Both the position numbers and the translations under genes were made by a program. A DNA stretch of 64,000 nt from Trigonopsis variabilis (lineage: Eukaryota; Ascomycota; Trigonopsidomycetes; Trigonopsidales; Trigonopsidaceae), in the NCBI GenBank assembly GCA_003707065.3, contig PPXM03000002.1, positions 310,001 through 374,000 of the forward strand, written 5' to 3'. Under the pieces are notes generated by a model. The model was not told where the DNA came from, made no database searches, and saw only the letters and a list, made by a program, of their open reading frames with translations. This document shows positions 1-64,000 of this stretch, one piece after another (position 1 is the stretch's first letter; every line of letters starts with the position of its first letter).

Positions 1-2741
1 GACCACCATCACCAAGTCCCACCGGGGAAATATTAAACTATATGTTAGAATTGGGGGTAAAACACTCAGGCAACATACTCAAATGTGTAGTTTGCAATAA
101 TCGTGGCTCCAGAACGGGCTGCAGCTGCCTTTGTGTAAATACCGACCGCCACCAATGCCGGGATCTGCAATAGACAGACCTGCAAGGCATATGCACTGCC
201 GATTTCCATGCTAAGTGCTATATTCCCTTGGAGCGCAAAGGAAATAGCATTGACAAACTCGGTAGTGTTTGGCACTAGGGCAAACAAGGTAATGCCAAGG
301 AACTTTTGGCTGATGGCAACGTTCCTCAACACCACATCCACCGTGTCGACGAGGATCTCTGCAATGACCGCGTAAAGGACAGTGGCACCTAAAAGAATGA
401 CAGCACTCTTATTTCGTGACCAGTTAGGAGCATCATGACCGCCTGCCTGCTCTTCTTCTTGCGCAGGTTGTTTCTTGACCGCAGGACCAGGTAAAGTCAT
501 GTTTGTAGGGGTAGCCGTATTGGATTGGACTGGGTGTAAAGGAGGAGTCCCCTTAATGTTATCTTTAGATAATGCAGTTGACCTGCGGGCGAGATTGGGG
601 GCTGAACTTCTCTGCAACGCAGTCGTAACCGCAGTACTGACCGCTTCCTGAAGAACTCTCTGCAATTGTTCATTTTGCTCTGGCGAGAATGACGGTAAGC
701 TGATGTTACTAATATTGGATGATCCATCCTTTTTATTAAAAGAATCCTGACGGACTATCGAAGCACGTTTAGCTAGCACGTTGCGCAAGTTTGCGGTTGA
801 TGAAGATGAAGCCGGCTTTATCTGGCGTATTGGCGGCCGTCTTTGATCACCATCCTCATTTGAGACATCCGGTCGATTGCGACCGTCCTCTGGCTGCGAA
901 GGGTTGGCCAGAGTATTCACTACACGTTCCATTCGGTCCATCCGCTCATTCCTCTCAGCCCGGTCATTCCTTTCATTCCTTTCCATTCTTTCAATACGTT
1001 CGACTCTCTCACTCTTCTCCCAGATAATGGCAGCATGGGTTCGGAGAGAAAACCACATACCGATGAAGTAACAGATGAACAGGGAACCTGCACAAATGTA
1101 GCTGAACGGCTTGATGGCCGAGTGGTAGAGGTACTGATCTTCGCCACTAGGTTGATAGAAATGGCATCGTTTACAATCGTAGCCATCAGCAAGGGTACTG
1201 CATGGCTGGCATTTGACCTCATATGTGCCATAGATCTGAGTAAATAGACTAGGAGCAAACGCGGCCAACACAGCAAAGAGCAACATGGTCGAGCTAACAC
1301 CGGCAGACTTGGGATTGTACCGCTGCAGTTTTCGTCGAAAGGCTCCCGCAACCATCGAAAGACCCGGCATGACCAGGATACCGGTGAGAATGGATCCAAC
1401 CACTGAGCCCTCAACTAGCGGGGATTTACCCTGCATTAAGGCAACCGAGTACAAAAAGACCTCCACGACAGTTGCAAAGAAAGCGTTGATCGTGGCGCCC
1501 ATTCCCATCGACGACTGAGCCGAAATCGAGGCGACTGCTTGGCCAATGAAGTAGGCCAGAGGAATAACGGAAAGGAGTGATAGCACAAAGATAAAAGTGT
1601 CTTGGGTGAAGAAGAATGCCAGACCCAGAGTTTCCTTGAGTAAAAAGAAGTCAACGATGACAAAGATCACCACGGCCATCAGGTTGATAAAGAAGATATT
1701 AGTACCTTCGATGGTGTACTTGTAGTAGTTCCACCCAACGGCTCTATAAGTACAAACCAAGATCGTGGAGTCGCGATCAGTGGGACGGGAAGAAAACTCA
1801 TAGTGAAAGATCATGGCCAAAGGATGGGCCCGCAAGTGGGTCAATAAGATACCTAGAAGTTTTCCCATAGGGATTGTAAAGACTCCCAGCCAACAGATAA
1901 GGCTAACCATCGAAAGAATAGGATAAATCAAGCTATAAAAGAGAATGTAAAACAGAATACGACCCGAGGACCATTCGCCTCTTCCAAAGTATCGTTTCTT
2001 TCGTCTCGCGCCATCGTTAAGTAGTGGTTCACTTTCAGGAGGAAGGTCTCGATCACTAGAAGATGAGCCAGGATCACTTGGCCCGAAAAATAATCGCCCC
2101 GGCTCCAGGTCGCTAGTTCTCCATTGAATATACTCTCCAAAGGTACGGCCAACTCCTGCATCTTCGTCGATATAGTTTTCATCTTTGAGCAGCTCGACAA
2201 AAGATCCAAACGGGAAACAGAGATAGAGTCCCAAGTACCAAAGGCGACGGCCATATTCACGACAAGACCTTGTGCAGCCAGCAATGGAAACCAAAGCGCA
2301 AAGACCGCAAACCAAGAATAACCAGATCCCAAAGATCAACGTCCATAATAAATTCCCAGCCCAAAGCCCGTATCCTACCCGTTTACCAGGAGTGGAGTGG
2401 ATGTCGCCATCAGCAATCCGCTGAACGCTTCGAATCTTCTTATACAAGGCCGGTTTCCAGATCCTGATACCAAACGGGTGAACTTCATTTATCGCATCCT
2501 GTCGTTCCCGCAACGTAATCGACTCTCCACCTTCAGAGGGCTCGTATTCATCATGCATTTCCTCCAATATCTCATCCTCGTGTCTTTCATCGTCATCCAA
2601 ATCCCCTTCTTCATCGGCTCGATCAATCTGCTGCCTCAATCCATCTTCTTCTTCGTCGTCGCTGTCTGTCCCATCCAGCCCATGTCGCTCCACATCCTTT
2701 GAACCGCTCGGCCGACCTTCATGTGACCGTGTCGTCTCCAT
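1..2741 (-). CDS. VNX1: Vacuolar cation/H+ exchanger, Vnx1 type (partial, C-terminus off the left edge)
   Basis: Membrane antiporter of the Ca2+/cation exchanger (CaCA) superfamily, closest to yeast Vnx1, which swaps Na+/K+ for H+ at the vacuole. The protein has an acidic N-terminus, then the family block HPFGIRIW at about residue 89, and many hydrophobic helices. The first exchanger repeat is GATINAFFATVVE near residue 413 and the second LVPNTTEFVNAIS near 826. A lumenal-looking stretch at about 510-525 carries four cysteines. A charged ER/NER repeat lies at about 575-610. The frame runs from the ATG at 2741 to 79, then a 41-nt intron (38-78, GTATGT...CTAAC...TAG), and resumes at 37 reading DLIFPRWDLV, the conserved family end. 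The stop seen at 66-68 lies inside that intron. It diverges from the GGPP synthase gene across about 180 bp. Confidence 0.9.
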
Positions 2742-2920
2742 CTTTTAATAAAAACAAAGAAAAAAGCCCAGTATCCTATTCGTTTCTTCCCCTAGCAGTT
2801 CTAAAACCTTTTATGGGCAACTCGATAGCGTCGTACAGTTGACAGAGAACAATCCAGCCCACTCCCAGCCTCTCCACCTTGTCACAACGTTTCACTTTGT
2901 CGACGCACAGCGGTTCTACG

Positions 2921-4143
2921 ATGGATGAGAATAGTCTTGGTCATGTAAGTAGTAACGAGTGTTGATGCGTTCTGTATATCGAATAAATTGCCTTCTCCAG
3001 AGTTCCACATGTGTCCTTTTTAATGACGCTTGAGGTCCTGTGTCTCGGTTTCATTACCCACGTGGTCCCCTTATACCTGTAATAGATGATCTGGCTTATA
3101 TAAAAGTCAACTGATGAGGGACGGATAGAGCGTCACAATTAGATCTGGTCACTAATGGCTAACGTCCCTTTAGATCCTTGCTGGCCCTTATGATTATCTT
3201 GCTGCTCATCCTGGCAAGGATGTCCGTCGACATTTGATTATGGCCTTCAATCTCTGGCTCCAGGTCGAAGAATCCAAGCTCGAAATCATCAGCGATGTGA
3301 TCTCAATGCTTCACAATGCTTCTCTATTGTTGGTCTATTGATTCGGTATCGACTGACCTGCTAGAATTGATGACATTGAAGACTCGGCGACTCTTCGTCG
3401 CGGCATTCCCGTGGCCCATTCTGTGTTTGGAGTAGCCCAGACAATCAACTCGGCCAACTACATGTACTTTGTTGCGCTGAAGAAGCTTAGCGGCCTAGGC
3501 CCGGAAGCAATCTCCATATTCACTGGTACATTACATCCTCGAGGCTCGTCTAACGTAATAGAAGAAATGCTTTCTTTGCATCAAGGCCAAGGCCTCGACG
3601 TCTACTGGAGAGACATCCTAGCCTGCCCAAGCCTAGAGCAGTACGAAGACATGGTTCTCAAAAGTGCGTGGTTGGTGTCGACAAACCTTACTGACGACAG
3701 AAACTGGAGGTCTGTTTCGGCTGGCTGTAAGACTGATGCAATCGCAGTCGTCTTCATCCACAGACTACGTCCCTATTGCCAACCTCATTGGTCTCATCTT
3801 CCAGATCCGAGACGACTATTCCAATCTCCAGTCGAACGATTACACCTCCAACAAGGGATTTTGCGAAGACCTCACTGAAGGCAAGTTCTCTTTTCCCATC
3901 ATCCACGCCATCTCGGTCGCTCCTGAAAACCACGAATTGAAAAATATCCTGAGACAACATACCACCGACATCTCACTAAAACAATACGCCCTCAATTATA
4001 TGGAGAGGGTTGGAAGCTTCCAGTACACCCGCAGTCATCTCGCTGAACTCTTTGCAGAGCTTGACCTGCTAATGGCGGACTTCGATCCCAACCCTCTTCT
4101 CCAGCCGGTCATTAAGGATCTGAAAAAAGGCATCATTGAATAA
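2921..4143 (+). CDS. Geranylgeranyl diphosphate synthase
   Basis: Makes the C20 prenyl donor GGPP from FPP and IPP, used for Rab/Rho prenylation and other isoprenoids. Five exons: 2921-2944, 3174-3328, 3365-3525, 3562-3663 and 3701-4143, giving 294 aa. Exon 1 encodes only MDENSLGH. The first Asp-rich motif, DDIED (about residue 62), is split by the intron that ends at 3364. The second is DDYSN (about residue 185). [25 protein letters not shown] and [13 protein letters not shown] match human GGPS1 in order. Three introns are 36-37 nt, but intron 1 is 229 nt and holds a TATATAAAA near 3097. Plant- and animal-type short GGPPS and yeast Bts1 have the same length. No other terpene genes adjoin it, so I read it as the housekeeping enzyme. 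Confidence 0.93.
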
Positions 4144-4231
4144 CTTCTGGCTACAGTAATAGGACGGGACTTTCATTGTACAATAGCATACTTACATGGA
4201 CCTGGGACTCCACCACCACACGTAGCCCTTC

Positions 4232-5500
4232 TTACTTGAAGAGTTTGGTCAATGAAATTTGGCCTTCGTCATTCTTGGACAAGACCTTGGCCACCGCCAG
4301 CTCGAAATCCTCCTGGGTCACATGGATTCGTCGCTCACGTAGAGCGTACATTCCGGCTTCAGTGCAAACGCCTTTCACCTCGGCACCCGAGCATCCGGTC
4401 ATTCTCTCGGCTATCTTTCGTAGGTTTATACCCCTGGTAAGGTTCATCGATCGGGAGTGGATGCGGAGGATGTCTACTCTTGCTTCGACGGTTGGAGGAG
4501 GAAATTCGATCTTTCGGTCGATACGCCCAGGACGAAGTAAAGCCGGGTCCAAGATATCCAACCGATTGGTTGCCATAATGATTTTGATATTCTTCGAAGG
4601 TTCGAATCCGTCCAATTGGTTCAACAGCTCCAACATGGTTCTTTGAACTTCCGAGTCGCCTCCTCCACTCGATTCCACTCGACTCGAACCAATCGAATCG
4701 ATCTCATCCATGAAAATGATACTAGGGGCATGTTCACGGGCCATGACGAATAGCTCTCGAACCATCCTACTGCCTTCACCGATATATTTCTGAACGAGCT
4801 CCGATCCACTGACTCTAATAAATCGGCACTCGGTATGATGAGCCACTGCTCGGGCTAATAATGTCTTGCCAGTACCGGGAGGGCCGTAAAGAAGAACACC
4901 CTTTGGCTGAGAAATACCTAAAGACTCAAATAGCTCTGGATGCTTGACCGGTAATTCAATGACTTCCTTGATCTCCTTGATTTGTTTATCTAGACCTCCC
5001 ACCATTTCATATGTACTGTCAGGGACCTTTTCCACCATCATCAACGAAACTAGAGGATCGACCTTGTTGGGGAGAATCTGATAGAGCTGATATGTATCTG
5101 ACCTTAAGCAGACACGTAAACTAGGAGTGACTTTCTTTATATCAATATCCGGAGCTATATTGACCACATATTTGCCTTCCGGATGGACTTTAACCAAAAC
5201 CTTTGTCTTGCCCATAGGCTTGACTACCTCTCCGACATATGCGCCCGGTTCCTGGAGAACTTGAAGCTCCTCTCTTAATAATCGCACTAAAGAAATCAGT
5301 AAATCGATTTAATTAGTTCTGTACCTTTTGTATTCAATGCATTCCGTTGCGCTTCCAGCCGCCGAAGGTTCTGGGTTTTCTCGTTGATTCGAAGCTCGGT
5401 GTCTTCGATCTTTTTCTGATAGTACTATAAATTAGTAAACTTCCAGACAGCTACCACTTACTGCTTTGATTCCACTTTCTCGTGAGATTTCAACCGACAT
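4232..5500 (-). CDS. RPT6: 26S proteasome regulatory ATPase Rpt6
   Basis: AAA ATPase of the proteasome base that unfolds substrates. Three exons on the minus strand: 5462-5500, 5325-5424 and 4232-5286, giving 397 aa. They are joined by introns of 37 and 38 nt. The spliced N-terminus ([16 protein letters not shown] then a coiled coil ending [11 protein letters not shown]) matches Rpt6/PSMC5. Walker A is GPPGTGKT near residue 182, Walker B is IIFMDEID near 240, and the second region of homology is present. The C-terminus LTKLFK is close to the LWK/FK ends of this subunit. The 3' end converges on the GGPPS gene with 88 bp between stops. Assignment to Rpt6 and not another Rpt rests on the N-terminal coiled coil and [11 protein letters not shown]. 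Confidence 0.95.
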
Positions 5501-5800
5501 CTGTGGCGTTGTCGTGTAAGTGTATCTTGGAGTGTGCGACCAAATGGGTCGTTCATTGTAACGGTTCACTCTGCCGTTACGAATCAATCATAACGATTCC
5601 ACCTGCCTCGCCAGCCTTCAAGCATGGTACTACGGTTGACGATCAGGCCATTCGTCAGAGGTCAGACCAGATACGAAGCATTGAATGATTTGAATGTCGA
5701 TAAGGATACGAAGGTTACAGGTAGTTCCGCCAGTGCGTCACGAGCATCACGACCTCAAACCCAAGCATAATAGACGGTCCCTTTTACGGAGAATAGGCAT
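5501..5800. other. Intergenic region holding one copy of an inverted repeat
   Basis: Lies between the RPT6 start and the hydrolase stop. It contains a short hairpin, GTAACGG/CCGTTAC at 5558-5580, and the left copy of the 93-bp repeat. No coding frame is supported. Confidence 0.6.
5576..5668 (+). repeat. Left copy of a ~93-bp inverted repeat
   Basis: About 90% identical by eye to the reverse complement of 7206-7297. The shared core includes CCACCTGCCTCGCCAGCC and TACTACGGTTGA, and both copies end CAGAGGTCAGACC. Four of the differences in the outer 25 bases are transitions. The two copies face each other around the hydrolase gene. No target-site duplication is visible beside it. Confidence 0.85.
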
Positions 5801-6706
5801 TCAACAATCGAAATGTGGGGGTGCAAAGAAGTTTATAAGCACTTCTGCTACCCGCTGTGGTTGTTCAAGTGCCATGCTATGTCCACAGTGTTCAAGTTCG
5901 ACAAAGCGTATGTCCGCTGCAACATTTTCCATCTGCCGCAGTGGTTCATCACCCATGAAATAAGAGCTGCTGAGTGCTAGAACCGGAATGGTCAGCTTAT
6001 CTTTTGACCACCCAAGAACAAGTTCCTGGTTTACGAAATGGGCTCGATAGACCTCGAAAATACCGTGTAAACCGCCAGGGCCAGATGCGGAACGGATCCA
6101 GTCAGCGGCAGCAGCATTCGATATAGCTGATGGATCATAAGTTTCGTTCTTCATCCAACTTGTCCAGAAAATTTCCTCTTTCCCATGAATGAGCATTTCG
6201 GGGATTTCCCGGAGAAAGAAGAACGCAACATGCCAACTCCAATGAACCGATTCCACATTTTCCTTATTAAGAAAGGACCACTTTTCTATCCCAAAGCCTG
6301 GAAGAAGCATCTCGCCATAAGACAGCTTTTTAACACGCTGCCTGTTTGTTGCCGCAACTGCATAGGCAAAGGCAGCTCCCCAGTCTTCCCCTGCAACAAA
6401 GAATGTGTCGTAGCCTAGAAAAGTCATGAGTTCCGCAAGATCAGTTGCCACGGTCGCCATATCATAACCGCCAGCTGGCTTCTCCGAGTCACCGAACCCT
6501 CGGATATCCGGTGCTATAAGCGTAAAGTGGGATGTTAGAAGCGGAAAGATGCGGTGCCAATAAGTGGATGTTTTTGGCACACCGTGGAGCAGTAAAAGTG
6601 GCGCACCTTTTCCTGCGGTCAGATAGTGGAGTCGGACATCATTAACCTTGGCTTTGCCATGACGGACGGGCGCGCCCTGATGATCGAAAACTTGTAAACA
6701 GGACAT
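5801..6706 (-). CDS. Alpha/beta-fold hydrolase, epoxide hydrolase/haloacid dehalogenase type
   Basis: Predicted alpha/beta hydrolase using an aspartate nucleophile, as in epoxide hydrolases and fluoroacetate dehalogenases. The substrate cannot be read from sequence. Visible motifs are the oxyanion-loop HGVP near residue 41, the nucleophile elbow GEDWGAAFAYA with Asp near 106, DIRGFGDS, and the C-terminal catalytic His in EHCGHSMALEQP near 271. The first in-frame ATG is at 6706 (MSCLQVFD), giving 301 aa, the usual size. The frame stays open upstream to 6817, but only through a GTG. There are no introns. The gene sits between inverted repeat copies at 5576-5668 and 7206-7297, so it may be cargo of, or bracketed by, a dispersed repeat. 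Confidence 0.82.
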   Translation of the reverse strand: MSCLQVFDHQGAPVRHGKAKVNDVRLHYLTAGKGAPLLLLHGVPKTSTYWHRIFPLLTSHFTLIAPDIRGFGDSEKPAGGYDMATVATDLAELMTFLGYDTFFVAGEDWGAAFAYAVAATNRQRVKKLSYGEMLLPGFGIEKWSFLNKENVESVHWSWHVAFFFLREIPEMLIHGKEEIFWTSWMKNETYDPSAISNAAAADWIRSASGPGGLHGIFEVYRAHFVNQELVLGWSKDKLTIPVLALSSSYFMGDEPLRQMENVAADIRFVELEHCGHSMALEQPQRVAEVLINFFAPPHFDC

Positions 6707-7509
6707 GATTCTTCTTCTCTCAACTTCTGTGGAGGAGCCGTTGCCTTCGTCCTCTGCCGCCGGATCTATGGCTGATTTGGTTGAATGATGAGTTGTTCGT
6801 GACGATGAGTTCCCCACCCCATATGACGTATCATTTGGGAGGTTTGACCTGAGAGGTTGTGAACTACATAAGGGCCGCCCGCTTGTGCTCTACCGCAATC
6901 GCGCTTGGTGAAATGATTGTCGGAACCACTTAGAGATCTGTTTCGTCTGAGCAACCGCGTGCTTGATCCTCACGCATACGTTTCGCTCAGCTTTGTGTTC
7001 CAACTCGCAATCCCTCTGAAACTACAGAAGAACCATTTCAAAATATGAGCGTATTCCCTACAGAAATCAGTGGTTGCTACCAGCGAGTGTAATCACCAAA
7101 AGAAGCTTGTCTGTAATGCTCTAAGTACATGCTTATATAAACTCAATAATGGATCAGGTCGTAATCAAAGTAGTCCGACTAATGGTCTGAAATGATCTGA
7201 TTAAGGGTCTGACCTCTGAAGAATGGCCCGATCCTCAACCGTAGTACATCCTTGAAGGCTGGCGAGGCAGGTGGAGTCGTTACAACTGATTCGTAACATC
7301 CTCTCCCCCTTGGTGGAAGGTTGCCAGTAGTGCTTCCTTTTGTTCGGGCGGTAATCTTCCTGGGACGCCTGCGGCCATCCACACCAGATCTCGTGCCCTA
7401 CAAAGCTTCCACATGTAACACATACGCTCGAAGATGAAGATGGACGGTGACGACCTGCCCCTCTTTTCTTTTCATTTCAAGTATCCAACCAACTCCAGTT
7501 TATTATATA
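6707..7509. other. Intergenic region, 800 bp
   Basis: Upstream of the hydrolase and downstream of the PLP-homeostasis gene. It holds the right copy of the inverted repeat (7206-7297) and a TATATAA-like stretch near 7134. I see no gene. Confidence 0.5.
7206..7297 (-). repeat. Right copy of the ~93-bp inverted repeat
   Basis: Partner of 5576-5668 in the opposite orientation, with the GTTACGAATCA end outermost in both. One single-base gap and about eight mismatches separate the copies. The outer distance between the ends is about 1.7 kb. Confidence 0.85.
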
Positions 7510-8289
7510 TCAACTAACAACAAATTGATCTTTCGGAGGCCTCGATCCAAAAATGGTGCTTCCCACCCGGACGTTTGAAGAACCTTGTTGAATGGCGTCC
7601 TCAAAGTCTTCGCTCATTCCCATGCTAAGTTCTAAATCTTCAATGGAGAGGCCCAGTCTAGTAGAGACATCCTTTCTACATTGAGAGAGACAGGAAAAGT
7701 CGGGATTAGTTTCTCCCTCGGCTGCCTGCTTGGATCGTGCAATCGAGCCAATAGTCATCAAGCCCTGAAGATGTAACCGGGGGCACTCTTTGGTGATATA
7801 CTCGGCCAAGGCAAAAACATCTTGGGGTTCCACCCCCGACTTTTGTTCCTCTCCACTTGTATTGACTTGGATAAAGACTCGTAAAGGAGGAGCCGACGCA
7901 GAGCGGTGCTGATTCAATAATCTTGCAGCTTTGACCGAGTTGACAGTTTCAACAGCCCAGAGATTAGGAATGCTAGCAAGATCCTTACATTTATTGCTCT
8001 GAAGCCCACCAATAAAATGCCAGTTGATGTCCGTTGGCAATAGCTTGGCTTTGGCTTCTAATTCTTGGACATAATTCTCTCCAAAATGGCGCACTCCAAT
8101 ATCATATAAAGATTGAATATCGGATGAAGGCTTGAGTTTTGAGACGGCCACCAATCGTATAGGCCTGCCCCCTGCAGCTTGCTCAACCTTCTTTAAAACA
8201 TCCTTGTAGTTCTCGACCAATTCTTGCGCTCGACTGGACATTGTTGAATATGAGTGGAATAATAAACGTCTGGACCGGCCCAATATCAT
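7510..8289 (-). CDS. Pyridoxal phosphate homeostasis protein (YggS/PLPBP family)
   Basis: Single-domain type III-fold PLP carrier that buffers free pyridoxal phosphate; yeast YBL036C and human PLPBP are relatives. The PLP lysine is K51 in VAVSKLK. Other family blocks are FGENYVQE, WHFIGGLQSNK, FIQVNTSGEEQKSG, GLMTIG, LSMGMSEDFEDAI and VRVGSTIFGSR. The protein is 259 aa and intronless. The first ATG (8289) adds MILGRSRRLLFHSYS before a second ATG at about 8241 (MSSR). That arginine-rich leader looks like a mitochondrial presequence, so leaky scanning could give mitochondrial and cytosolic forms. This dual targeting is inference. Confidence 0.94.
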   Translation of the reverse strand: MILGRSRRLLFHSYSTMSSRAQELVENYKDVLKKVEQAAGGRPIRLVAVSKLKPSSDIQSLYDIGVRHFGENYVQELEAKAKLLPTDINWHFIGGLQSNKCKDLASIPNLWAVETVNSVKAARLLNQHRSASAPPLRVFIQVNTSGEEQKSGVEPQDVFALAEYITKECPRLHLQGLMTIGSIARSKQAAEGETNPDFSCLSQCRKDVSTRLGLSIEDLELSMGMSEDFEDAIQQGSSNVRVGSTIFGSRPPKDQFVVS

Positions 8290-9104
8290 AAAATTTCGAG
8301 CCAGAGACTCTTCACCTAAACTGCTTCCAGGACCCTTGCCTAGAAAATGTTAGCTAGGAAAGATTTTCTACCCGAATTATGTCTCTTTATTTGTCTCAGA
8401 AGTTTAATTTGCTCTAAAGACTTTTGAATCATTGTTTGTCATGATTAGCATGGAATCTTTGTTTTTCATCATTATTTTTACGACATTGAGATCATATTTC
8501 CAATAAAACAATATTATATTTACCTTTCTAATTTACTATTGAGTTAGTTATGTCTGATTTCCATAAAGAAAAAAATAACAGCCAAAGATAATGGTCTCTT
8601 TCTCAGCCCATGCATGTCTTGAGTTTGGAATTAAGGTCGAATCCTCACGAAATATAGGACTGGGGCGACAGATTTTCATCATCAAAAGTATTCAAACCAT
8701 CATATAAAAGGCTGTTCTTCTTTCTAGAAGAGAAAGATCCTTACCTTGAGAGTCTTGAGTGAGGAAGAAATTTTCTTCTTTGGCTGCTTTTATGGTTACG
8801 ACGGTAGGGTAACCTACGAACCGCGACCAGAGACCCAGCTCAGGCCATGAGATTCAATGTAGTTTCTGGTCTTTTCCACGTTGTCATGGCTCAATTAGAT
8901 AATATTACCTTTTTTGAAGCGTACCTAATAGCCTTAGTAGAAAACGTTCGAAGACGAGCAAATATGTTTCCAATCTGGCCAAAAAGCGAACTTGAAAGGC
9001 TAATCTCGGCGCCTCTGCTTGCTGCTAATATTTAATATTGACGTACTTTCGGGCCAGAGGTTAACCTAGAGAAACCTCCAGTTACGAGAGGACAGAGCTT
9101 ATGG
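8290..9104. other. AT-rich intergenic region
   Basis: Divergent spacer between the PLP-homeostasis gene and the anoctamin gene. It is AT-rich at about 8450-8600 and has a small GTAGG/CCTAC inverted repeat near 8802. A GGTCGAATCC near 8637 resembles a tRNA B box, but no cloverleaf forms around it. No gene supported. Confidence 0.45.
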
Positions 9105-11398
9105 ATGAGCAGCGGTCATTATGACGTACGAGCCGTCTCGGGCAACGGCCCACTTGTCCCAACTCCCCGGAATCGAAAAGGCGCGTCCATGGTGGACCCG
9201 AAGGAATCTAGCACAGAGAAGGTTGTACCCAGAACTATTCCCAATGATTATATAGTTCTGTTCAAGTATACAGATTCCCCGACGAGCTCGGAAACGAAGG
9301 CAAATCTGAGTCAATTGGTGACATCTCTAAATGAGGCCCATTTCGATTCGGATATCCGACCGGCTTTCCGAGACTCGTTATTTGTGTTTGTGAAATTACC
9401 CCACAAGTATCTGATTCAGGAAATTTACAAGTACCGGTAAGTCGATTCTCGTGGAGATGAGCTGACGCATCAAGTATGATCGATTGGCTTCACGGGCTAG
9501 GCCATATTCGAGGCGAGGCCACTCAGGAGGATCTATCGGAAGCTGCCATTACTGAGGCAGAAAAAAATAGGGTTATCTACCGACTTTTAGTCGGCACTGA
9601 TAAGGGGTGTGTTGGTATCACTCCGAAATACGGTAAATGGACCTTTGTGGAGAGTATTTTCCTTCTGCAGGATACCGAATTTAATAAGAAATGGCTACGA
9701 AAGTGGTCTAAAAGTCTGATAAGTGACGAGGATATCGAGGATGTCCGAAATTACCACGGAGAGAAAGTTGCTTTTTATTTCGGCTTCTTGCTCTTTTATT
9801 TCCGAGCTCTACTGCTGGCAAGCTGCGTGGCTGTATTTTCATACTTCTTTCTGCCCCCTTTTTCTGTCTTCTTTGGGGTCTTTTGTATTTTATCGTCGGG
9901 AATTTTTCTCATCCTATGGAGACGGAAACAGACGGAATTGGCTATCAAATGGGGAACCAAAGGATGTGATACGTTTAGGAGTAAACTCAACACCTTTAAA
10001 GGAGACCGGATCGGGCCCGATCCAATCACTGGTGAGCTTGGTCCTCTCTATCCTAAATGGAAACGGTTCATCAAGATCCTGAATGCTCTGCCACTGGCAA
10101 TCATAGTAAGCTTGATCTTTTTGACTGTTCAGGCGTTTGCGTTTTCATTGGAGATCTTTTTATCGGAAATTTATAATGGCCCATTCAAGCAGTATCTTAC
10201 CTTCACTCCGACCTTGTTGATGGTGCTTGCGGTTCCCATTATTACTGGTGTATACAAGAATGTCAGTACAAAGCTGTCAAATTGGGAAAACTATGAAACA
10301 GAAGCGGATTACAAGTTTGCTTTGGCTCAAAAGATGTTTGTGCTGGACATTTTGACTGCCTATACCCCTCTGTTCCTTACGACTTACTGTTACCTGCCAT
10401 TTGGACAGCTTTTGGGGCCTCACATGGATTTCATTACGACCTTCTGTACCAAATACTTTGGCTCGGAGGCCTTGAGCTCAGACTTCTCCATCAACAAAGA
10501 CAGGCTGCACCAGCAGTACATTTACTTTACGGTCACTGGGCAGATTATTGCCTTTGCGATGGAAACGTTTCTTCCTTCTGTTCAGCGGCGCTTATTTGAC
10601 ACTGCCAAATCCGTCATGAAGACGCAAGATAAATTCGACGACGATGCCTCCGAATCTGCCTTTCTAGAGCATGTACGAACCCAATGTCAATTTCCCTGCT
10701 ATGACACGAGCGACGACTACAGTCAGATGGTCCGCCAGTACGGCTTTATCACCCTCTTTGGCCCAGTATGGCCCATGGGACACATTGCTTCGCTAGTTTT
10801 CGACTTTTTCGAGCTCCGCGGTGATGCAATGAAAATCTGTCTGGACGTCAAACGTCCAATCCCCGAACGAGCCGAGAATATCGGGTCCTATCTTGACCAG
10901 TTTTATACCCTCAACTGGCTGGGCAGTCTTACGATCCCTAGCTTAATCTGTATGTTTGGCGGAAATAGGGATCCTTACGACATTATAACCCATCATCCAT
11001 GGATGTTTATTGCCACAATCCTTCTCTCTGAACATGCTTATTTCCTCTTTACCTACCTAGCCGAGATGATCTCGTCTAGTGTTTTGTCTCCCTTGCAGGT
11101 TCTTCAACTCCGAGATGAGTATCAAGCTCGTCAGTCAATCCTCCAGCGTCGTCTTCAATCAACCGATCTTTCTTCTCTTGCTCATGAGGAAAAAGTCGCC
11201 CCTTCAACCAAACACCCTGACCAGGAACCCACGACTGCTCCTGAGCCCAGTCCCAACCTAAACAACGCCGACGTCCCTACTACTATTGATACCGCTCCTC
11301 AACCTGTCCCTGCAAGAGCTCCAGGCTCATCAACTGGTGCCCAAGTTCACCAGGAATCTCTTGAAACGTCTCAGCGTGGATCGATGCTTTTATCTTGA
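9105..11398 (+). CDS. Anoctamin/TMEM16-family membrane protein (Ist2-like)
   Basis: Polytopic protein of the TMEM16 family. Fungal members act as lipid scramblases or as ER-plasma membrane tethers (Ist2). Two exons, 9105-9436 and 9475-11398, with a 38-nt intron, give 751 aa. The cytosolic N-terminal domain leads into hydrophobic helices from about residue 210 (YHGEKVAFYFGFL...). The family block WENYETEADYKFALAQKMFVLDILTAYTPLF falls mid-protein, and the calcium/lipid-groove region QYGFITLFGPVWPMG with FFELRGDAMK follows. The last 90 or so residues are proline/serine-rich and disordered. They lack the long basic tail that tethers yeast Ist2 to the plasma membrane, so a scramblase or ER role is as likely as tethering. 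Confidence 0.9.
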
Positions 11399-11819
11399 GT
11401 AATTGCTATTTTGCTACAAGGGCTATACTGTACGGTTCTCACCGTAGTTGATTCTGTCTGATTACCCATCTCGCTTCAGATTGTCATCTTTTGGAGATCT
11501 ACCACCACCATGCGTTCACCTCATCGTGCAAAGTCTGCATCGTTTAGCTGAACAATTCGACACGTTCTCGTAGCAATCTCGTACACCATGCTCCCACATT
11601 ACCTTGAACACGGCTACTTTAAATATTCCTCTTGCAAAGGGTCTCGTAAAGACTATCATCTCCAAAAAAGACACAGCAGAACTCACTCAACGCCATAAGT
11701 CTGCTCTAGCGAGTTCTGACCGATTCGTCAGATGACCTGTTGCCAAGGCGGCCTCGTGACTATCCGATCAACGTCGTTACATGGACCAAAGTTCACCACT
11801 CTAGTGACGACAACCTACA
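11399..11819. other. Intergenic region
   Basis: Between the anoctamin stop and the small mitochondrial gene; presumably terminator plus promoter. Nothing else recognised. Confidence 0.4.
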
Positions 11820-12209
11820 ATGCTTCGCCGTCTCGCTAGTTTGTCTTTATCGCGGTCCAGGTTGATCTACCGTCCCGTCTCTCAGGTCCGTTGGGCTTCG
11901 TCTGCCGAGGATGTGGCCTCTTTCAAGCTTCCTGAGGAGCTCAAGATCCTTCGAACCGAATTCACTAGGAAACTCCAGTCCCATCCCGAAATCATTGATG
12001 CGGTGAACAATTGTGTTGAGATTGCCAAGGAGAAAGGGTACATGGACCAGTCGCAGTCGATGTCTCCCTTCCGAGTGATCAAGATGCTTAGTGATCAAGA
12101 CCTTCTCCAGAGCCTCAAGGATCTCCGCGCAGTGATGGATAAACACGGAGTCGAGCTTAATGCCAAGGATATTTCTGAAATGACTGCGATTTTCCAAAAG
12201 AAATATTAG
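11820..12209 (+). CDS. Small protein with a mitochondrial presequence, function unknown
   Basis: A 129-aa protein, intronless. The N-terminus MLRRLASLSLSRSRLIYR is rich in Arg, Ser and Leu with no acidic residue, and RWASSAED follows. This is a classic matrix-targeting presequence with a likely cleavage near residue 27. The mature part is a compact, charged, mostly helical domain (LPEELKILRTEFTRKL, SPFRVIKMLSDQDLLQSL, DISEMTAIFQKKY) without cysteines or membrane helices. I do not recognise the family. It converges on AP-2 alpha with 44 bp between stops. Confidence 0.7.
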   Translation: MLRRLASLSLSRSRLIYRPVSQVRWASSAEDVASFKLPEELKILRTEFTRKLQSHPEIIDAVNNCVEIAKEKGYMDQSQSMSPFRVIKMLSDQDLLQSLKDLRAVMDKHGVELNAKDISEMTAIFQKKY

Positions 12210-12253
12210 TGAATGGTTCATTTGTACATAGATATATCCTCGTTTCGTTGTAT

Positions 12254-15091
12254 TTACACTGTATATCCTACTGCTCCGTTGCGTCCATCTCTTCCAAACA
12301 CCAGCCGTTCGGCCAACTGACGGCCAAGAATATCGGCAACCCCAGCACGATTCGCTTTGATGGTTAGTCGGAACATCCGCTTGGAATGGTTGGGCTCAAA
12401 TCGCAAGAGACAGATGACTGATTTCGCCCCTAGACCACCTGTATCATCATCAAACACATTTTCCACGTCTATATCCGGCCCATCTTCCTTAGTGTACAAA
12501 TAAGAAGCACCCACTATATTGGATGCCTCGGGATCAACCCCGTCGCAGATACCCCACTTGAAGCCTTCGATCAGCTCTCTGGTATAATCTGTTTCCAAAG
12601 TATACGATCCAGTCGACGCACTCAGACTGCAGACTTCCTGGTACTGATGATCGTCAGCTGGAATTGCCCGCCAGAAAGTGAAGAAGCCTGCGCCGTCAAT
12701 TGGGCGAGGCACAAGGTACTTTGACAGCACAATTGGAAGCTTTAAGGTGAGATTCTGCATGGCTCCAGCCAAAAATGATATCTTAACCGCAGGACTGGTG
12801 TCAAATACATGTGTGGCCTCTAAGATCAACATCTGTTGCTCCCGTCCTTTGGCAGGGATCGTCGTCTCTGGGATGTTGCTAATCGCTACCAAGAGATCCT
12901 TGGGTTTTTTATTGAGAATCACGGTTGTAAATGACGAAAATGCAGTTGGGGTTTTGTTTCGTGCATAAAGTATGATTCCGCCCACATACTTGCGGAATTG
13001 AGTCCTTATTGAAATCTGAATAATGGAGTCTTCATAGAATACCCCAACTCCTCTTGACAAAAGCCGATTGTAGCCGACATCCCAGTTTGGCGATAGGAAA
13101 CTTGGAGTTGCCGGAGCACTGCCCGCTATGCTCAGTCTAACTGAATGATAGTCGAATCCGTTCAAATCGGCCGCCGGCATGTACGCTGCCGGAGAGTCCG
13201 ATCGTCGCTCCATGGCTTTAGACCGGTCAAAGTCTGAATTGGGTGCGATTTGAATCTTGGCGTGAAGGGCAGACTTGCGTCCTGCAAAGGCGGGCATTTC
13301 ATCAAGAATTGTGGCAAAAGTATCCTTGGGTATCTGAGACAAGACCAGATACTCACATGCTCGCTGTTGTAGTTCGGGGTCAGAGGATGTGGTGAATGAT
13401 TCGAGAGTGGAAATCAGCTGAGGACGGATCTCAGGGTAAAGGTTTAGAAATTTTGCAAATGCAGAGAGAATCATGGCTTTAGTAGGAGGCTCGCATATCG
13501 GGATCTTGGAATACAACAAAGTAAACTGAACCACTGGAGACGTTTCTGGTTTATCAGCCACAAGATGCCCGAACTCTCCAATAAGATAAGCCCCAGCTTT
13601 GACGATTCCTTCGTCAACGCCTTTAAACCCGAGATACCGCAGCGATGTTTGCGCAGCATAAGGTTGGATATCCTCATTATTGCTGACGATTTGGACGACT
13701 CTCTCCCAAACCTCGTTAGCCACGTACTCTCCGGCGATGGCGATGAGTCGAAGGGAGGTGTCTACATACCACTGGTATTCATTAGCGTAGCGCTCAGTCA
13801 AAACAGCGATCTTTATAACCAGCTCCTCTCTCATGGAGCGCTCGGCAACCTGAAGATACTGGAGAAGATCACCCACGGTCTTGTGCACTGAAGCTCGATC
13901 ACACATGCAATAAACAAAATCCAAGGCTCTTCTACGGACGGAAATGTCTCGATCGCGAAGAGAGGGCAAAGCCGCTTCGCTATAATTGCGAATCATGGGA
14001 GTATAATCAGGCGCCTGGGCAGCAATCCGAGACAGAGTCTCCAAGCCCAAGTAACGCACGTTTGTTTCTTTGGATGAGATGTATTTTCCAAGTCGGTTGA
14101 TGATATTGGTCATTAGACCAGTGTCACCGGCACCAACGTGGACGGCGAGGTTTATGGCTTCGAAGAGAACCGCATTTTGAGCGTTTCCATGTTGCATGTT
14201 TTTGGAGGCTTGGTTTGTGGCGTCGAGGATCCGGTGGAGGCAAGTGTAAATCATTTTGGCCACTGTTTCGTCAGCAGGAGGGCCATAGTATTGTAGCAGG
14301 CGTAAGATTTTGATTTGAAGCCACGGCGCAGGAACATGATAGTAAGCATAGCCCATGGGGAAGTCACGGTCGATAATCAAGCGATAAAGTATAACCACTG
14401 CCTTGGAATAACAAGTGGAATAGAGATCTTGATGGTCCAAGGCTAGAGCCATGACTAACGATAATACCGAAGTGACGACACCCAAATCACGGTCATCCAT
14501 TCTGGAAATGATTCTTGGAGCCCATTGGGCTTTGACGACGCTGGAATCCGCTCGATATAATCGCAACAAGGTTAGTGCTGCCTTTTTGATGACAAACGTC
14601 GTCGAAGTAGGAGCGATCATTAACGAGTAGACACTGGGAGCCAACTCGGCCATATCGACAGATCCGATGTTTGCTATAGACTGTAGAGCCAGGATATTTG
14701 ACATTTCATCGGCACTTTCCAAATCTTTTCTAATCGAGTTGATCACCAGCGGAAACGAAGGATTGGTCTCGTTTAAGAGAAGCGAGATAGCCAAGTATCC
14801 GATCTGACGCTCAAAGAACTTGTTGGACGACATTAATGATAACGCCTGAGGAATCCCAAAATCAACCGATCGACCCATGGTATAGATAAATAATAGTTTA
14901 CAGATGTACTTGCGTTTATGGTATCCATTTAGCTTCGGATCTTGGAACTTTGTCCGGATATTCGCCAACTCTGTGTTGATCCGTTTGACTTCTTCTTCTT
15001 GACTCGGCGAATTCCTCAGATCCGAGATAAACTGCACCAACCCTGTTGTTAACTCCTGGCTTCAGTTACCATTACCTCGCATAGCAGACAT
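12254..15091 (-). CDS. AP-2 adaptor complex subunit alpha
   Basis: Large alpha-adaptin subunit of the clathrin AP-2 complex for endocytosis at the plasma membrane. Two exons, 15076-15091 (MSAMRG) and 12254-15042, flank a 33-nt intron and give 934 aa. The trunk opens LVQFISDLRN, then INTELANIR, YHKRKYICKLLFIYTMG and SNKFFERQIGYLA, typical of alpha-adaptin, and is built of HEAT-like helices to about residue 600. A linker and the immunoglobulin-like plus platform appendage follow (ISIRTQFRKYVGGIILYARN, KLPIVLSKYLVPRP, FKWGICDGVDPEASN). Plain alpha-adaptin length. The 16-nt first exon would be missed by simple ORF calling. Confidence 0.95.
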
Positions 15092-15938
15092 GGCGGTAGA
15101 TGATTATGATTGGAGCGACAATGACTCTAGCCGAAATAACACACTGGTTAGGGGTATCGAGATCTTTTGATCCCAGGAAAGATCGGATCCTTTCTTTGCT
15201 GTCGGTAATACCAATGTCCGAGTCGAAAGATCAAGCGATACAGTCAGCTCATTAGGGACAACTGTAGCGGTAGATCCAGACGGACCAGAACACGCACGAG
15301 CAGCTGCTTTGCAATAGCAAGATCATTCTTGGAATCTAGATGGGTCTCGTCAATGCCAAAGTTAAGCAAGGAGACAAAATCAGTAGGGTTTCTTCTCGGA
15401 AATGTGTTGTGTATCGGTTGTCCCAGTAGATCCTAGTAGAAAAACCGCAACTGCTTGCAATGCCAGTATAATACCTGCTATATTCAGATCAGATTTCCAG
15501 TTTTTTTTATGCCTCATCTACTAATCCCATGAAGATTTATTAACAGTAAACGATGTGCTACAGAATGACTTAATGTGCATTATGTAATGGAATTGCAGAA
15601 ATCTCAGGAAAAAAGAATTCACTTGAGAAAAAAAAAAGAAGCACAACTTATGGACGTTGCTGCATAACCAATTGAACAGAAATAACATTCGATAAACGTA
15701 TGATCTCTCTAGAATTCGTGAATATCGGCTCATCTCAGTCGAGCTCGCAAGATAAGAGAAGAGAGCTTAGTCAGAATAATGCTCTTAGTCCTCTAGACTA
15801 GATCCAGCTGGGGCTCGCCCTTGAATTTCTACTAATTACACAAATACCATCGTAGCCTTACTAGAACCAGGCCTTCAGACCCCCAACCGATATAGGCCCG
15901 ATACGGGATTTATGGCGTGCGCTGTATGATGACTAAAA
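15092..15938. other. Divergent intergenic region with a possible small spliced frame
   Basis: Between AP-2 alpha and the SDR gene. The first 230 bp on the + strand can be read as a short coding-like peptide in two pieces (15090-15146 and 15177-15317); see findings. The rest is AT-rich, with a run of ten A at about 15630, and shows no gene. Confidence 0.4.
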
Positions 15939-16928
15939 TTGGCCCGTTGCTTTATGCTTCGTCCTTTCCTACCGTTGAGGTCCTTTCTTCCTAGAATACC
16001 AAAAATGGCATTTGGAACAGCTGCTGCATCTCGTCTTAGTGGAAAGACCGTTTTGATTACTGGTGCTTCTGCCGGAATTGGTGAAGCCACTGCTCTGGAG
16101 TATGTTGCTTCCAGCAAGGGCGACATCAAGTTGATTCTCACTGCCCGTCGAGTCGAGCGATTGGAGGAGCTCAAGCAGAAGATTGTGTCTGAATATCCTT
16201 CTGCCAAAGTGCTTGCCACTGCCCTTGATGTATCCAAGTACCACGACATTCCCGCCTGGGTGAGTCAGCTCCCCAAAGAGTTTTCCGACGTTGATATTCT
16301 TGTCAACAATGCGTAAGTAATACGACAGGATAAGTGTTTAACTTTGCAAGTGGAATGGTTTTTGGTGTTGAGAAGATCGGCTCGATCGCTCAAGCTGATA
16401 TTGATGTCATGTTCAATACCAACGTTCTTGGTATGATTGCTTTGACACAAGCCATTGTTCCCAAAATGAAAGAACGTGGTCGCGGAGATATCGTTCAATT
16501 GGGCTCAATTGCCGGCCGAGAAGCTTATCCTGGAGGAGGAATCTACTGTGCTACCAAAGCTGCCCTTCGATCGTTTACTACCAGTCTTCGCAAAGAGTTG
16601 ATTGACACTCGTATCAGAGTTATCGAGGTCGATCCTGGTCAGGTTGAAACTGAGTTCTCTTGTATGTTTTGTTTGCTCGTCTGTTAGTCTGACTGATCTT
16701 TTAGTGGTCCGTTTCCGCGGAGATAAGAAGGCCGCCGACGCTGTCTACGCCGGCGTCGAGCCCTTGAATGCTGAAGATATAGCCGAAGTCATTATCTTTG
16801 CCACTTCCCGACGAGAAAACACTGTCATTGCCGAGACTTTGGTCTTTCCAAGCCACCAGGTAAACTGAATCGATTGTCTCTTCTAACCATTCTAGGGAAG
16901 CGCCGGGCTCTTGTATCGCAAGCCCTAG
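15939..16928 (+). CDS. Short-chain dehydrogenase/reductase, YMR226C-type NADP-dependent hydroxy-acid dehydrogenase
   Basis: Classical SDR that oxidises 3-hydroxy acids, serine or allo-threonine with NADP+; yeast Ydf1 (YMR226C) is the nearest relative. Four exons: to 16312, 16351-16661, 16705-16859 and 16896-16928. Introns are 38, 43 and 36 nt. The sequence shows the Rossmann glycine motif [16 protein letters not shown] (split by intron 1), [13 protein letters not shown], the catalytic YCATK pair, [16 protein letters not shown] and the tail [13 protein letters not shown]. The family start would be [11 protein letters not shown] at 16005 (268 aa). In-frame ATGs at 15939 and 15957 add [17 protein letters not shown], which looks like a mitochondrial presequence, so the start is uncertain. 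It converges on the metallothionein gene. Confidence 0.92.
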
Positions 16929-17081
16929 ATCAAGGTTCATTATTTGATAGAAACTATGATTGATTTGTGCCCCTTACATGTCTTAATGACAGCAAGTGTC
17001 GTGTTCTCTTGTCGACGCGCTTCGCTGTGTAGAGTTGCTACGTAGAGTTTAACCCAATCCGTTTCTAGTATACAAAAGTTG

Positions 17082-17349
17082 TTACATGGAGTTTGTAAAG
17101 TCCACCTCTCGGTTCTCTTCATTGGCGCGAGAACAAGTGCAATGATGGGCAGCACGCTTGCCGCAAGAACAGCTCTCTGAAGGGTTGACAGGCTTGTTTT
17201 CGGTTGTGGATTTCTCGCACGAGCATGATCCAGCAGGTTTGGCTCCTCGAAAGTTAGACGACATCACGTGAACAGGCAAACTTACCACAAGAACAAGTAG
17301 CCTCTTTGGCACAAACGCAAGTTGAAGATGATTTTCCACAGCAGCCCAT
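17082..17349 (-). CDS. Cysteine-repeat metallothionein-like protein
   Basis: Small metal-binding (probably copper or zinc) protein of 75 aa. Two exons, 17286-17349 and 17082-17245, are joined across a 40-nt intron inside a Cys-Gly-Ala turn. It holds 12 cysteines: one CC pair at residues 3-4 (MGCCGK) and five C-x-C pairs (CVC, CSC, CSC, CSC, CTC). These fall in repeats of the form CxCG..PA..CxCEK.TTEN. The end, REVDFTNSM, resembles the ELETDFT end of a known ascomycete metallothionein-like family that begins MCCG. Metal preference cannot be read from sequence. Its promoter has a TATA box and two inverted CCAAT boxes. The reconstruction depends on the splice, which preserves the repeat phase exactly. 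Confidence 0.88.
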
Positions 17350-17423
17350 TATAGATATATCTGTAGTATGCAAATAGGATCGGTTTCGATTTTTGTCTGA
17401 GTTTATAATGGGTACGATGGAGG

Positions 17424-17506
17424 ATATATAGCCAAAAGTGGCTTAACAATAGTCGTCCTGTGATTGGCCAGATGGAGTGGGCTGATAATGGCTCAAGCCT
17501 GATTGG
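17424..17506 (-). promoter_or_regulatory. Core promoter of the metallothionein gene
   Basis: On the minus strand there is a TATATAT at 17424-17430, about 75 bp before the ATG. Two CCAAT boxes lie further upstream, at 17463-17467 and 17502-17506 (written ATTGG on the + strand). No copper-response element is certain. Confidence 0.5.
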
Positions 17507-18013
17507 TGAACGCCGCACCAGAGATAATGGGCATCGGGTCTGTAACAACGTGTGAGGCTCGACTAGGCACCCTAGTATCTACTCTTAATATGGTTTTTTC
17601 TTATATAACGGATGAGTCAGTGAGTGTTACATGCTATCCTCTTATATCATTCTCTAGGGCTGTGTGTGGTGAGCAAGAGTGTCCAAAGAAGTCTTTTTAC
17701 GCATCAGCATGATCCAAAGCCGAAACTTCTCGGTTTAGTAGTCAAAACCGTTCAAGACGGCAGTTTCATGTCTCATTTATGAGGGACATATTACTCTTGC
17801 GGGTCAAAAGCATGAAGAAGCCGGTTGAAGGGAAATATGCATTAGGAATGACACAGTGAGTGGCAGTCACAAGAAGACTAGGTTTACGATATGCGCGTGG
17901 AATGCGTGCGAGTGCCAGAGACATGAGTTCTGACCTTATAACACATGATGGTAGAATCGAAATTATCTGACAAGCGTTTATAGTGGTTTCCTTGGAACCT
18001 AGTGAGAACCGTT
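17507..18013. other. Intergenic region upstream of the secreted-protein cluster
   Basis: About 500 bp without a supported gene, between the metallothionein promoter and the first secreted-protein gene. Confidence 0.4.
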
Positions 18014-18634
18014 ATGATACTACTCGTGTTTTGGGTTGCTTTCTTGTTTACAAGTGTCTTGGCCGCTCCGAGACCAGGAAATAGTCAAGCTGACGGTAAA
18101 AGTTTAGGGGCCTGCGTTAATAGAGATGTTGGCGTTTTTCCCATTTGTCCAAGTGCATTTAAAACGAGTCAAACACCGAGTAACGCAGTGCCTCTTGCTG
18201 AAATGTCCCCTAAAAATGGCGCTGGTTTATCCAAGCTCACAAAGTCTGCTCAAAAGGCGATAAAGAAGAACAAGTCTGTGGCGAGTGAAGAGCCATCCCA
18301 GAATTCAACTTCTTTCGAGCCGGCGAAACTGCAAGACAAGAAAGCGACAGATGACGGACGCCGTATTTATATAAGAATGCGAGCAGCCAATATTGGTTCA
18401 TTTGACATTGGCTACTGCCACTCCTATTCGCAGATGTCTTGGGACATTCAGAAGTTGGTCATGTTTGATGGCCCTCTAACTAGCGGGGTTCCTGATTGTG
18501 ATTACTACGATTCATGCCTATTTTACCATCGAGGCTCTCGGCTGGCTGATTGCATGACGGGTAATTATATCTGTGGTCAGTTTTCAGGTGTATTTGTGCC
18601 TTCTGGTGGCTTTTGTCAGAATATAAAGTTTTAA
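18014..18634 (+). CDS. Small secreted six-cysteine protein, paralogue A
   Basis: First of four tandem paralogues. The ATG at 18014 gives MILLVFWVAFLFTSVLAAPRP, a strong signal peptide likely cut after Ala near residue 17; total 206 aa. An N-terminal half found only in this copy carries two extra cysteines and a lysine-rich stretch (KSAQKAIKKNK). The C-terminal domain starts DDGRRIYIRMR and has cysteines spaced C-x26-C-x5-C-x11-C-x6-C-x13-C, with SYSQMSWD, GVPDC and FSG.F in the shared places. No known family recognised. The low-complexity spacer and extra cysteines suggest an independent N-terminal extension. Intronless as read. Confidence 0.75.
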   Translation: MILLVFWVAFLFTSVLAAPRPGNSQADGKSLGACVNRDVGVFPICPSAFKTSQTPSNAVPLAEMSPKNGAGLSKLTKSAQKAIKKNKSVASEEPSQNSTSFEPAKLQDKKATDDGRRIYIRMRAANIGSFDIGYCHSYSQMSWDIQKLVMFDGPLTSGVPDCDYYDSCLFYHRGSRLADCMTGNYICGQFSGVFVPSGGFCQNIKF

Positions 18635-19024
18635 GCAGAGCGTTTATAATGATGCAACATAATGTAGCAGAGGTCTTTTGTGTTACTCATTGTCGGTTGG
18701 ACTCCTGAGTGCAGTAGTAGCACATACTAAAGCAATAGAGAGCCTATGTAATGAACCGCAGATTATGCAAAGCTGTACACTGGTTTTTACGAGCAGCGGT
18801 TAGATGACCACTAATACGATATTGGTGTCCATTGATGCGGTTATTTTTATCTCACGCTGAAATGAAGACCTGTGTCAGTTAAGAAAGACATAATGGATCT
18901 GAGACAAAAGGTACATGCCAAACCAAGTCTGGGACAAAAGTACCCAAATGTCAAAAGCCAGACTGAGTGTATATCAGGACGATTTATTTGACACCTGGAT
19001 CAATTACAGAATTTGCAGCAAGCA
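18635..19024. other. Intergenic spacer between secreted paralogues A and B
   Basis: 390 bp; presumed terminator and promoter. Nothing else recognised. Confidence 0.4.
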
Positions 19025-19354
19025 ATGAGATTCGCTATTATACTGGCAGTCTTGATCCGCTCTATTTTGGCTGTTTCTATCAAGGGCATTCCTACCACTC
19101 AAATCAACATTACTATAACCCGAGGTGAGGGAGAGCTACTCTTGGGTCAATGTCCAGACGCTTCGGCTGACATCTGGCAATTGATGCGCACCAATTTCAA
19201 AGGTCCAGCTAAAGGTGCCATACCGCTCTGTACCGAGGATAGAAAATGCACATGGGAATCTCAGCTGTCCAAGAAATTCGATTGCCAATTAGGCACAGCG
19301 GTATGCGAATTCTTTGAAGGAACATTTGTGAACGGCCAGACCGGATGGTGTTAG
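19025..19354 (+). CDS. Small secreted six-cysteine protein, paralogue B
   Basis: 109 aa from the ATG at 19025. Signal peptide MRFAIILAVLIRSILAV, then TTQINITITRG, matching the beta-strand-like start seen in the other copies. Cysteine spacing is C-x25-C-x5-C-x11-C-x6-C-x14-C, ending exactly at the last cysteine (GQTGWC). It is the most diverged of the four: DYSQ is replaced by DASA and PDC by PLC, but W, GP, the spacing and FFEGTF remain. The six cysteines suggest three disulphides. Function unknown; cell-wall, defence or host-interaction roles are all possible. Confidence 0.75.
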   Translation: MRFAIILAVLIRSILAVSIKGIPTTQINITITRGEGELLLGQCPDASADIWQLMRTNFKGPAKGAIPLCTEDRKCTWESQLSKKFDCQLGTAVCEFFEGTFVNGQTGWC

Positions 19355-19554
19355 TTAATTAACAATAATGCCGAAATTATAATTTGTATGAAACTCCGTT
19401 TCGTAGTTGCATTCGTTTTATGAATTTTAATTTAGCACTGCATACTCGTAAATGAGGTCCTGGCGCCATTCCCTTCTATATCTGTGTCCATAATGGGGGT
19501 TTTAAATAAGCCTCTTGCAGAGTTATAACCAGTGTACCATATTACACTCGTGAT

Positions 19555-20096
19555 ATGAGGTCTCTCTTTATCGCATCATGCTTGATTTTTTTAAGACTGA
19601 CTAATGCTTATGTACCATTAGAATTGCTTGATGATCCTTTTTCACTTTATGAAGGTAAATGGGAGCAGGCTAGCATGAACTGGCTAACTGACAGACACAA
19701 CGGAAGACGATGATACTTATGTAAGAGAGCAAACTGACTAAATAGTACTAACAGGATTAGGCTGAGCTGTTGCAGGCAGAATCGACGTATCTACAGACCC
19801 GCTCTGACCAAGACGACAGGAAGATCAGGATCACCGTCGAAGGTGCTGACATTGGAGAATGCCGAGACTACTCTCAAGAGGCTTGGGATCACATAAAGAT
19901 TGATCTCTTTGACCGTTTCCCCCAAGGTGACGTCCCAGATTGCACGTACAATGACGAGTGTCGCCTCACTCGTGGGTCAGAGGGAACAATTCCACAACGA
20001 ATCCAAAGGAACTGCTTCAGAGCCAAGTTTGTCTGTGACCAATTTGGAGGAAAATATCAGATTTCCGGCCCTTATTGCAGGAATTATCGGTATTGA
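19555..20096 (+). CDS. Small secreted six-cysteine protein, paralogue C
   Basis: Three exons, 19555-19654, 19695-19720 and 19761-20096, with two 40-nt introns, give 153 aa. Signal peptide MRSLFIASCLIFLRLTNA, then an acidic linker, then DDRKIRITVEGADIGEC. Cysteine spacing is C-x26-C-x5-C-x17-C-x6-C-x13-C, so it has a six-residue insertion in the third loop. RDYSQEAWD, DVPDC and DQFGGKYQISGPYC are the family marks. For intron 2 I chose the AG at 19760, because the nearer AG at 19754 touches the CTAAC branch site and would lead to an immediate stop. This copy has introns where the others appear to have none. Confidence 0.72.
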
Positions 20097-20874
20097 TTCA
20101 TTATGCGATAGTGATGCTTGTCAGCATTTAGAGAAAGGTCTTGACTTGCCCATTGGGTGTGCATTGTAGACAAGGTTTAGAGAAGCGTAGTTACTATCAG
20201 AGAAGCGGCTTGCACCACACTATCAAAGTGTGACTTGATACAGAACAAAAAGTCATATCTTGCGCTAAAAGCTCTTTGGACTGAAGAACTGATGAACAAG
20301 ATGATTGTAATACAGTTCACTGACTGAGCTTAACTCACTCAGTGAAAGAGTTACCTCCTCCTCATGGAGAGCGGATTTAGATTGTCGCATCTATCAAAGA
20401 CTTAGTACACTCATATCGTGCACTCTATGATGGGTTATATCAGACTTTTATTCTGTACGAAGCAATATTAAAGACAGGCCCATGCTCTATTGCTTCTAGG
20501 GGGTTTTGCGGGCCTAATTGTAGCTCTGATAACGTCTATGTTAGCAAGTGAGAAACAATTACTAATTAAAGAGAGCCAGAAATCCAACTGAGTAGACTTT
20601 GAACTACGATTTCGATCCAGAAATCTCACAAAGGCAGGCATTCATGAAGTATGTAGAAGGCATGCAATGTCTAACTTGAGCTGATTAGACATGGCACTCA
20701 TAACCCCGCCTGGAATCAGTAGATCATTGTACGTTCCTTGATTAGAGTTCATTAAAAGTTTGTTGTAGCTTAATGGCCCCGTGACCCAATGTCGGGTATG
20801 TTGTGACTCTCTGAGGATCGTAGAACGCGATTCTCTGATATAACGGCCTTCTCACACAGAGAAGGCTAAAGAAA
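20097..20874. other. Intergenic spacer between secreted paralogues C and D
   Basis: About 780 bp. It holds a near-perfect palindrome at 20316-20346 and a short CACACT/AGTGTG hairpin near 20217. No gene or degenerate paralogue could be recognised. Confidence 0.45.
20316..20346. repeat. Near-perfect palindrome, 13-bp arms
   Basis: TTCACTGACTGAG and CTCACTCAGTGAA flank the 5-base spacer CTTAA, with one mismatch between the arms. It lies between paralogues C and D and could form a hairpin in RNA or bind a dimeric factor. Confidence 0.8.
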
Positions 20875-21246
20875 ATGAGATATCTTATCTTTCTTCTCGG
20901 GCTAGCGGCACTCGCTGCCTGTAGCCAAGATGAGAGGAAGATCAATCTAGTTGTGACAACAAAAGGATTCCTTCCTTCCTGGATGTGGACTAATGACGGC
21001 ACTGCAATCGCTCACTGTACTGATTACTCACAGGTGATGTGGGACAACTTCAAAAAGGCCTACAACGGACCAGAATCTGACGGAATCCCTGATTGTAGCC
21101 ACTTCAATGACTGTCGATGGTTGGCTGGTAGGCCTCGACTCTACGACTGTCAACAGGCAAGAGATATCTGTGTATACTTTGGAGGCGTCTTGAAGCTAAA
21201 TGGTGACTACTGCAGCGGACGACTTCCGGATCCGCCTAAGTTCTGA
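20875..21246 (+). CDS. Small secreted six-cysteine protein, paralogue D
   Basis: 123 aa, intronless. Signal peptide MRYLIFLLGLAALAACS, then DERKINLVVTTKG. Cysteine spacing is C-x25-C-x5-C-x11-C-x6-C-x13-C. The best-conserved marks of the family are all present: DYSQVMWDNFK, GP, GIPDC, NDCRW, DIC, FGG and GDYC. The tail is GRLPDPPKF. Last member of the tandem set; about 1.8 kb without a recognisable gene follows. Confidence 0.78.
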   Translation: MRYLIFLLGLAALAACSQDERKINLVVTTKGFLPSWMWTNDGTAIAHCTDYSQVMWDNFKKAYNGPESDGIPDCSHFNDCRWLAGRPRLYDCQQARDICVYFGGVLKLNGDYCSGRLPDPPKF

Positions 21247-23087
21247 CGTCTCCAAAGGAAGGACATTACCAGTTTGGCGCAAGATGCTAGGAGAAGCCCC
21301 AATTTCATACAACGTGATTCTTTGGAGGGAAATTTGGTGACTAAGAGGATACGTTGGAGAGATTGCGTTTCTTTGATTTCAACATTGGCTTCGAGATGCC
21401 ACCGTCATCCGTGTGATGTTACGAATAGTATTTCTTTTAACAGGAGATTGCCCCTTCACTGCTTGTAAGACGAAGCATGCCATAATAAGAATGATTAGTT
21501 GAGTAGGTTTCTGTTGAGCCAGCCAAATACACAACATGCTACAAATTACCAAAAAGGAAGGCGTTGCTGCAGTAGGGCCAAATTGAAGAAACCTATCCTT
21601 CAGTAGGATGTGGTACAATGAGGAGCCACAAGAATCCTAGCGGAAGATCGAAGAAGATAGCAATTGAGTTGCTTCGAACAGGGGTATGGAAAAATTAAGA
21701 CTAAGCCAATAGGTATCGTCATCTTGACATACGTAGGTTTGACACTATCAGCCGTGCGCAAATTGTGAATTGTCAATGTTGTATCTTTGATTCTATCACT
21801 GTTATATCTTTAATGACTCATCCACCGAGCCTAGTAAGCCAGAATGGGTAAACATTGTGCCATCATGGGGACGGCAGTTTTATGCCGGTTCTCCTAAGTA
21901 AATATCATGACAACCAAAATGGAAATATAAAAGAGCAGATAAGAATAGTCAACATTATGTTAGTCTCGTATAATTGATGTTCTGTTTCCAACTAAGATGC
22001 GTTTCACGTGATACCAGTCTGGTTCAAGTACGGGCAACTCTGCGCCTTTATTTCAGGGATAACCTATATATGCTGGTAGGATGAAATTATAGCGACAAAA
22101 ATTTGTCTTTTATTGAATATTAACGTTATTTCAGCTCAGCGAAGATTCGCTTGGGAGCAACGTTTGTCGTCCAGGCTCAAGCTGAGTTTGCCTTGCTAGA
22201 AGTCGATGTGCTTTTTCAACCTAAATGATAAGACAATTGCTGTTGGACTTTATTTCTAAGATAACATTTCATTGAAGTGGCTCTGCAGACTTTATTCGAA
22301 AGTCCTACAAGGCCAGACATAGTCACCATTGCATTTCTCCTCAAAAGCTTCCTAAAAATAGGCCAGTCGCTTCAGGCGCAGCACATAAGTTGTAATATAT
22401 CAGACCACATTGCAGGCAATGGGTATTGCAGAAATACGTGCACTAGTTCTCATCTAGAGAGATAAAAGACACAAACGCCAGACAGTCGAGAAGCACAACA
22501 TTGCATTATCAGACTAACAATAGAAACATGAAATGCCTCAGCTCCAAGTAATACAATAGTACACGTCTGTCTTCTCAACGTGACCCTCTTCCATCTCTGT
22601 CCAAAACAGTTTCTCATGCATACGGTCGACGATAAGGTTTACATAATGTTATCAATCCTCATGGCAATTCTAGAAATCATTGCAAAAATCTTCTCATTCA
22701 GATATGAGGAACCGTGTGCTCTAAGAGTCTGTGGTCAGCTGACTTAATGTGATCGATTAAGGTTGGGTGCCACTCGCTCCCAAAGCGAAAAAAATGGAAA
22801 AAATGGTTCTATTCTTGATCAGCGTTACAATAAAGCCAAGGGATAGAAATGCTCCACTGGGTCAGAGACGCAGCCAACCAATGAATCTAAAATCAAAAGA
22901 CCTCAGGAAAGATCCTTTCGACCTTGTTTGGGGCCGAGTTGCTTAGCCGATAAGTGCGACGGTTTGTTTCCCCTTGACGCCGCGCCAGAGTCGAAGTCAG
23001 TTCATAGTGCCCGTGCGGCTCAAGTCAGTCCACCGAGACTATAAATAATAGTATCAAGGGCAGGGGAAAAAAGAGGGGAAAGTGGGC
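21247..23087. other. Gene-poor 1.8-kb region
   Basis: The longest stretch here without a supported gene. Frames are short and none carries the six-cysteine signature. A small hairpin CGGCA/TGCCG lies near 21873. The final part is the ERG25 promoter, with TATAAAT at 23040-23046, 42 bp before the ATG. It may hold decayed sequence, but I cannot name any. Confidence 0.45.
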
Positions 23088-23948
23088 ATGAACTCGACAT
23101 ATTCAACTTACCGAGATGCCTTCAGTGCAGTGAGCGAGTCTTATGGAGGACTCAATTACTTTGAAAAGGCTTGGTTGGCCTGGTACTCCTATATGGACAA
23201 TGATGTCCTTGCTACCGGTCTTATGTCGTTCTTGCTTCACGAATTCTTCTACTTTGGTCGTTGTATACCGTGGATGATAATTGATATGATTCCTCATTTC
23301 AGAAAATGGAAGATCCAGGACAAAGAAGTCAACTGGAAAAGCCAATGGGAATGCACACGTGCCGTGTTATTATCCCATTTCACCGTCGAAGCTCCTCAGA
23401 TTTGGCTCTTCCATCCTATGTGTGAACGGTTAGGCTTAGGCTTGGGCGTCCCCTTTCCAAGTTTCTGGACCATGTTTTATCAGATCTGTGTGTTCTTTGT
23501 GATGGAAGATACATGGCATTACTGGGTCCATCGGGCGATGCATTATGGGCCATTATATAAGCACATTCACAAGATGCACCACCGGTACTCGGCACCGTTT
23601 GGACTTGCTGCTGAGTATGCTCATCCTTTGGAGACCATGATTCTTGGCTTAGGCACTGTGGCGTCGCCTCTGTTATGGTGCGCCCTTACTCACAATCTCC
23701 ATCTGGTGACTGTGTACGTGTGGATTATCCTACGTCTCTTCCAAGCCGTCGATTCTCACTCTGGTTATGACTTTCCTTGGTCATTACACAACTTTCTGCC
23801 CTTCTGGGCCGGTGCCGAGCATCATGATGACCATCATCATTATTTTATCGGCAACTATGCTTCATCATTCCGTTGGTGGGATAGCATTCTCGGAACCGAA
23901 TCTTCCAACCGCTCTCGATCGAAGGCCACCAAACAAAAATCAAATTAG
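23088..23948 (+). CDS. ERG25: C-4 methylsterol oxidase, paralogue 1
   Basis: Non-heme di-iron oxidase of the ER that starts removal of the C-4 methyl groups in ergosterol synthesis. 286 aa from the ATG at 23088. The fatty-acid-hydroxylase histidine boxes are present: [14 protein letters not shown] and HHDDHHH, plus an upstream HEFFYFGR. Membrane helices are visible in the first half. [24 protein letters not shown] and [11 protein letters not shown] are Erg25 hallmarks. Intronless. A second copy lies 0.7 kb downstream on the same strand with DAD4 between. The C-terminus ends in a Ser/Lys-rich tail without a clear KKXX retrieval signal. Confidence 0.93.
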
Positions 23949-24083
23949 TGTGCCGGCACATCGCTATAGTATGATATGTAATTTTAATGGAATATACGAG
24001 ATAACGATCTATTCAACGTAACTGGTCTCTGGAGATACCTTCCAACGTGACCCTTCCAATAGCTCTAAAGCCTGTAACCGCAT

Positions 24084-24293
24084 TCATTCATCCTGTTTCA
24101 TTTGCTGCAAGTTGAAATTCACGTTTCGGAGATAGTTATCCCACATCTGGGCCAACAGTTCGACGTTAATATTCTCTCGGTTGATATCTTGTAGGATTCG
24201 ATTCAATTCTTGGATGGCATCATTCAAACGTTCCGTATTGTTGATTATTCTCGCTAGCAAGGCCGTCTGAACCTGTTCATGAGGATTCTCCAT
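24084..24293 (-). CDS. DAD4: DASH/Dam1 complex subunit Dad4
   Basis: Small kinetochore protein of the fungal DASH ring that couples chromosomes to microtubules. 69 aa from MENPHEQVQ at 24293. The whole protein matches Dad4: LLARIINNTERLN, LNRILQDIN and the signature VELLAQMWDNYLRNV. The frame stays open upstream to 24443, but the extra residues are unlike Dad4, whose usual length is about 72 aa, so I take the inner ATG. It lies between the two ERG25 copies on the opposite strand and shares a divergent promoter of about 350 bp with the second. DASH subunits are fungus-specific. Confidence 0.92.
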   Translation of the reverse strand: MENPHEQVQTALLARIINNTERLNDAIQELNRILQDINRENINVELLAQMWDNYLRNVNFNLQQMKQDE

Positions 24294-24643
24294 GCTAGGT
24301 GGACGCGTCTCGGCTGCAAAACTCAAGGAAGGATAGCCTCCCAGGTTTGTAGTCACGTGCCACTTGGACCGTTGACTTTGTTTTCGGTAAGGCTGTTGTG
24401 GCTGCGCTATTGCCCCTAGCTTTTTTTGTTGAGGAGGTGGCAACGAGATTGCAATCAGACCACTTTGACCACGCTACCAAAATAGAAGCGTTCAAATTCT
24501 CTCACACTCGTTTCAGGTCAATCGGAAAAAATGTAAGTGGTTGCCACGCGTTTTTTTCCCCATATCGATGCGCGTTGTTGATACCTTTGCGCCAAGCTGG
24601 GCCGAGGACAGGGACCAGATGCGCGATCGCTCGATAAGAGAGA

Positions 24644-25554
24644 ATGGAGGCTAATGGAATAGGAGTGCGATATTTGCTAATTCGACGCTTTTGCAGGCGC
24701 CGACCTTTACCGAGACTTTACACAATGTGGCAGCGTCTGCTCAAGGCGCTGGGCTGAATTCGTTGGAGCAGATGTGGGCTGCCTGGTATATCTACATGGC
24801 GAACGATACCATTGCGACTGGGTTGATGTCGTTTTGTCTTCACGAGATTTTATATTTTGGACGCTGTATACCATGGCTTATCATCGACAACATTCCTTAT
24901 TTCCGAAAGTACAAGATCCAACCAAACAAGCCTTTTACTTGGAAAGACCAATGGGAATGCACTCGATCGGTGCTTTTGTCTCACTTCACCGTGGAAGCTC
25001 CTCAAATTTGGTTGTTTCATCCCATGTGCGAGCGGTTTGGGATGGCCACTGGGGTGCCGTTCCCGAGTTTGACTACCATGGCTCTTCAAATCGCTGTGTT
25101 CTTTGTGCTGGAAGATTCATGGCACTATTGGATGCATCGATTATTACATTACGGAGTCTTTTATCGATTAATTCACAAACAGCACCATAAGTACTCGGCT
25201 CCTTTTGGCTTGGCCGCAGAGTATGCTAGTCCGATTGAGGTTATGATTCTTGGACTGGGTACTATCTGCCCTCCTATCATCTGGTGTGCTTTTACCCACA
25301 ACCTTCACCTGGTCACTGTTTACATTTGGATCGCTCTTCGTCTCTTCCAGGCTGTTGATGCTCATTCTGGCTATGAATTCCCCTGGTCACTTCATCATTT
25401 CCTCCCTATTTGGGCTGGTGCAGACCACCATGATGAACACCACCATTATTTTAATGGTAACTTTGCTTCTTCTTTCCGGTGGTGGGACTACTTTCTCGGA
25501 ACCGAGGTCCAACTGAGATCGAAGCTTGCAGCTTCCAAATCGAAAGCCAAGTAA
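24644..25554 (+). CDS. ERG25: C-4 methylsterol oxidase, paralogue 2
   Basis: Second Erg25. Two exons, 24644-24664 (MEANGIG) and 24697-25554, around a 32-nt intron give 292 aa. The histidine boxes are intact ([22 protein letters not shown]), as are the Erg25 blocks shared with copy 1 ([54 protein letters not shown]). By eye the two proteins are about 70-75% identical outside the N-terminus, so the duplication is not recent. Both look functional. Different regulation (oxygen, sterol) is possible but not shown. A basic Ser/Lys tail ends the protein. Confidence 0.92.
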
Positions 25555-25793
25555 TAAGTATGATATACAAGTCGACTGTGAGACGGAATGTTTGATTAGG
25601 GTCTGGAGAAATAGATCAAACCTGTCGCGAAGCGGCGGTCGACTGCGGGATGGCAGTGCCAGGGCAGTTTTGAAAATTCTAAAGGTATAAGATTAAAAGA
25701 AGATATATTTTTACGGTTTAAGTATTGGATTACGTCTTCTGCAAGTACTAGTAGCAAACTCAACGAAAAGAATGATGGTCGTTCCATGTTTAT

Positions 25794-26193
25794 TTAGTTC
25801 ACAGCCCCGTAACCGCCACTCGATCTTCCTCCACTATTAATGGCTTCCGAGTATACTCCTGGCGCTGCGCGGGAGAAAATAGCTGTGGCGCTGTCCCGTC
25901 TTTTGAGATAGACATATACCTTTGCCGTTAGTACAAGAGACCATTAGACCACACATACCAAATAGAACCCATGAACATGTCCTGGCAGGTACCCTGGGAT
26001 TTAGAATTGACAATCTTGTCACTCTTACCAAGCAGCGTAAAGCAGACGTTGATCAAAAGATCGACGGAGAAGCCCGCGATAAGCCAGACTCCCAGAGGAG
26101 GAACTATGAAGGTTAGCTGTCCGTCCATTGTGCGCTCGTACAGATTAGCGTTGCGAGGATTAATAAGATATCTCTTCCAGCAGTATTAGCCAT
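25794..26193 (-). CDS. PMP3/UPF0057 family plasma membrane proteolipid with C-terminal extension
   Basis: Tiny two-helix membrane proteolipid of the Pmp3/Sna family. Pmp3 affects membrane potential and salt tolerance; Sna proteins are vacuolar-sorting cargo. Four exons: 26142-26193, 26029-26103, 25959-25993 and 25794-25919. Introns are 38, 35 and 39 nt; product 95 aa. Helix 1 carries LIFPPLGVW, helix 2 DLLINVCFTLLGYLPGHVHGFYLVYVYLKRRD, an almost perfect Pmp3 signature spread over three exons. The 30-residue hydrophilic tail ending GGYGAVN resembles Sna2/Sna4-type extensions. No single exon is long enough to be seen as an ORF. A cluster of ACGT sites lies about 240 bp upstream. Confidence 0.9.
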
Positions 26194-26434
26194 CGATGGT
26201 TTTTGAAGATGTATAGGATGAGTCCAAGATGGGCAGCAGAACGTCCCATCTTGAGGTCAAAGCTTTTCGACATCTAACACTTTCTGAGGGGAACAACTGG
26301 ACAAGATAAACAAGGAGGCGATCAAAAATAATGGGAAAAATTAATTGAAAAAATGAGCCTACATTTCATAAATAAAGTTGCTTGCGATGGAAGGGCCTTG
26401 ACTCATAGTCAATCGGCTCTCGAAGCTGATGACG

Positions 26435-26466
26435 ACGTCAGCTGTAACGTCAGTGTCACGTTACGT
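26435..26466. promoter_or_regulatory. Cluster of four ACGT (bZIP/CRE-like) sites
   Basis: ACGT cores lie at 26435-26438 (GACGTCAG), 26447-26450 (AACGTCAG), 26458-26461 and 26463-26466. They are about 240-270 bp upstream of the PMP3-like start. This is the kind of site bound by Atf1/CREB-type bZIP dimers in stress-induced genes. Confidence 0.5.
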
Positions 26467-26623
26467 CGACATCGGGGACAGTCAGTCTATTGAAGAACAA
26501 GAGACATAAGATACGGTCAAAGCCATAGTCACATGTTCAGAGGACTCTATTAGACTTTCATGTGATTTTGGAGTTTAGATAATGCGAGTCTTGTGCTTGC
26601 GGTGATTGTCTATTCGTTTGATT

Positions 26624-26658
26624 ACAGCTACGACTAGGGCAGCCCTAGTCGTAGCTGT
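26624..26658. repeat. Perfect palindrome, 17-bp arms, 1-base spacer
   Basis: The left arm ACAGCTACGACTAGGGC (26624-26640) and its exact reverse complement (26642-26658) flank a single A. It could form a cruciform or a strong hairpin. It lies in non-coding DNA between divergent genes. Confidence 0.9.
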
Positions 26659-27058
26659 CTTCACATTAGTTTGCGGCAACAGCAACATCCTTACTAGGTT
26701 CTCCGCGTGGCTCTGTACACCGCCAAGCCATCGTTTATGCTTTCATGATGACATATAAGGTCCGTAGATCCCAACTTACTGCATTGAGTAATCATAGGGT
26801 ATATTTACAAGCACAAGATGCTTCTTTGGGCTATGAGCCAGATTCACCACCTATTGTCCAACTTGGCACTGGTCCTCCTGTTAGGCACAGATAACATCTA
26901 CACCATTGTGATCTCGTGATTAATCGAGATCAAAGTCTTGAATAGACAACTAATCTTGCTTGAAAAAGACATGGCCGGTACTAAAAGACACGGTACGTTA
27001 ACAACGCTTAAAGGCGTAGAGAGTGTCACTGCCTTGTCCCCCTACTAATTAGAACCGC

Positions 27059-28280
27059 ATGGTAACCGACCAGATTCATCTTTATCCTTTCCAAGAGAGA
27101 CCGTTACCAACTGAAAATCCACAGTCTCGACAACTAGAAATGTCTTTTCTGAGCAAGGTTGGCACTACCCGCTTGCAGCTCAAAAAGCTCGGAGTAAAAC
27201 TCAAAATTCCTCGCCTCTACGAGGCGTTTTTCAAGGATCGATTCGATCGCCATGTCGGACTGGTGGAGCAACGGTTTAGGGATGCTAAACCTGCTACTAA
27301 AAGCGCCAAACTCCGGCCATTTCTTGACAAGCAGACACCTGAGGGGGGAGAAAATGCTCAGGTCGACGGTCTTCTTGCAGATCCTGTCATTCCAGGCTCT
27401 CTTCCTGTTGCCAACAGACCGAAATTCTTTGCCGTGAGAAAAAGCACGCAAACTCCTTCTCCAGAGAACGCAGAGCCCTCTCCAAATACATCCCAGCCAG
27501 CTTCGTCGCCGAACTCTGCAAGCAACCTTCATTCTATTGCCATTCTTAGTGGTCTGGTCTCTGGTACAAGTAAGATACCAGTTTGTACGTCAGCTAATCC
27601 CAGAAACACACTCGAATATTCTCTATGTCGAGACTTTGGCCCCTGAGTTGGTTAAAAGTGACTTCATCAGAGCATTCTGTGAGCTTCGCCATCTCGGTGC
27701 GCGGCAGTTCAGTGAAAATCTCTGGGAAGAGGTTGATTCGTCTTTTATCCTCCTCGGCGCTCGATCACCTCTTCGACTTATCCGTGAACCTGGTTATTTC
27801 TTGATCTTTCATACAGCAGCGGATGCGCAGACAACGCTCGAGCTCCTTTCGAAGCTCAGGGATCTCGATTTTGATAGTCGACCTTCTCGAACGAAACCGC
27901 TCGAACTCCCAGTGGGAGGATATACTGCTAGGGTATTCCCATACAATTCCTCTCGAAAGCAACTCGACCCCGTCCTCTTCGACACACTCTATTTAGATCC
28001 TTCTAGTGGCCCGGGAAAATGTGTCATCTTCTCGTGCATGAGCCCCAGCATGACTCCCAAACATCTGCTCGAGATCCTAACTAACCATGGCGGTTGTCTG
28101 GACATCTCTGATAACATCGTGGCCATAGAAAGAATCTCCACCAAATCTTTTGAACTCGACGCTGCCTTTCTGGTCCGCTTGACCAGTGAACGAGCTGCGT
28201 GGCAGCTTTATCGCGAATATAGCCATGCTCGTAATCCATCACGACAGTGGAAACCGGTCAATGTGGAAATTGTCCGATGA
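27059..28280 (+). CDS. Protein of unknown function, two or more exons
   Basis: Not recognised. Exons 27059-27569 and 27604-28280 join over a 34-nt intron (GTAAGA...CTAAT...CAG), giving about 395 aa. The N-terminal part has a basic helix (TRLQLKKLGVKLKIPRLYEAFFKDRF) and then a disordered Pro/Ser-rich linker. The C-terminal half (ILYVETLAPELVKSDF, YFLIFHTAADAQTTLELL, KCVIFSCMSPSMTPKHLLEIL) has the alternating pattern of two RRM-like folds without clear RNP motifs, so an RNA-binding role is only a guess. The 5' end is uncertain: an ATG at 26971 followed by a good donor (26993) and a CTAAT...TAG acceptor (27052) suggests extra 5' exons, but a further intron would be needed to keep frame. Confidence 0.65.
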
Positions 28281-28450
28281 AGAGACTTTCAAACCGTCTT
28301 TTTATACGTGATGAGCACGCCAAAGATCGAAACTTGCGTATCTTTCATCTTGGAATCGCGTTGTGTTTAGCCCTCTACGATGGCATCTTGCCGGAACCTA
28401 TTATTGCAACCGTATATATACATGAGTTGAATCACTGAAAGCTAACAATC

Positions 28451-31400
28451 TTAATCTAAGGATGGGGGCTCGCAAGTACAGAACAAGTTGAGATCTCCGT
28501 ACGAATCATCCAGACGAGTGACGGTAGGCCAAAACTTGCGTTGACGAAGGTACTCGAGAGGATAGGCGGCCTTTTCTCTGGTATATGGTCGATCCCATTT
28601 CTCCTGAAGCAAGTCTGCTTGAGTATGGGGCGAGTTCTTGAGAACATTATTCTCCTTGGGCTGCTCTCCCTTTTCGATCTCGGTGATCTCGTTTCGGATC
28701 GAAATCAACGCGTCCACCATCCGATCAAGCTCTTCCTTGGATTCGGATTCTGTGGGCTCGATCATCAATGTGTTGGCCACAGGCCACGACATGGTAGGCG
28801 CATGGAAGCCATAGTCCTGAAGACGCTTGGCCACATCCAACGCTTCAATTCCAAAAGCTTTGAAAGGTCGGATATCAATGATGAACTCGTGTGCACAACG
28901 GCCGGACGAGTTGGTGAAGACAATATTGTAATGAGGTGCAAGACGGGATGCCATATAGTTGGCATTCAAGATAGCAGTCTTTGTAGCCTGTGTCAACCCT
29001 TTAGGTCCCATGAGTTTGATGTAGGCCCAAGAAATAGGCAAAATACTGGCGCTACCCCAGGGTGCAGCGGAAATGGGAGTAATGGCAGTAGGCACGGCAT
29101 TCGAGTGGACAACAGGGTTATCAGGGAGGAAAGGAATCAAGTGTTTCTTGACACAGATCGGTCCCATACCAGGGCCGCCACCTCCATGGGGAATACAAAA
29201 AGTCTTGTGTAGGTTCAGATGGCAGACGTCGGCTCCCAAGAATCCTGGACTCGTGAGCCCAATTTGGGCATTCATGTTCGCTCCGTCCATGTAAACCTGG
29301 CCGCCGTGGGAATGGATGATGTCAATGGCGCGACGCACGCCCGGCTCAAAAACGCCAAAAGTCGAGGGATAAGTAATCATCATGCAAGCCAGTGTGTCTT
29401 TGTATTTCTCAGCCTTGGCTTCAAGATCGGCCATATCAAGTTCTCCTTTGGACGTACACTTGACGGCAACGACTTTAAGGCCAGCCATAGCAGCAGAGGC
29501 AGGGTTAGTACCATGGGCACTGACCGGGATCAGACAGACATTGCGAGACTTTTGACCTTGGCTTTCGAGATAAGCCGTGATGACACGAAGACCAGCATAC
29601 TCGCCTTGAGCGCCGCTGTTTGGCTGAAGAGAAGCACCGTCAAACCCGCAGATGGTAGCTAGATCAGCAGACAGCTCGGTCAAGAGCTGAGAGTAGCCAG
29701 CAGCTTGATCCGTAGGAACAAAAGGATGCATTGAGGAAAACTCCGGCCAAGTAATGGGTGCCATCTGGGTCGTAGCATTCAACTTCATAGTGCACGAACC
29801 AAGAGGAATCATGCTATTAGCCAAAGAAAGGTCCTTCGAGTGAAGATGGTGCATATAGCGAAGAAGTTCGGTTTCCGAGTGATATTGGTTAAAGACATCG
29901 TACTGGAGAATGGCCGACTGCCGGGAGAACGAGGCTGGAATGGCCAACGAATCTATAGGAGAGACCGAGGCTTCAGATGCCAACTCATCTAAAAGCTGGG
30001 CAGAGACCACGTTTCCATGAACATCAAAGACCTTGAGAAGATCGAGGATATCTTTCTTTGTCACGGTCTCATCCAGCGACACTCCGACTTCGGATGGCGA
30101 CACATGGCGAAGGTTGATACCAAACTCGTTTGTAGCTCGAGCGAGAAGGGCATTTGCGTCAGAGACTCGCACAGTCAGAGTGTCAAACCAGGTCTGGTTC
30201 ACAATCTCGTAACCAAGTTTCGCGAGTCCTAAAGCAAGAATGCTAGTGAGGTCCCGTACTCGAGTGGCAATGGCCTTCAATCCCTCGGGACCGTGATAGA
30301 CCGCATACATGGCTGCCATGTTGGCCAATAAGGCCTGAGCAGTGCAGATGTTAGAAGTGGCCTTCTCGCGGCGGATATGCTGCTCGCGAGTCTGGAGAGC
30401 CAATCGGTAGGCAGGCTCGCCTAGACGTCCTTTGGACAGACCGACCAGACGGCCGGGCATCTTTCTTTTGAGGGAATCAGTGACGGCAAAGAAAGCAGCG
30501 TGTGGCCCTCCATATCCAAAGGGAACGCCAAAGCGCTGAGAGTTGCCAACAGCAATGTCAGCTCCATACTCACTAGGAGGCTTAAGGAGCGTAAGAGCCA
30601 GAAGATCGGTTGCCATTATAAACAGGCCGCCAGCTTCATGGACAAAATCAGCAAGAGCTGTATAATCTTTGATATCTCCAGTGGTATCGGGATACTGTAC
30701 GATACTACCGCACAGAGTAGCTTTGTCTGCTTCAGAGGGGTGCCCAACAACAGTCTTGATTCCCAAAGGACCCGCCCGAGACTGGATACATGCTATTGTT
30801 TGGGGATGCAAATGAGGATCCACAAAGAACACGGACTTTTTCCCTCGAGCAGCGTTATAAGCCATAATCATGGCCTCTGCAGCGGCAGTCCCCTCATCTA
30901 GGAGGGAAGAGTTGGCAATTGGCAATCCGGTAAGATCCGAGATTAAAGTCTGATAGTTCAAAAGTGACTCCAATCTCCCTATTTGTTAGCTTGCAGGAAC
31001 TCAATCCACACTTACCTTGAGAAATCTCTGCTTGATAGGGCGTATAGGAGGTATACCATTCAGGGCATTCAAGAATGTTTCTTTGTATAACAGGAGGAGT
31101 GATTGTCCCATAATAGCCCATTCTAAAAGTCAGTCAAAGCTCTGAGGTCCCGTCATAACGAAAGGATGGTCATGCCAACAAGAACTTGCGAAATATGCAC
31201 GAGAAAACTTAAAATGCGATATTCAAATACTAATATAATGGATAAGTGGTCTTGTAATCCTGCCAAGACGACCTCAAGCTCGCCCTCTTGAGCGACTTCC
31301 CCAGGACACTTGATCTCTTTATATAAACACCAGCTCTAGGCAATTGCATCCCAAGAAAACACACTTATAGAATAACATACCCAATATAGCTCCGTAGCAC

Positions 31401-31691
31401 CTTGTTTTTGCTAGCAATCTCACGAAGACGGGCGGTCAGCTCGCTCTCCGTCATGCCTTGGCTAGGTTCGATTTTTAACGTTTTCTCAGATAAGACGTCA
31501 CCAGGAATGACTGACTTGACGAATTCGTCCATCGTCTTAGCTCCCACGGTCTCTAACAGAGGAGCAGTCTTATCTTCGGGCGTTCCAAGATGCCGACGCT
31601 CATAAGTATCTAGCTGCGCAAAGATATCGCGGGAGCAGCGTGAGACAGAGAACTGTCGACGGAACAGTCTGACTGCTAGAGCACGTCTCAT
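28451..31691 (-). CDS. GCV2: Glycine dehydrogenase (decarboxylating), P-protein of the glycine cleavage system
   Basis: Mitochondrial PLP enzyme that decarboxylates glycine and passes the aminomethyl group to the H-protein. Three exons, 31381-31691, 31016-31122 and 28451-30978, give 981 aa. Exon 1 encodes an Arg-rich presequence ([18 protein letters not shown]), [15 protein letters not shown], and the tract up to YIG. Exon 2 continues [15 protein letters not shown]. The PLP lysine is in [17 protein letters not shown] near residue 730. [29 protein letters not shown] and [10 protein letters not shown] are P-protein blocks. Intron 2 is 37 nt, but intron 1 is 258 nt and contains two hairpins and a TATA-like motif. 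Full-length family size. Confidence 0.96.
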
Positions 31692-32264
31692 ATCGGCTCA
31701 AGGGGTACAAGGAAGAGCGAGTGAGTTTTTCTCCTCAGGTAATGGTCAGACGGAGGTTGAAGTCCGACAATGGGGCCTGATCTGATAAGATACACCGATA
31801 CACGGGCGTGGACGTTGGCCCTTGTTGCAAGCGTCGTTTCGGATCACTTTGCATGAGAAGTCTACAGAGTATTTATAAGAGACTATTTGTTGGGAAGACT
31901 GTCTTTAATACAGTGTAGCCATGTGAATCATGAATATGATAGGATTATTAGCAACATGAGGAGATCCAAGGGTTGAAGGTGTCAGTGATGGTCAGCGAGA
32001 ACATATAAGAAGGTGCTCAGAATTCTTTCTAAAAGTACCTCACTAGAAAGACCAGGGTCATTTAGGCAGATGTGGTGCTCATAAACATAAAAGCCATTTA
32101 GCTCGTCGCTTTTTGATATACTTGAGGATCTATTAGCACCAAGGGGAGAAGCAGACAGTTTGAGCTGCGTACAGCAACCTAATTCCCAGTTTCTTTGTGG
32201 AAAATCTAAGTCACGAGGTGTTGGGAAAAGAGTTTAGCTAAGTAGTACCGACTGAGATAGAGAG
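31692..32264. other. Intergenic region between GCV2 start and Lunapark stop
   Basis: About 570 bp, including the GCV2 promoter (TATTTATAAGAG near 31870 and a GATAAGATA near 31780, orientation uncertain). No gene seen. Confidence 0.4.
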
Positions 32265-33369
32265 CTATAATGTCTCTTCTCCCTTCGTTTCTTCCTTTGT
32301 AGCTTCTTTTGTTTCTTTATCATCAGTGCTGGCATTCTCAGGCAGGTCGATTTGATTGGTGTTAGGCGTAATTGGTGAGGCACTCGCTCCAACGACATTC
32401 TCTGGAGTCTTTTCGCGCTCGCCAGGCTCATGCGTAACAGGTGATTCACCACCAGATGGTGCGAGAGAAGGAGTAGATAAAGGGTTCCAGGCTTTGCAGT
32501 GGGGACATTGATACTTGACCTGGGTAGATGTCAGTCCTGGAGGAGCGAGGCCGTTGTGGGCACCGCATTGCCAACATATAAGAGCGTAACGATGATCAGG
32601 ATCAGTTTCATTTGCTCCAACCAGCAGATCCAGCACGCGATCAACCCATGTCCGTTGGTAAGGCTCTTCGATATTAGCAAGAGACTGGGGCTGCGGTATA
32701 CCCAGTGGTCGCGAGTTATCTTGGTTGGCCATTTGTGATGCTGCTTCCACCGGTGTCGCTGGTGGTTTATCTCTGACATGACGTTGTCGCAGATTTGATG
32801 CTTGTTTGGTGTCATCTGCTTTATGGGATTTGGCCTGATTTGCCTGAGGAACCTTTTCACCACCAAAGCGTTCTAAAATGGCCTGCGTTGAGTAGAAACT
32901 AGTCAACTCCTTCAGTTCTTCGACTTTTATTTTCCTTTCTTTTCTATAATCGTTTAATCGATCCGTCTCTTTGAGCACCTTAGTGCTGTACCACCAAAAC
33001 AGAAAGCGTCTGGCCGCGTAGATGAGAAAAGGACTCAATACCAAACCCAGAGCTTGATGTAATCCCAATCTATGCCGTTTTCGCCATTGCAGTATAACCA
33101 ATAGAGCGACATAAACCAAGTAGCCTGAAAGACTGTAAAATGTCACTAATCCCACCAAAAGACGCTGTTTTGTCTTGTAATGACCAATTTTTATTTCCGA
33201 TTTCGATATCGATTCCGTCAAGTTCGACAATTCCTTTTCATATGTCGCTGGAGTCTTGGTTCGATTCTAAAGACCACGAGTCCTTCCTGATCTCTCAGGA
33301 AGGACGCTCAAGATATTAGCAATTGACAAAAGAGCTTAGTATAAGCCTTACCCAGAGCCTTGATAACAT
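32265..33369 (-). CDS. LNP1: Lunapark-family ER junction protein
   Basis: ER membrane protein that stabilises three-way junctions of the tubular network with Sey1/atlastin and reticulons. Two exons, 33352-33369 (MLSRLW) and 32265-33266, give 339 aa. The N-terminus NRTKTPATYEKELSNL is the Lunapark opening. Two hydrophobic helices at about 45-70 and 80-105 follow, then a coiled coil and a disordered region. The C-terminal zinc finger reads ICWQCGAHNGL...YQCPHCKAWNP, with four cysteines in CxxC pairs. The 85-nt intron contains an 11-bp perfect hairpin close to its 3' end (see findings). An acidic Lys/Glu tail ends the protein. Confidence 0.92.
33280..33305 (-). repeat. Perfect hairpin inside the Lunapark intron
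   Basis: On the transcribed strand GTCCTTCCTGA and TCAGGAAGGAC form an 11-bp stem closed by GAGA, a GNRA tetraloop. It starts 11 nt after the CTAAT branch site and ends 13 nt before the acceptor at 33267. Confidence 0.85.
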
Positions 33370-33733
33370 CGTTATAGTAGGCCGCTGACAAACTTGGACA
33401 GTTTGAGGTGGTAGCCAGCCTTGAGCAAGGGACTTCGGTAATACTTGTAGCGATGACGATCGATGCTGGGCTGCCAACGAACATGTCAACCGGATGAGTG
33501 GTGTCGCGGATATAGCTGTGTGTAGTATTTTATAGTCATCATGCGATCAGAGAAATGGATAAAGTGTTCAGTATCTCTGGCCATTTAAGCCAAAGATGAC
33601 CAGAGGATTAGAGCTTACGATGAAGTAACCAGTAACTCTATTAGAGATGGTAGCCATAGAATAGGAGCCCCAAAAGAACAAATAAACACCTCTTCTTGTT
33701 GCGCGACCACGGACAACGAGTCTATTATATATT
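33370..33733. other. Intergenic region between Lunapark and SRPK genes
   Basis: Promoter of Lunapark and 3' end of the kinase gene (stop at 33734). A short minus-strand frame starting with ATG near 33483 runs over the Lunapark first exon but has no family support. Confidence 0.4.
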
Positions 33734-35835
<2,102 letters not shown>

Positions 35836-38660
35836 TTAGGCAGTCAAGGCGCCGACAAACCGCTGTTCGTCGTTTTCTCGAAACTGTAGTAAGGAAGCCA
35901 GAACGCCCATTAACTGCTTGCGCTGATCTCTATTTTCAAGAAAAGCCAGGAGGACATTCTTGAGATATTCGATATTCACAGTACCTTTTGTGTCGGTAGC
36001 CTCTGTTTGAGACGACCGCCGGGTCTGGGGTGATGAGTGTATTCGGAGGTTAGTCAGCTGCCGTTCCAGTGACGCTTTCTGGCGCTGGAGTTCAGAGACT
36101 TCGTCAGTGACAGCGCGGAACGATTTCTGCAGGCTCTCGATCCGTAGCTGAGAATCCTCAGCCAGCTTTTTCAGATCGTTGCGACTCCGTTCTGCCTCTC
36201 GCAGTTGGTTCTCACTTTGATCCTATGCGTCAGATGTCTACACTCAACAGCACTTACCAATGCGCGTCGCGTCTGGTCCATGAGGTCCTGGCTTGCTTTT
36301 GAATTCTTGATTGCCCGCTCTTTGGCCGCTGCCGCAGCTTCTGCTGCTTGTTTCAGTCTATCACGCTCCTCAGCCATCATATTCAGCTCCGTCTGAATCT
36401 CCTTCATCTTCATTTCCTTGTCAACGCCTTCCTGAGCTCGCCGTCGTTCAGCCAATGCCCAATCCCGCTCCATCCGCTCTTTATCATCAGTAAGTGCCAC
36501 TATCTGGGCCTTGAGGTCGGAAATCATTCCCTCCTGATTCCCCTCTTTCTCTGATAGCAATTGTCTCATTGTCCTGGTCTCTCTGACCCTCTCCTGGAGA
36601 GCTTTTTGCGTCTCTGATAACTCTTCTTCTAGCTCTTTGAATTTTCCAGTCAGCTGCTTCATCTGCAACTGAACCTCCGCCGTTTGGGCTTTCATGCTAT
36701 CGACTAAAGTCGTCGACTCTGATTTCATTCGTCGGGCTTCTTCGATCTCGTCTTTGGCTGCGTCCTTCTCTTCATTAAGGGCCATGATTGTACCTTCTAG
36801 CGAGCTTATTCGTTTCTTGTAGTTCACCACGTCTGACTGGAGCCGAAGAACTTCTCGGCTTTGTTTATCCAACTTCTCATTAGATTCACTCATCTTAGCC
36901 TTCAATTCGCTCAATTCTTTCGTCACGCCGTCCATCTCTTGCCTCGTCTTGATTCTTATATTCTCGGCCTCAAATGCTTTAGTTTTTAATTGCTCAATCT
37001 CGCGATCTTTGGACTCAGCCACGGTCTTGACCGAGTTAAGCTGATTCCGGATCTTCGTTTCGCTTGTTCGAGTAGTTGATAATTGTTCTTCCAGTTTCAG
37101 CAAATCTATACGAACTCCTTTCAGGTCTTTTTCCTTGGTATCAAGTTTAGTTTCAACTGCTTTCAAAGAAGTCTTCGTCTGTTCCAATTCTTTGGTCATT
37201 TTTTCACCATCCTTGGCCATGGAAGACATCTTCTTTTCAAGCGATTGGTTCTCGGCATTTGAAGCATTCAATGAGCTTGTTAATTCGTCTTTTTCTTGTT
37301 GAAGGAGCTTGATCTGATCTTCATAATCTTGAACAGTCTTAGTCAATGTCTTGACCTGTGATTCAAGTTCTGATATTATTTTGTTGAGTGACTCTATTTT
37401 GGCGTTCGATTGAGAATCTCCTTCCTTTTTGATGGAGTCTTTGGTTTCAACCAGTTCTTCCCCAACATCCCTCAAGCTATCTCTTAAATGCTCAATTTCA
37501 GCTTTGAGAGCTTTGTTTTCTTGCATTGATACTCCAAGTTCAGATTGGACCTTTTCAAGTCGATCTTTAAGCGCATCGACATTTTCTGTGGGTTGGCCAC
37601 TGACAACAGGGGCGGGGCTGGCCTTACCACCTTTCTTCTTATTCTTCTTCTTCTTGGAACCAACGACTGGAGGTACAGCACTAGGTACAGAGCTTGGTTG
37701 CTCAACCGCAGATGAACGATCCTTTGATTCTTCGAGACTCTGAATAGTTGCTTGGGATTTGTCCAGATTCGCCTCTAGTTCTTTGATATTCTCAACCATC
37801 TTACTGATGATGCTCTCCTTCTCCTTGAGTTCATCCTCTTTCTGTTTTAGTTGACTTTCAATCTCCCTCATTAAGGTGTCGTTGTCATTTAGTCGAGTCT
37901 CACTTTCTTTCAGCAGCTTCTCTTTTTCATCGAGTTCATCTTGTTTTCCCTTTAATTGAACACCAACTTTGTCGAGACTCTCTTTGGAGCTATCAAGATC
38001 CTTTTGAAACTTTGTCTTGACTTGATCCACCTCCATTTCCAGTTGCTTAACTCTTTCTTGACTATCTTCGAGTTCAAGTTTCATTTCAAAGTAATCCTGC
38101 TCGTAGTTCTTTGCTTCTTTCGCCTCTGCAATCGTTTTCTTAAGCTCATCACGCTCTATTGTTACCTTCCTTAATTCCTCCTGCAGTAGATCAGTCTGCT
38201 GCTTTTGTCCACTCAGATACTCGACCAGAACGTCGGGCTCAGCAATTGAGGTACATGGAGTGTTGTTCTTTAGCATATCTTCAAATCGTCCAATCAATAT
38301 GCTCTTCTTTTTCTCAACTTTATAAGCTCGTATCAACTGAGGGAACTTGTCTTCGTATTTCTGGAACTTCCTCAATTTGGCTTGAATCTCGGGGCTAAGA
38401 TCTTTATCGATCTCATCATTCTCTTGCTCGCCGTCTGCCACACTGGCGACGTCGTGGCCTTCTTCGCTTGGTCGATCTTTATCTTCGCCAGTGGATTCTT
38501 CCGCCCCTACCTCCATTGACTCTGGATCCGGAGTCTCGCGAGCCAAGATGGCCTTTCTTTTCTCAACAATATTAGCATGGCTCTTTGTAGGCTGGCCCCT
38601 AGCAGCTGCATCCAATTCATCCGTTATGCTTTTCCCCAGCTGCGTGAGCCGGTTAAACAT
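35836..38660 (-). CDS. GRIP-domain golgin (Imh1/GOLGA4-like)
   Basis: Long coiled-coil tether of the trans-Golgi, captured by Arl1 through its GRIP domain. Two exons, 36258-38660 and 35836-36222, with a 35-nt intron, give 929 aa. After a short amphipathic start (MFNRLTQLGKSI) and an acidic linker, heptad coiled coil fills about 90-870, interrupted by a Lys-rich KKKKNKKKGGKAS stretch. The GRIP domain is in exon 2 near residue 885: VNIEYLKNVLLAFLENRD, then KQLMGVLASLLQF. It contains the Arl1-binding tyrosine. Without the second exon the protein would end prematurely and lack GRIP, so the splice decides its identity. Divergent from MPP10. Confidence 0.93.
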
Positions 38661-39239
38661 GGTCAGGACGATCGATACATTCTCCCACTTGTCCAGAACT
38701 ACTGTTATGGTTTCTCACAACCGCGTTTTTCTTGGCTTGTAATCCACAAAGATCAGTTGCTGGTCTTTATATTAGTTACAGTACGTGTAGTGGACTGGAT
38801 ATCATTAAATAGCAGAGAATTAAATCGCCATCAGAGAGCATTCCAGGCAACGTACGCTCACATTGAAATATCTATCATGAAACGGCTGTTTATAACTTTG
38901 TCCCTTAATAATTTGTAACGATTCTCAGCTATAGTGTTATTGTTTCGCTAAGCTACCCGTATATCATAGCATTAAGGCAATCAACTTATACGCCTTGTAT
39001 TCATCATTATAAGGCTAGATATCAAACAAGATAGGTGTAGCCTGCTTCTGCTATCATGCTCATGAATTTTATGAGCCTCTAATGAACAGTAACGTCGATA
39101 AAGATCGCCATCTCCGTTAAATAGATCATCATCTCTACTCGACTGTGAGGTTGTAACGGTCACCATGCAATTTCTTTCCCAACGTAAGGTCCCACCGAAA
39201 AAAATCTCGACTTGACAACAATCTCAGGACAGTGTGATA
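38661..39239. other. Divergent promoter region between golgin and MPP10
   Basis: About 580 bp, AT-rich, with no supported gene. Confidence 0.4.
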
Positions 39240-41124
39240 ATGGAAGCGTTAGGGGGCGTTTTGAAACAAAATGATGACAGCATACTGTTGAATCCTCGAG
39301 AGACGTACGATAAAGCTGTCGAATCAGCCAAATTTTTCCTTGATCCTATTAGTGAGGAGTACTGGATTTTGGACCAAATAGCCGTCAAAGGTCTTGACGC
39401 CGAGCAAATATGGGAGCAAGCTCGATCGGCGGTAGATGCAGCTGCCGATAGAATCCTGTCTGATGAAGTTCCTAGTATGGTCGAGGCGTCTCTCAAACGG
39501 AAGAGGGCTGATCTTGAAAGCGACGACGAGCAAGGGAGCCAAGAAAGTGACGAAGAAGTGTATTCAGGGAATGAAGGTAACAGTTCTTACCAGCTTGAGA
39601 GCGACGATCAGGTCGACAATGCCGAAGCGGCTGCAGAGGATACATCAGATGAGGAGGAGGAGGAACCACTCACTGATGATGAAGATGTGGTCAATGGGGA
39701 GGTTTCTGATGATGAAGAGCTGGTTGATAAAGACGAAGAAAACTCATATGTGGATTCTGAAATGTCCGTTGACGAGGATGGTGAAGGCAGCGAAGAATTT
39801 ACCAAGGATGCCTTTGGATTAAATGATGGGTTTTTCGACATTGACGAATTCAATAAACATTCAGAGGCTGCGGAGATGAACGACGGTCTAAATGACGAGC
39901 TAGACGATGAGGATGATGAGATTGACTACTTTGAGGATCCTGATGCTCAGGACAGCGATGAAGATTTCGAAGATAACGCTAATGAGGTCCGCTTTGAAGA
40001 CTTCTTTGCTCCTCCTAAAGGAAAAAGTAAAAAGAAGCAAGCAAAAAAGGAGAAGAACTTAGATTTGGACGATCGAAAAGACCTAGACACAGCCATGGCA
40101 TCAGTCCATAAAGATCTGTTTGCAGACGAGGAGGAGGAGGAAGAAGAAAGAAATGGCGACGGGCTATCGAAACACGAGCGACAAATGGCAGCAATAAAAA
40201 AGCAGATTTCCAAATACGAACGGGAAAATGTGGCAAAGAAGGACTGGGCCGTATCTGGTGAGGCCCGAGGCAAAATTAGGCCGTTAAATTCATTGTTAGA
40301 GACAGACTTGGATTTTGAATATGGCTCTAAACCTGTACCTGTTCAGTCGGAACAGGTGACTAACTCGTTGGAAGATATGATCCGGCAGAGAATCCAAAAG
40401 GTAAGCGGGTCCAAAAGACACTCCACTAACTCATTAGGCTGAATTTGATGATCTACCGCGACGGACAATGGCTGATGTTGCCGAATTCAGGAGGAGTAAA
40501 TTAGTCAATGTCCAAGAGACAAAATCTGCCAAATCCTTGGCCGAGTTGTATGAAGATGATCATGCCAAGGCCACCAATCCTGGATACGTCGATGCAAAAA
40601 CAACAAAGTTGAATGCTGCACATGAGGAAATTACTAAACTGTTTTCGGACGTTACCCATAAACTCGATGCTTTGACTTCCTGGCACTATACTCCCAAACC
40701 TCCCAAGCCGTCAGTCACAATCGTCTCGAACGTGGCTGCGATTACAATGGAAGATGCTCAACCGTCAGGCTTGGCCAGTGAGTCGATGCTTGCACCTCAA
40801 GAGGTCTACAAACCGGGCGCTACGGCTGACTCTGGTGAAATCGTTGGACCAAATGGCTTGCCGATAACCAAGAAAGAAATGAGTCGTGATGAAAAGAAAC
40901 GACTGCGGAGACGGCACAAGGAACGCAAGGCTAAGCAGCTTCGAGCCCAAGAAGACAAAGACCGGATGCGGGCAGCCAGCAAGCCTGGTGGTCGAGCAGA
41001 TGTTATTCAAACCCTTAAGAAGGGTAACGTCACTATCATTGGTAATAGAGGAGAAAAGAGAGATATCGGAGGCAATGTTGTCAAAGAGAAGCAGCCTGCT
41101 AAGCCTGCTCATTTGAAGTTATAA
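39240..41124 (+). CDS. MPP10: U3 snoRNP component Mpp10
   Basis: Nucleolar component of the small-subunit processome, needed for 18S rRNA cleavage and partnered with Imp3 and Imp4. Two exons, 39240-40400 and 40438-41124, with a 37-nt intron, give 615 aa. Long acidic tracts of Asp/Glu fill about 100-270, as in all Mpp10 proteins. The conserved centre is FFAPPKGKSKKKQ, then RPLNSLLETDLDFEYGSKPVP and MIRQRIQKAEFDDLPRR. SLAELYEDDHAK, LDALTSWHYTPKP, MLAPQEVYKP and RDEKKRLRRRHKERKAK complete the C-terminal domain. The ATG at 39240 is preferred to an upstream in-frame GTG. Confidence 0.94.
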
Positions 41125-41315
41125 ATGGATTCTCTGTATAATATGTATATTATAAATCAAGTATTTTCTAATATTGCAAATCCATTAAATATCTCGAGCA
41201 TTCTTCATCGTCCATTCAGTCTTTCTTGCTACTTGCAATTTAGCTGGCTCGTTACTGGCGCGTTACTTCTGTCACCCGATCGATCTCAGCTGACGGTCCA
41301 CTCTTGCAAGCGTTG

Positions 41316-43367
41316 ATGGGGAGCATTATCGACGATCGATTGAGAGCGTTATATAGCCAATTGGAGTTTTGCACGCCGGTATATACTGAACCATACGCAG
41401 ATGAGCAGGTGACTCTGAAGGTCAAGGCTCTCCAGGACCTTCAGCGTCGGGCCACCCAGAAGAGAGTGACGGTCGAGAAGTTGATTGAAATATTAAAAGA
41501 CTACAAAAAGGTCTCCCAATACCGTGATGGACGATCATATTCTACGACAGATACCAAGCGGAAGCCTCAGAGCGCGCAAACAATGGAGGAAGACTCTGTG
41601 GTTGGGGAGACTGAATGGGTACTTGTTGCTGCGTGCGCAATTGGCATTTACGGCTTGTTTGTTCAGATGCTGTTAGATGAGACGCTTGATGTGGAATCTC
41701 ACGTCTTCTATTGGGAACGTGTCCTGTCTTCGCGGACAAACATTGGCGTATATTCCTTACAGACTGCTCCCAGACGAGCATTCAGTATGGCAAAAGACAT
41801 TTGGCATGAGTCACGGACGCGGTTGAGTGAAATCCACAACGAGAATCCGTTGACCTTTCGTGAGTTGACAAACGTGGTTAGCCAGACCTTGTCGGTTCGA
41901 CGATATATGCTCCAAAACCTGTCCTTGGGACGCACGTCGAGTTATCTGGGCTTGTTGGTGTATCCCATGGGATTATTGAGGCGGGAGATCCACGGCAAGC
42001 AACGAAGGCTACAAAACCTTCGTCGGCTGGAGACGTCAGGGCTGGGTTTTCTAATCTCTAAAGGCATTGAACTATCAGGTTCTTCTGATTGGAGAGTATC
42101 TATTGAAGATGGAGTCAACCATATGTCTAAACTGGTGGCCGCGCTGTGTAAACTGGATGAAATGGAAGGATTTGACAGTAAGAGACTTACGATGATTAGC
42201 GGACTAACATACGCAGGTAAAGTTTCTTCCAAAAGGCCATCGTTGTCACAAGTTCAACGGTCTCCGCTTTCTATTGCTAATCGGCTTCTCCAGGTGGCTT
42301 CCGTAGGGCTGCCTCGTCAACAACAATACCACGCAAGTATCTTACGAGAGTGCGGACGACCAGGATTTTTCACAAGACAGTGGCCAATAATTGCAGGAGC
42401 GCTAATGTTTGGATCTCCTACACTGAACTTTGTCCTTAATCGCCAAGCTTCGATCGCTCAATGGATAAGCGATCTTGGATCGACGTGTGTGGATTTCTGG
42501 AGGAATTGGGTGGTTGAACCGGTGTGGAACTTGATTGGAACGATTCGTCATGACGACAAATCCGTCATAGCATTATCCTCCAAACAGAGTTTGGATGCCG
42601 ATCTTGGCAGCTTGGAGCGGATGGTGGTGGACTTTGTGAATGACACTCAGGGTCAACCCCTTAGTCCTGCTGCTGCTGAGGCCTTGCAAGAAAGCGTGCG
42701 TCAAGGCGATCTGACTACTGTATTGAAAGCTTACGAAGTAGCCCTGAAGCGGCCGTTTGTGAACACCGTTCGAGGCGATCTTGTGCGGACGCTTTTGATC
42801 CAAATTCAAAAGACCAAAGTCGATGTGGAAGTGGCAATGTCGGGAATTGACAGGTTACTGCAGAGCCAGGAGCTGCTGTTTGGATTGTTGGCAATAACGC
42901 CCAGTGGAATCGTTTGCTACTATCTTTTGAACCGACTGAGTGGGCTGTGGACGTCGCGGTCCGCTGGAGCTACCAAGATGGACAAAACCAAGATCATCAG
43001 GTCATTGAGGCGAATCGAGAGGATTCTAACTTTGGGCGAAAAAGAGGCTACCAATGCGTTATCTGACAATACTAGCGACACTGCTGGATCCACCAACTCG
43101 ACTTCATCGACGTCTTCCTTACCATTTTCTCAACTGGCCTTCCACCCCGCACGGGTCAACGACAACCTCCTGCATCTATCTTATGCCGACCAGGGTGAGA
43201 TTGTTTGTGAGGTGCAGTTGCTAAGAAAGCTAAGGACTGCGCTTCCAGCCATCCAGCGCGGAGAGTGGCTGCAAGACCTTCGTGATTTAGAGGACCTCAA
43301 GCTAGGCATCCACGTTCAACAACAGACATTATATCGCATTTGGAGAGTCTACGGTTGTAATTTGTGA
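41316..43367 (+). CDS. NCA2: Nca2-family mitochondrial protein
   Basis: Mitochondrial membrane protein; in yeast Nca2 with Nca3 affects expression of the mitochondrial ATP6/ATP8 transcript. 683 aa from the ATG at 41316 (MGSIIDDRLRAL), intronless. The C-terminal Nca2 domain is clear: RECGRPGFFTRQWPIIAGALMFGSP, RNWVVEPVWNLIGTIRHDD, VNTVRGDLVRTLLIQIQKTKVDVE, and the membrane helix LFGLLAITPSGIVCYYLL near 530-550. The N-terminal third is less conserved. There is no obvious cleavable presequence, which fits an internally targeted membrane protein. Confidence 0.92.
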   Translation: MGSIIDDRLRALYSQLEFCTPVYTEPYADEQVTLKVKALQDLQRRATQKRVTVEKLIEILKDYKKVSQYRDGRSYSTTDTKRKPQSAQTMEEDSVVGETEWVLVAACAIGIYGLFVQMLLDETLDVESHVFYWERVLSSRTNIGVYSLQTAPRRAFSMAKDIWHESRTRLSEIHNENPLTFRELTNVVSQTLSVRRYMLQNLSLGRTSSYLGLLVYPMGLLRREIHGKQRRLQNLRRLETSGLGFLISKGIELSGSSDWRVSIEDGVNHMSKLVAALCKLDEMEGFDSKRLTMISGLTYAGKVSSKRPSLSQVQRSPLSIANRLLQVASVGLPRQQQYHASILRECGRPGFFTRQWPIIAGALMFGSPTLNFVLNRQASIAQWISDLGSTCVDFWRNWVVEPVWNLIGTIRHDDKSVIALSSKQSLDADLGSLERMVVDFVNDTQGQPLSPAAAEALQESVRQGDLTTVLKAYEVALKRPFVNTVRGDLVRTLLIQIQKTKVDVEVAMSGIDRLLQSQELLFGLLAITPSGIVCYYLLNRLSGLWTSRSAGATKMDKTKIIRSLRRIERILTLGEKEATNALSDNTSDTAGSTNSTSSTSSLPFSQLAFHPARVNDNLLHLSYADQGEIVCEVQLLRKLRTALPAIQRGEWLQDLRDLEDLKLGIHVQQQTLYRIWRVYGCNL

Positions 43368-43948
43368 TAAGGACAGCACATGTATATACTGAGTTTTGGG
43401 TCTGTCTTACGAGGTTGTGTTTACGTAGAAGTGCTGCGGCCGCATTCTGAAGCGTCTATCGTAGAATATGTGCTCTATATACATCTAACAATGATACACG
43501 TCTCTTCTCTCGACCTCTCAAGTTACGCTCCCACACGCTCATAGTAACAAACAGGGGTTCTGTAGTAAATCTCAAATACCTATGGCATCCGCCGTCAAAG
43601 GCATTCGAAATCATAATATAAATGCCTAAGCATATGCACCTCGAATCTGTATACGTTTTGGACATTATATCCTCAACAATGACGCTAGGGATCTCACCAC
43701 GGGATCCGAAGCTTACGGCTCTTTTTGATAATATCTTTCATTTCTACGCATTCCCTGCCATTTAGACATCATATTTCTACATCATACACGATTCAAGAAT
43801 ACGTTGCGAGGGCCGTAAAAAGCAGCTTTTCTCTAACACCAACCAAAGGAGACACGCGCCCCCGTTCTCGAGTAGTCGTCTCTGTTGGCGGCAACGACGG
43901 CCTGGCAACCACAAATAAAATCTTCCCTTCCTATATCCCTTGACCATC
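43368..43948. other. Intergenic region between NCA2 and the Rab gene
   Basis: About 580 bp. TATATAAATG near 43614 and pyrimidine-rich DNA before the Rab start. No gene recognised. Confidence 0.4.
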
Positions 43949-45021
<1,073 letters not shown>

Positions 45022-45112
45022 AGAATTGTTGGGTAGGATAGGATTCTCGGCCGAGTATATGGTAATATTGAAAGAAATGCCACCTGTAGTGCTGCTTGTT
45101 TATATATTTACA

Positions 45113-46363
45113 TCATGTCTGTTCGTAGTGAGAATCTGATGCCATAGGAGGCTCCCGCAGCAGGTACCGGCCATCATTTCGGACACCTCCTATCTTTCCC
45201 TGCGGAGTTTTGGGAGGGAGGAGGGGAGGACCTGAGGAGGGAAAAGTCTGGGCTTGACCGTTTGGCCATCGGCTGTTAACGAAGCCGAGGGTGAAGTTGG
45301 AAGCAAACAAGCAGCCAAGAGTGAGTAAGAGGGTGAAGCCCAGAGTGCGGTACGACATACTCCCGATAAAAGAGTCGAGGATTTCCGCATAAGTCTCGGC
45401 AAAGACCCGAGAGCGCGAGACGGTGTTGGCGTTATTGCGAATGCACGCTTCGACCTCCTCGCAAAACTTCTGCAACATCGGTTGATACCTTAGCTGGCCT
45501 TCGCAATGACTTGCATACATGGTAGTGCATTCCTTTGTCTTAGCGTAACGGTCGGCGGTTTGCTTATCTACTCTCGAGTTGACGTCGCGATGGAGAACAA
45601 AGATACAGGAAAGGATGAGGTAGACAAGTACAAGGATGATAACGAAACGCAGGATGAGATCGATGTAAGAGGCCAGTAGCTTTGGAATATTTTCATTAGT
45701 AAACCATTGGAATTTTGTTTCGGCAGGAGGATTGGTCGGAGGAGGAATGAAATCAGCGGAATCAGGGCTGTCTAATCCCGCTTGACGTTTGGTAACTTGA
45801 CGGCGTAAGGATATCTGACGACGTTTCTGCCGCAATGACTTATCATCGTTCTCATTCTTTCTAACAGTTAGTGCCCTTTCCCTGGAAGCAGAGCCCAAAG
45901 CGGCACCCAAGTTTTTGGGTGAGATCGACTTCAACGCAGACTTGATCTGACGAAAAGGACTAGGAGTTGAGTTCATCACCGAGCTATCCGAGTCAGACAG
46001 TGGCGAGGGTGGCTCTCTGGGAACCCTTGCCCGCGAAAATCGGTCGTTTCTTGGTGTCAGCCCAGCTACTTTAGGTAGCGAGTTTTGAGATTGGAAGAAA
46101 TCCATAGGAGATTCTTTTGATCGAGGCGGTTTGGAAGAATTTGCCCAATATAGCATCGTTTCTCCTGAAGAAGTAAGACCAAGCCGTTCAAAACACTCAC
46201 CTTTACTAGGAAAGGACGATGTTGACGATATAGGATAGGAAGGGGTTGGGCTTGTGGGAAGACCCTTCTCGAAGAAGCTGCTATCACCAGAAGCGTCAGC
46301 AAGTGTTATATCTGAAGAATCCGTGTAGTCAGCATGACGCATAGGAACATCATCTTCGTCCAT
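45113..46363 (-). CDS. Brl1/Brr6-family nuclear envelope protein
   Basis: Integral nuclear-membrane protein needed for nuclear pore assembly and lipid balance, known only from organisms with closed mitosis. 416 aa from MDEDDVPMR at 46363. A long disordered Ser-rich N-terminus precedes a membrane helix at about 233-253 (LILRFVIILVLVYLILSCIFV). A lumenal domain with the four conserved cysteines follows (CTTMYASHC, then FCEEVEACIRN), and a second helix at about 341-361. The frame is open upstream to 46480, but the inner ATG avoids overlap with the divergent gene. A basic Pro-rich tail ends it. Brl1 versus Brr6 cannot be decided from one copy. It converges on the Rab gene with 91 bp between stops. 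Confidence 0.9.
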   Translation of the reverse strand: MDEDDVPMRHADYTDSSDITLADASGDSSFFEKGLPTSPTPSYPISSTSSFPSKGECFERLGLTSSGETMLYWANSSKPPRSKESPMDFFQSQNSLPKVAGLTPRNDRFSRARVPREPPSPLSDSDSSVMNSTPSPFRQIKSALKSISPKNLGAALGSASRERALTVRKNENDDKSLRQKRRQISLRRQVTKRQAGLDSPDSADFIPPPTNPPAETKFQWFTNENIPKLLASYIDLILRFVIILVLVYLILSCIFVLHRDVNSRVDKQTADRYAKTKECTTMYASHCEGQLRYQPMLQKFCEEVEACIRNNANTVSRSRVFAETYAEILDSFIGSMSYRTLGFTLLLTLGCLFASNFTLGFVNSRWPNGQAQTFPSSGPPLLPPKTPQGKIGGVRNDGRYLLREPPMASDSHYEQT

Positions 46364-46478
46364 CCCAAAACAAAGATATGATATGTTGACGAGAAGTTGG
46401 GACAGTGCACTTGGTTGCGATAGCAGAGGGATGCCGTTACACAGCAACAAGGGACTAGAGCGAGATTCTCTACGCTTC

Positions 46479-46878
46479 ATGAGTCTGCCCCAGAGATTTA
46501 TTAGGTCAATGTCTTCTTTACCGCCTTCAAATGGGCTTATTAGCGCTCAGGATGTCTCTGCTTTAGGTTCGTCTGGCTGGGAAGTCGTCACCGATACTAC
46601 AGCGTCGTGGTTTGGAGCGAGAAAGGCTTTCCCGTTTCCGAGGTATGATCTAGGTGGCCAGTTTATTGCGGAAATTTCCAAGTATGCTCAATCATGTAAC
46701 CATCATCCTGCATTCTTACAACTGGTAGGCTAGGGTTAGGACCACACGCTAACTGCACCAGATGTCGTCAGGCTCAGTAAAGGTCACTTTGCGTACCCAT
46801 GTACCTAAAGGAGTGACCAATTATGATTATATCCTCGCCGACAAGATCCAAGAGCTGTTTTCCGAGTTGACCAAGTGA
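46479..46878 (+). CDS. Pterin-4a-carbinolamine dehydratase
   Basis: Recycles the 4a-hydroxy-tetrahydropterin formed by aromatic amino-acid hydroxylases; in fungi the role is less clear. Two exons, 46479-46724 and 46762-46878, with a 37-nt intron, give 120 aa. The active-site motif CNHHPAF is followed after the splice by VKVTLRTHVPKGVTNYDYILADKI, the PCD signature. The start is uncertain: in-frame ATGs lie at 46383, 46431, 46479 and 46509. I chose 46479 (MSLPQRFIRSMSS), which is basic and could be a presequence. The first option would leave only 19 bp to the divergent BRL1-like start. Confidence 0.87.
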
Positions 46879-47040
46879 TAGGTCGACCCAGAATGAATCA
46901 AGTCTCACAGGATTCTCCCGATATGGCGTCTACAGGCGAATGTAGACATAAATCATAACTATAAAATAACTCTGCTCATCATACAAGTGCGACATCCCAA
47001 GCACGTCCTGTGAACCGCCAAACCCTCTATAGCTCTTACA

Positions 47041-47734
47041 TCACTTGTTCCCTTGCTGCATAAACTCCCCTGATCGTCGAGAATAAACAGCAGGAGGTGT
47101 CGGGACTCCTCCAGGCTGCTCAATTAATCGCGACTGTAATGCAAGAATATAGTCTCTCAACTGAATGTTTTCCTGGCGTAACTGTTCCATGGTCTCGCGA
47201 ACGACCTCTAACTCTTTTGCCTTCTCTTCCAACGTCTTGACATATGTTTCCTTACGTTTTCGGAAAGCACGCTGAGCACTTCGGTTCTGTTGAGCTCGCT
47301 TGGTCGCCGTCAATGGTCTTCCGTTCCGGCCAACCGACACTGGAGGCACTTCTTCACCGCCTGGTCCGGCCGCAGGGGCAGCTCCCATCTGTTGCTGGAA
47401 CATTTGCTTGTCGTTCGGTCGATTGGGAGAGTCGACATATTGGTCACCTGAACCTTCGAGTTCTGTTCTCAAGGTATGGTGAATGGCTGCGCCTTCCGTT
47501 AGACACCTATCAAGAAAAGATAATCAAGGGAGAAGTCATTTAGAAAATATTATCGCAGGTTTGTATCACGTAATCTGGTGGAAAAGCATTTGCAAGAGCT
47601 TATCACGCGCAGCTGGTCCACAAGAGAAAGAGCTTACCTTGCCTGGGATCAACCTGAGCACGTTGGCCTCCTTGTCCTTGCGATGGATCATATATATCCG
47701 GGATGCCTGGATAGTATGATGATGATGGTACCAT
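47041..47734 (-). CDS. bZIP transcription factor, AP-1/Pap1 (Yap) class
   Basis: DNA-binding protein with a basic-leucine zipper. Exons 47638-47734 and 47041-47486 join over a 151-nt intron and give 180 aa. The basic region TKRAQQNRSAQRAFRKRKE carries NxxAQxxFR, the mark of fungal AP-1-like (Yap/Pap1) factors. A zipper with Leu, Val and Met heptads follows (VKTLEEKAKELEVVRETMEQL). The short N-terminus is Tyr/Pro/Gln-rich (MVPSSSYYPGIPDIYDP). The acceptor at 47487 is chosen because a CTAAC branch sits 10 nt before it and the frame then joins. It lacks the long redox cysteine domain of Yap1/Pap1, so it is not the oxidative-stress regulator itself. Confidence 0.83.
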
Positions 47735-47847
47735 ATGGACTGATTTGTAAGATTGTCGGCGGCGCTTACTAAGAGGAAGAGAAGGGCAGCGGCACACGCG
47801 AACGCCAGCACCTGGACAGTCATGACAACCAGGTGCACTGGACTTAG

Positions 47848-50030
47848 TTAGAATCGAACGTTGCCCTTGAAGTGTTCAAGCAAGTATCCAGGACCCATTT
47901 CATTATACAGTTCTCGTGTAATTAGACTGTTTTTCCCTTCAGGAGTAGTGATCCATCGGGCCATGCCATTCCAGGCATCATTTATCGCATGTTTTGCCCG
48001 CCGCACCTTAAGTAAAGACCCCACGGGGAGAACACTAGTCAGATCAGCAGATAGTCTTTGTCCGAGTTGAGGAAAAAGCGCCTGTCCACCAGAAAGGAAG
48101 ATATCTTTAACCGCTTCCACCGCGTCAGCTTTAGGGAGTCGTTGTAATAAGGTCGCCGTAGTAATCTCACTAATTCCACCCTGATCAACTCCTCCAATAT
48201 GAGGTTGGAACAAAATCTCTGGGATTTTTATTCGCTCGATGTTCAGATGGAGTTGACTGGCTTCAGCAGGTGAAGTTGGGTCATAAGGGCGATTCCCGTA
48301 AAGGAACAAGTGCATAATGCTATTTTGCCACTTGTCTTCATGCTTCTTCAGCAAGTCTTCTTGGAATTGCGGATCATATTTCAAGAGGTCATCCTCTATC
48401 CTTTCCAGCTCATCTTCAATGTCACCGATACTTTCGGATTCTCCTTCGGGAGGACCCTCAGTGAGAAGAGCGTACTCTTCATCCGTCATTGGTTTCATAT
48501 CATCTTTTCCGGCTCGTCTCCTTTTTTTGCCGTTAGGGTCTTCCAACATATTCAGGAGGGTCTTCATTCTCATTTGGCTGGCATGAGATCTTCGATTGCT
48601 CAAGTCTTCCTTGAGCTTCTTCGCATCCTTTAGTTTTTTGAGTAGCTCTTCTCGCTTTTCTCTCCTATCTTTAAGCCATGCGTCAATATCTCTTTCCCTG
48701 AACTCTTCATCTTTCTTTCGCAATGCATCCAACCGTTCTCGTTCAGCTTCCTTTTCAGCCTTCTGCCTCATTCTTGCATCGTAGCTGGCTTTGAGCAGTT
48801 TCTGGTGTCTTTTCTCTTTCAGCTTTTCCTCATCTAGTTGATCGTCCGGGACGTCCAATAATGGAAACTGAGGCACCTCTTCTTCTTCCACAGTGTCTTG
48901 CTTCTTGGATCGTTTCAACGCTCGGTCTATATCTTTGATAGCAGTCTTAAGCTCCCGTAAACTTGTGAAACCCTCTTGTTCTAAACGACGCTGAATTTCA
49001 CGGGCATCCACCATATCGTCAATCTCCTGTTGCAGAAGGGTGTAGTACTTTAGATCGTTCTCTCGCTGAACCCTTTTTTCTTCTCTCAACCGTTGAGCCT
49101 GCTCCTGTAATTTTCTCCCGCTCTCCTTCTTTCTTTCAGCTATTCGAGCGAGCTCCTCTTCGCTCTTGACTATCTTTTCCGGCTCAACAAAAGGCGCCTG
49201 TATTATATGGTCTCTCTTTTCGAGGCCATCGAAATTCAGAAAGTTGCCGACCTCCTCGTCATAATTCAAAGAAGCATAACAATGATCATGTACCAAGATT
49301 TCACTCTGATTCAAACTTAAGCGACTGGGAAAATGCGGGTATTTCAAGGTCAAGGAGTCTAAAAGATAATTGGACGCCAATCGACCTCCCCAATTGAGTC
49401 TTTTCGCAGATGACATGATACCTTTACCTTGGATAACGGGAATAACGTGAGTGGCCTCATTTCCGGCATTAATCACAATTCCAGTATTTCCTCCATTATG
49501 ATAGAATGAGAACAGCCCATCAATCCCAAACGTTAACGAGGGAACATTGTAAGCTTCAAACAAAATTTCCTGCATAGTTTCTCGTTGAGATGGCACACAT
49601 GCGACTGGTTCAGTCATTACTACTGGATTGTCGACTCCGTTTTCAGATGTCACGCCCAATTTCTCAAACGAATAATCCAAGATGTTCTCGACTACTTCCC
49701 AATTGGAAATGAATGGACCATCAAATGGGCTTCGAATAGCTCCTCGGATGGACGAATCCACGTAACAATCCCCTCCCACCATCAGATACCCGCGGTTTAT
49801 CCTTCTATCGCGATACTTGGATGATATGGTAGGGAAACTGTAGCGAGGACTCGCATCGCCAGCGTATCCAATCCTAGTCCTCCAAGTTCCTATACAGAGG
49901 TTAGATATTATCCTATATTGATAGCCATACCTAGATCAATAGCTATTGGTAGTCCATGCCTATAGTCATTTGATTCTTCCAGGTAATCCGGAAGTGGGTA
50001 ATCTTTGAGAGGATAGACAGGGAGAGACAT
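47848..50030 (-). CDS. ARP5: Actin-related protein 5 (INO80 complex)
   Basis: Nuclear actin-like subunit that couples the INO80 ATPase to nucleosome sliding. Two exons, 49931-50030 and 47848-49889, with a 41-nt intron, give 713 aa. Exon 1 starts MSLPVYPLKDYPLPDY and ends in the nucleotide-binding IAIDLG, completed by TWRTRIGYAGDASP after the splice. GNEATHVIPVIQGKG and NWGGRLASNYL are the Arp5 phosphate-2 region. A long charged coiled-coil insert (about 260-500) splits the actin fold, typical of Arp5. ILFQPHIGGVDQGGI, FLSGGQALFPQLGQRL and the C-terminal actin blocks follow. Divergent from NUC1 with 186 bp between starts. Confidence 0.94.
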
Positions 50031-50216
50031 AGCCTGCCGTTTCAATCTAGTCAAGTATTAATCTAAGCAACCGCTAGATCCAGATAATTGCCTAGTGTCA
50101 AGAAGGACCTTGGATTGGGAACTTCAGCTTTGGTGTATCGACGTCCACTCGGTAGCGGTCCTTTTTGGAAGACTGTCCAATAGTCCAAGATTTCGGTTTT
50201 GCTCATTTGAGTTCCA

Positions 50217-51384
50217 ATGTCGACCACTCTTCTAAGCACATTTCTTGCAGGAACAGCCCTTGGCTGCGGTATCTCATATTTCTCTCCTTTTGGATCTCCT
50301 TCTGGCACTGTTTCTCCCCCTCCTGCTGCTGCCATTCCGCCTTATTCCGGATCAGTTCCTACTGACAGTCCTTCTAAACCGCCTCCCGTACCTCCTCCAC
50401 CATATTCGCCCGTTCATCCAGCGGGGTTTTTCAAATATGGATTTCCCGGACCGCAATTCGATATGGAAACAAGGCAAGAGTTTGTCAGCTGCTACGACCG
50501 GAGGATGCGCAATCCGGCATGGGTATGTTATAAACAGATGATATAACTAACTTGGTAGGTTGTAGAACATATCACTGCCCAGAGTCTACAAGGATCAGGC
50601 GCAGATCGTGGGAAATCAGTGTTTATGGAAGACACTTTTATTCCTGCAAAGTTCCGAGGTCTACTGAGAGATTATTTCCGTAGTGGCTATGATAGAGGCC
50701 ACCAAGCTCCTGCTGCGGATGCAAAGTTCTCGCAAGAAGCCATGAATGAGACCTTCTACCTAACTAATATGTGTCCTCAGGTCGGAGACGGGTTCAACAG
50801 AGATTGTGAGTGCTCGCTGAGAAGTAAATCAAAGCTAATTTGTTTTTAGACTGGTCTTATTTTGAAGATTTTTGTCGAAGGTTAACTCGACGATATGAAA
50901 ACGTTCGAATCGTCACCGGTCCTTTATATCTTCCCAAATTGGACAAAGACGGAAAGTACAGAGTCTCTTATGAAGTCATCGGTAATCCGCCTTCAATTGC
51001 GGTTCCCACGTATGTATCCCAGAAAGTCTAGTCTTTTAACGTCCAGACATTTCTTTAAATTGGTCCTCGGCGAGAATCCTATCAACAATCCCAGTTCAGA
51101 CAGTGTCGCCGTCGCAGCCTTTGTCCTGCCCAATCAGCCTATACCCAACAGCGCGAAATTAACGGACTTCCTCATTCCCATCGATGCCTTGGAACGGTAT
51201 GCTCTTTACATTATCCCTGCTCTAACTCTCTAGATCTACCGGTCTAACGCTGCTGGAAAAACTACCAGCCAATAAAACAAAACAGCTCTGTAAAGAAGTT
51301 GACTGCAGCATTATCGTCAGGGATTTCTCAAAAGCACTACCCAAACCTCAAGAAAGACTGGCCCTTCCTCCCCCTAAGAGATGA
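50217..51384 (+). CDS. NUC1: Mitochondrial DNA/RNA non-specific nuclease (endonuclease G, Nuc1)
   Basis: Beta-beta-alpha-metal nuclease of the mitochondrial intermembrane space, active in mtDNA turnover and programmed cell death. Five exons: 50217-50522, 50559-50805, 50850-51009, 51047-51196 and 51234-51384. Introns are 36-44 nt; product 337 aa. The N-terminus is a signal-anchor (MSTTLLSTFLAGTALGCGISY) followed by a Pro-rich linker. FFKYGFPGP and FVSCYDRRMRNPAW open the domain. The catalytic motif is DRGHQAPAAD, with the general-base His, and the metal-binding Asn is in FYLTNMCPQ. GPLYLPK, VPTHFFKLVL and DFLIPIDALER complete it. Confidence 0.95.
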
Positions 51385-51690
51385 TCCCGAAACAAAATAT
51401 TCCTGTTGTCTAAGAAAAATAGAAAAGTGCATTTGACTACGCGGTAGCACTCTTTTATCCTAAAGGAAAAAGAGAAAAAGAGACCCACGGGCCATGACAC
51501 GCTCACACTGCCATGATACATTCACGACCGTCATCAGCCCAAAGAGCCAGACTGGAAGTTCCAATCAGAGTATCTGTACAATTGTTTAACATTCAGAGCG
51601 AAATTGTCTCCCTGGGAAGGTTTGCTATGGCTTCTTCTCTATTGGCCTGTCACGCAATCTAGTAACCTCCCAACACTGATCTCACTCGTG
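51385..51690. other. Intergenic region between NUC1 and frataxin
   Basis: 306 bp, same-strand spacer; no gene. An in-frame ATG at 51604 could extend the frataxin N-terminus but makes it less presequence-like. Confidence 0.4.
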
Positions 51691-52316
51691 ATGCTCAAGC
51701 GAATTTCAAGTTCGAGTCTGAGACGTGGGCTCTCGAGACATAATACCTGTGCATTTGGAAATCTAATGCGATGCTACTCTGTTAATCTTAATAGCACCTC
51801 TCAGTTCCCCAGACGAGCTGGGACGATCCGTGTCCTTAAAGGTTCTCCTTCGGGCATCAGCGTCCGTCGTTTGTCCGATTCTACTGATTTCATTCCTGAT
51901 GAGATCTCCGAGAAGGAATATCATGATAAGGCAGATCATACGTTGGAAACGCTCTTTGATGAATTAGAGTTCCTTGGAGAGACGAATCCTAAATTGGATG
52001 TCGAGCTTGCGGTAAGAATGGTTACATATTGGAACTATCTAACTATCTAGACCGGCGTTTTGACTCTCGAACTACCTCCTATAGGAACTTATGTTATCAA
52101 TAAACAACCACCTAATAAACAAATTTGGCTGAGCAGTCCCACTAGTGGTCCCAAAAGGTTTGTAGATGATCTGCTGATAAAACTAATCTTAGATATGATC
52201 TAATTGGTGGAAAGTGGACTTATCACCGGGATGGGACGACCTTGGGAGACTTATTACGTCGTGAAGTATCAGATGCCACCAAGCAAGAAGTCAAATTCGA
52301 AGGAGTTGATGACTAA
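51691..52316 (+). CDS. YFH1: Frataxin
   Basis: Mitochondrial matrix protein that assists iron-sulphur cluster assembly on the Isu1 scaffold. Three exons, 51691-52011, 52051-52157 and 52193-52316, with introns of 39 and 35 nt, give 183 aa. The presequence [17 protein letters not shown] is Arg/Ser-rich, and about 60 residues may be removed. The frataxin domain starts [20 protein letters not shown] with the acidic iron-binding helix, then [37 protein letters not shown], the invariant beta-sheet core, and [10 protein letters not shown] tail of about ten residues follows the last helix (LGDLLRREV). Confidence 0.96.
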
Positions 52317-52952
52317 ATGTATATACTTATTACTCCCTTTAGATCTGATACAGACAAGGCGAGGAATCTGAGTAAACCTGCAACACTCCCATGAGCGAAA
52401 ACAGTCATGTACTAGTGAGCAAGGTCAAGTGGAATTGAATATTAGCAACTCGCCAGCATGGTCGTCTCGATACTATCGTAATAGCACACAACATATACAT
52501 GGATAAATGACAATTGAGCCAAGAGTGGAATCCTGTCTTTTGTTTCTGGTAGTTGCGCGTATACAGAGATTCCTCGTCCTTTCTACCTCCTAATGTATCC
52601 AAGAATGTATGCGCAGAATGCAGTTTATTGTTTATATTTATAATACTAGACAAGCCCAACTTTACGGAATACCAGTCACGCGTCAGACCAAATGTAGGCT
52701 ACAAGAGGTTCGTCTTTGTACTTGAACAGCCGTCGAAGCAAGTCAGGACGCCATCAATTAGCTAGCTTCTTTTATCATAGCCTCTCTACTTTAGATCTCA
52801 AGAGCAATTCCATTGCTGCGTCGATTGTCTCAAGTTTGACGGGGCCATAGCGGCCGTCTAGAAAGTAACGCTCCACCTTACCTTCAACCACTCTGTCTTG
52901 ACGTTAAGTGGAACAGAGTGTGTTTAGAGAAATTAGTTCTTGTTAATCTCCA
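52317..52952. other. Intergenic region with an unexplained coding-like frame
   Basis: 636 bp between frataxin and the TBC gene. The minus strand at 52775-52903 holds a 42-codon frame with protein-like composition (see findings). The rest shows no gene. Confidence 0.45.
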
Positions 52953-55307
52953 ATGTCTACGTCTGGACCCTCATCACCGATTGTCGAGAACGATAAGCAA
53001 GGCGAGGATCAAAATCCTACCGTTCCGGTAGACAATGACCAAGAGCAAGGAGTGGAGAGCACAGAAACCCCAGCCGAGGTGAGGCGTGTGTATTTTCAGA
53101 TTGACTAACATCAGGGCGACGATAACGAGGAGTTTGCAGATACTCAAGAATCGTTTGGGGATGATAAGTTTGCAATTCCCGGCAGCTTTACCACTCCTCC
53201 TGCGGAGCCCGAGCCCAAGAAGAAGAGCAAGTCGAAGAAAAAGAAGGGTGGTCTCAAGAGTAAAATTGCTGCTTTTGAAGCTTCAGACTCGGAATCCAAA
53301 AGTCAAGAAGCAACAGAGAAGGAAGAACCTTTAGAGGCTCAGGTCGACCGCGTCACGGAACCCCAAGGCCAAGCAGAACAGTCAACTGGCGATTCGGAAG
53401 TGAAAGAAGAGCTACCAGAAACTGAAACAATCGAAAAAACAGAAATTTACACGGAAACAGAGCAGCCTCCAGAGCCTACCCCGACAGTGGATGTATCGGA
53501 GCCCGCACTAGAGGTCCAGTCAAAAGAAGTCGACGCTGACGCGGTTGACAAAGAACTTGACGAAAAAGAAGATAAAAACGGAGCTGTGCCAGCACAAGAA
53601 CCATCGAGCGCAGACCAATCAAGCAATGAAGCTCCTCCTTTACCGAAACGTCATCGACAGGTCCCTGCTCCACCGCTACCTCCAAGAGAAAAGACTCCAT
53701 TTAGATGGCTACGGAGAAAGTCAACACCGCCTGCAAAGACTGAAAGCGAGCCTGAAGTCTCTGAATCGTCTGATAATTACGAGCTGCTGCAGAATCGTGC
53801 TGCTCTGACTTGTGAAGATGTCGAACGACTGCCCGAGAACGAGAGAGAAAGCGTCAAGGAAGGGCTTGCTGAGCTGCAAGCTCGGTTTGAAAAGATTAAG
53901 GTTGACGAGCTCAGTAAGGAGGACCCTGAGCAGGCTTCTGTTGACTGGCATTACTGGTCTCAAGTCGTCAACGATTATCCGGGAGTAGTCAGAGATAGTC
54001 CAGTTGAGCTAATTCATGCCATTGCCAACGGAATTCCTCCAGTAATCCGTGGAATAGTATGGCAGGTGCAGACGATGTCCAAGAACAAACCTCTCGAAGA
54101 CTTGTATCCTAGTCTTCTGGCACGAACAAGTATTCACGAAAAGGCTATTAAGCGTGATCTTGGACGCACGAGCTTTGCCAAACACGCGAGTCCTGATGCT
54201 TTGTTCAATATCATTAAAGCTTACAGCCTCTATGATCCGGAAGTGGGATATACCCAAGGAATGGCGTTCATTGCTGTGCCATTACTTCTCAATCTCGAAG
54301 AACAGGAGGCTTTCTGTCTATTGGTGGCCTTGATGAAAGATTATAGAATGAGAGACATGTTTGTTACCGACATGCCTGGACTCCATATCAAACTGTACGA
54401 TTATGACCGCTTACTCGAAGATCTCTATCCAAGTCTCCACGTTCATCTTGCCCGTCAAGGCGTCCATTCTTCAATGTATGCGTCACAGTGGTTCCTCACT
54501 TTGTTTGCTTACAAGTTTCCTCTTCAGATCGTCCTGCGTATCTTTGATATTGTTATTTCTGAGGGCCTCGAGGCAATTCTACGCTTTGGAGTTGCGCTAA
54601 TGAAAGCGAATTCCGCAAAGATCTTGATGCTCGAGTTTGACCCCTTGCTGGCTTTCTTAAAAGAGCGACTGTTTGACATCTATCTTGATCAGGAGGGCCA
54701 CTCAAATTTCCAGACCGCAGTTGCAGGCTTATTGAGGACTGTCTCGCATGACAACATGTTCAAAGTCAATGAACTTGTTTCTGACGCCTATAAAGTAAAG
54801 CTTTTCCCTCGCATTCTGGCCAAATACGAAGATGAATATACCGAAATCCACCGCCTCGAAAGGGAGCGGCGCGAGGAAATTGAGGCGTTGAAGGCCATGA
54901 ATGGGTCGTTGACGCTTCAAGTTAGACGATTGGAAGAGAGCTTGGCGACTCTCAATCGAGAACATATAGAGGTGGCAAATGACATGGTCCAAGGCAAGGT
55001 GCGGATTGCTCAACTGGAAGATGAATTAGAAGGAGTACGTGCTGAAAATCAAGAACTGCGTGCGTACAAGGAAGAGAAAGAACAAAATAAAGAAAAGGAA
55101 ATCGAGCCCGGGTTGAAAGAAGAGATGGATCGGTTAATGGCGCGCAATCTCGAAGTGATGGACATGAATCGGAATCTTGAGGATCAATTGGCAGCTGTTG
55201 AACAAGAATTGGCAAACTCAAAGACGGAATTGGCAGGGGTCAGAACAGAGCATGACGGTCTCAAGACCAAATGGAATGATATACGGAACATGTTCTCTTC
55301 GACTTAG
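52953..55307 (+). CDS. TBC-domain Rab GTPase-activating protein (Gyp5/Gyl1-like)
   Basis: Switches off a Rab GTPase by supplying catalytic Arg and Gln fingers. Gyp5 acts on Sec4/Ypt1, so the Rab at 44-45 kb is a plausible partner (inference). Two exons, 52953-53078 and 53115-55307, with a 36-nt intron, give 772 aa. The first 270 residues are disordered, acidic and Lys-rich with a Pro-rich PPLPKRHRQVPAPPLPP segment, a likely SH3 ligand. The TBC domain spans about 345-590: IRGIVWQ, the Arg finger IKRDLGRTSF near 386 and the Gln finger YTQGMAF near 421. A C-terminal coiled coil follows (about 600-765). Gyp5 has the same coiled-coil end. Confidence 0.93.
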
Positions 55308-55507
55308 AGTGGCTCTTGGAAAAAAATATACTGAGAAAAATCATAGTAAGCTAGAAATGTCAAATGGTAGACCCGCCTAAAGTGGTTGCGAGTGTAGCAA
55401 CCAGACGTCACCAAGACTTTTAAACAGTTGATCCCAAAAGTCACAATAAAGAACGTGTAACGGTGAAACGAAGTATTTGATCACTTGCCCGTGTACTGGC
55501 GACAGCA

Positions 55508-58500
55508 ATGCGACTCAAGGAAATCAACCGCTTTTATAAGAGCGGCGAGCTGGTAAGTGATTGCGTGGGATCCATTTCGGTGGCTCTTTTGAGAGAGGCG
55601 GGCATAGATCGGTGAAGAAGAGTTGCGCCACAATATCGTACCGGCGTTATGACATAACGGGGTCTTTCTCGCATTTATTCGAATAAAAGAAGGGTTATTT
55701 GCTAATATTTCTAGCCTCCCAAGCTCGACGCCTTTTTTACGCGGTTACTCGAGTGCAGCCAGTCAGAACTGTGCAATGTCATCGAGTCCTTAGGGCCGTG
55801 GTGGAAATTCGAGACGGTCAATCCGCCTCAATGGCCGAATATTTTGCAGCGTTTTGAGAATTTGTTTATGGAGATTGTCAAGAAATATAAGCTTGACGAT
55901 CCAGGCATGACTCCCAAGGACTCGCTGGACGAACAAGAGGAAAAGCTGGTGGTCACCATTTTGGCATTTGTCTGTATGACTTTTGAAATGACTTCACCTA
56001 AGAATGCTCGGATTCTCAAGAGTGTTAGTTATCTCTACCGAGTACCTAATCTCCCTATTGTCTGGTGCTGTTTGAAATTCCTGGTCAATGTCACCCAACG
56101 ACGGGCTACTGAGTTTGATATACAAAATCAGGGAGAGATTATATCCAACATCCGTCAGTCAGACTTATTAAAGCTTTATACCGAATACCCTGGTCCCTTC
56201 ATAACTCCCAATGAACAGAAATCATCATCGGTATTAGGTGATTTACTTGATAAATCATACGAACCTCCTGAAAACTTTCCCGATATTAAGATTCAATATT
56301 TCACTCCCAATGAACCAGGTACTCCAATAAAAAAGAAAGAAGATACTCACCTATTCTCTCCCGCCCCTCCGAAGACACCTTCAGCCAATACGCCTGGAGG
56401 TGTCCATCCTGAACCAGCTTTAGTGTCGAGGAAGACTTTTGTTCTTCCTGGAAAAGCAGTCAAGGAGACTCCATTGAGTGAATTACTCGACCTAGCATTT
56501 ACCAAACTTCCTTCGGAATACCATTTCGAGGCGCTTGTTAAACTGCGAGCTGCGAAAGCGTTTGTCAAGTCCCCTTCGTCTTACAAAGATCGAGAATACT
56601 TGTCCATGATAAAATGTCTCAGCTTAGGGGTATTGGTTAATTTTGCTTACGTCGGTCATGTGAAGAAGACGTTCCATATCATTAGTACCTTATACGTTGA
56701 GGATCCTCAGGTTGTCAGCAAACTGTGTTCCTTGCTTCATCCTGACCGTCATCTCATTGTCGGTGTCCGGATAGCGGCTTTTGTCTGTCTATTCTGCTTA
56801 GGCAGAGATAAGAATAGAGAAAATGATATTCTAGGAGCCCTGAATGTTAACATGAATCACGGCATACTGTTTTATATTCTTCGAGATATCGTTGATGCTC
56901 ACGTCCATCCGCATGATGGTATCAATGATCAATATGCAGTCATGGTTCTTGAATTCACCCAATCCTTGGCTAATCCGCATACCAGCCAACTGATGGTCAA
57001 CGCTGGCATATTTACAATCCTTCTCGACCTTATCAAATCTCCCGTGTCCCCGACAAAGGCCATGTGTAAGGCCACGTTATTGTTGGACCATTTGGTTAAT
57101 GAAGTGTCTGGAGCTTTAAATACTTTGGTGGAAATAAGTGGAGTGCATACGATTCTCGAGCTAATCTGTTCTTTTGTGAACAAAGCCATCTCGGAACCTC
57201 TACCAGATTTGAGCAAGGATGTGTTTGAAACTCCTGAATTCAAGCTGCCTTATCTTAATATTCAATACCTTCGGCGACTATTAAGGTTTATTCTGAGAAT
57301 TTTACATACCAATGGTATATCTGATAACCTTCGAAACATCATGGATTCACCTTTCTTGAGAGCCTTACACTCGATCATTGAGAACTATAATATTTTTGGA
57401 GGCAAAGTCACGGCAAACGCTCTAAACATCATCTCTGCATTTATACACAATGAGCCCACCTCTTATGGAATTATTCATGAAGCTAAGCTGACCGAGCTGA
57501 TTATTCGACAAGTGCCTGATTTTATCAAATCTGGCTGTATCGATTTATTTTTGGCGCTTCCCGACTTCTTTGATGCAATCTGTCTTAACGCTGCCGGAAT
57601 GGGTCTACTGTTGGAGTCTGATTCTTTAGACCAGCTTGCTAGTGTCTTTACCAACCGCCAGGTCGCTACTTATTTGATGAATTCGCATGCTTCTGAGCAT
57701 CTGGGATCTAATTTCAATGAATTGTATCGTCACCATACTCCTTTAAAAGAAAGAATCCTCGAAGTCGTCGATGGGATGGTCGACCAAGTCGTTACCCTCG
57801 CCAGCCGAGTAAGCGGTATTTCATTTTATCAATATTCCAGTGAGAATGAGTTCTCAGTCAGTCTAAGAGATGACCTTAAAAACCGTCCTATTGAGTCTGT
57901 AATGGTCAGCAATACGATGGAGTTTCTTGAGCCTTTCTTTTCTAACTTTTCTGCTCGGAATATTCAGTTCAGCCCCAAGGTATTACTGAAATTATACACC
58001 GTTGCATTTAATAATGACTGCCATGGAAGTGTATTATCAAAGAAGCGGCTCTTTGCTATGAGATCGACGTTTAAACAGATCTGCGCAAACCACGCTGCGG
58101 ACATAGTAAAATGTTCTTTCGAAATGCTTGACGAAAAGCTTGAAGACATAGTGGCCTTATTAAATTGGAATGACTCCAATATCACTTATTTTGAACACCT
58201 GATAAAGTACGCTCCTATTGAACAGTCGACGAGTGCTATCCTCACTTCCCTTGTCCAAATAAGACGTCTTATCATACTCATTTGCGATACCGTCAACTCT
58301 CTGCCTGCATTAGAACCTTTCTCAGTTTCGTCTACTAACGATTGGGTCGATATGATGTCGTATCCTGGCCTCGACAATTTAATCTCAAAGGTCGGACAGC
58401 TTACGAGGTGCGCCATCTACGAGCAATGTGTTTTTACTCGAACCGTTGATACGGAGACCCGCAAGAGTATCCAAGAGATTATCAATCATCTTGATAGCGC

Positions 58501-61500
58501 AGTCTGGCCGGAGCCTAAAAGAGCTGACTTTGACAACATCTACCTGACGAACTTTATTTTGACTTTTACTGCTGATTCCACAGGGGAGTTTCTGTATACT
58601 CTTGGAAGGGTCTTGGTATCTTATTCGAGCCCGGCTATTGAAGCATCCTCGTTCCGCTTGCTCGAGTGTATTGCGAAATGTCTTGTGTCCGATTTTAAAT
58701 GGCCTCGAGTCTGTAAGTCGATGATCTATGACAAAATTACTAACGCATTAAATAGGGACTGGGAGATCTAGACTCGATCGGCTAAATTACGAGCATAGCG
58801 TGTTGGAAATGCACCAAAGCTTATTACTTGAGGCGCGATGTAAGTCTCATAACACACCACTATTCAACGGTATGCTAACTTTCAGCCCATGAGACTCGTT
58901 CTGTCCAGACAGGAATGCTTGCCTTCTATATTTCCACTGGTGGTCTAGATATGATTCGCAAATTTATCGACGTTTACTGGGGTCTCTTGACATCCGATGA
59001 AGTTATGTTCACTAACGAAGAAGGATCAGAGTACCAGGTGATCGAGCATAACCTCGAGGTGATATTCTCATTTATCACGTCCGCGATAACACCGTCTAAT
59101 ATAACGTCGTCTCGCTACTCAAAGCCCATTGAGACTTGTTTAACTCCCTTCCGGGGACCATTCGGTGGATACTTTATTCATTCACTGTTGACCAAGTTGG
59201 AAGATACGTTCATTCCTCCTGCCATCACGATCTTCTTGCAGTTTTGCGACACAGCTGCACCAACTCATGCTGGCAAAATCTTGGGATCGGTACTAGAGAC
59301 TTTAACACGGGTAATGCAAAACTCATCCCCGTCAAGTCATGATCTCTCTAACAACCGCCACGACGCTCGATTCGTCCCAATTGAGTGGCAGTTGATGACC
59401 AGTTCCACTGAAGCTAGAATTAAAGGAATTGAGAAGTTAAGCTATGACTTTCATGAGGTCACTTTATTTCAGCATGACCCCTCCTTTGCCATATACTCAT
59501 CTGCCGTCCTTCCACCTCCTGAAAATGATGATGGGAAGCCGTTCAAGTTTCTAAAGCGCCTTGAAGACAACCTTTCTACAAATCTTCCTAATAATTTACT
59601 CGTTTTGGTCGATAGATATCGCGAAGGAGTGTCCATAGGTGCAATAGCAGATTTTGCAGCCTTGAGTCTTATGTTCCTAGTCGAACATGAAATTCAACCT
59701 AGTATGTCCATTTTAGAGACTCTCAGGATGCTATTCGACAGTTGTCTAATTGATGTCAAACTGTTGAGAGATCTAGAGGATGACGAAAAGAAAACCATAG
59801 TTGCTCAATGTGCAGCAATTGCTCACATCGTTTCCAGTATTATGATGAAAAAAGAAATATATGGGTACGTCAAGCCTTTTTACCCGCATCTAGTGAATCA
59901 GTGGGATAATATCTTTGAAGTTGTGATGGCGATTCATGAGCTCCCTGAAAGCCACAACTATATGATATTTCTAGAAGCTATTCTAGTGGAGACTCTGGTT
60001 GATTTTAGAATGGGATTCGCTGCCCCTGGTATTGATAATATTCTTGGATCAAGTCAGTTGAATTATCGGTATTCAGACAGAACTCGAGAATCGATGAATG
60101 ATATTCTAGTTCTACCAGACAGCAAAAAGAAACTTGCCATTGAAAAGCTGTCCCAGATCGACTTTTCTAATTCTCAGCGACTTTTTGCCATTGGCCGTTT
60201 GTTGACCTATTTATCAAGAGAAGGATGGGTCTCAAAGCTGATGTGGTCTACGGGGCTCACAAAGAACTTTGTTGCCGCGATCTTTGCCAATATGTCATCC
60301 GAAAGAGGAGATGATCTATTGATTGGACCTACGCTTTTGCGCAACATGATTGATAGCTCAGGTGGTATACTGAAGAAAGTATTCAAGAAGGAAATTGCGT
60401 CTCTTTTCACTGCATCCAATAATGAATCGCAGTCACTGACTCGATTCACAAAGAACGCAGAGTATTTACTCGTTAGGGACCCTCACCTTGCTATTGAGAC
60501 AATTTCCGAAGAATGCATGCTGAACGATGACGGCGGAGAATTGACTATATGGCATAAGAGCAAGCTTGATCGATTGGGGGACAAGACATATGACGAGACA
60601 GTGTTCGGTATCGAACCAGAAAAAGATGAAGATAAAGCTCTTGACTCATCTTCCACATCGCACATTCGTCCAATTGTTCAATTCTGCGTTGAAAACGTCT
60701 TCAAATATTCTAACTTCTATGACTATGAAACCCTAAAGCCCGAGGAAAATGAAACTGATACTCCGAACAGAAAGGATTTTCCTTTTGAAGAGCATCCAAA
60801 CTACACAAATCTGGTTTATTCTCTTCAGATATTACTAGAACTCACTTCTTCCTATCCTGCCTTCAAGCTAAAGCTCGTATCTACAGAAGACGTCCAAATT
60901 ACCCCGGCTACGCCTCGACAAAGATCCAAGTTGCTCTCTTATATTTTCAAGCTGATCTTGAGTTACCCCAATAACTGGGATAACAAGCTTCTTTTCCGAA
61001 AACGAGAATGTATCTGTGATCTTTGTGTGGGCCTACTAGTCTCCATGGTTGGACCTACAACTCTGGATGATTTCTCAAAGGTGAGTGATGAGCAGGTTTT
61101 TGTCCAAAAGATGGTTGGGGATGCAATTATTCGACAGATTCGAGAAGTCGCTTTGATCCAGGATCTAGAGCTTCGCTATAACCATATTCGGACACTTTGT
61201 ACCGTTTTGACCTCAATTATAAATCTTGTTCATCCATATTACGTTTATGGCAACTCTCTTGACCATATGAGGGCATCGCAGGTTGGCGAGTACAAGAGCT
61301 CGTTTATTCGGGTGCTGCTCGATAAGAATATCCTTGGCAGCTTGACCTCGGCTATAAACGATCTATCAATGTCGATATCGACTGCCCCCAATATGATCAA
61401 GTCGTTCCTCAGATTTTATTCCAAGATTGTTGAAGAGGCCAACTCATTAAGTGAAAGGACTGAGAGCGAATCATCTGACGAACACGCATCACAAGATTCC

Positions 61501-64000
61501 TATGTTCCTTCGGGAGCGGAAACTCCAGACGTGGTCCGTAACTCCACTTTGGCTATGTACGACGTTGACGACGGATACGATGAAGCATACTACGACGAGG
61601 AAGGATATGAAGAAGGCTACGAAGAGGATTATGAACAAGATTACAGTGAACCCTACGAGGACGACTATGATGAAGATGAGGATTACGAAGATAATTACGA
61701 AGACGATGAGTACGTCGAAGGGTACGATGAAGAAGAAGATGAGGACGAAGACGAAGATGAAGATGAGGAAATTGAAGATCAGATAGACGATGAGGCCTTT
61801 TCGGATTATCAATTCTTTGAGGAGCCTTACCCTTCGTATCTAGAGGAAGCGTCAGGTGACGATGATGCTAGCATGGCCGATCAGGATGAAATGCCAATGG
61901 TAAGTTGGAAAATATGTAATCGTTGCTAATGTTAGGTTGAGCTTCTTGTCGATCCATCTCCTGGGGGAGACCAGGCTTTTGACCCATGGGCTGAAATGCG
62001 CTTGGAATCACCCTACGGCCGTCATTATGAGGAGGACGACGGATCCACGGAAGACACTACGTCAGATGCTTTGGTCTTTGAAGAAATTGCTGAACCTCAT
62101 GGAGCGGTGGTCTTAGATATCGATGAAGGTCGGTATATTACTCGACCTGGTGGTCGCCGTCCCGCTATCTCATCCCGGCGGCTTTCGCGTACTCTCTTGG
62201 AGCCTTTGTTCTCAAGTAACGATGCCTATGGCTTGTTGAATGGGTTTTTCGATTCCCAGGGTCCTCCAGGGAGTCACCAACGGGTCCGTGCGCTATTAGA
62301 GCGTATTCAGCGGCGCCCGCGTGCCCTTCGCCCTCAAATAGTCGTATCTATGTATGACACTGCCTCTAATGGTGTCTTCCTTCGAGATTTCGCAAAATAC
62401 TGGACCCTGTTGACTGCTCATAACCGCATTTCTCTCATTGCTGAATACGCATTCTTCAAAATGTATCCCAGACTGCGGGAAGTTGATACCAAATTGAAGG
62501 CGATTGAGGCTGCCATTGTTCCCCAACGAGCTCCTGAATCGCCAATTGAGGAAGTTCCTGATGCAGAGAGGTCTTACATTCAAATTGGCTCCGATACTGT
62601 GGATGTCACAGGACTTGATATCGATCTTACTTTCTTCCAAGCTATTCCTGACCATATGCGTGCTGAGGTGTTGGCTCAATATATTCAGCAAACAAGAGCC
62701 GAGGCACGAGCTACTGGTGAGCGAATCCGAGCAGCTTCTGATGAATATTTGGATTCTCTTCCGCAGGCTGTTCGCCGCGGCGTGGTCCGACAGGAGCGTG
62801 GCGATGATTTCAACCTTGACACGTTCCTGACATCTTTACCCTCGGATGTTCGGGCCTCAGTGATGGACGAATGGGATGGACAACGGGAACCAAATGTCCG
62901 CGAGAGCCGTCCGTTGAGGCAACATTTACTTGCTCAATTGAACTTAGTCAAGGATGAGCCCGAAGAGCAGCCTGCGCCCATTGGACGGAAAAGAGGTGAA
63001 CTGGTTGATGCCGTTGGCCTTGCTGCATTGGTTCGTGCGTTATATTTTGCTCAAACTCCTGGAGCGAATGACTTATTACATGCAGCTCTTGTGGCATTGG
63101 GAGAGCAAAAGAAAACACGACTCGATATCATATGCTTATTGCTATCGCTCCTTGTCGACGGCAGCTCTGATGAGAACCAAGTTCAGCATGGCTTTGCCTA
63201 TTTGAACGGTAAAGCGCGAGCAAAGAAGCGATTGGACGTTTCCTTGGCACCTCCTGGTGTGGTCACTGAACAACTACTGTCAGCTTTGGATGAAGTCTTA
63301 CACCCTGATGGACACACTGCTAGCTTATTCTCTGGTCCCCAAGAATTGCTGATTGGAATTAGAAAGAAGAGACGAAAGGAATCGCGGTTTTTGATTGACG
63401 ATATTATTTCGCTTTTAGAACGGCCCGTTATTCGCAGCAGTTCCTCATGCATGGGTCTCTTGTCTGAAGTTCTTGAAGAGGCTGCTCGTCAATCTGTCCG
63501 TGGTGAAGTGAAGATTGCGGACAACAACTTGAAGCTGCTGACTGGTATCTTGACTGCAAATGAATGCAATACCCGCACCTTTAGTAAAACTTTGGCTACC
63601 TTGCAGGCCTTGGGACGGCTTTCAGGAGCCTTGGAAGTGTTTGTGGGACACTTGATTCGAAGTGCTAGTGATCTAGCGGTGCGATTGGCTAAAGATCTCA
63701 ACAAGTTGGAGACTGTTATCAGAAACGCCACCAATGGGTCTGACGTCCAAGGAACAGCTCTGCGATCATTTTCAGCGGGTCGAAGCGATCAGGCGAAGTT
63801 CTTGAGAGTGCTCACTGCGCTCGATTATCTCTACCTGAGCGCTGTGCATAATAATCAAGCAAAGGAGCCGCTATTTGGTGTTGAAAAGAAGGTCGCCTTG
63901 GCGCCGCTATGGGATGCTCTAGGAGGATGTTTAGATGCTATTCTGGACCGACCAGACATGAGCCACGTTGCGTCAGTTTTGCTTCCCGCCATTGAGTCAT
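55508..64000 (+). CDS. TOM1: HECT ubiquitin ligase Tom1/HUWE1 type (partial, C-terminus off the right edge)
   Basis: Giant E3 ligase for excess histones, ribosomal proteins and others. Exons 55508-55552, 55715-58712, 58756-58839, 58886-61899 and 61936-64000 give 2,735 codons without a stop. The HECT domain lies beyond the window. The start MRLKEINRFYKSGEL and TVNPPQWPN match the Tom1 armadillo-like N-terminus (DUF908), and LGLDMIRKFIDVYWG-like blocks mark DUF913. An extreme Asp/Glu/Tyr-rich acidic tract at about 61560-61790 is typical of Tom1 histone-binding regions. The DUF4414/UBM part follows: FLQAIPDHMRAEVLAQYI, SLPQAVRRGV and SLPSDVRASVM. Introns 2-4 are 36-46 nt; intron 1 is 162 nt. Confidence 0.95.

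Follow-up and report, generated by a model that had tools for sequence, protein, structure and literature searches.

A tandem family of four predicted secreted six-cysteine proteins in Trigonopsis variabilis and a tentative reading as killer-type proteins

Four consecutive plus-strand genes lie close together in a 64,000-nucleotide stretch of the yeast Trigonopsis variabilis (GCA_003707065.3, contig PPXM03000002.1, positions 310,001 to 374,000; hereafter the window), raising the question of whether they constitute one family of secreted cysteine-rich proteins and, if so, what such proteins might do. A reading of this DNA from its letters (the sequence-only reading) had placed the genes, here g1 to g4 in genomic order, at 18014–21246, and translation and the open reading frame (ORF) lists showed these coordinates to be correct (Table 1).

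Table 1. Gene models, exons, introns, leaders and six-cysteine domains of the family (positions in the window)
Feature	Position	Strand	Description
g1	18014–18634	+	206 aa, single open frame (translation)
g1 leader	MILLVFWVAFLFTSVLA		hydrophobic
g1 six-Cys domain	18347–18631	+	leave-one-out profile, 65.7 bits; AF2 model
g2	19025–19354	+	109 aa, single open frame, with leader
g2 six-Cys domain	19073–19351	+	leave-one-out profile, 42.5 bits; genome search
g3	19555–20096	+	spliced, 153 aa in the preferred model
g3 exon 1	19555–19654	+	putative; leader MRSLFIASCLIFLRLTNA and start of acidic stretch
g3 intron 1	19655–19694	+	putative; 40 nt, GTAAAT...CTAAC...CAG
g3 exon 2	19695–19720	+	putative; 26-nt micro-exon
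g3 intron 2	19721–19760	+	putative; 40 nt, GTAAGA...TACTAAC...TAG
g3 exon 3	19761–20096	+	carries six-Cys domain 19809–20093; leave-one-out profile, 67.6 bits
g4	20875–21246	+	123 aa, single open frame, with leader
g4 six-Cys domain	20926–21243	+	leave-one-out profile, 65.6 bits; AF2 model

The genes differ in layout around the domain that they share. An N-terminal extension of ~97 aa with two extra cysteines separates leader and domain in g1, a 13-residue insert follows the first strand in g4, and g2, the most divergent member, has its C-terminus at the sixth cysteine. g3 is open only if spliced, and the exon that encodes its domain lacks a leader. Enumeration of splice sites for g3 (with the first donor of two-intron models restricted to five consensus words) returned two one-intron and eight two-intron models, of which the preferred model has two 40-nt introns (GTAAAT...CTAACTGACAG and GTAAGA...TACTAACAGGATTAG), containing branch-like CTAAC and TACTAAC, respectively, and predicts one complete 153-aa protein. 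Very short introns occur in this yeast, as indicated by a short-chain dehydrogenase (SDR) gene upstream of the family (16005–16868, +), whose introns measure 38 and 43 nt.

The four genes are one paralogous family, beyond chance. Profiles built from three members recovered the fourth at 65.7 (g1), 42.5 (g2), 67.6 (g3), and 65.6 bits (g4), compared to 8.8, 8.8, 10.3, and 8.9 bits for the top-scoring of 1,000 shuffled versions of each protein and 8.2 bits for the best unrelated ORF of the window, though the underlying alignment was made from all four members and somewhat favours the omitted one. The tandem family that had been proposed was thus upheld (42.5–67.6 bits against a best shuffle of ≤10.3). 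Behind a hydrophobic leader, all four genes encode the frame C-x(25,26)-C-x5-C-x(11,17)-C-x6-C-x(13,14)-C, confirming by gap counts the spacing signature of the sequence-only reading (g1: 26, 5, 11, 6, 13; g2: 25, 5, 11, 6, 14; g3: 26, 5, 17, 6, 13; g4: 25, 5, 11, 6, 13). The short motifs described as common to the family were for the most part less widespread: [IV]C does occur in all four proteins and GP in three, while D-x-R-K-I (g3 and g4), C-x-DYSQ-x2-W, G-[IV]-PDC, and FGG are each confined to two and do not hold as universal marks.

Strong divergence on a fixed spacing, also part of the original description, was borne out, with paralogue pairs sharing 27–37% amino-acid identity over 82–89 codons while all 24 domain cysteines are kept. 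Pairwise codon identity was 45–58% at positions 1 and 2 and 25–39% at position 3, a pattern that argues for constraint at the protein level and not for decay. Synonymous-codon scores of housekeeping genes overlap with those of spurious ORFs, which makes this measure uninformative as gene evidence. It is very improbable that the locus is a decaying or unexpressed relic array; such a relic would suit both the absence of any relative from the protein records that were searched and a g3 that is readable only when spliced, but the frames and leaders are intact, as are the cysteines, and the codon positions carry the imprint of constraint.

Signal peptides are predicted in all four proteins, in line with the secretion originally proposed, based on hydrophobic leaders that score 3.05 (g1), 2.74 (g2), 2.61 (g3), and 2.85 (g4). 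Only three of the 53 ATG-initiated ORFs of the window (≥100 aa) reach a score of 2.61, namely g1, g2, and g4, g3 falling outside this count because it is spliced. In g1, a dibasic RR stands immediately N-terminal to the six-cysteine domain and a PR where the mature chain is assumed to begin; there is no KR, RR, or PR in g2 or g3 and one PR in g4, within the domain. Precursors of yeast killer proteins undergo Kex2-type maturation, as described in PMC13211469, and the RR of g1, a dibasic site of the kind usual for Kex2, fits maturation of this type, which by analogy is likely in g1. The sequence-only reading had put forward an effector- or defence-like role as a conjecture. Each of the four domains carries a net charge of −1 (K+R minus D+E; pI 5.3–6.1), which argues against a simple cationic antimicrobial or membrane peptide. 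The number of charged residues per domain varies from 17 to 31 across g1–g4 at this constant net charge.

Profile and sequence searches did not connect the family to anything named. Pfam returned no families at E ≤ 10 for any of the four full proteins and, for the four trimmed domains, one chance zinc-finger row in a single member (E = 0.18). NCBIfam produced a single row, attributable to chance (g2 leader against a SecF model, E = 0.14); among PDB sequences, g4 had two rows at chance level (E = 0.46 and 0.53) and the family profile had no match. Amongst the families considered individually, Kp4 (PF09044) had no Pfam match in the four proteins (E ≤ 10) or the trimmed domains, and none in a whole-genome search whose control was weak (ringing in one of 14 genomes and in none above the cut-off); Hce2 (PF14856) likewise had no Pfam match in proteins or domains, its genome search being uninformative as the control rang nowhere. 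CFEM domains have eight cysteines, compared to six in the domains of g1–g4, for which there was no Pfam match. No RNA families were found, nor tRNAs by a bacterial-code scan. The clear HMM match that had been set out as refuting evidence was looked for and did not occur, and the original statement that no named family could be matched stands, with Pfam, NCBIfam, PDB, and ~5.8 billion proteins giving chance rows or nothing.

Relatives elsewhere were sought in the genome and in larger collections. Across the genome (11.35 Mb, 15 contigs), searches with each protein at E ≤ 10, treating exons singly and scoring the best candidates only, gave matches solely at the four family loci; the g1 and g4 queries each found all four, whereas g2 missed g3 and g3 missed g2 (three loci each), in every case with E of 1e-4 or better. 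A fifth copy was rejected within the window, where the next-best ORF scored 8.2 bits, and none turned up in the rest of the genome (E ≤ 10), a search that a heavily spliced or very distant copy could escape. Eight other genomic places matching short DNA patterns (L002–L005, L020, L024–L026), seven of them on the minus strand, are not relatives, the best of 759 stretches from their six frames scoring 7.2 bits against the family profile (E = 0.3). Against ~5.8 billion proteins, in a search that reaches only relatives with a few exact five-residue words in common, g4 drew 27 candidates with none at E ≤ 1, and the four-member alignment 43 with none at E ≤ 10. g4 had no match in plasmid records, and the five pattern stretches found for g1 in viral contigs do not encode a relative. 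In open-licence literature, which is not sequence-searchable, no description of the family was found among the titles and abstract openings listed for killer toxins, KP6 effectors, effector folds, YML108W, the beta-grasp fold in effectors or killer toxins, and small secreted yeast proteins.

The adjoining ERG25-like protein, used as a positive control for the protein search, returned 1,515 homologues at E ≤ 1e-20, with many named fungi among the matches listed. The closest of the 120 ERG25 matches listed came from two Lipomycetes, Limtongia smithiae (69%) and Kockiozyma suomiensis (67%); the protein collection thus includes fungi, and with no ERG25 above 69% among those 120 matches, close relatives of this yeast appear to be unsampled in it. 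Fungi commonly have families of secreted cysteine-rich proteins that are restricted to one lineage. The six-cysteine family is apparently lineage-restricted and may be common within its unsampled clade. A tree built from 23 ERG25 rows, of which 21 were hand-picked from the 120 matches listed, placed the pair from the window among budding yeasts with support of 94/96, below the starred level.

The 13 invariant alignment columns comprise six Cys, two Gly, and one each of Ile, Trp, Phe, Pro, and Ser, a set dominated by cysteine, glycine, proline, and hydrophobic residues with one serine that suggests a scaffold and not an enzyme. No conserved catalytic set is present, making binding likelier than catalysis, and judged from these residues the domain most likely acts by binding. 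The bound target could belong to the yeast's own physiology, with the proteins capturing a nutrient, metal, or glycan or contributing to the wall or matrix, and diversified by ligand. We consider this possible, if somewhat unlikely: conservation of a non-enzymatic scaffold type, chromosomal location with local duplication, near-neutral domain charge, and tested neighbours that are mostly metabolic or housekeeping genes would all be expected, but conserved residues of a ligand-binding kind are limited to Cys, one Ser, and one Trp, paralogue identity of 27–37% represents high divergence for a common physiological ligand, and no credible Pfam match, CFEM included, was obtained.

The sequence-only reading had called for structure prediction and comparison of folds, which yielded a fair model and no significant match. 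With the four sequences as input, AlphaFold2 (AF2) modelled the g1 domain at pLDDT 83.6 and pTM 0.77, predicting a compact alpha/beta fold of five strands and two helices in the order beta-beta-alpha-beta-beta-alpha-beta. A first model, of g4, reached pLDDT 72.8 and gave weak fold searches (top viral row, E = 0.11). Searches with the g1 model using Foldseek and VIA, the latter evaluating Foldseek candidates only, returned no significant match, and no killer toxin was present among the best 50 of 422 Foldseek matches or the nine VIA rows listed, from which KP4, SMKT, KP6, LDL, and Gnk-2 were all absent. The element order could allow a KP6/ferredoxin-like reading of the model, though no such match stood out among those listed.

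According to PMC12875307, Ksino, a chromosomal yeast killer protein, has an antiparallel sheet of five strands, a pair of helices that run antiparallel, and three disulfides, the latter predicted, and many structural relatives of Klus pack two helices against a sheet of four to six strands (PMC13211469); more generally, the alpha/beta sandwiches of killer toxins described in PMC12875307, PMC13211469, and PMC13404059 are a comparable kind of fold. Compared with Klus and Ksino, the model has five strands, two helices, and six cysteines, a likeness in the number of elements, and its element order is compatible with the KP4/SMKT superfamily. True membership of a KP4/SMKT/Klus superfamily, which would overlap in function with the killer-type reading, is unlikely in our estimation. 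The strand and helix numbers of Ksino (PMC12875307) and the pairing of two helices with a sheet in Klus relatives (PMC13211469) speak for it, against which stand the four proteins without a Pfam match, trimmed domains with only the chance zinc-finger row, a genome without a Kp4 match (under its weak control), and the lack of killer toxins among the fold matches listed.

A killer-type role, in which secreted, disulfide-locked binding proteins would antagonise other microbes, is our preferred reading of g1–g4, held tentatively and at somewhat short of even confidence. It is preferred because the family exceeds chance, is constrained at the protein level, and has leaders in all four members; because its invariant columns are of scaffold type; because the fair AF2 model has a Ksino-like element count; and because the RR preceding the g1 domain fits Kex2-type maturation. 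Under this killer-type reading, the signal peptide would take each protein into the secretory pathway, where the N-terminal extension would then be removed, probably in g1 and possibly in g3, and the domain of ~90–105 residues, presumably held in its compact alpha/beta shape by three disulfides, would as a soluble protein bind a target on competing microbes (a cell wall, membrane protein, or channel), the paralogues having diverged to match different targets.

Among known systems, Klus/Ksino and KP4/SMKT resemble g1–g4 in being small, secreted, and cysteine-containing, in combining a helix pair with a sheet of about five strands, as in the predicted model, and in dibasic-type maturation, likely also in g1; they differ in having no sequence similarity to g1–g4 by Pfam profiles, and the six domain cysteines of g1–g4 follow a spacing of their own. 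Beta-grasp proteins (yeast YML108W [1n6z], BofC, protein L, HisI), whose fold is defined by a beta-beta-alpha-beta core plus an additional strand arranged in grasp order, are also among the closest systems. The Hce2 (Ecp2-type) domain, at ~100 residues, secreted, and cysteine-containing, is a further resemblance, but g1–g4 have no Pfam match to it. Fungal small secreted cysteine-rich effectors (KP6-like and others) have in common with the family a leader, a conserved cysteine frame, diverged sequence, and a mix of helices and strands, but without a sequence link or a host link for g1–g4. That the proteins are effectors directed at an animal, plant, or fungal host is quite improbable: the small, secreted, cysteine-rich format with a kept frame and diverged sequence does recall effector families (as described in PMC9632046), but nothing ties this yeast to any host and just four copies, at a single place, were found in the genome. 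A more specific form of the killer-type reading, in which the fold would be new among fungal toxins (a beta-grasp-like core plus a helix and strand) and expanded in an unsampled lineage as a killer set with different targets, is a long shot.

If the killer-type reading is true, a budding-yeast lineage without a close annotated relative among the matches listed would encode a family of chromosomal toxins, and target specificity could be compared directly across four natural variants that share one frame. If it is false, the genes still form a clean orphan family with a usable structural model derived from four sequences alone.

The family lies between a metallothionein-like gene (DUF7871) on one side and the tandem ERG25-like pair on the other. 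The gene-poor flanks ascribed to it were half right, as ~0.65 kb precedes g1 and 1.84 kb follows g4 in ORF-list coordinates. The upstream neighbour (17082–17360, −) is a cysteine-rich, apparently spliced gene of metallothionein-like composition, matched to DUF7871 (PF25277) by its second exon frame at E = 3.3e-11 and by its first at 6.9e-5, below the cut-off. Downstream, the ERG25-like C-4 methylsterol oxidase genes (23088–23948 and 24655–25554, both +) are 73% identical over 259 columns. Farther upstream, one long open frame (9476–11398, +) encodes an anoctamin/TMEM16-family membrane protein.
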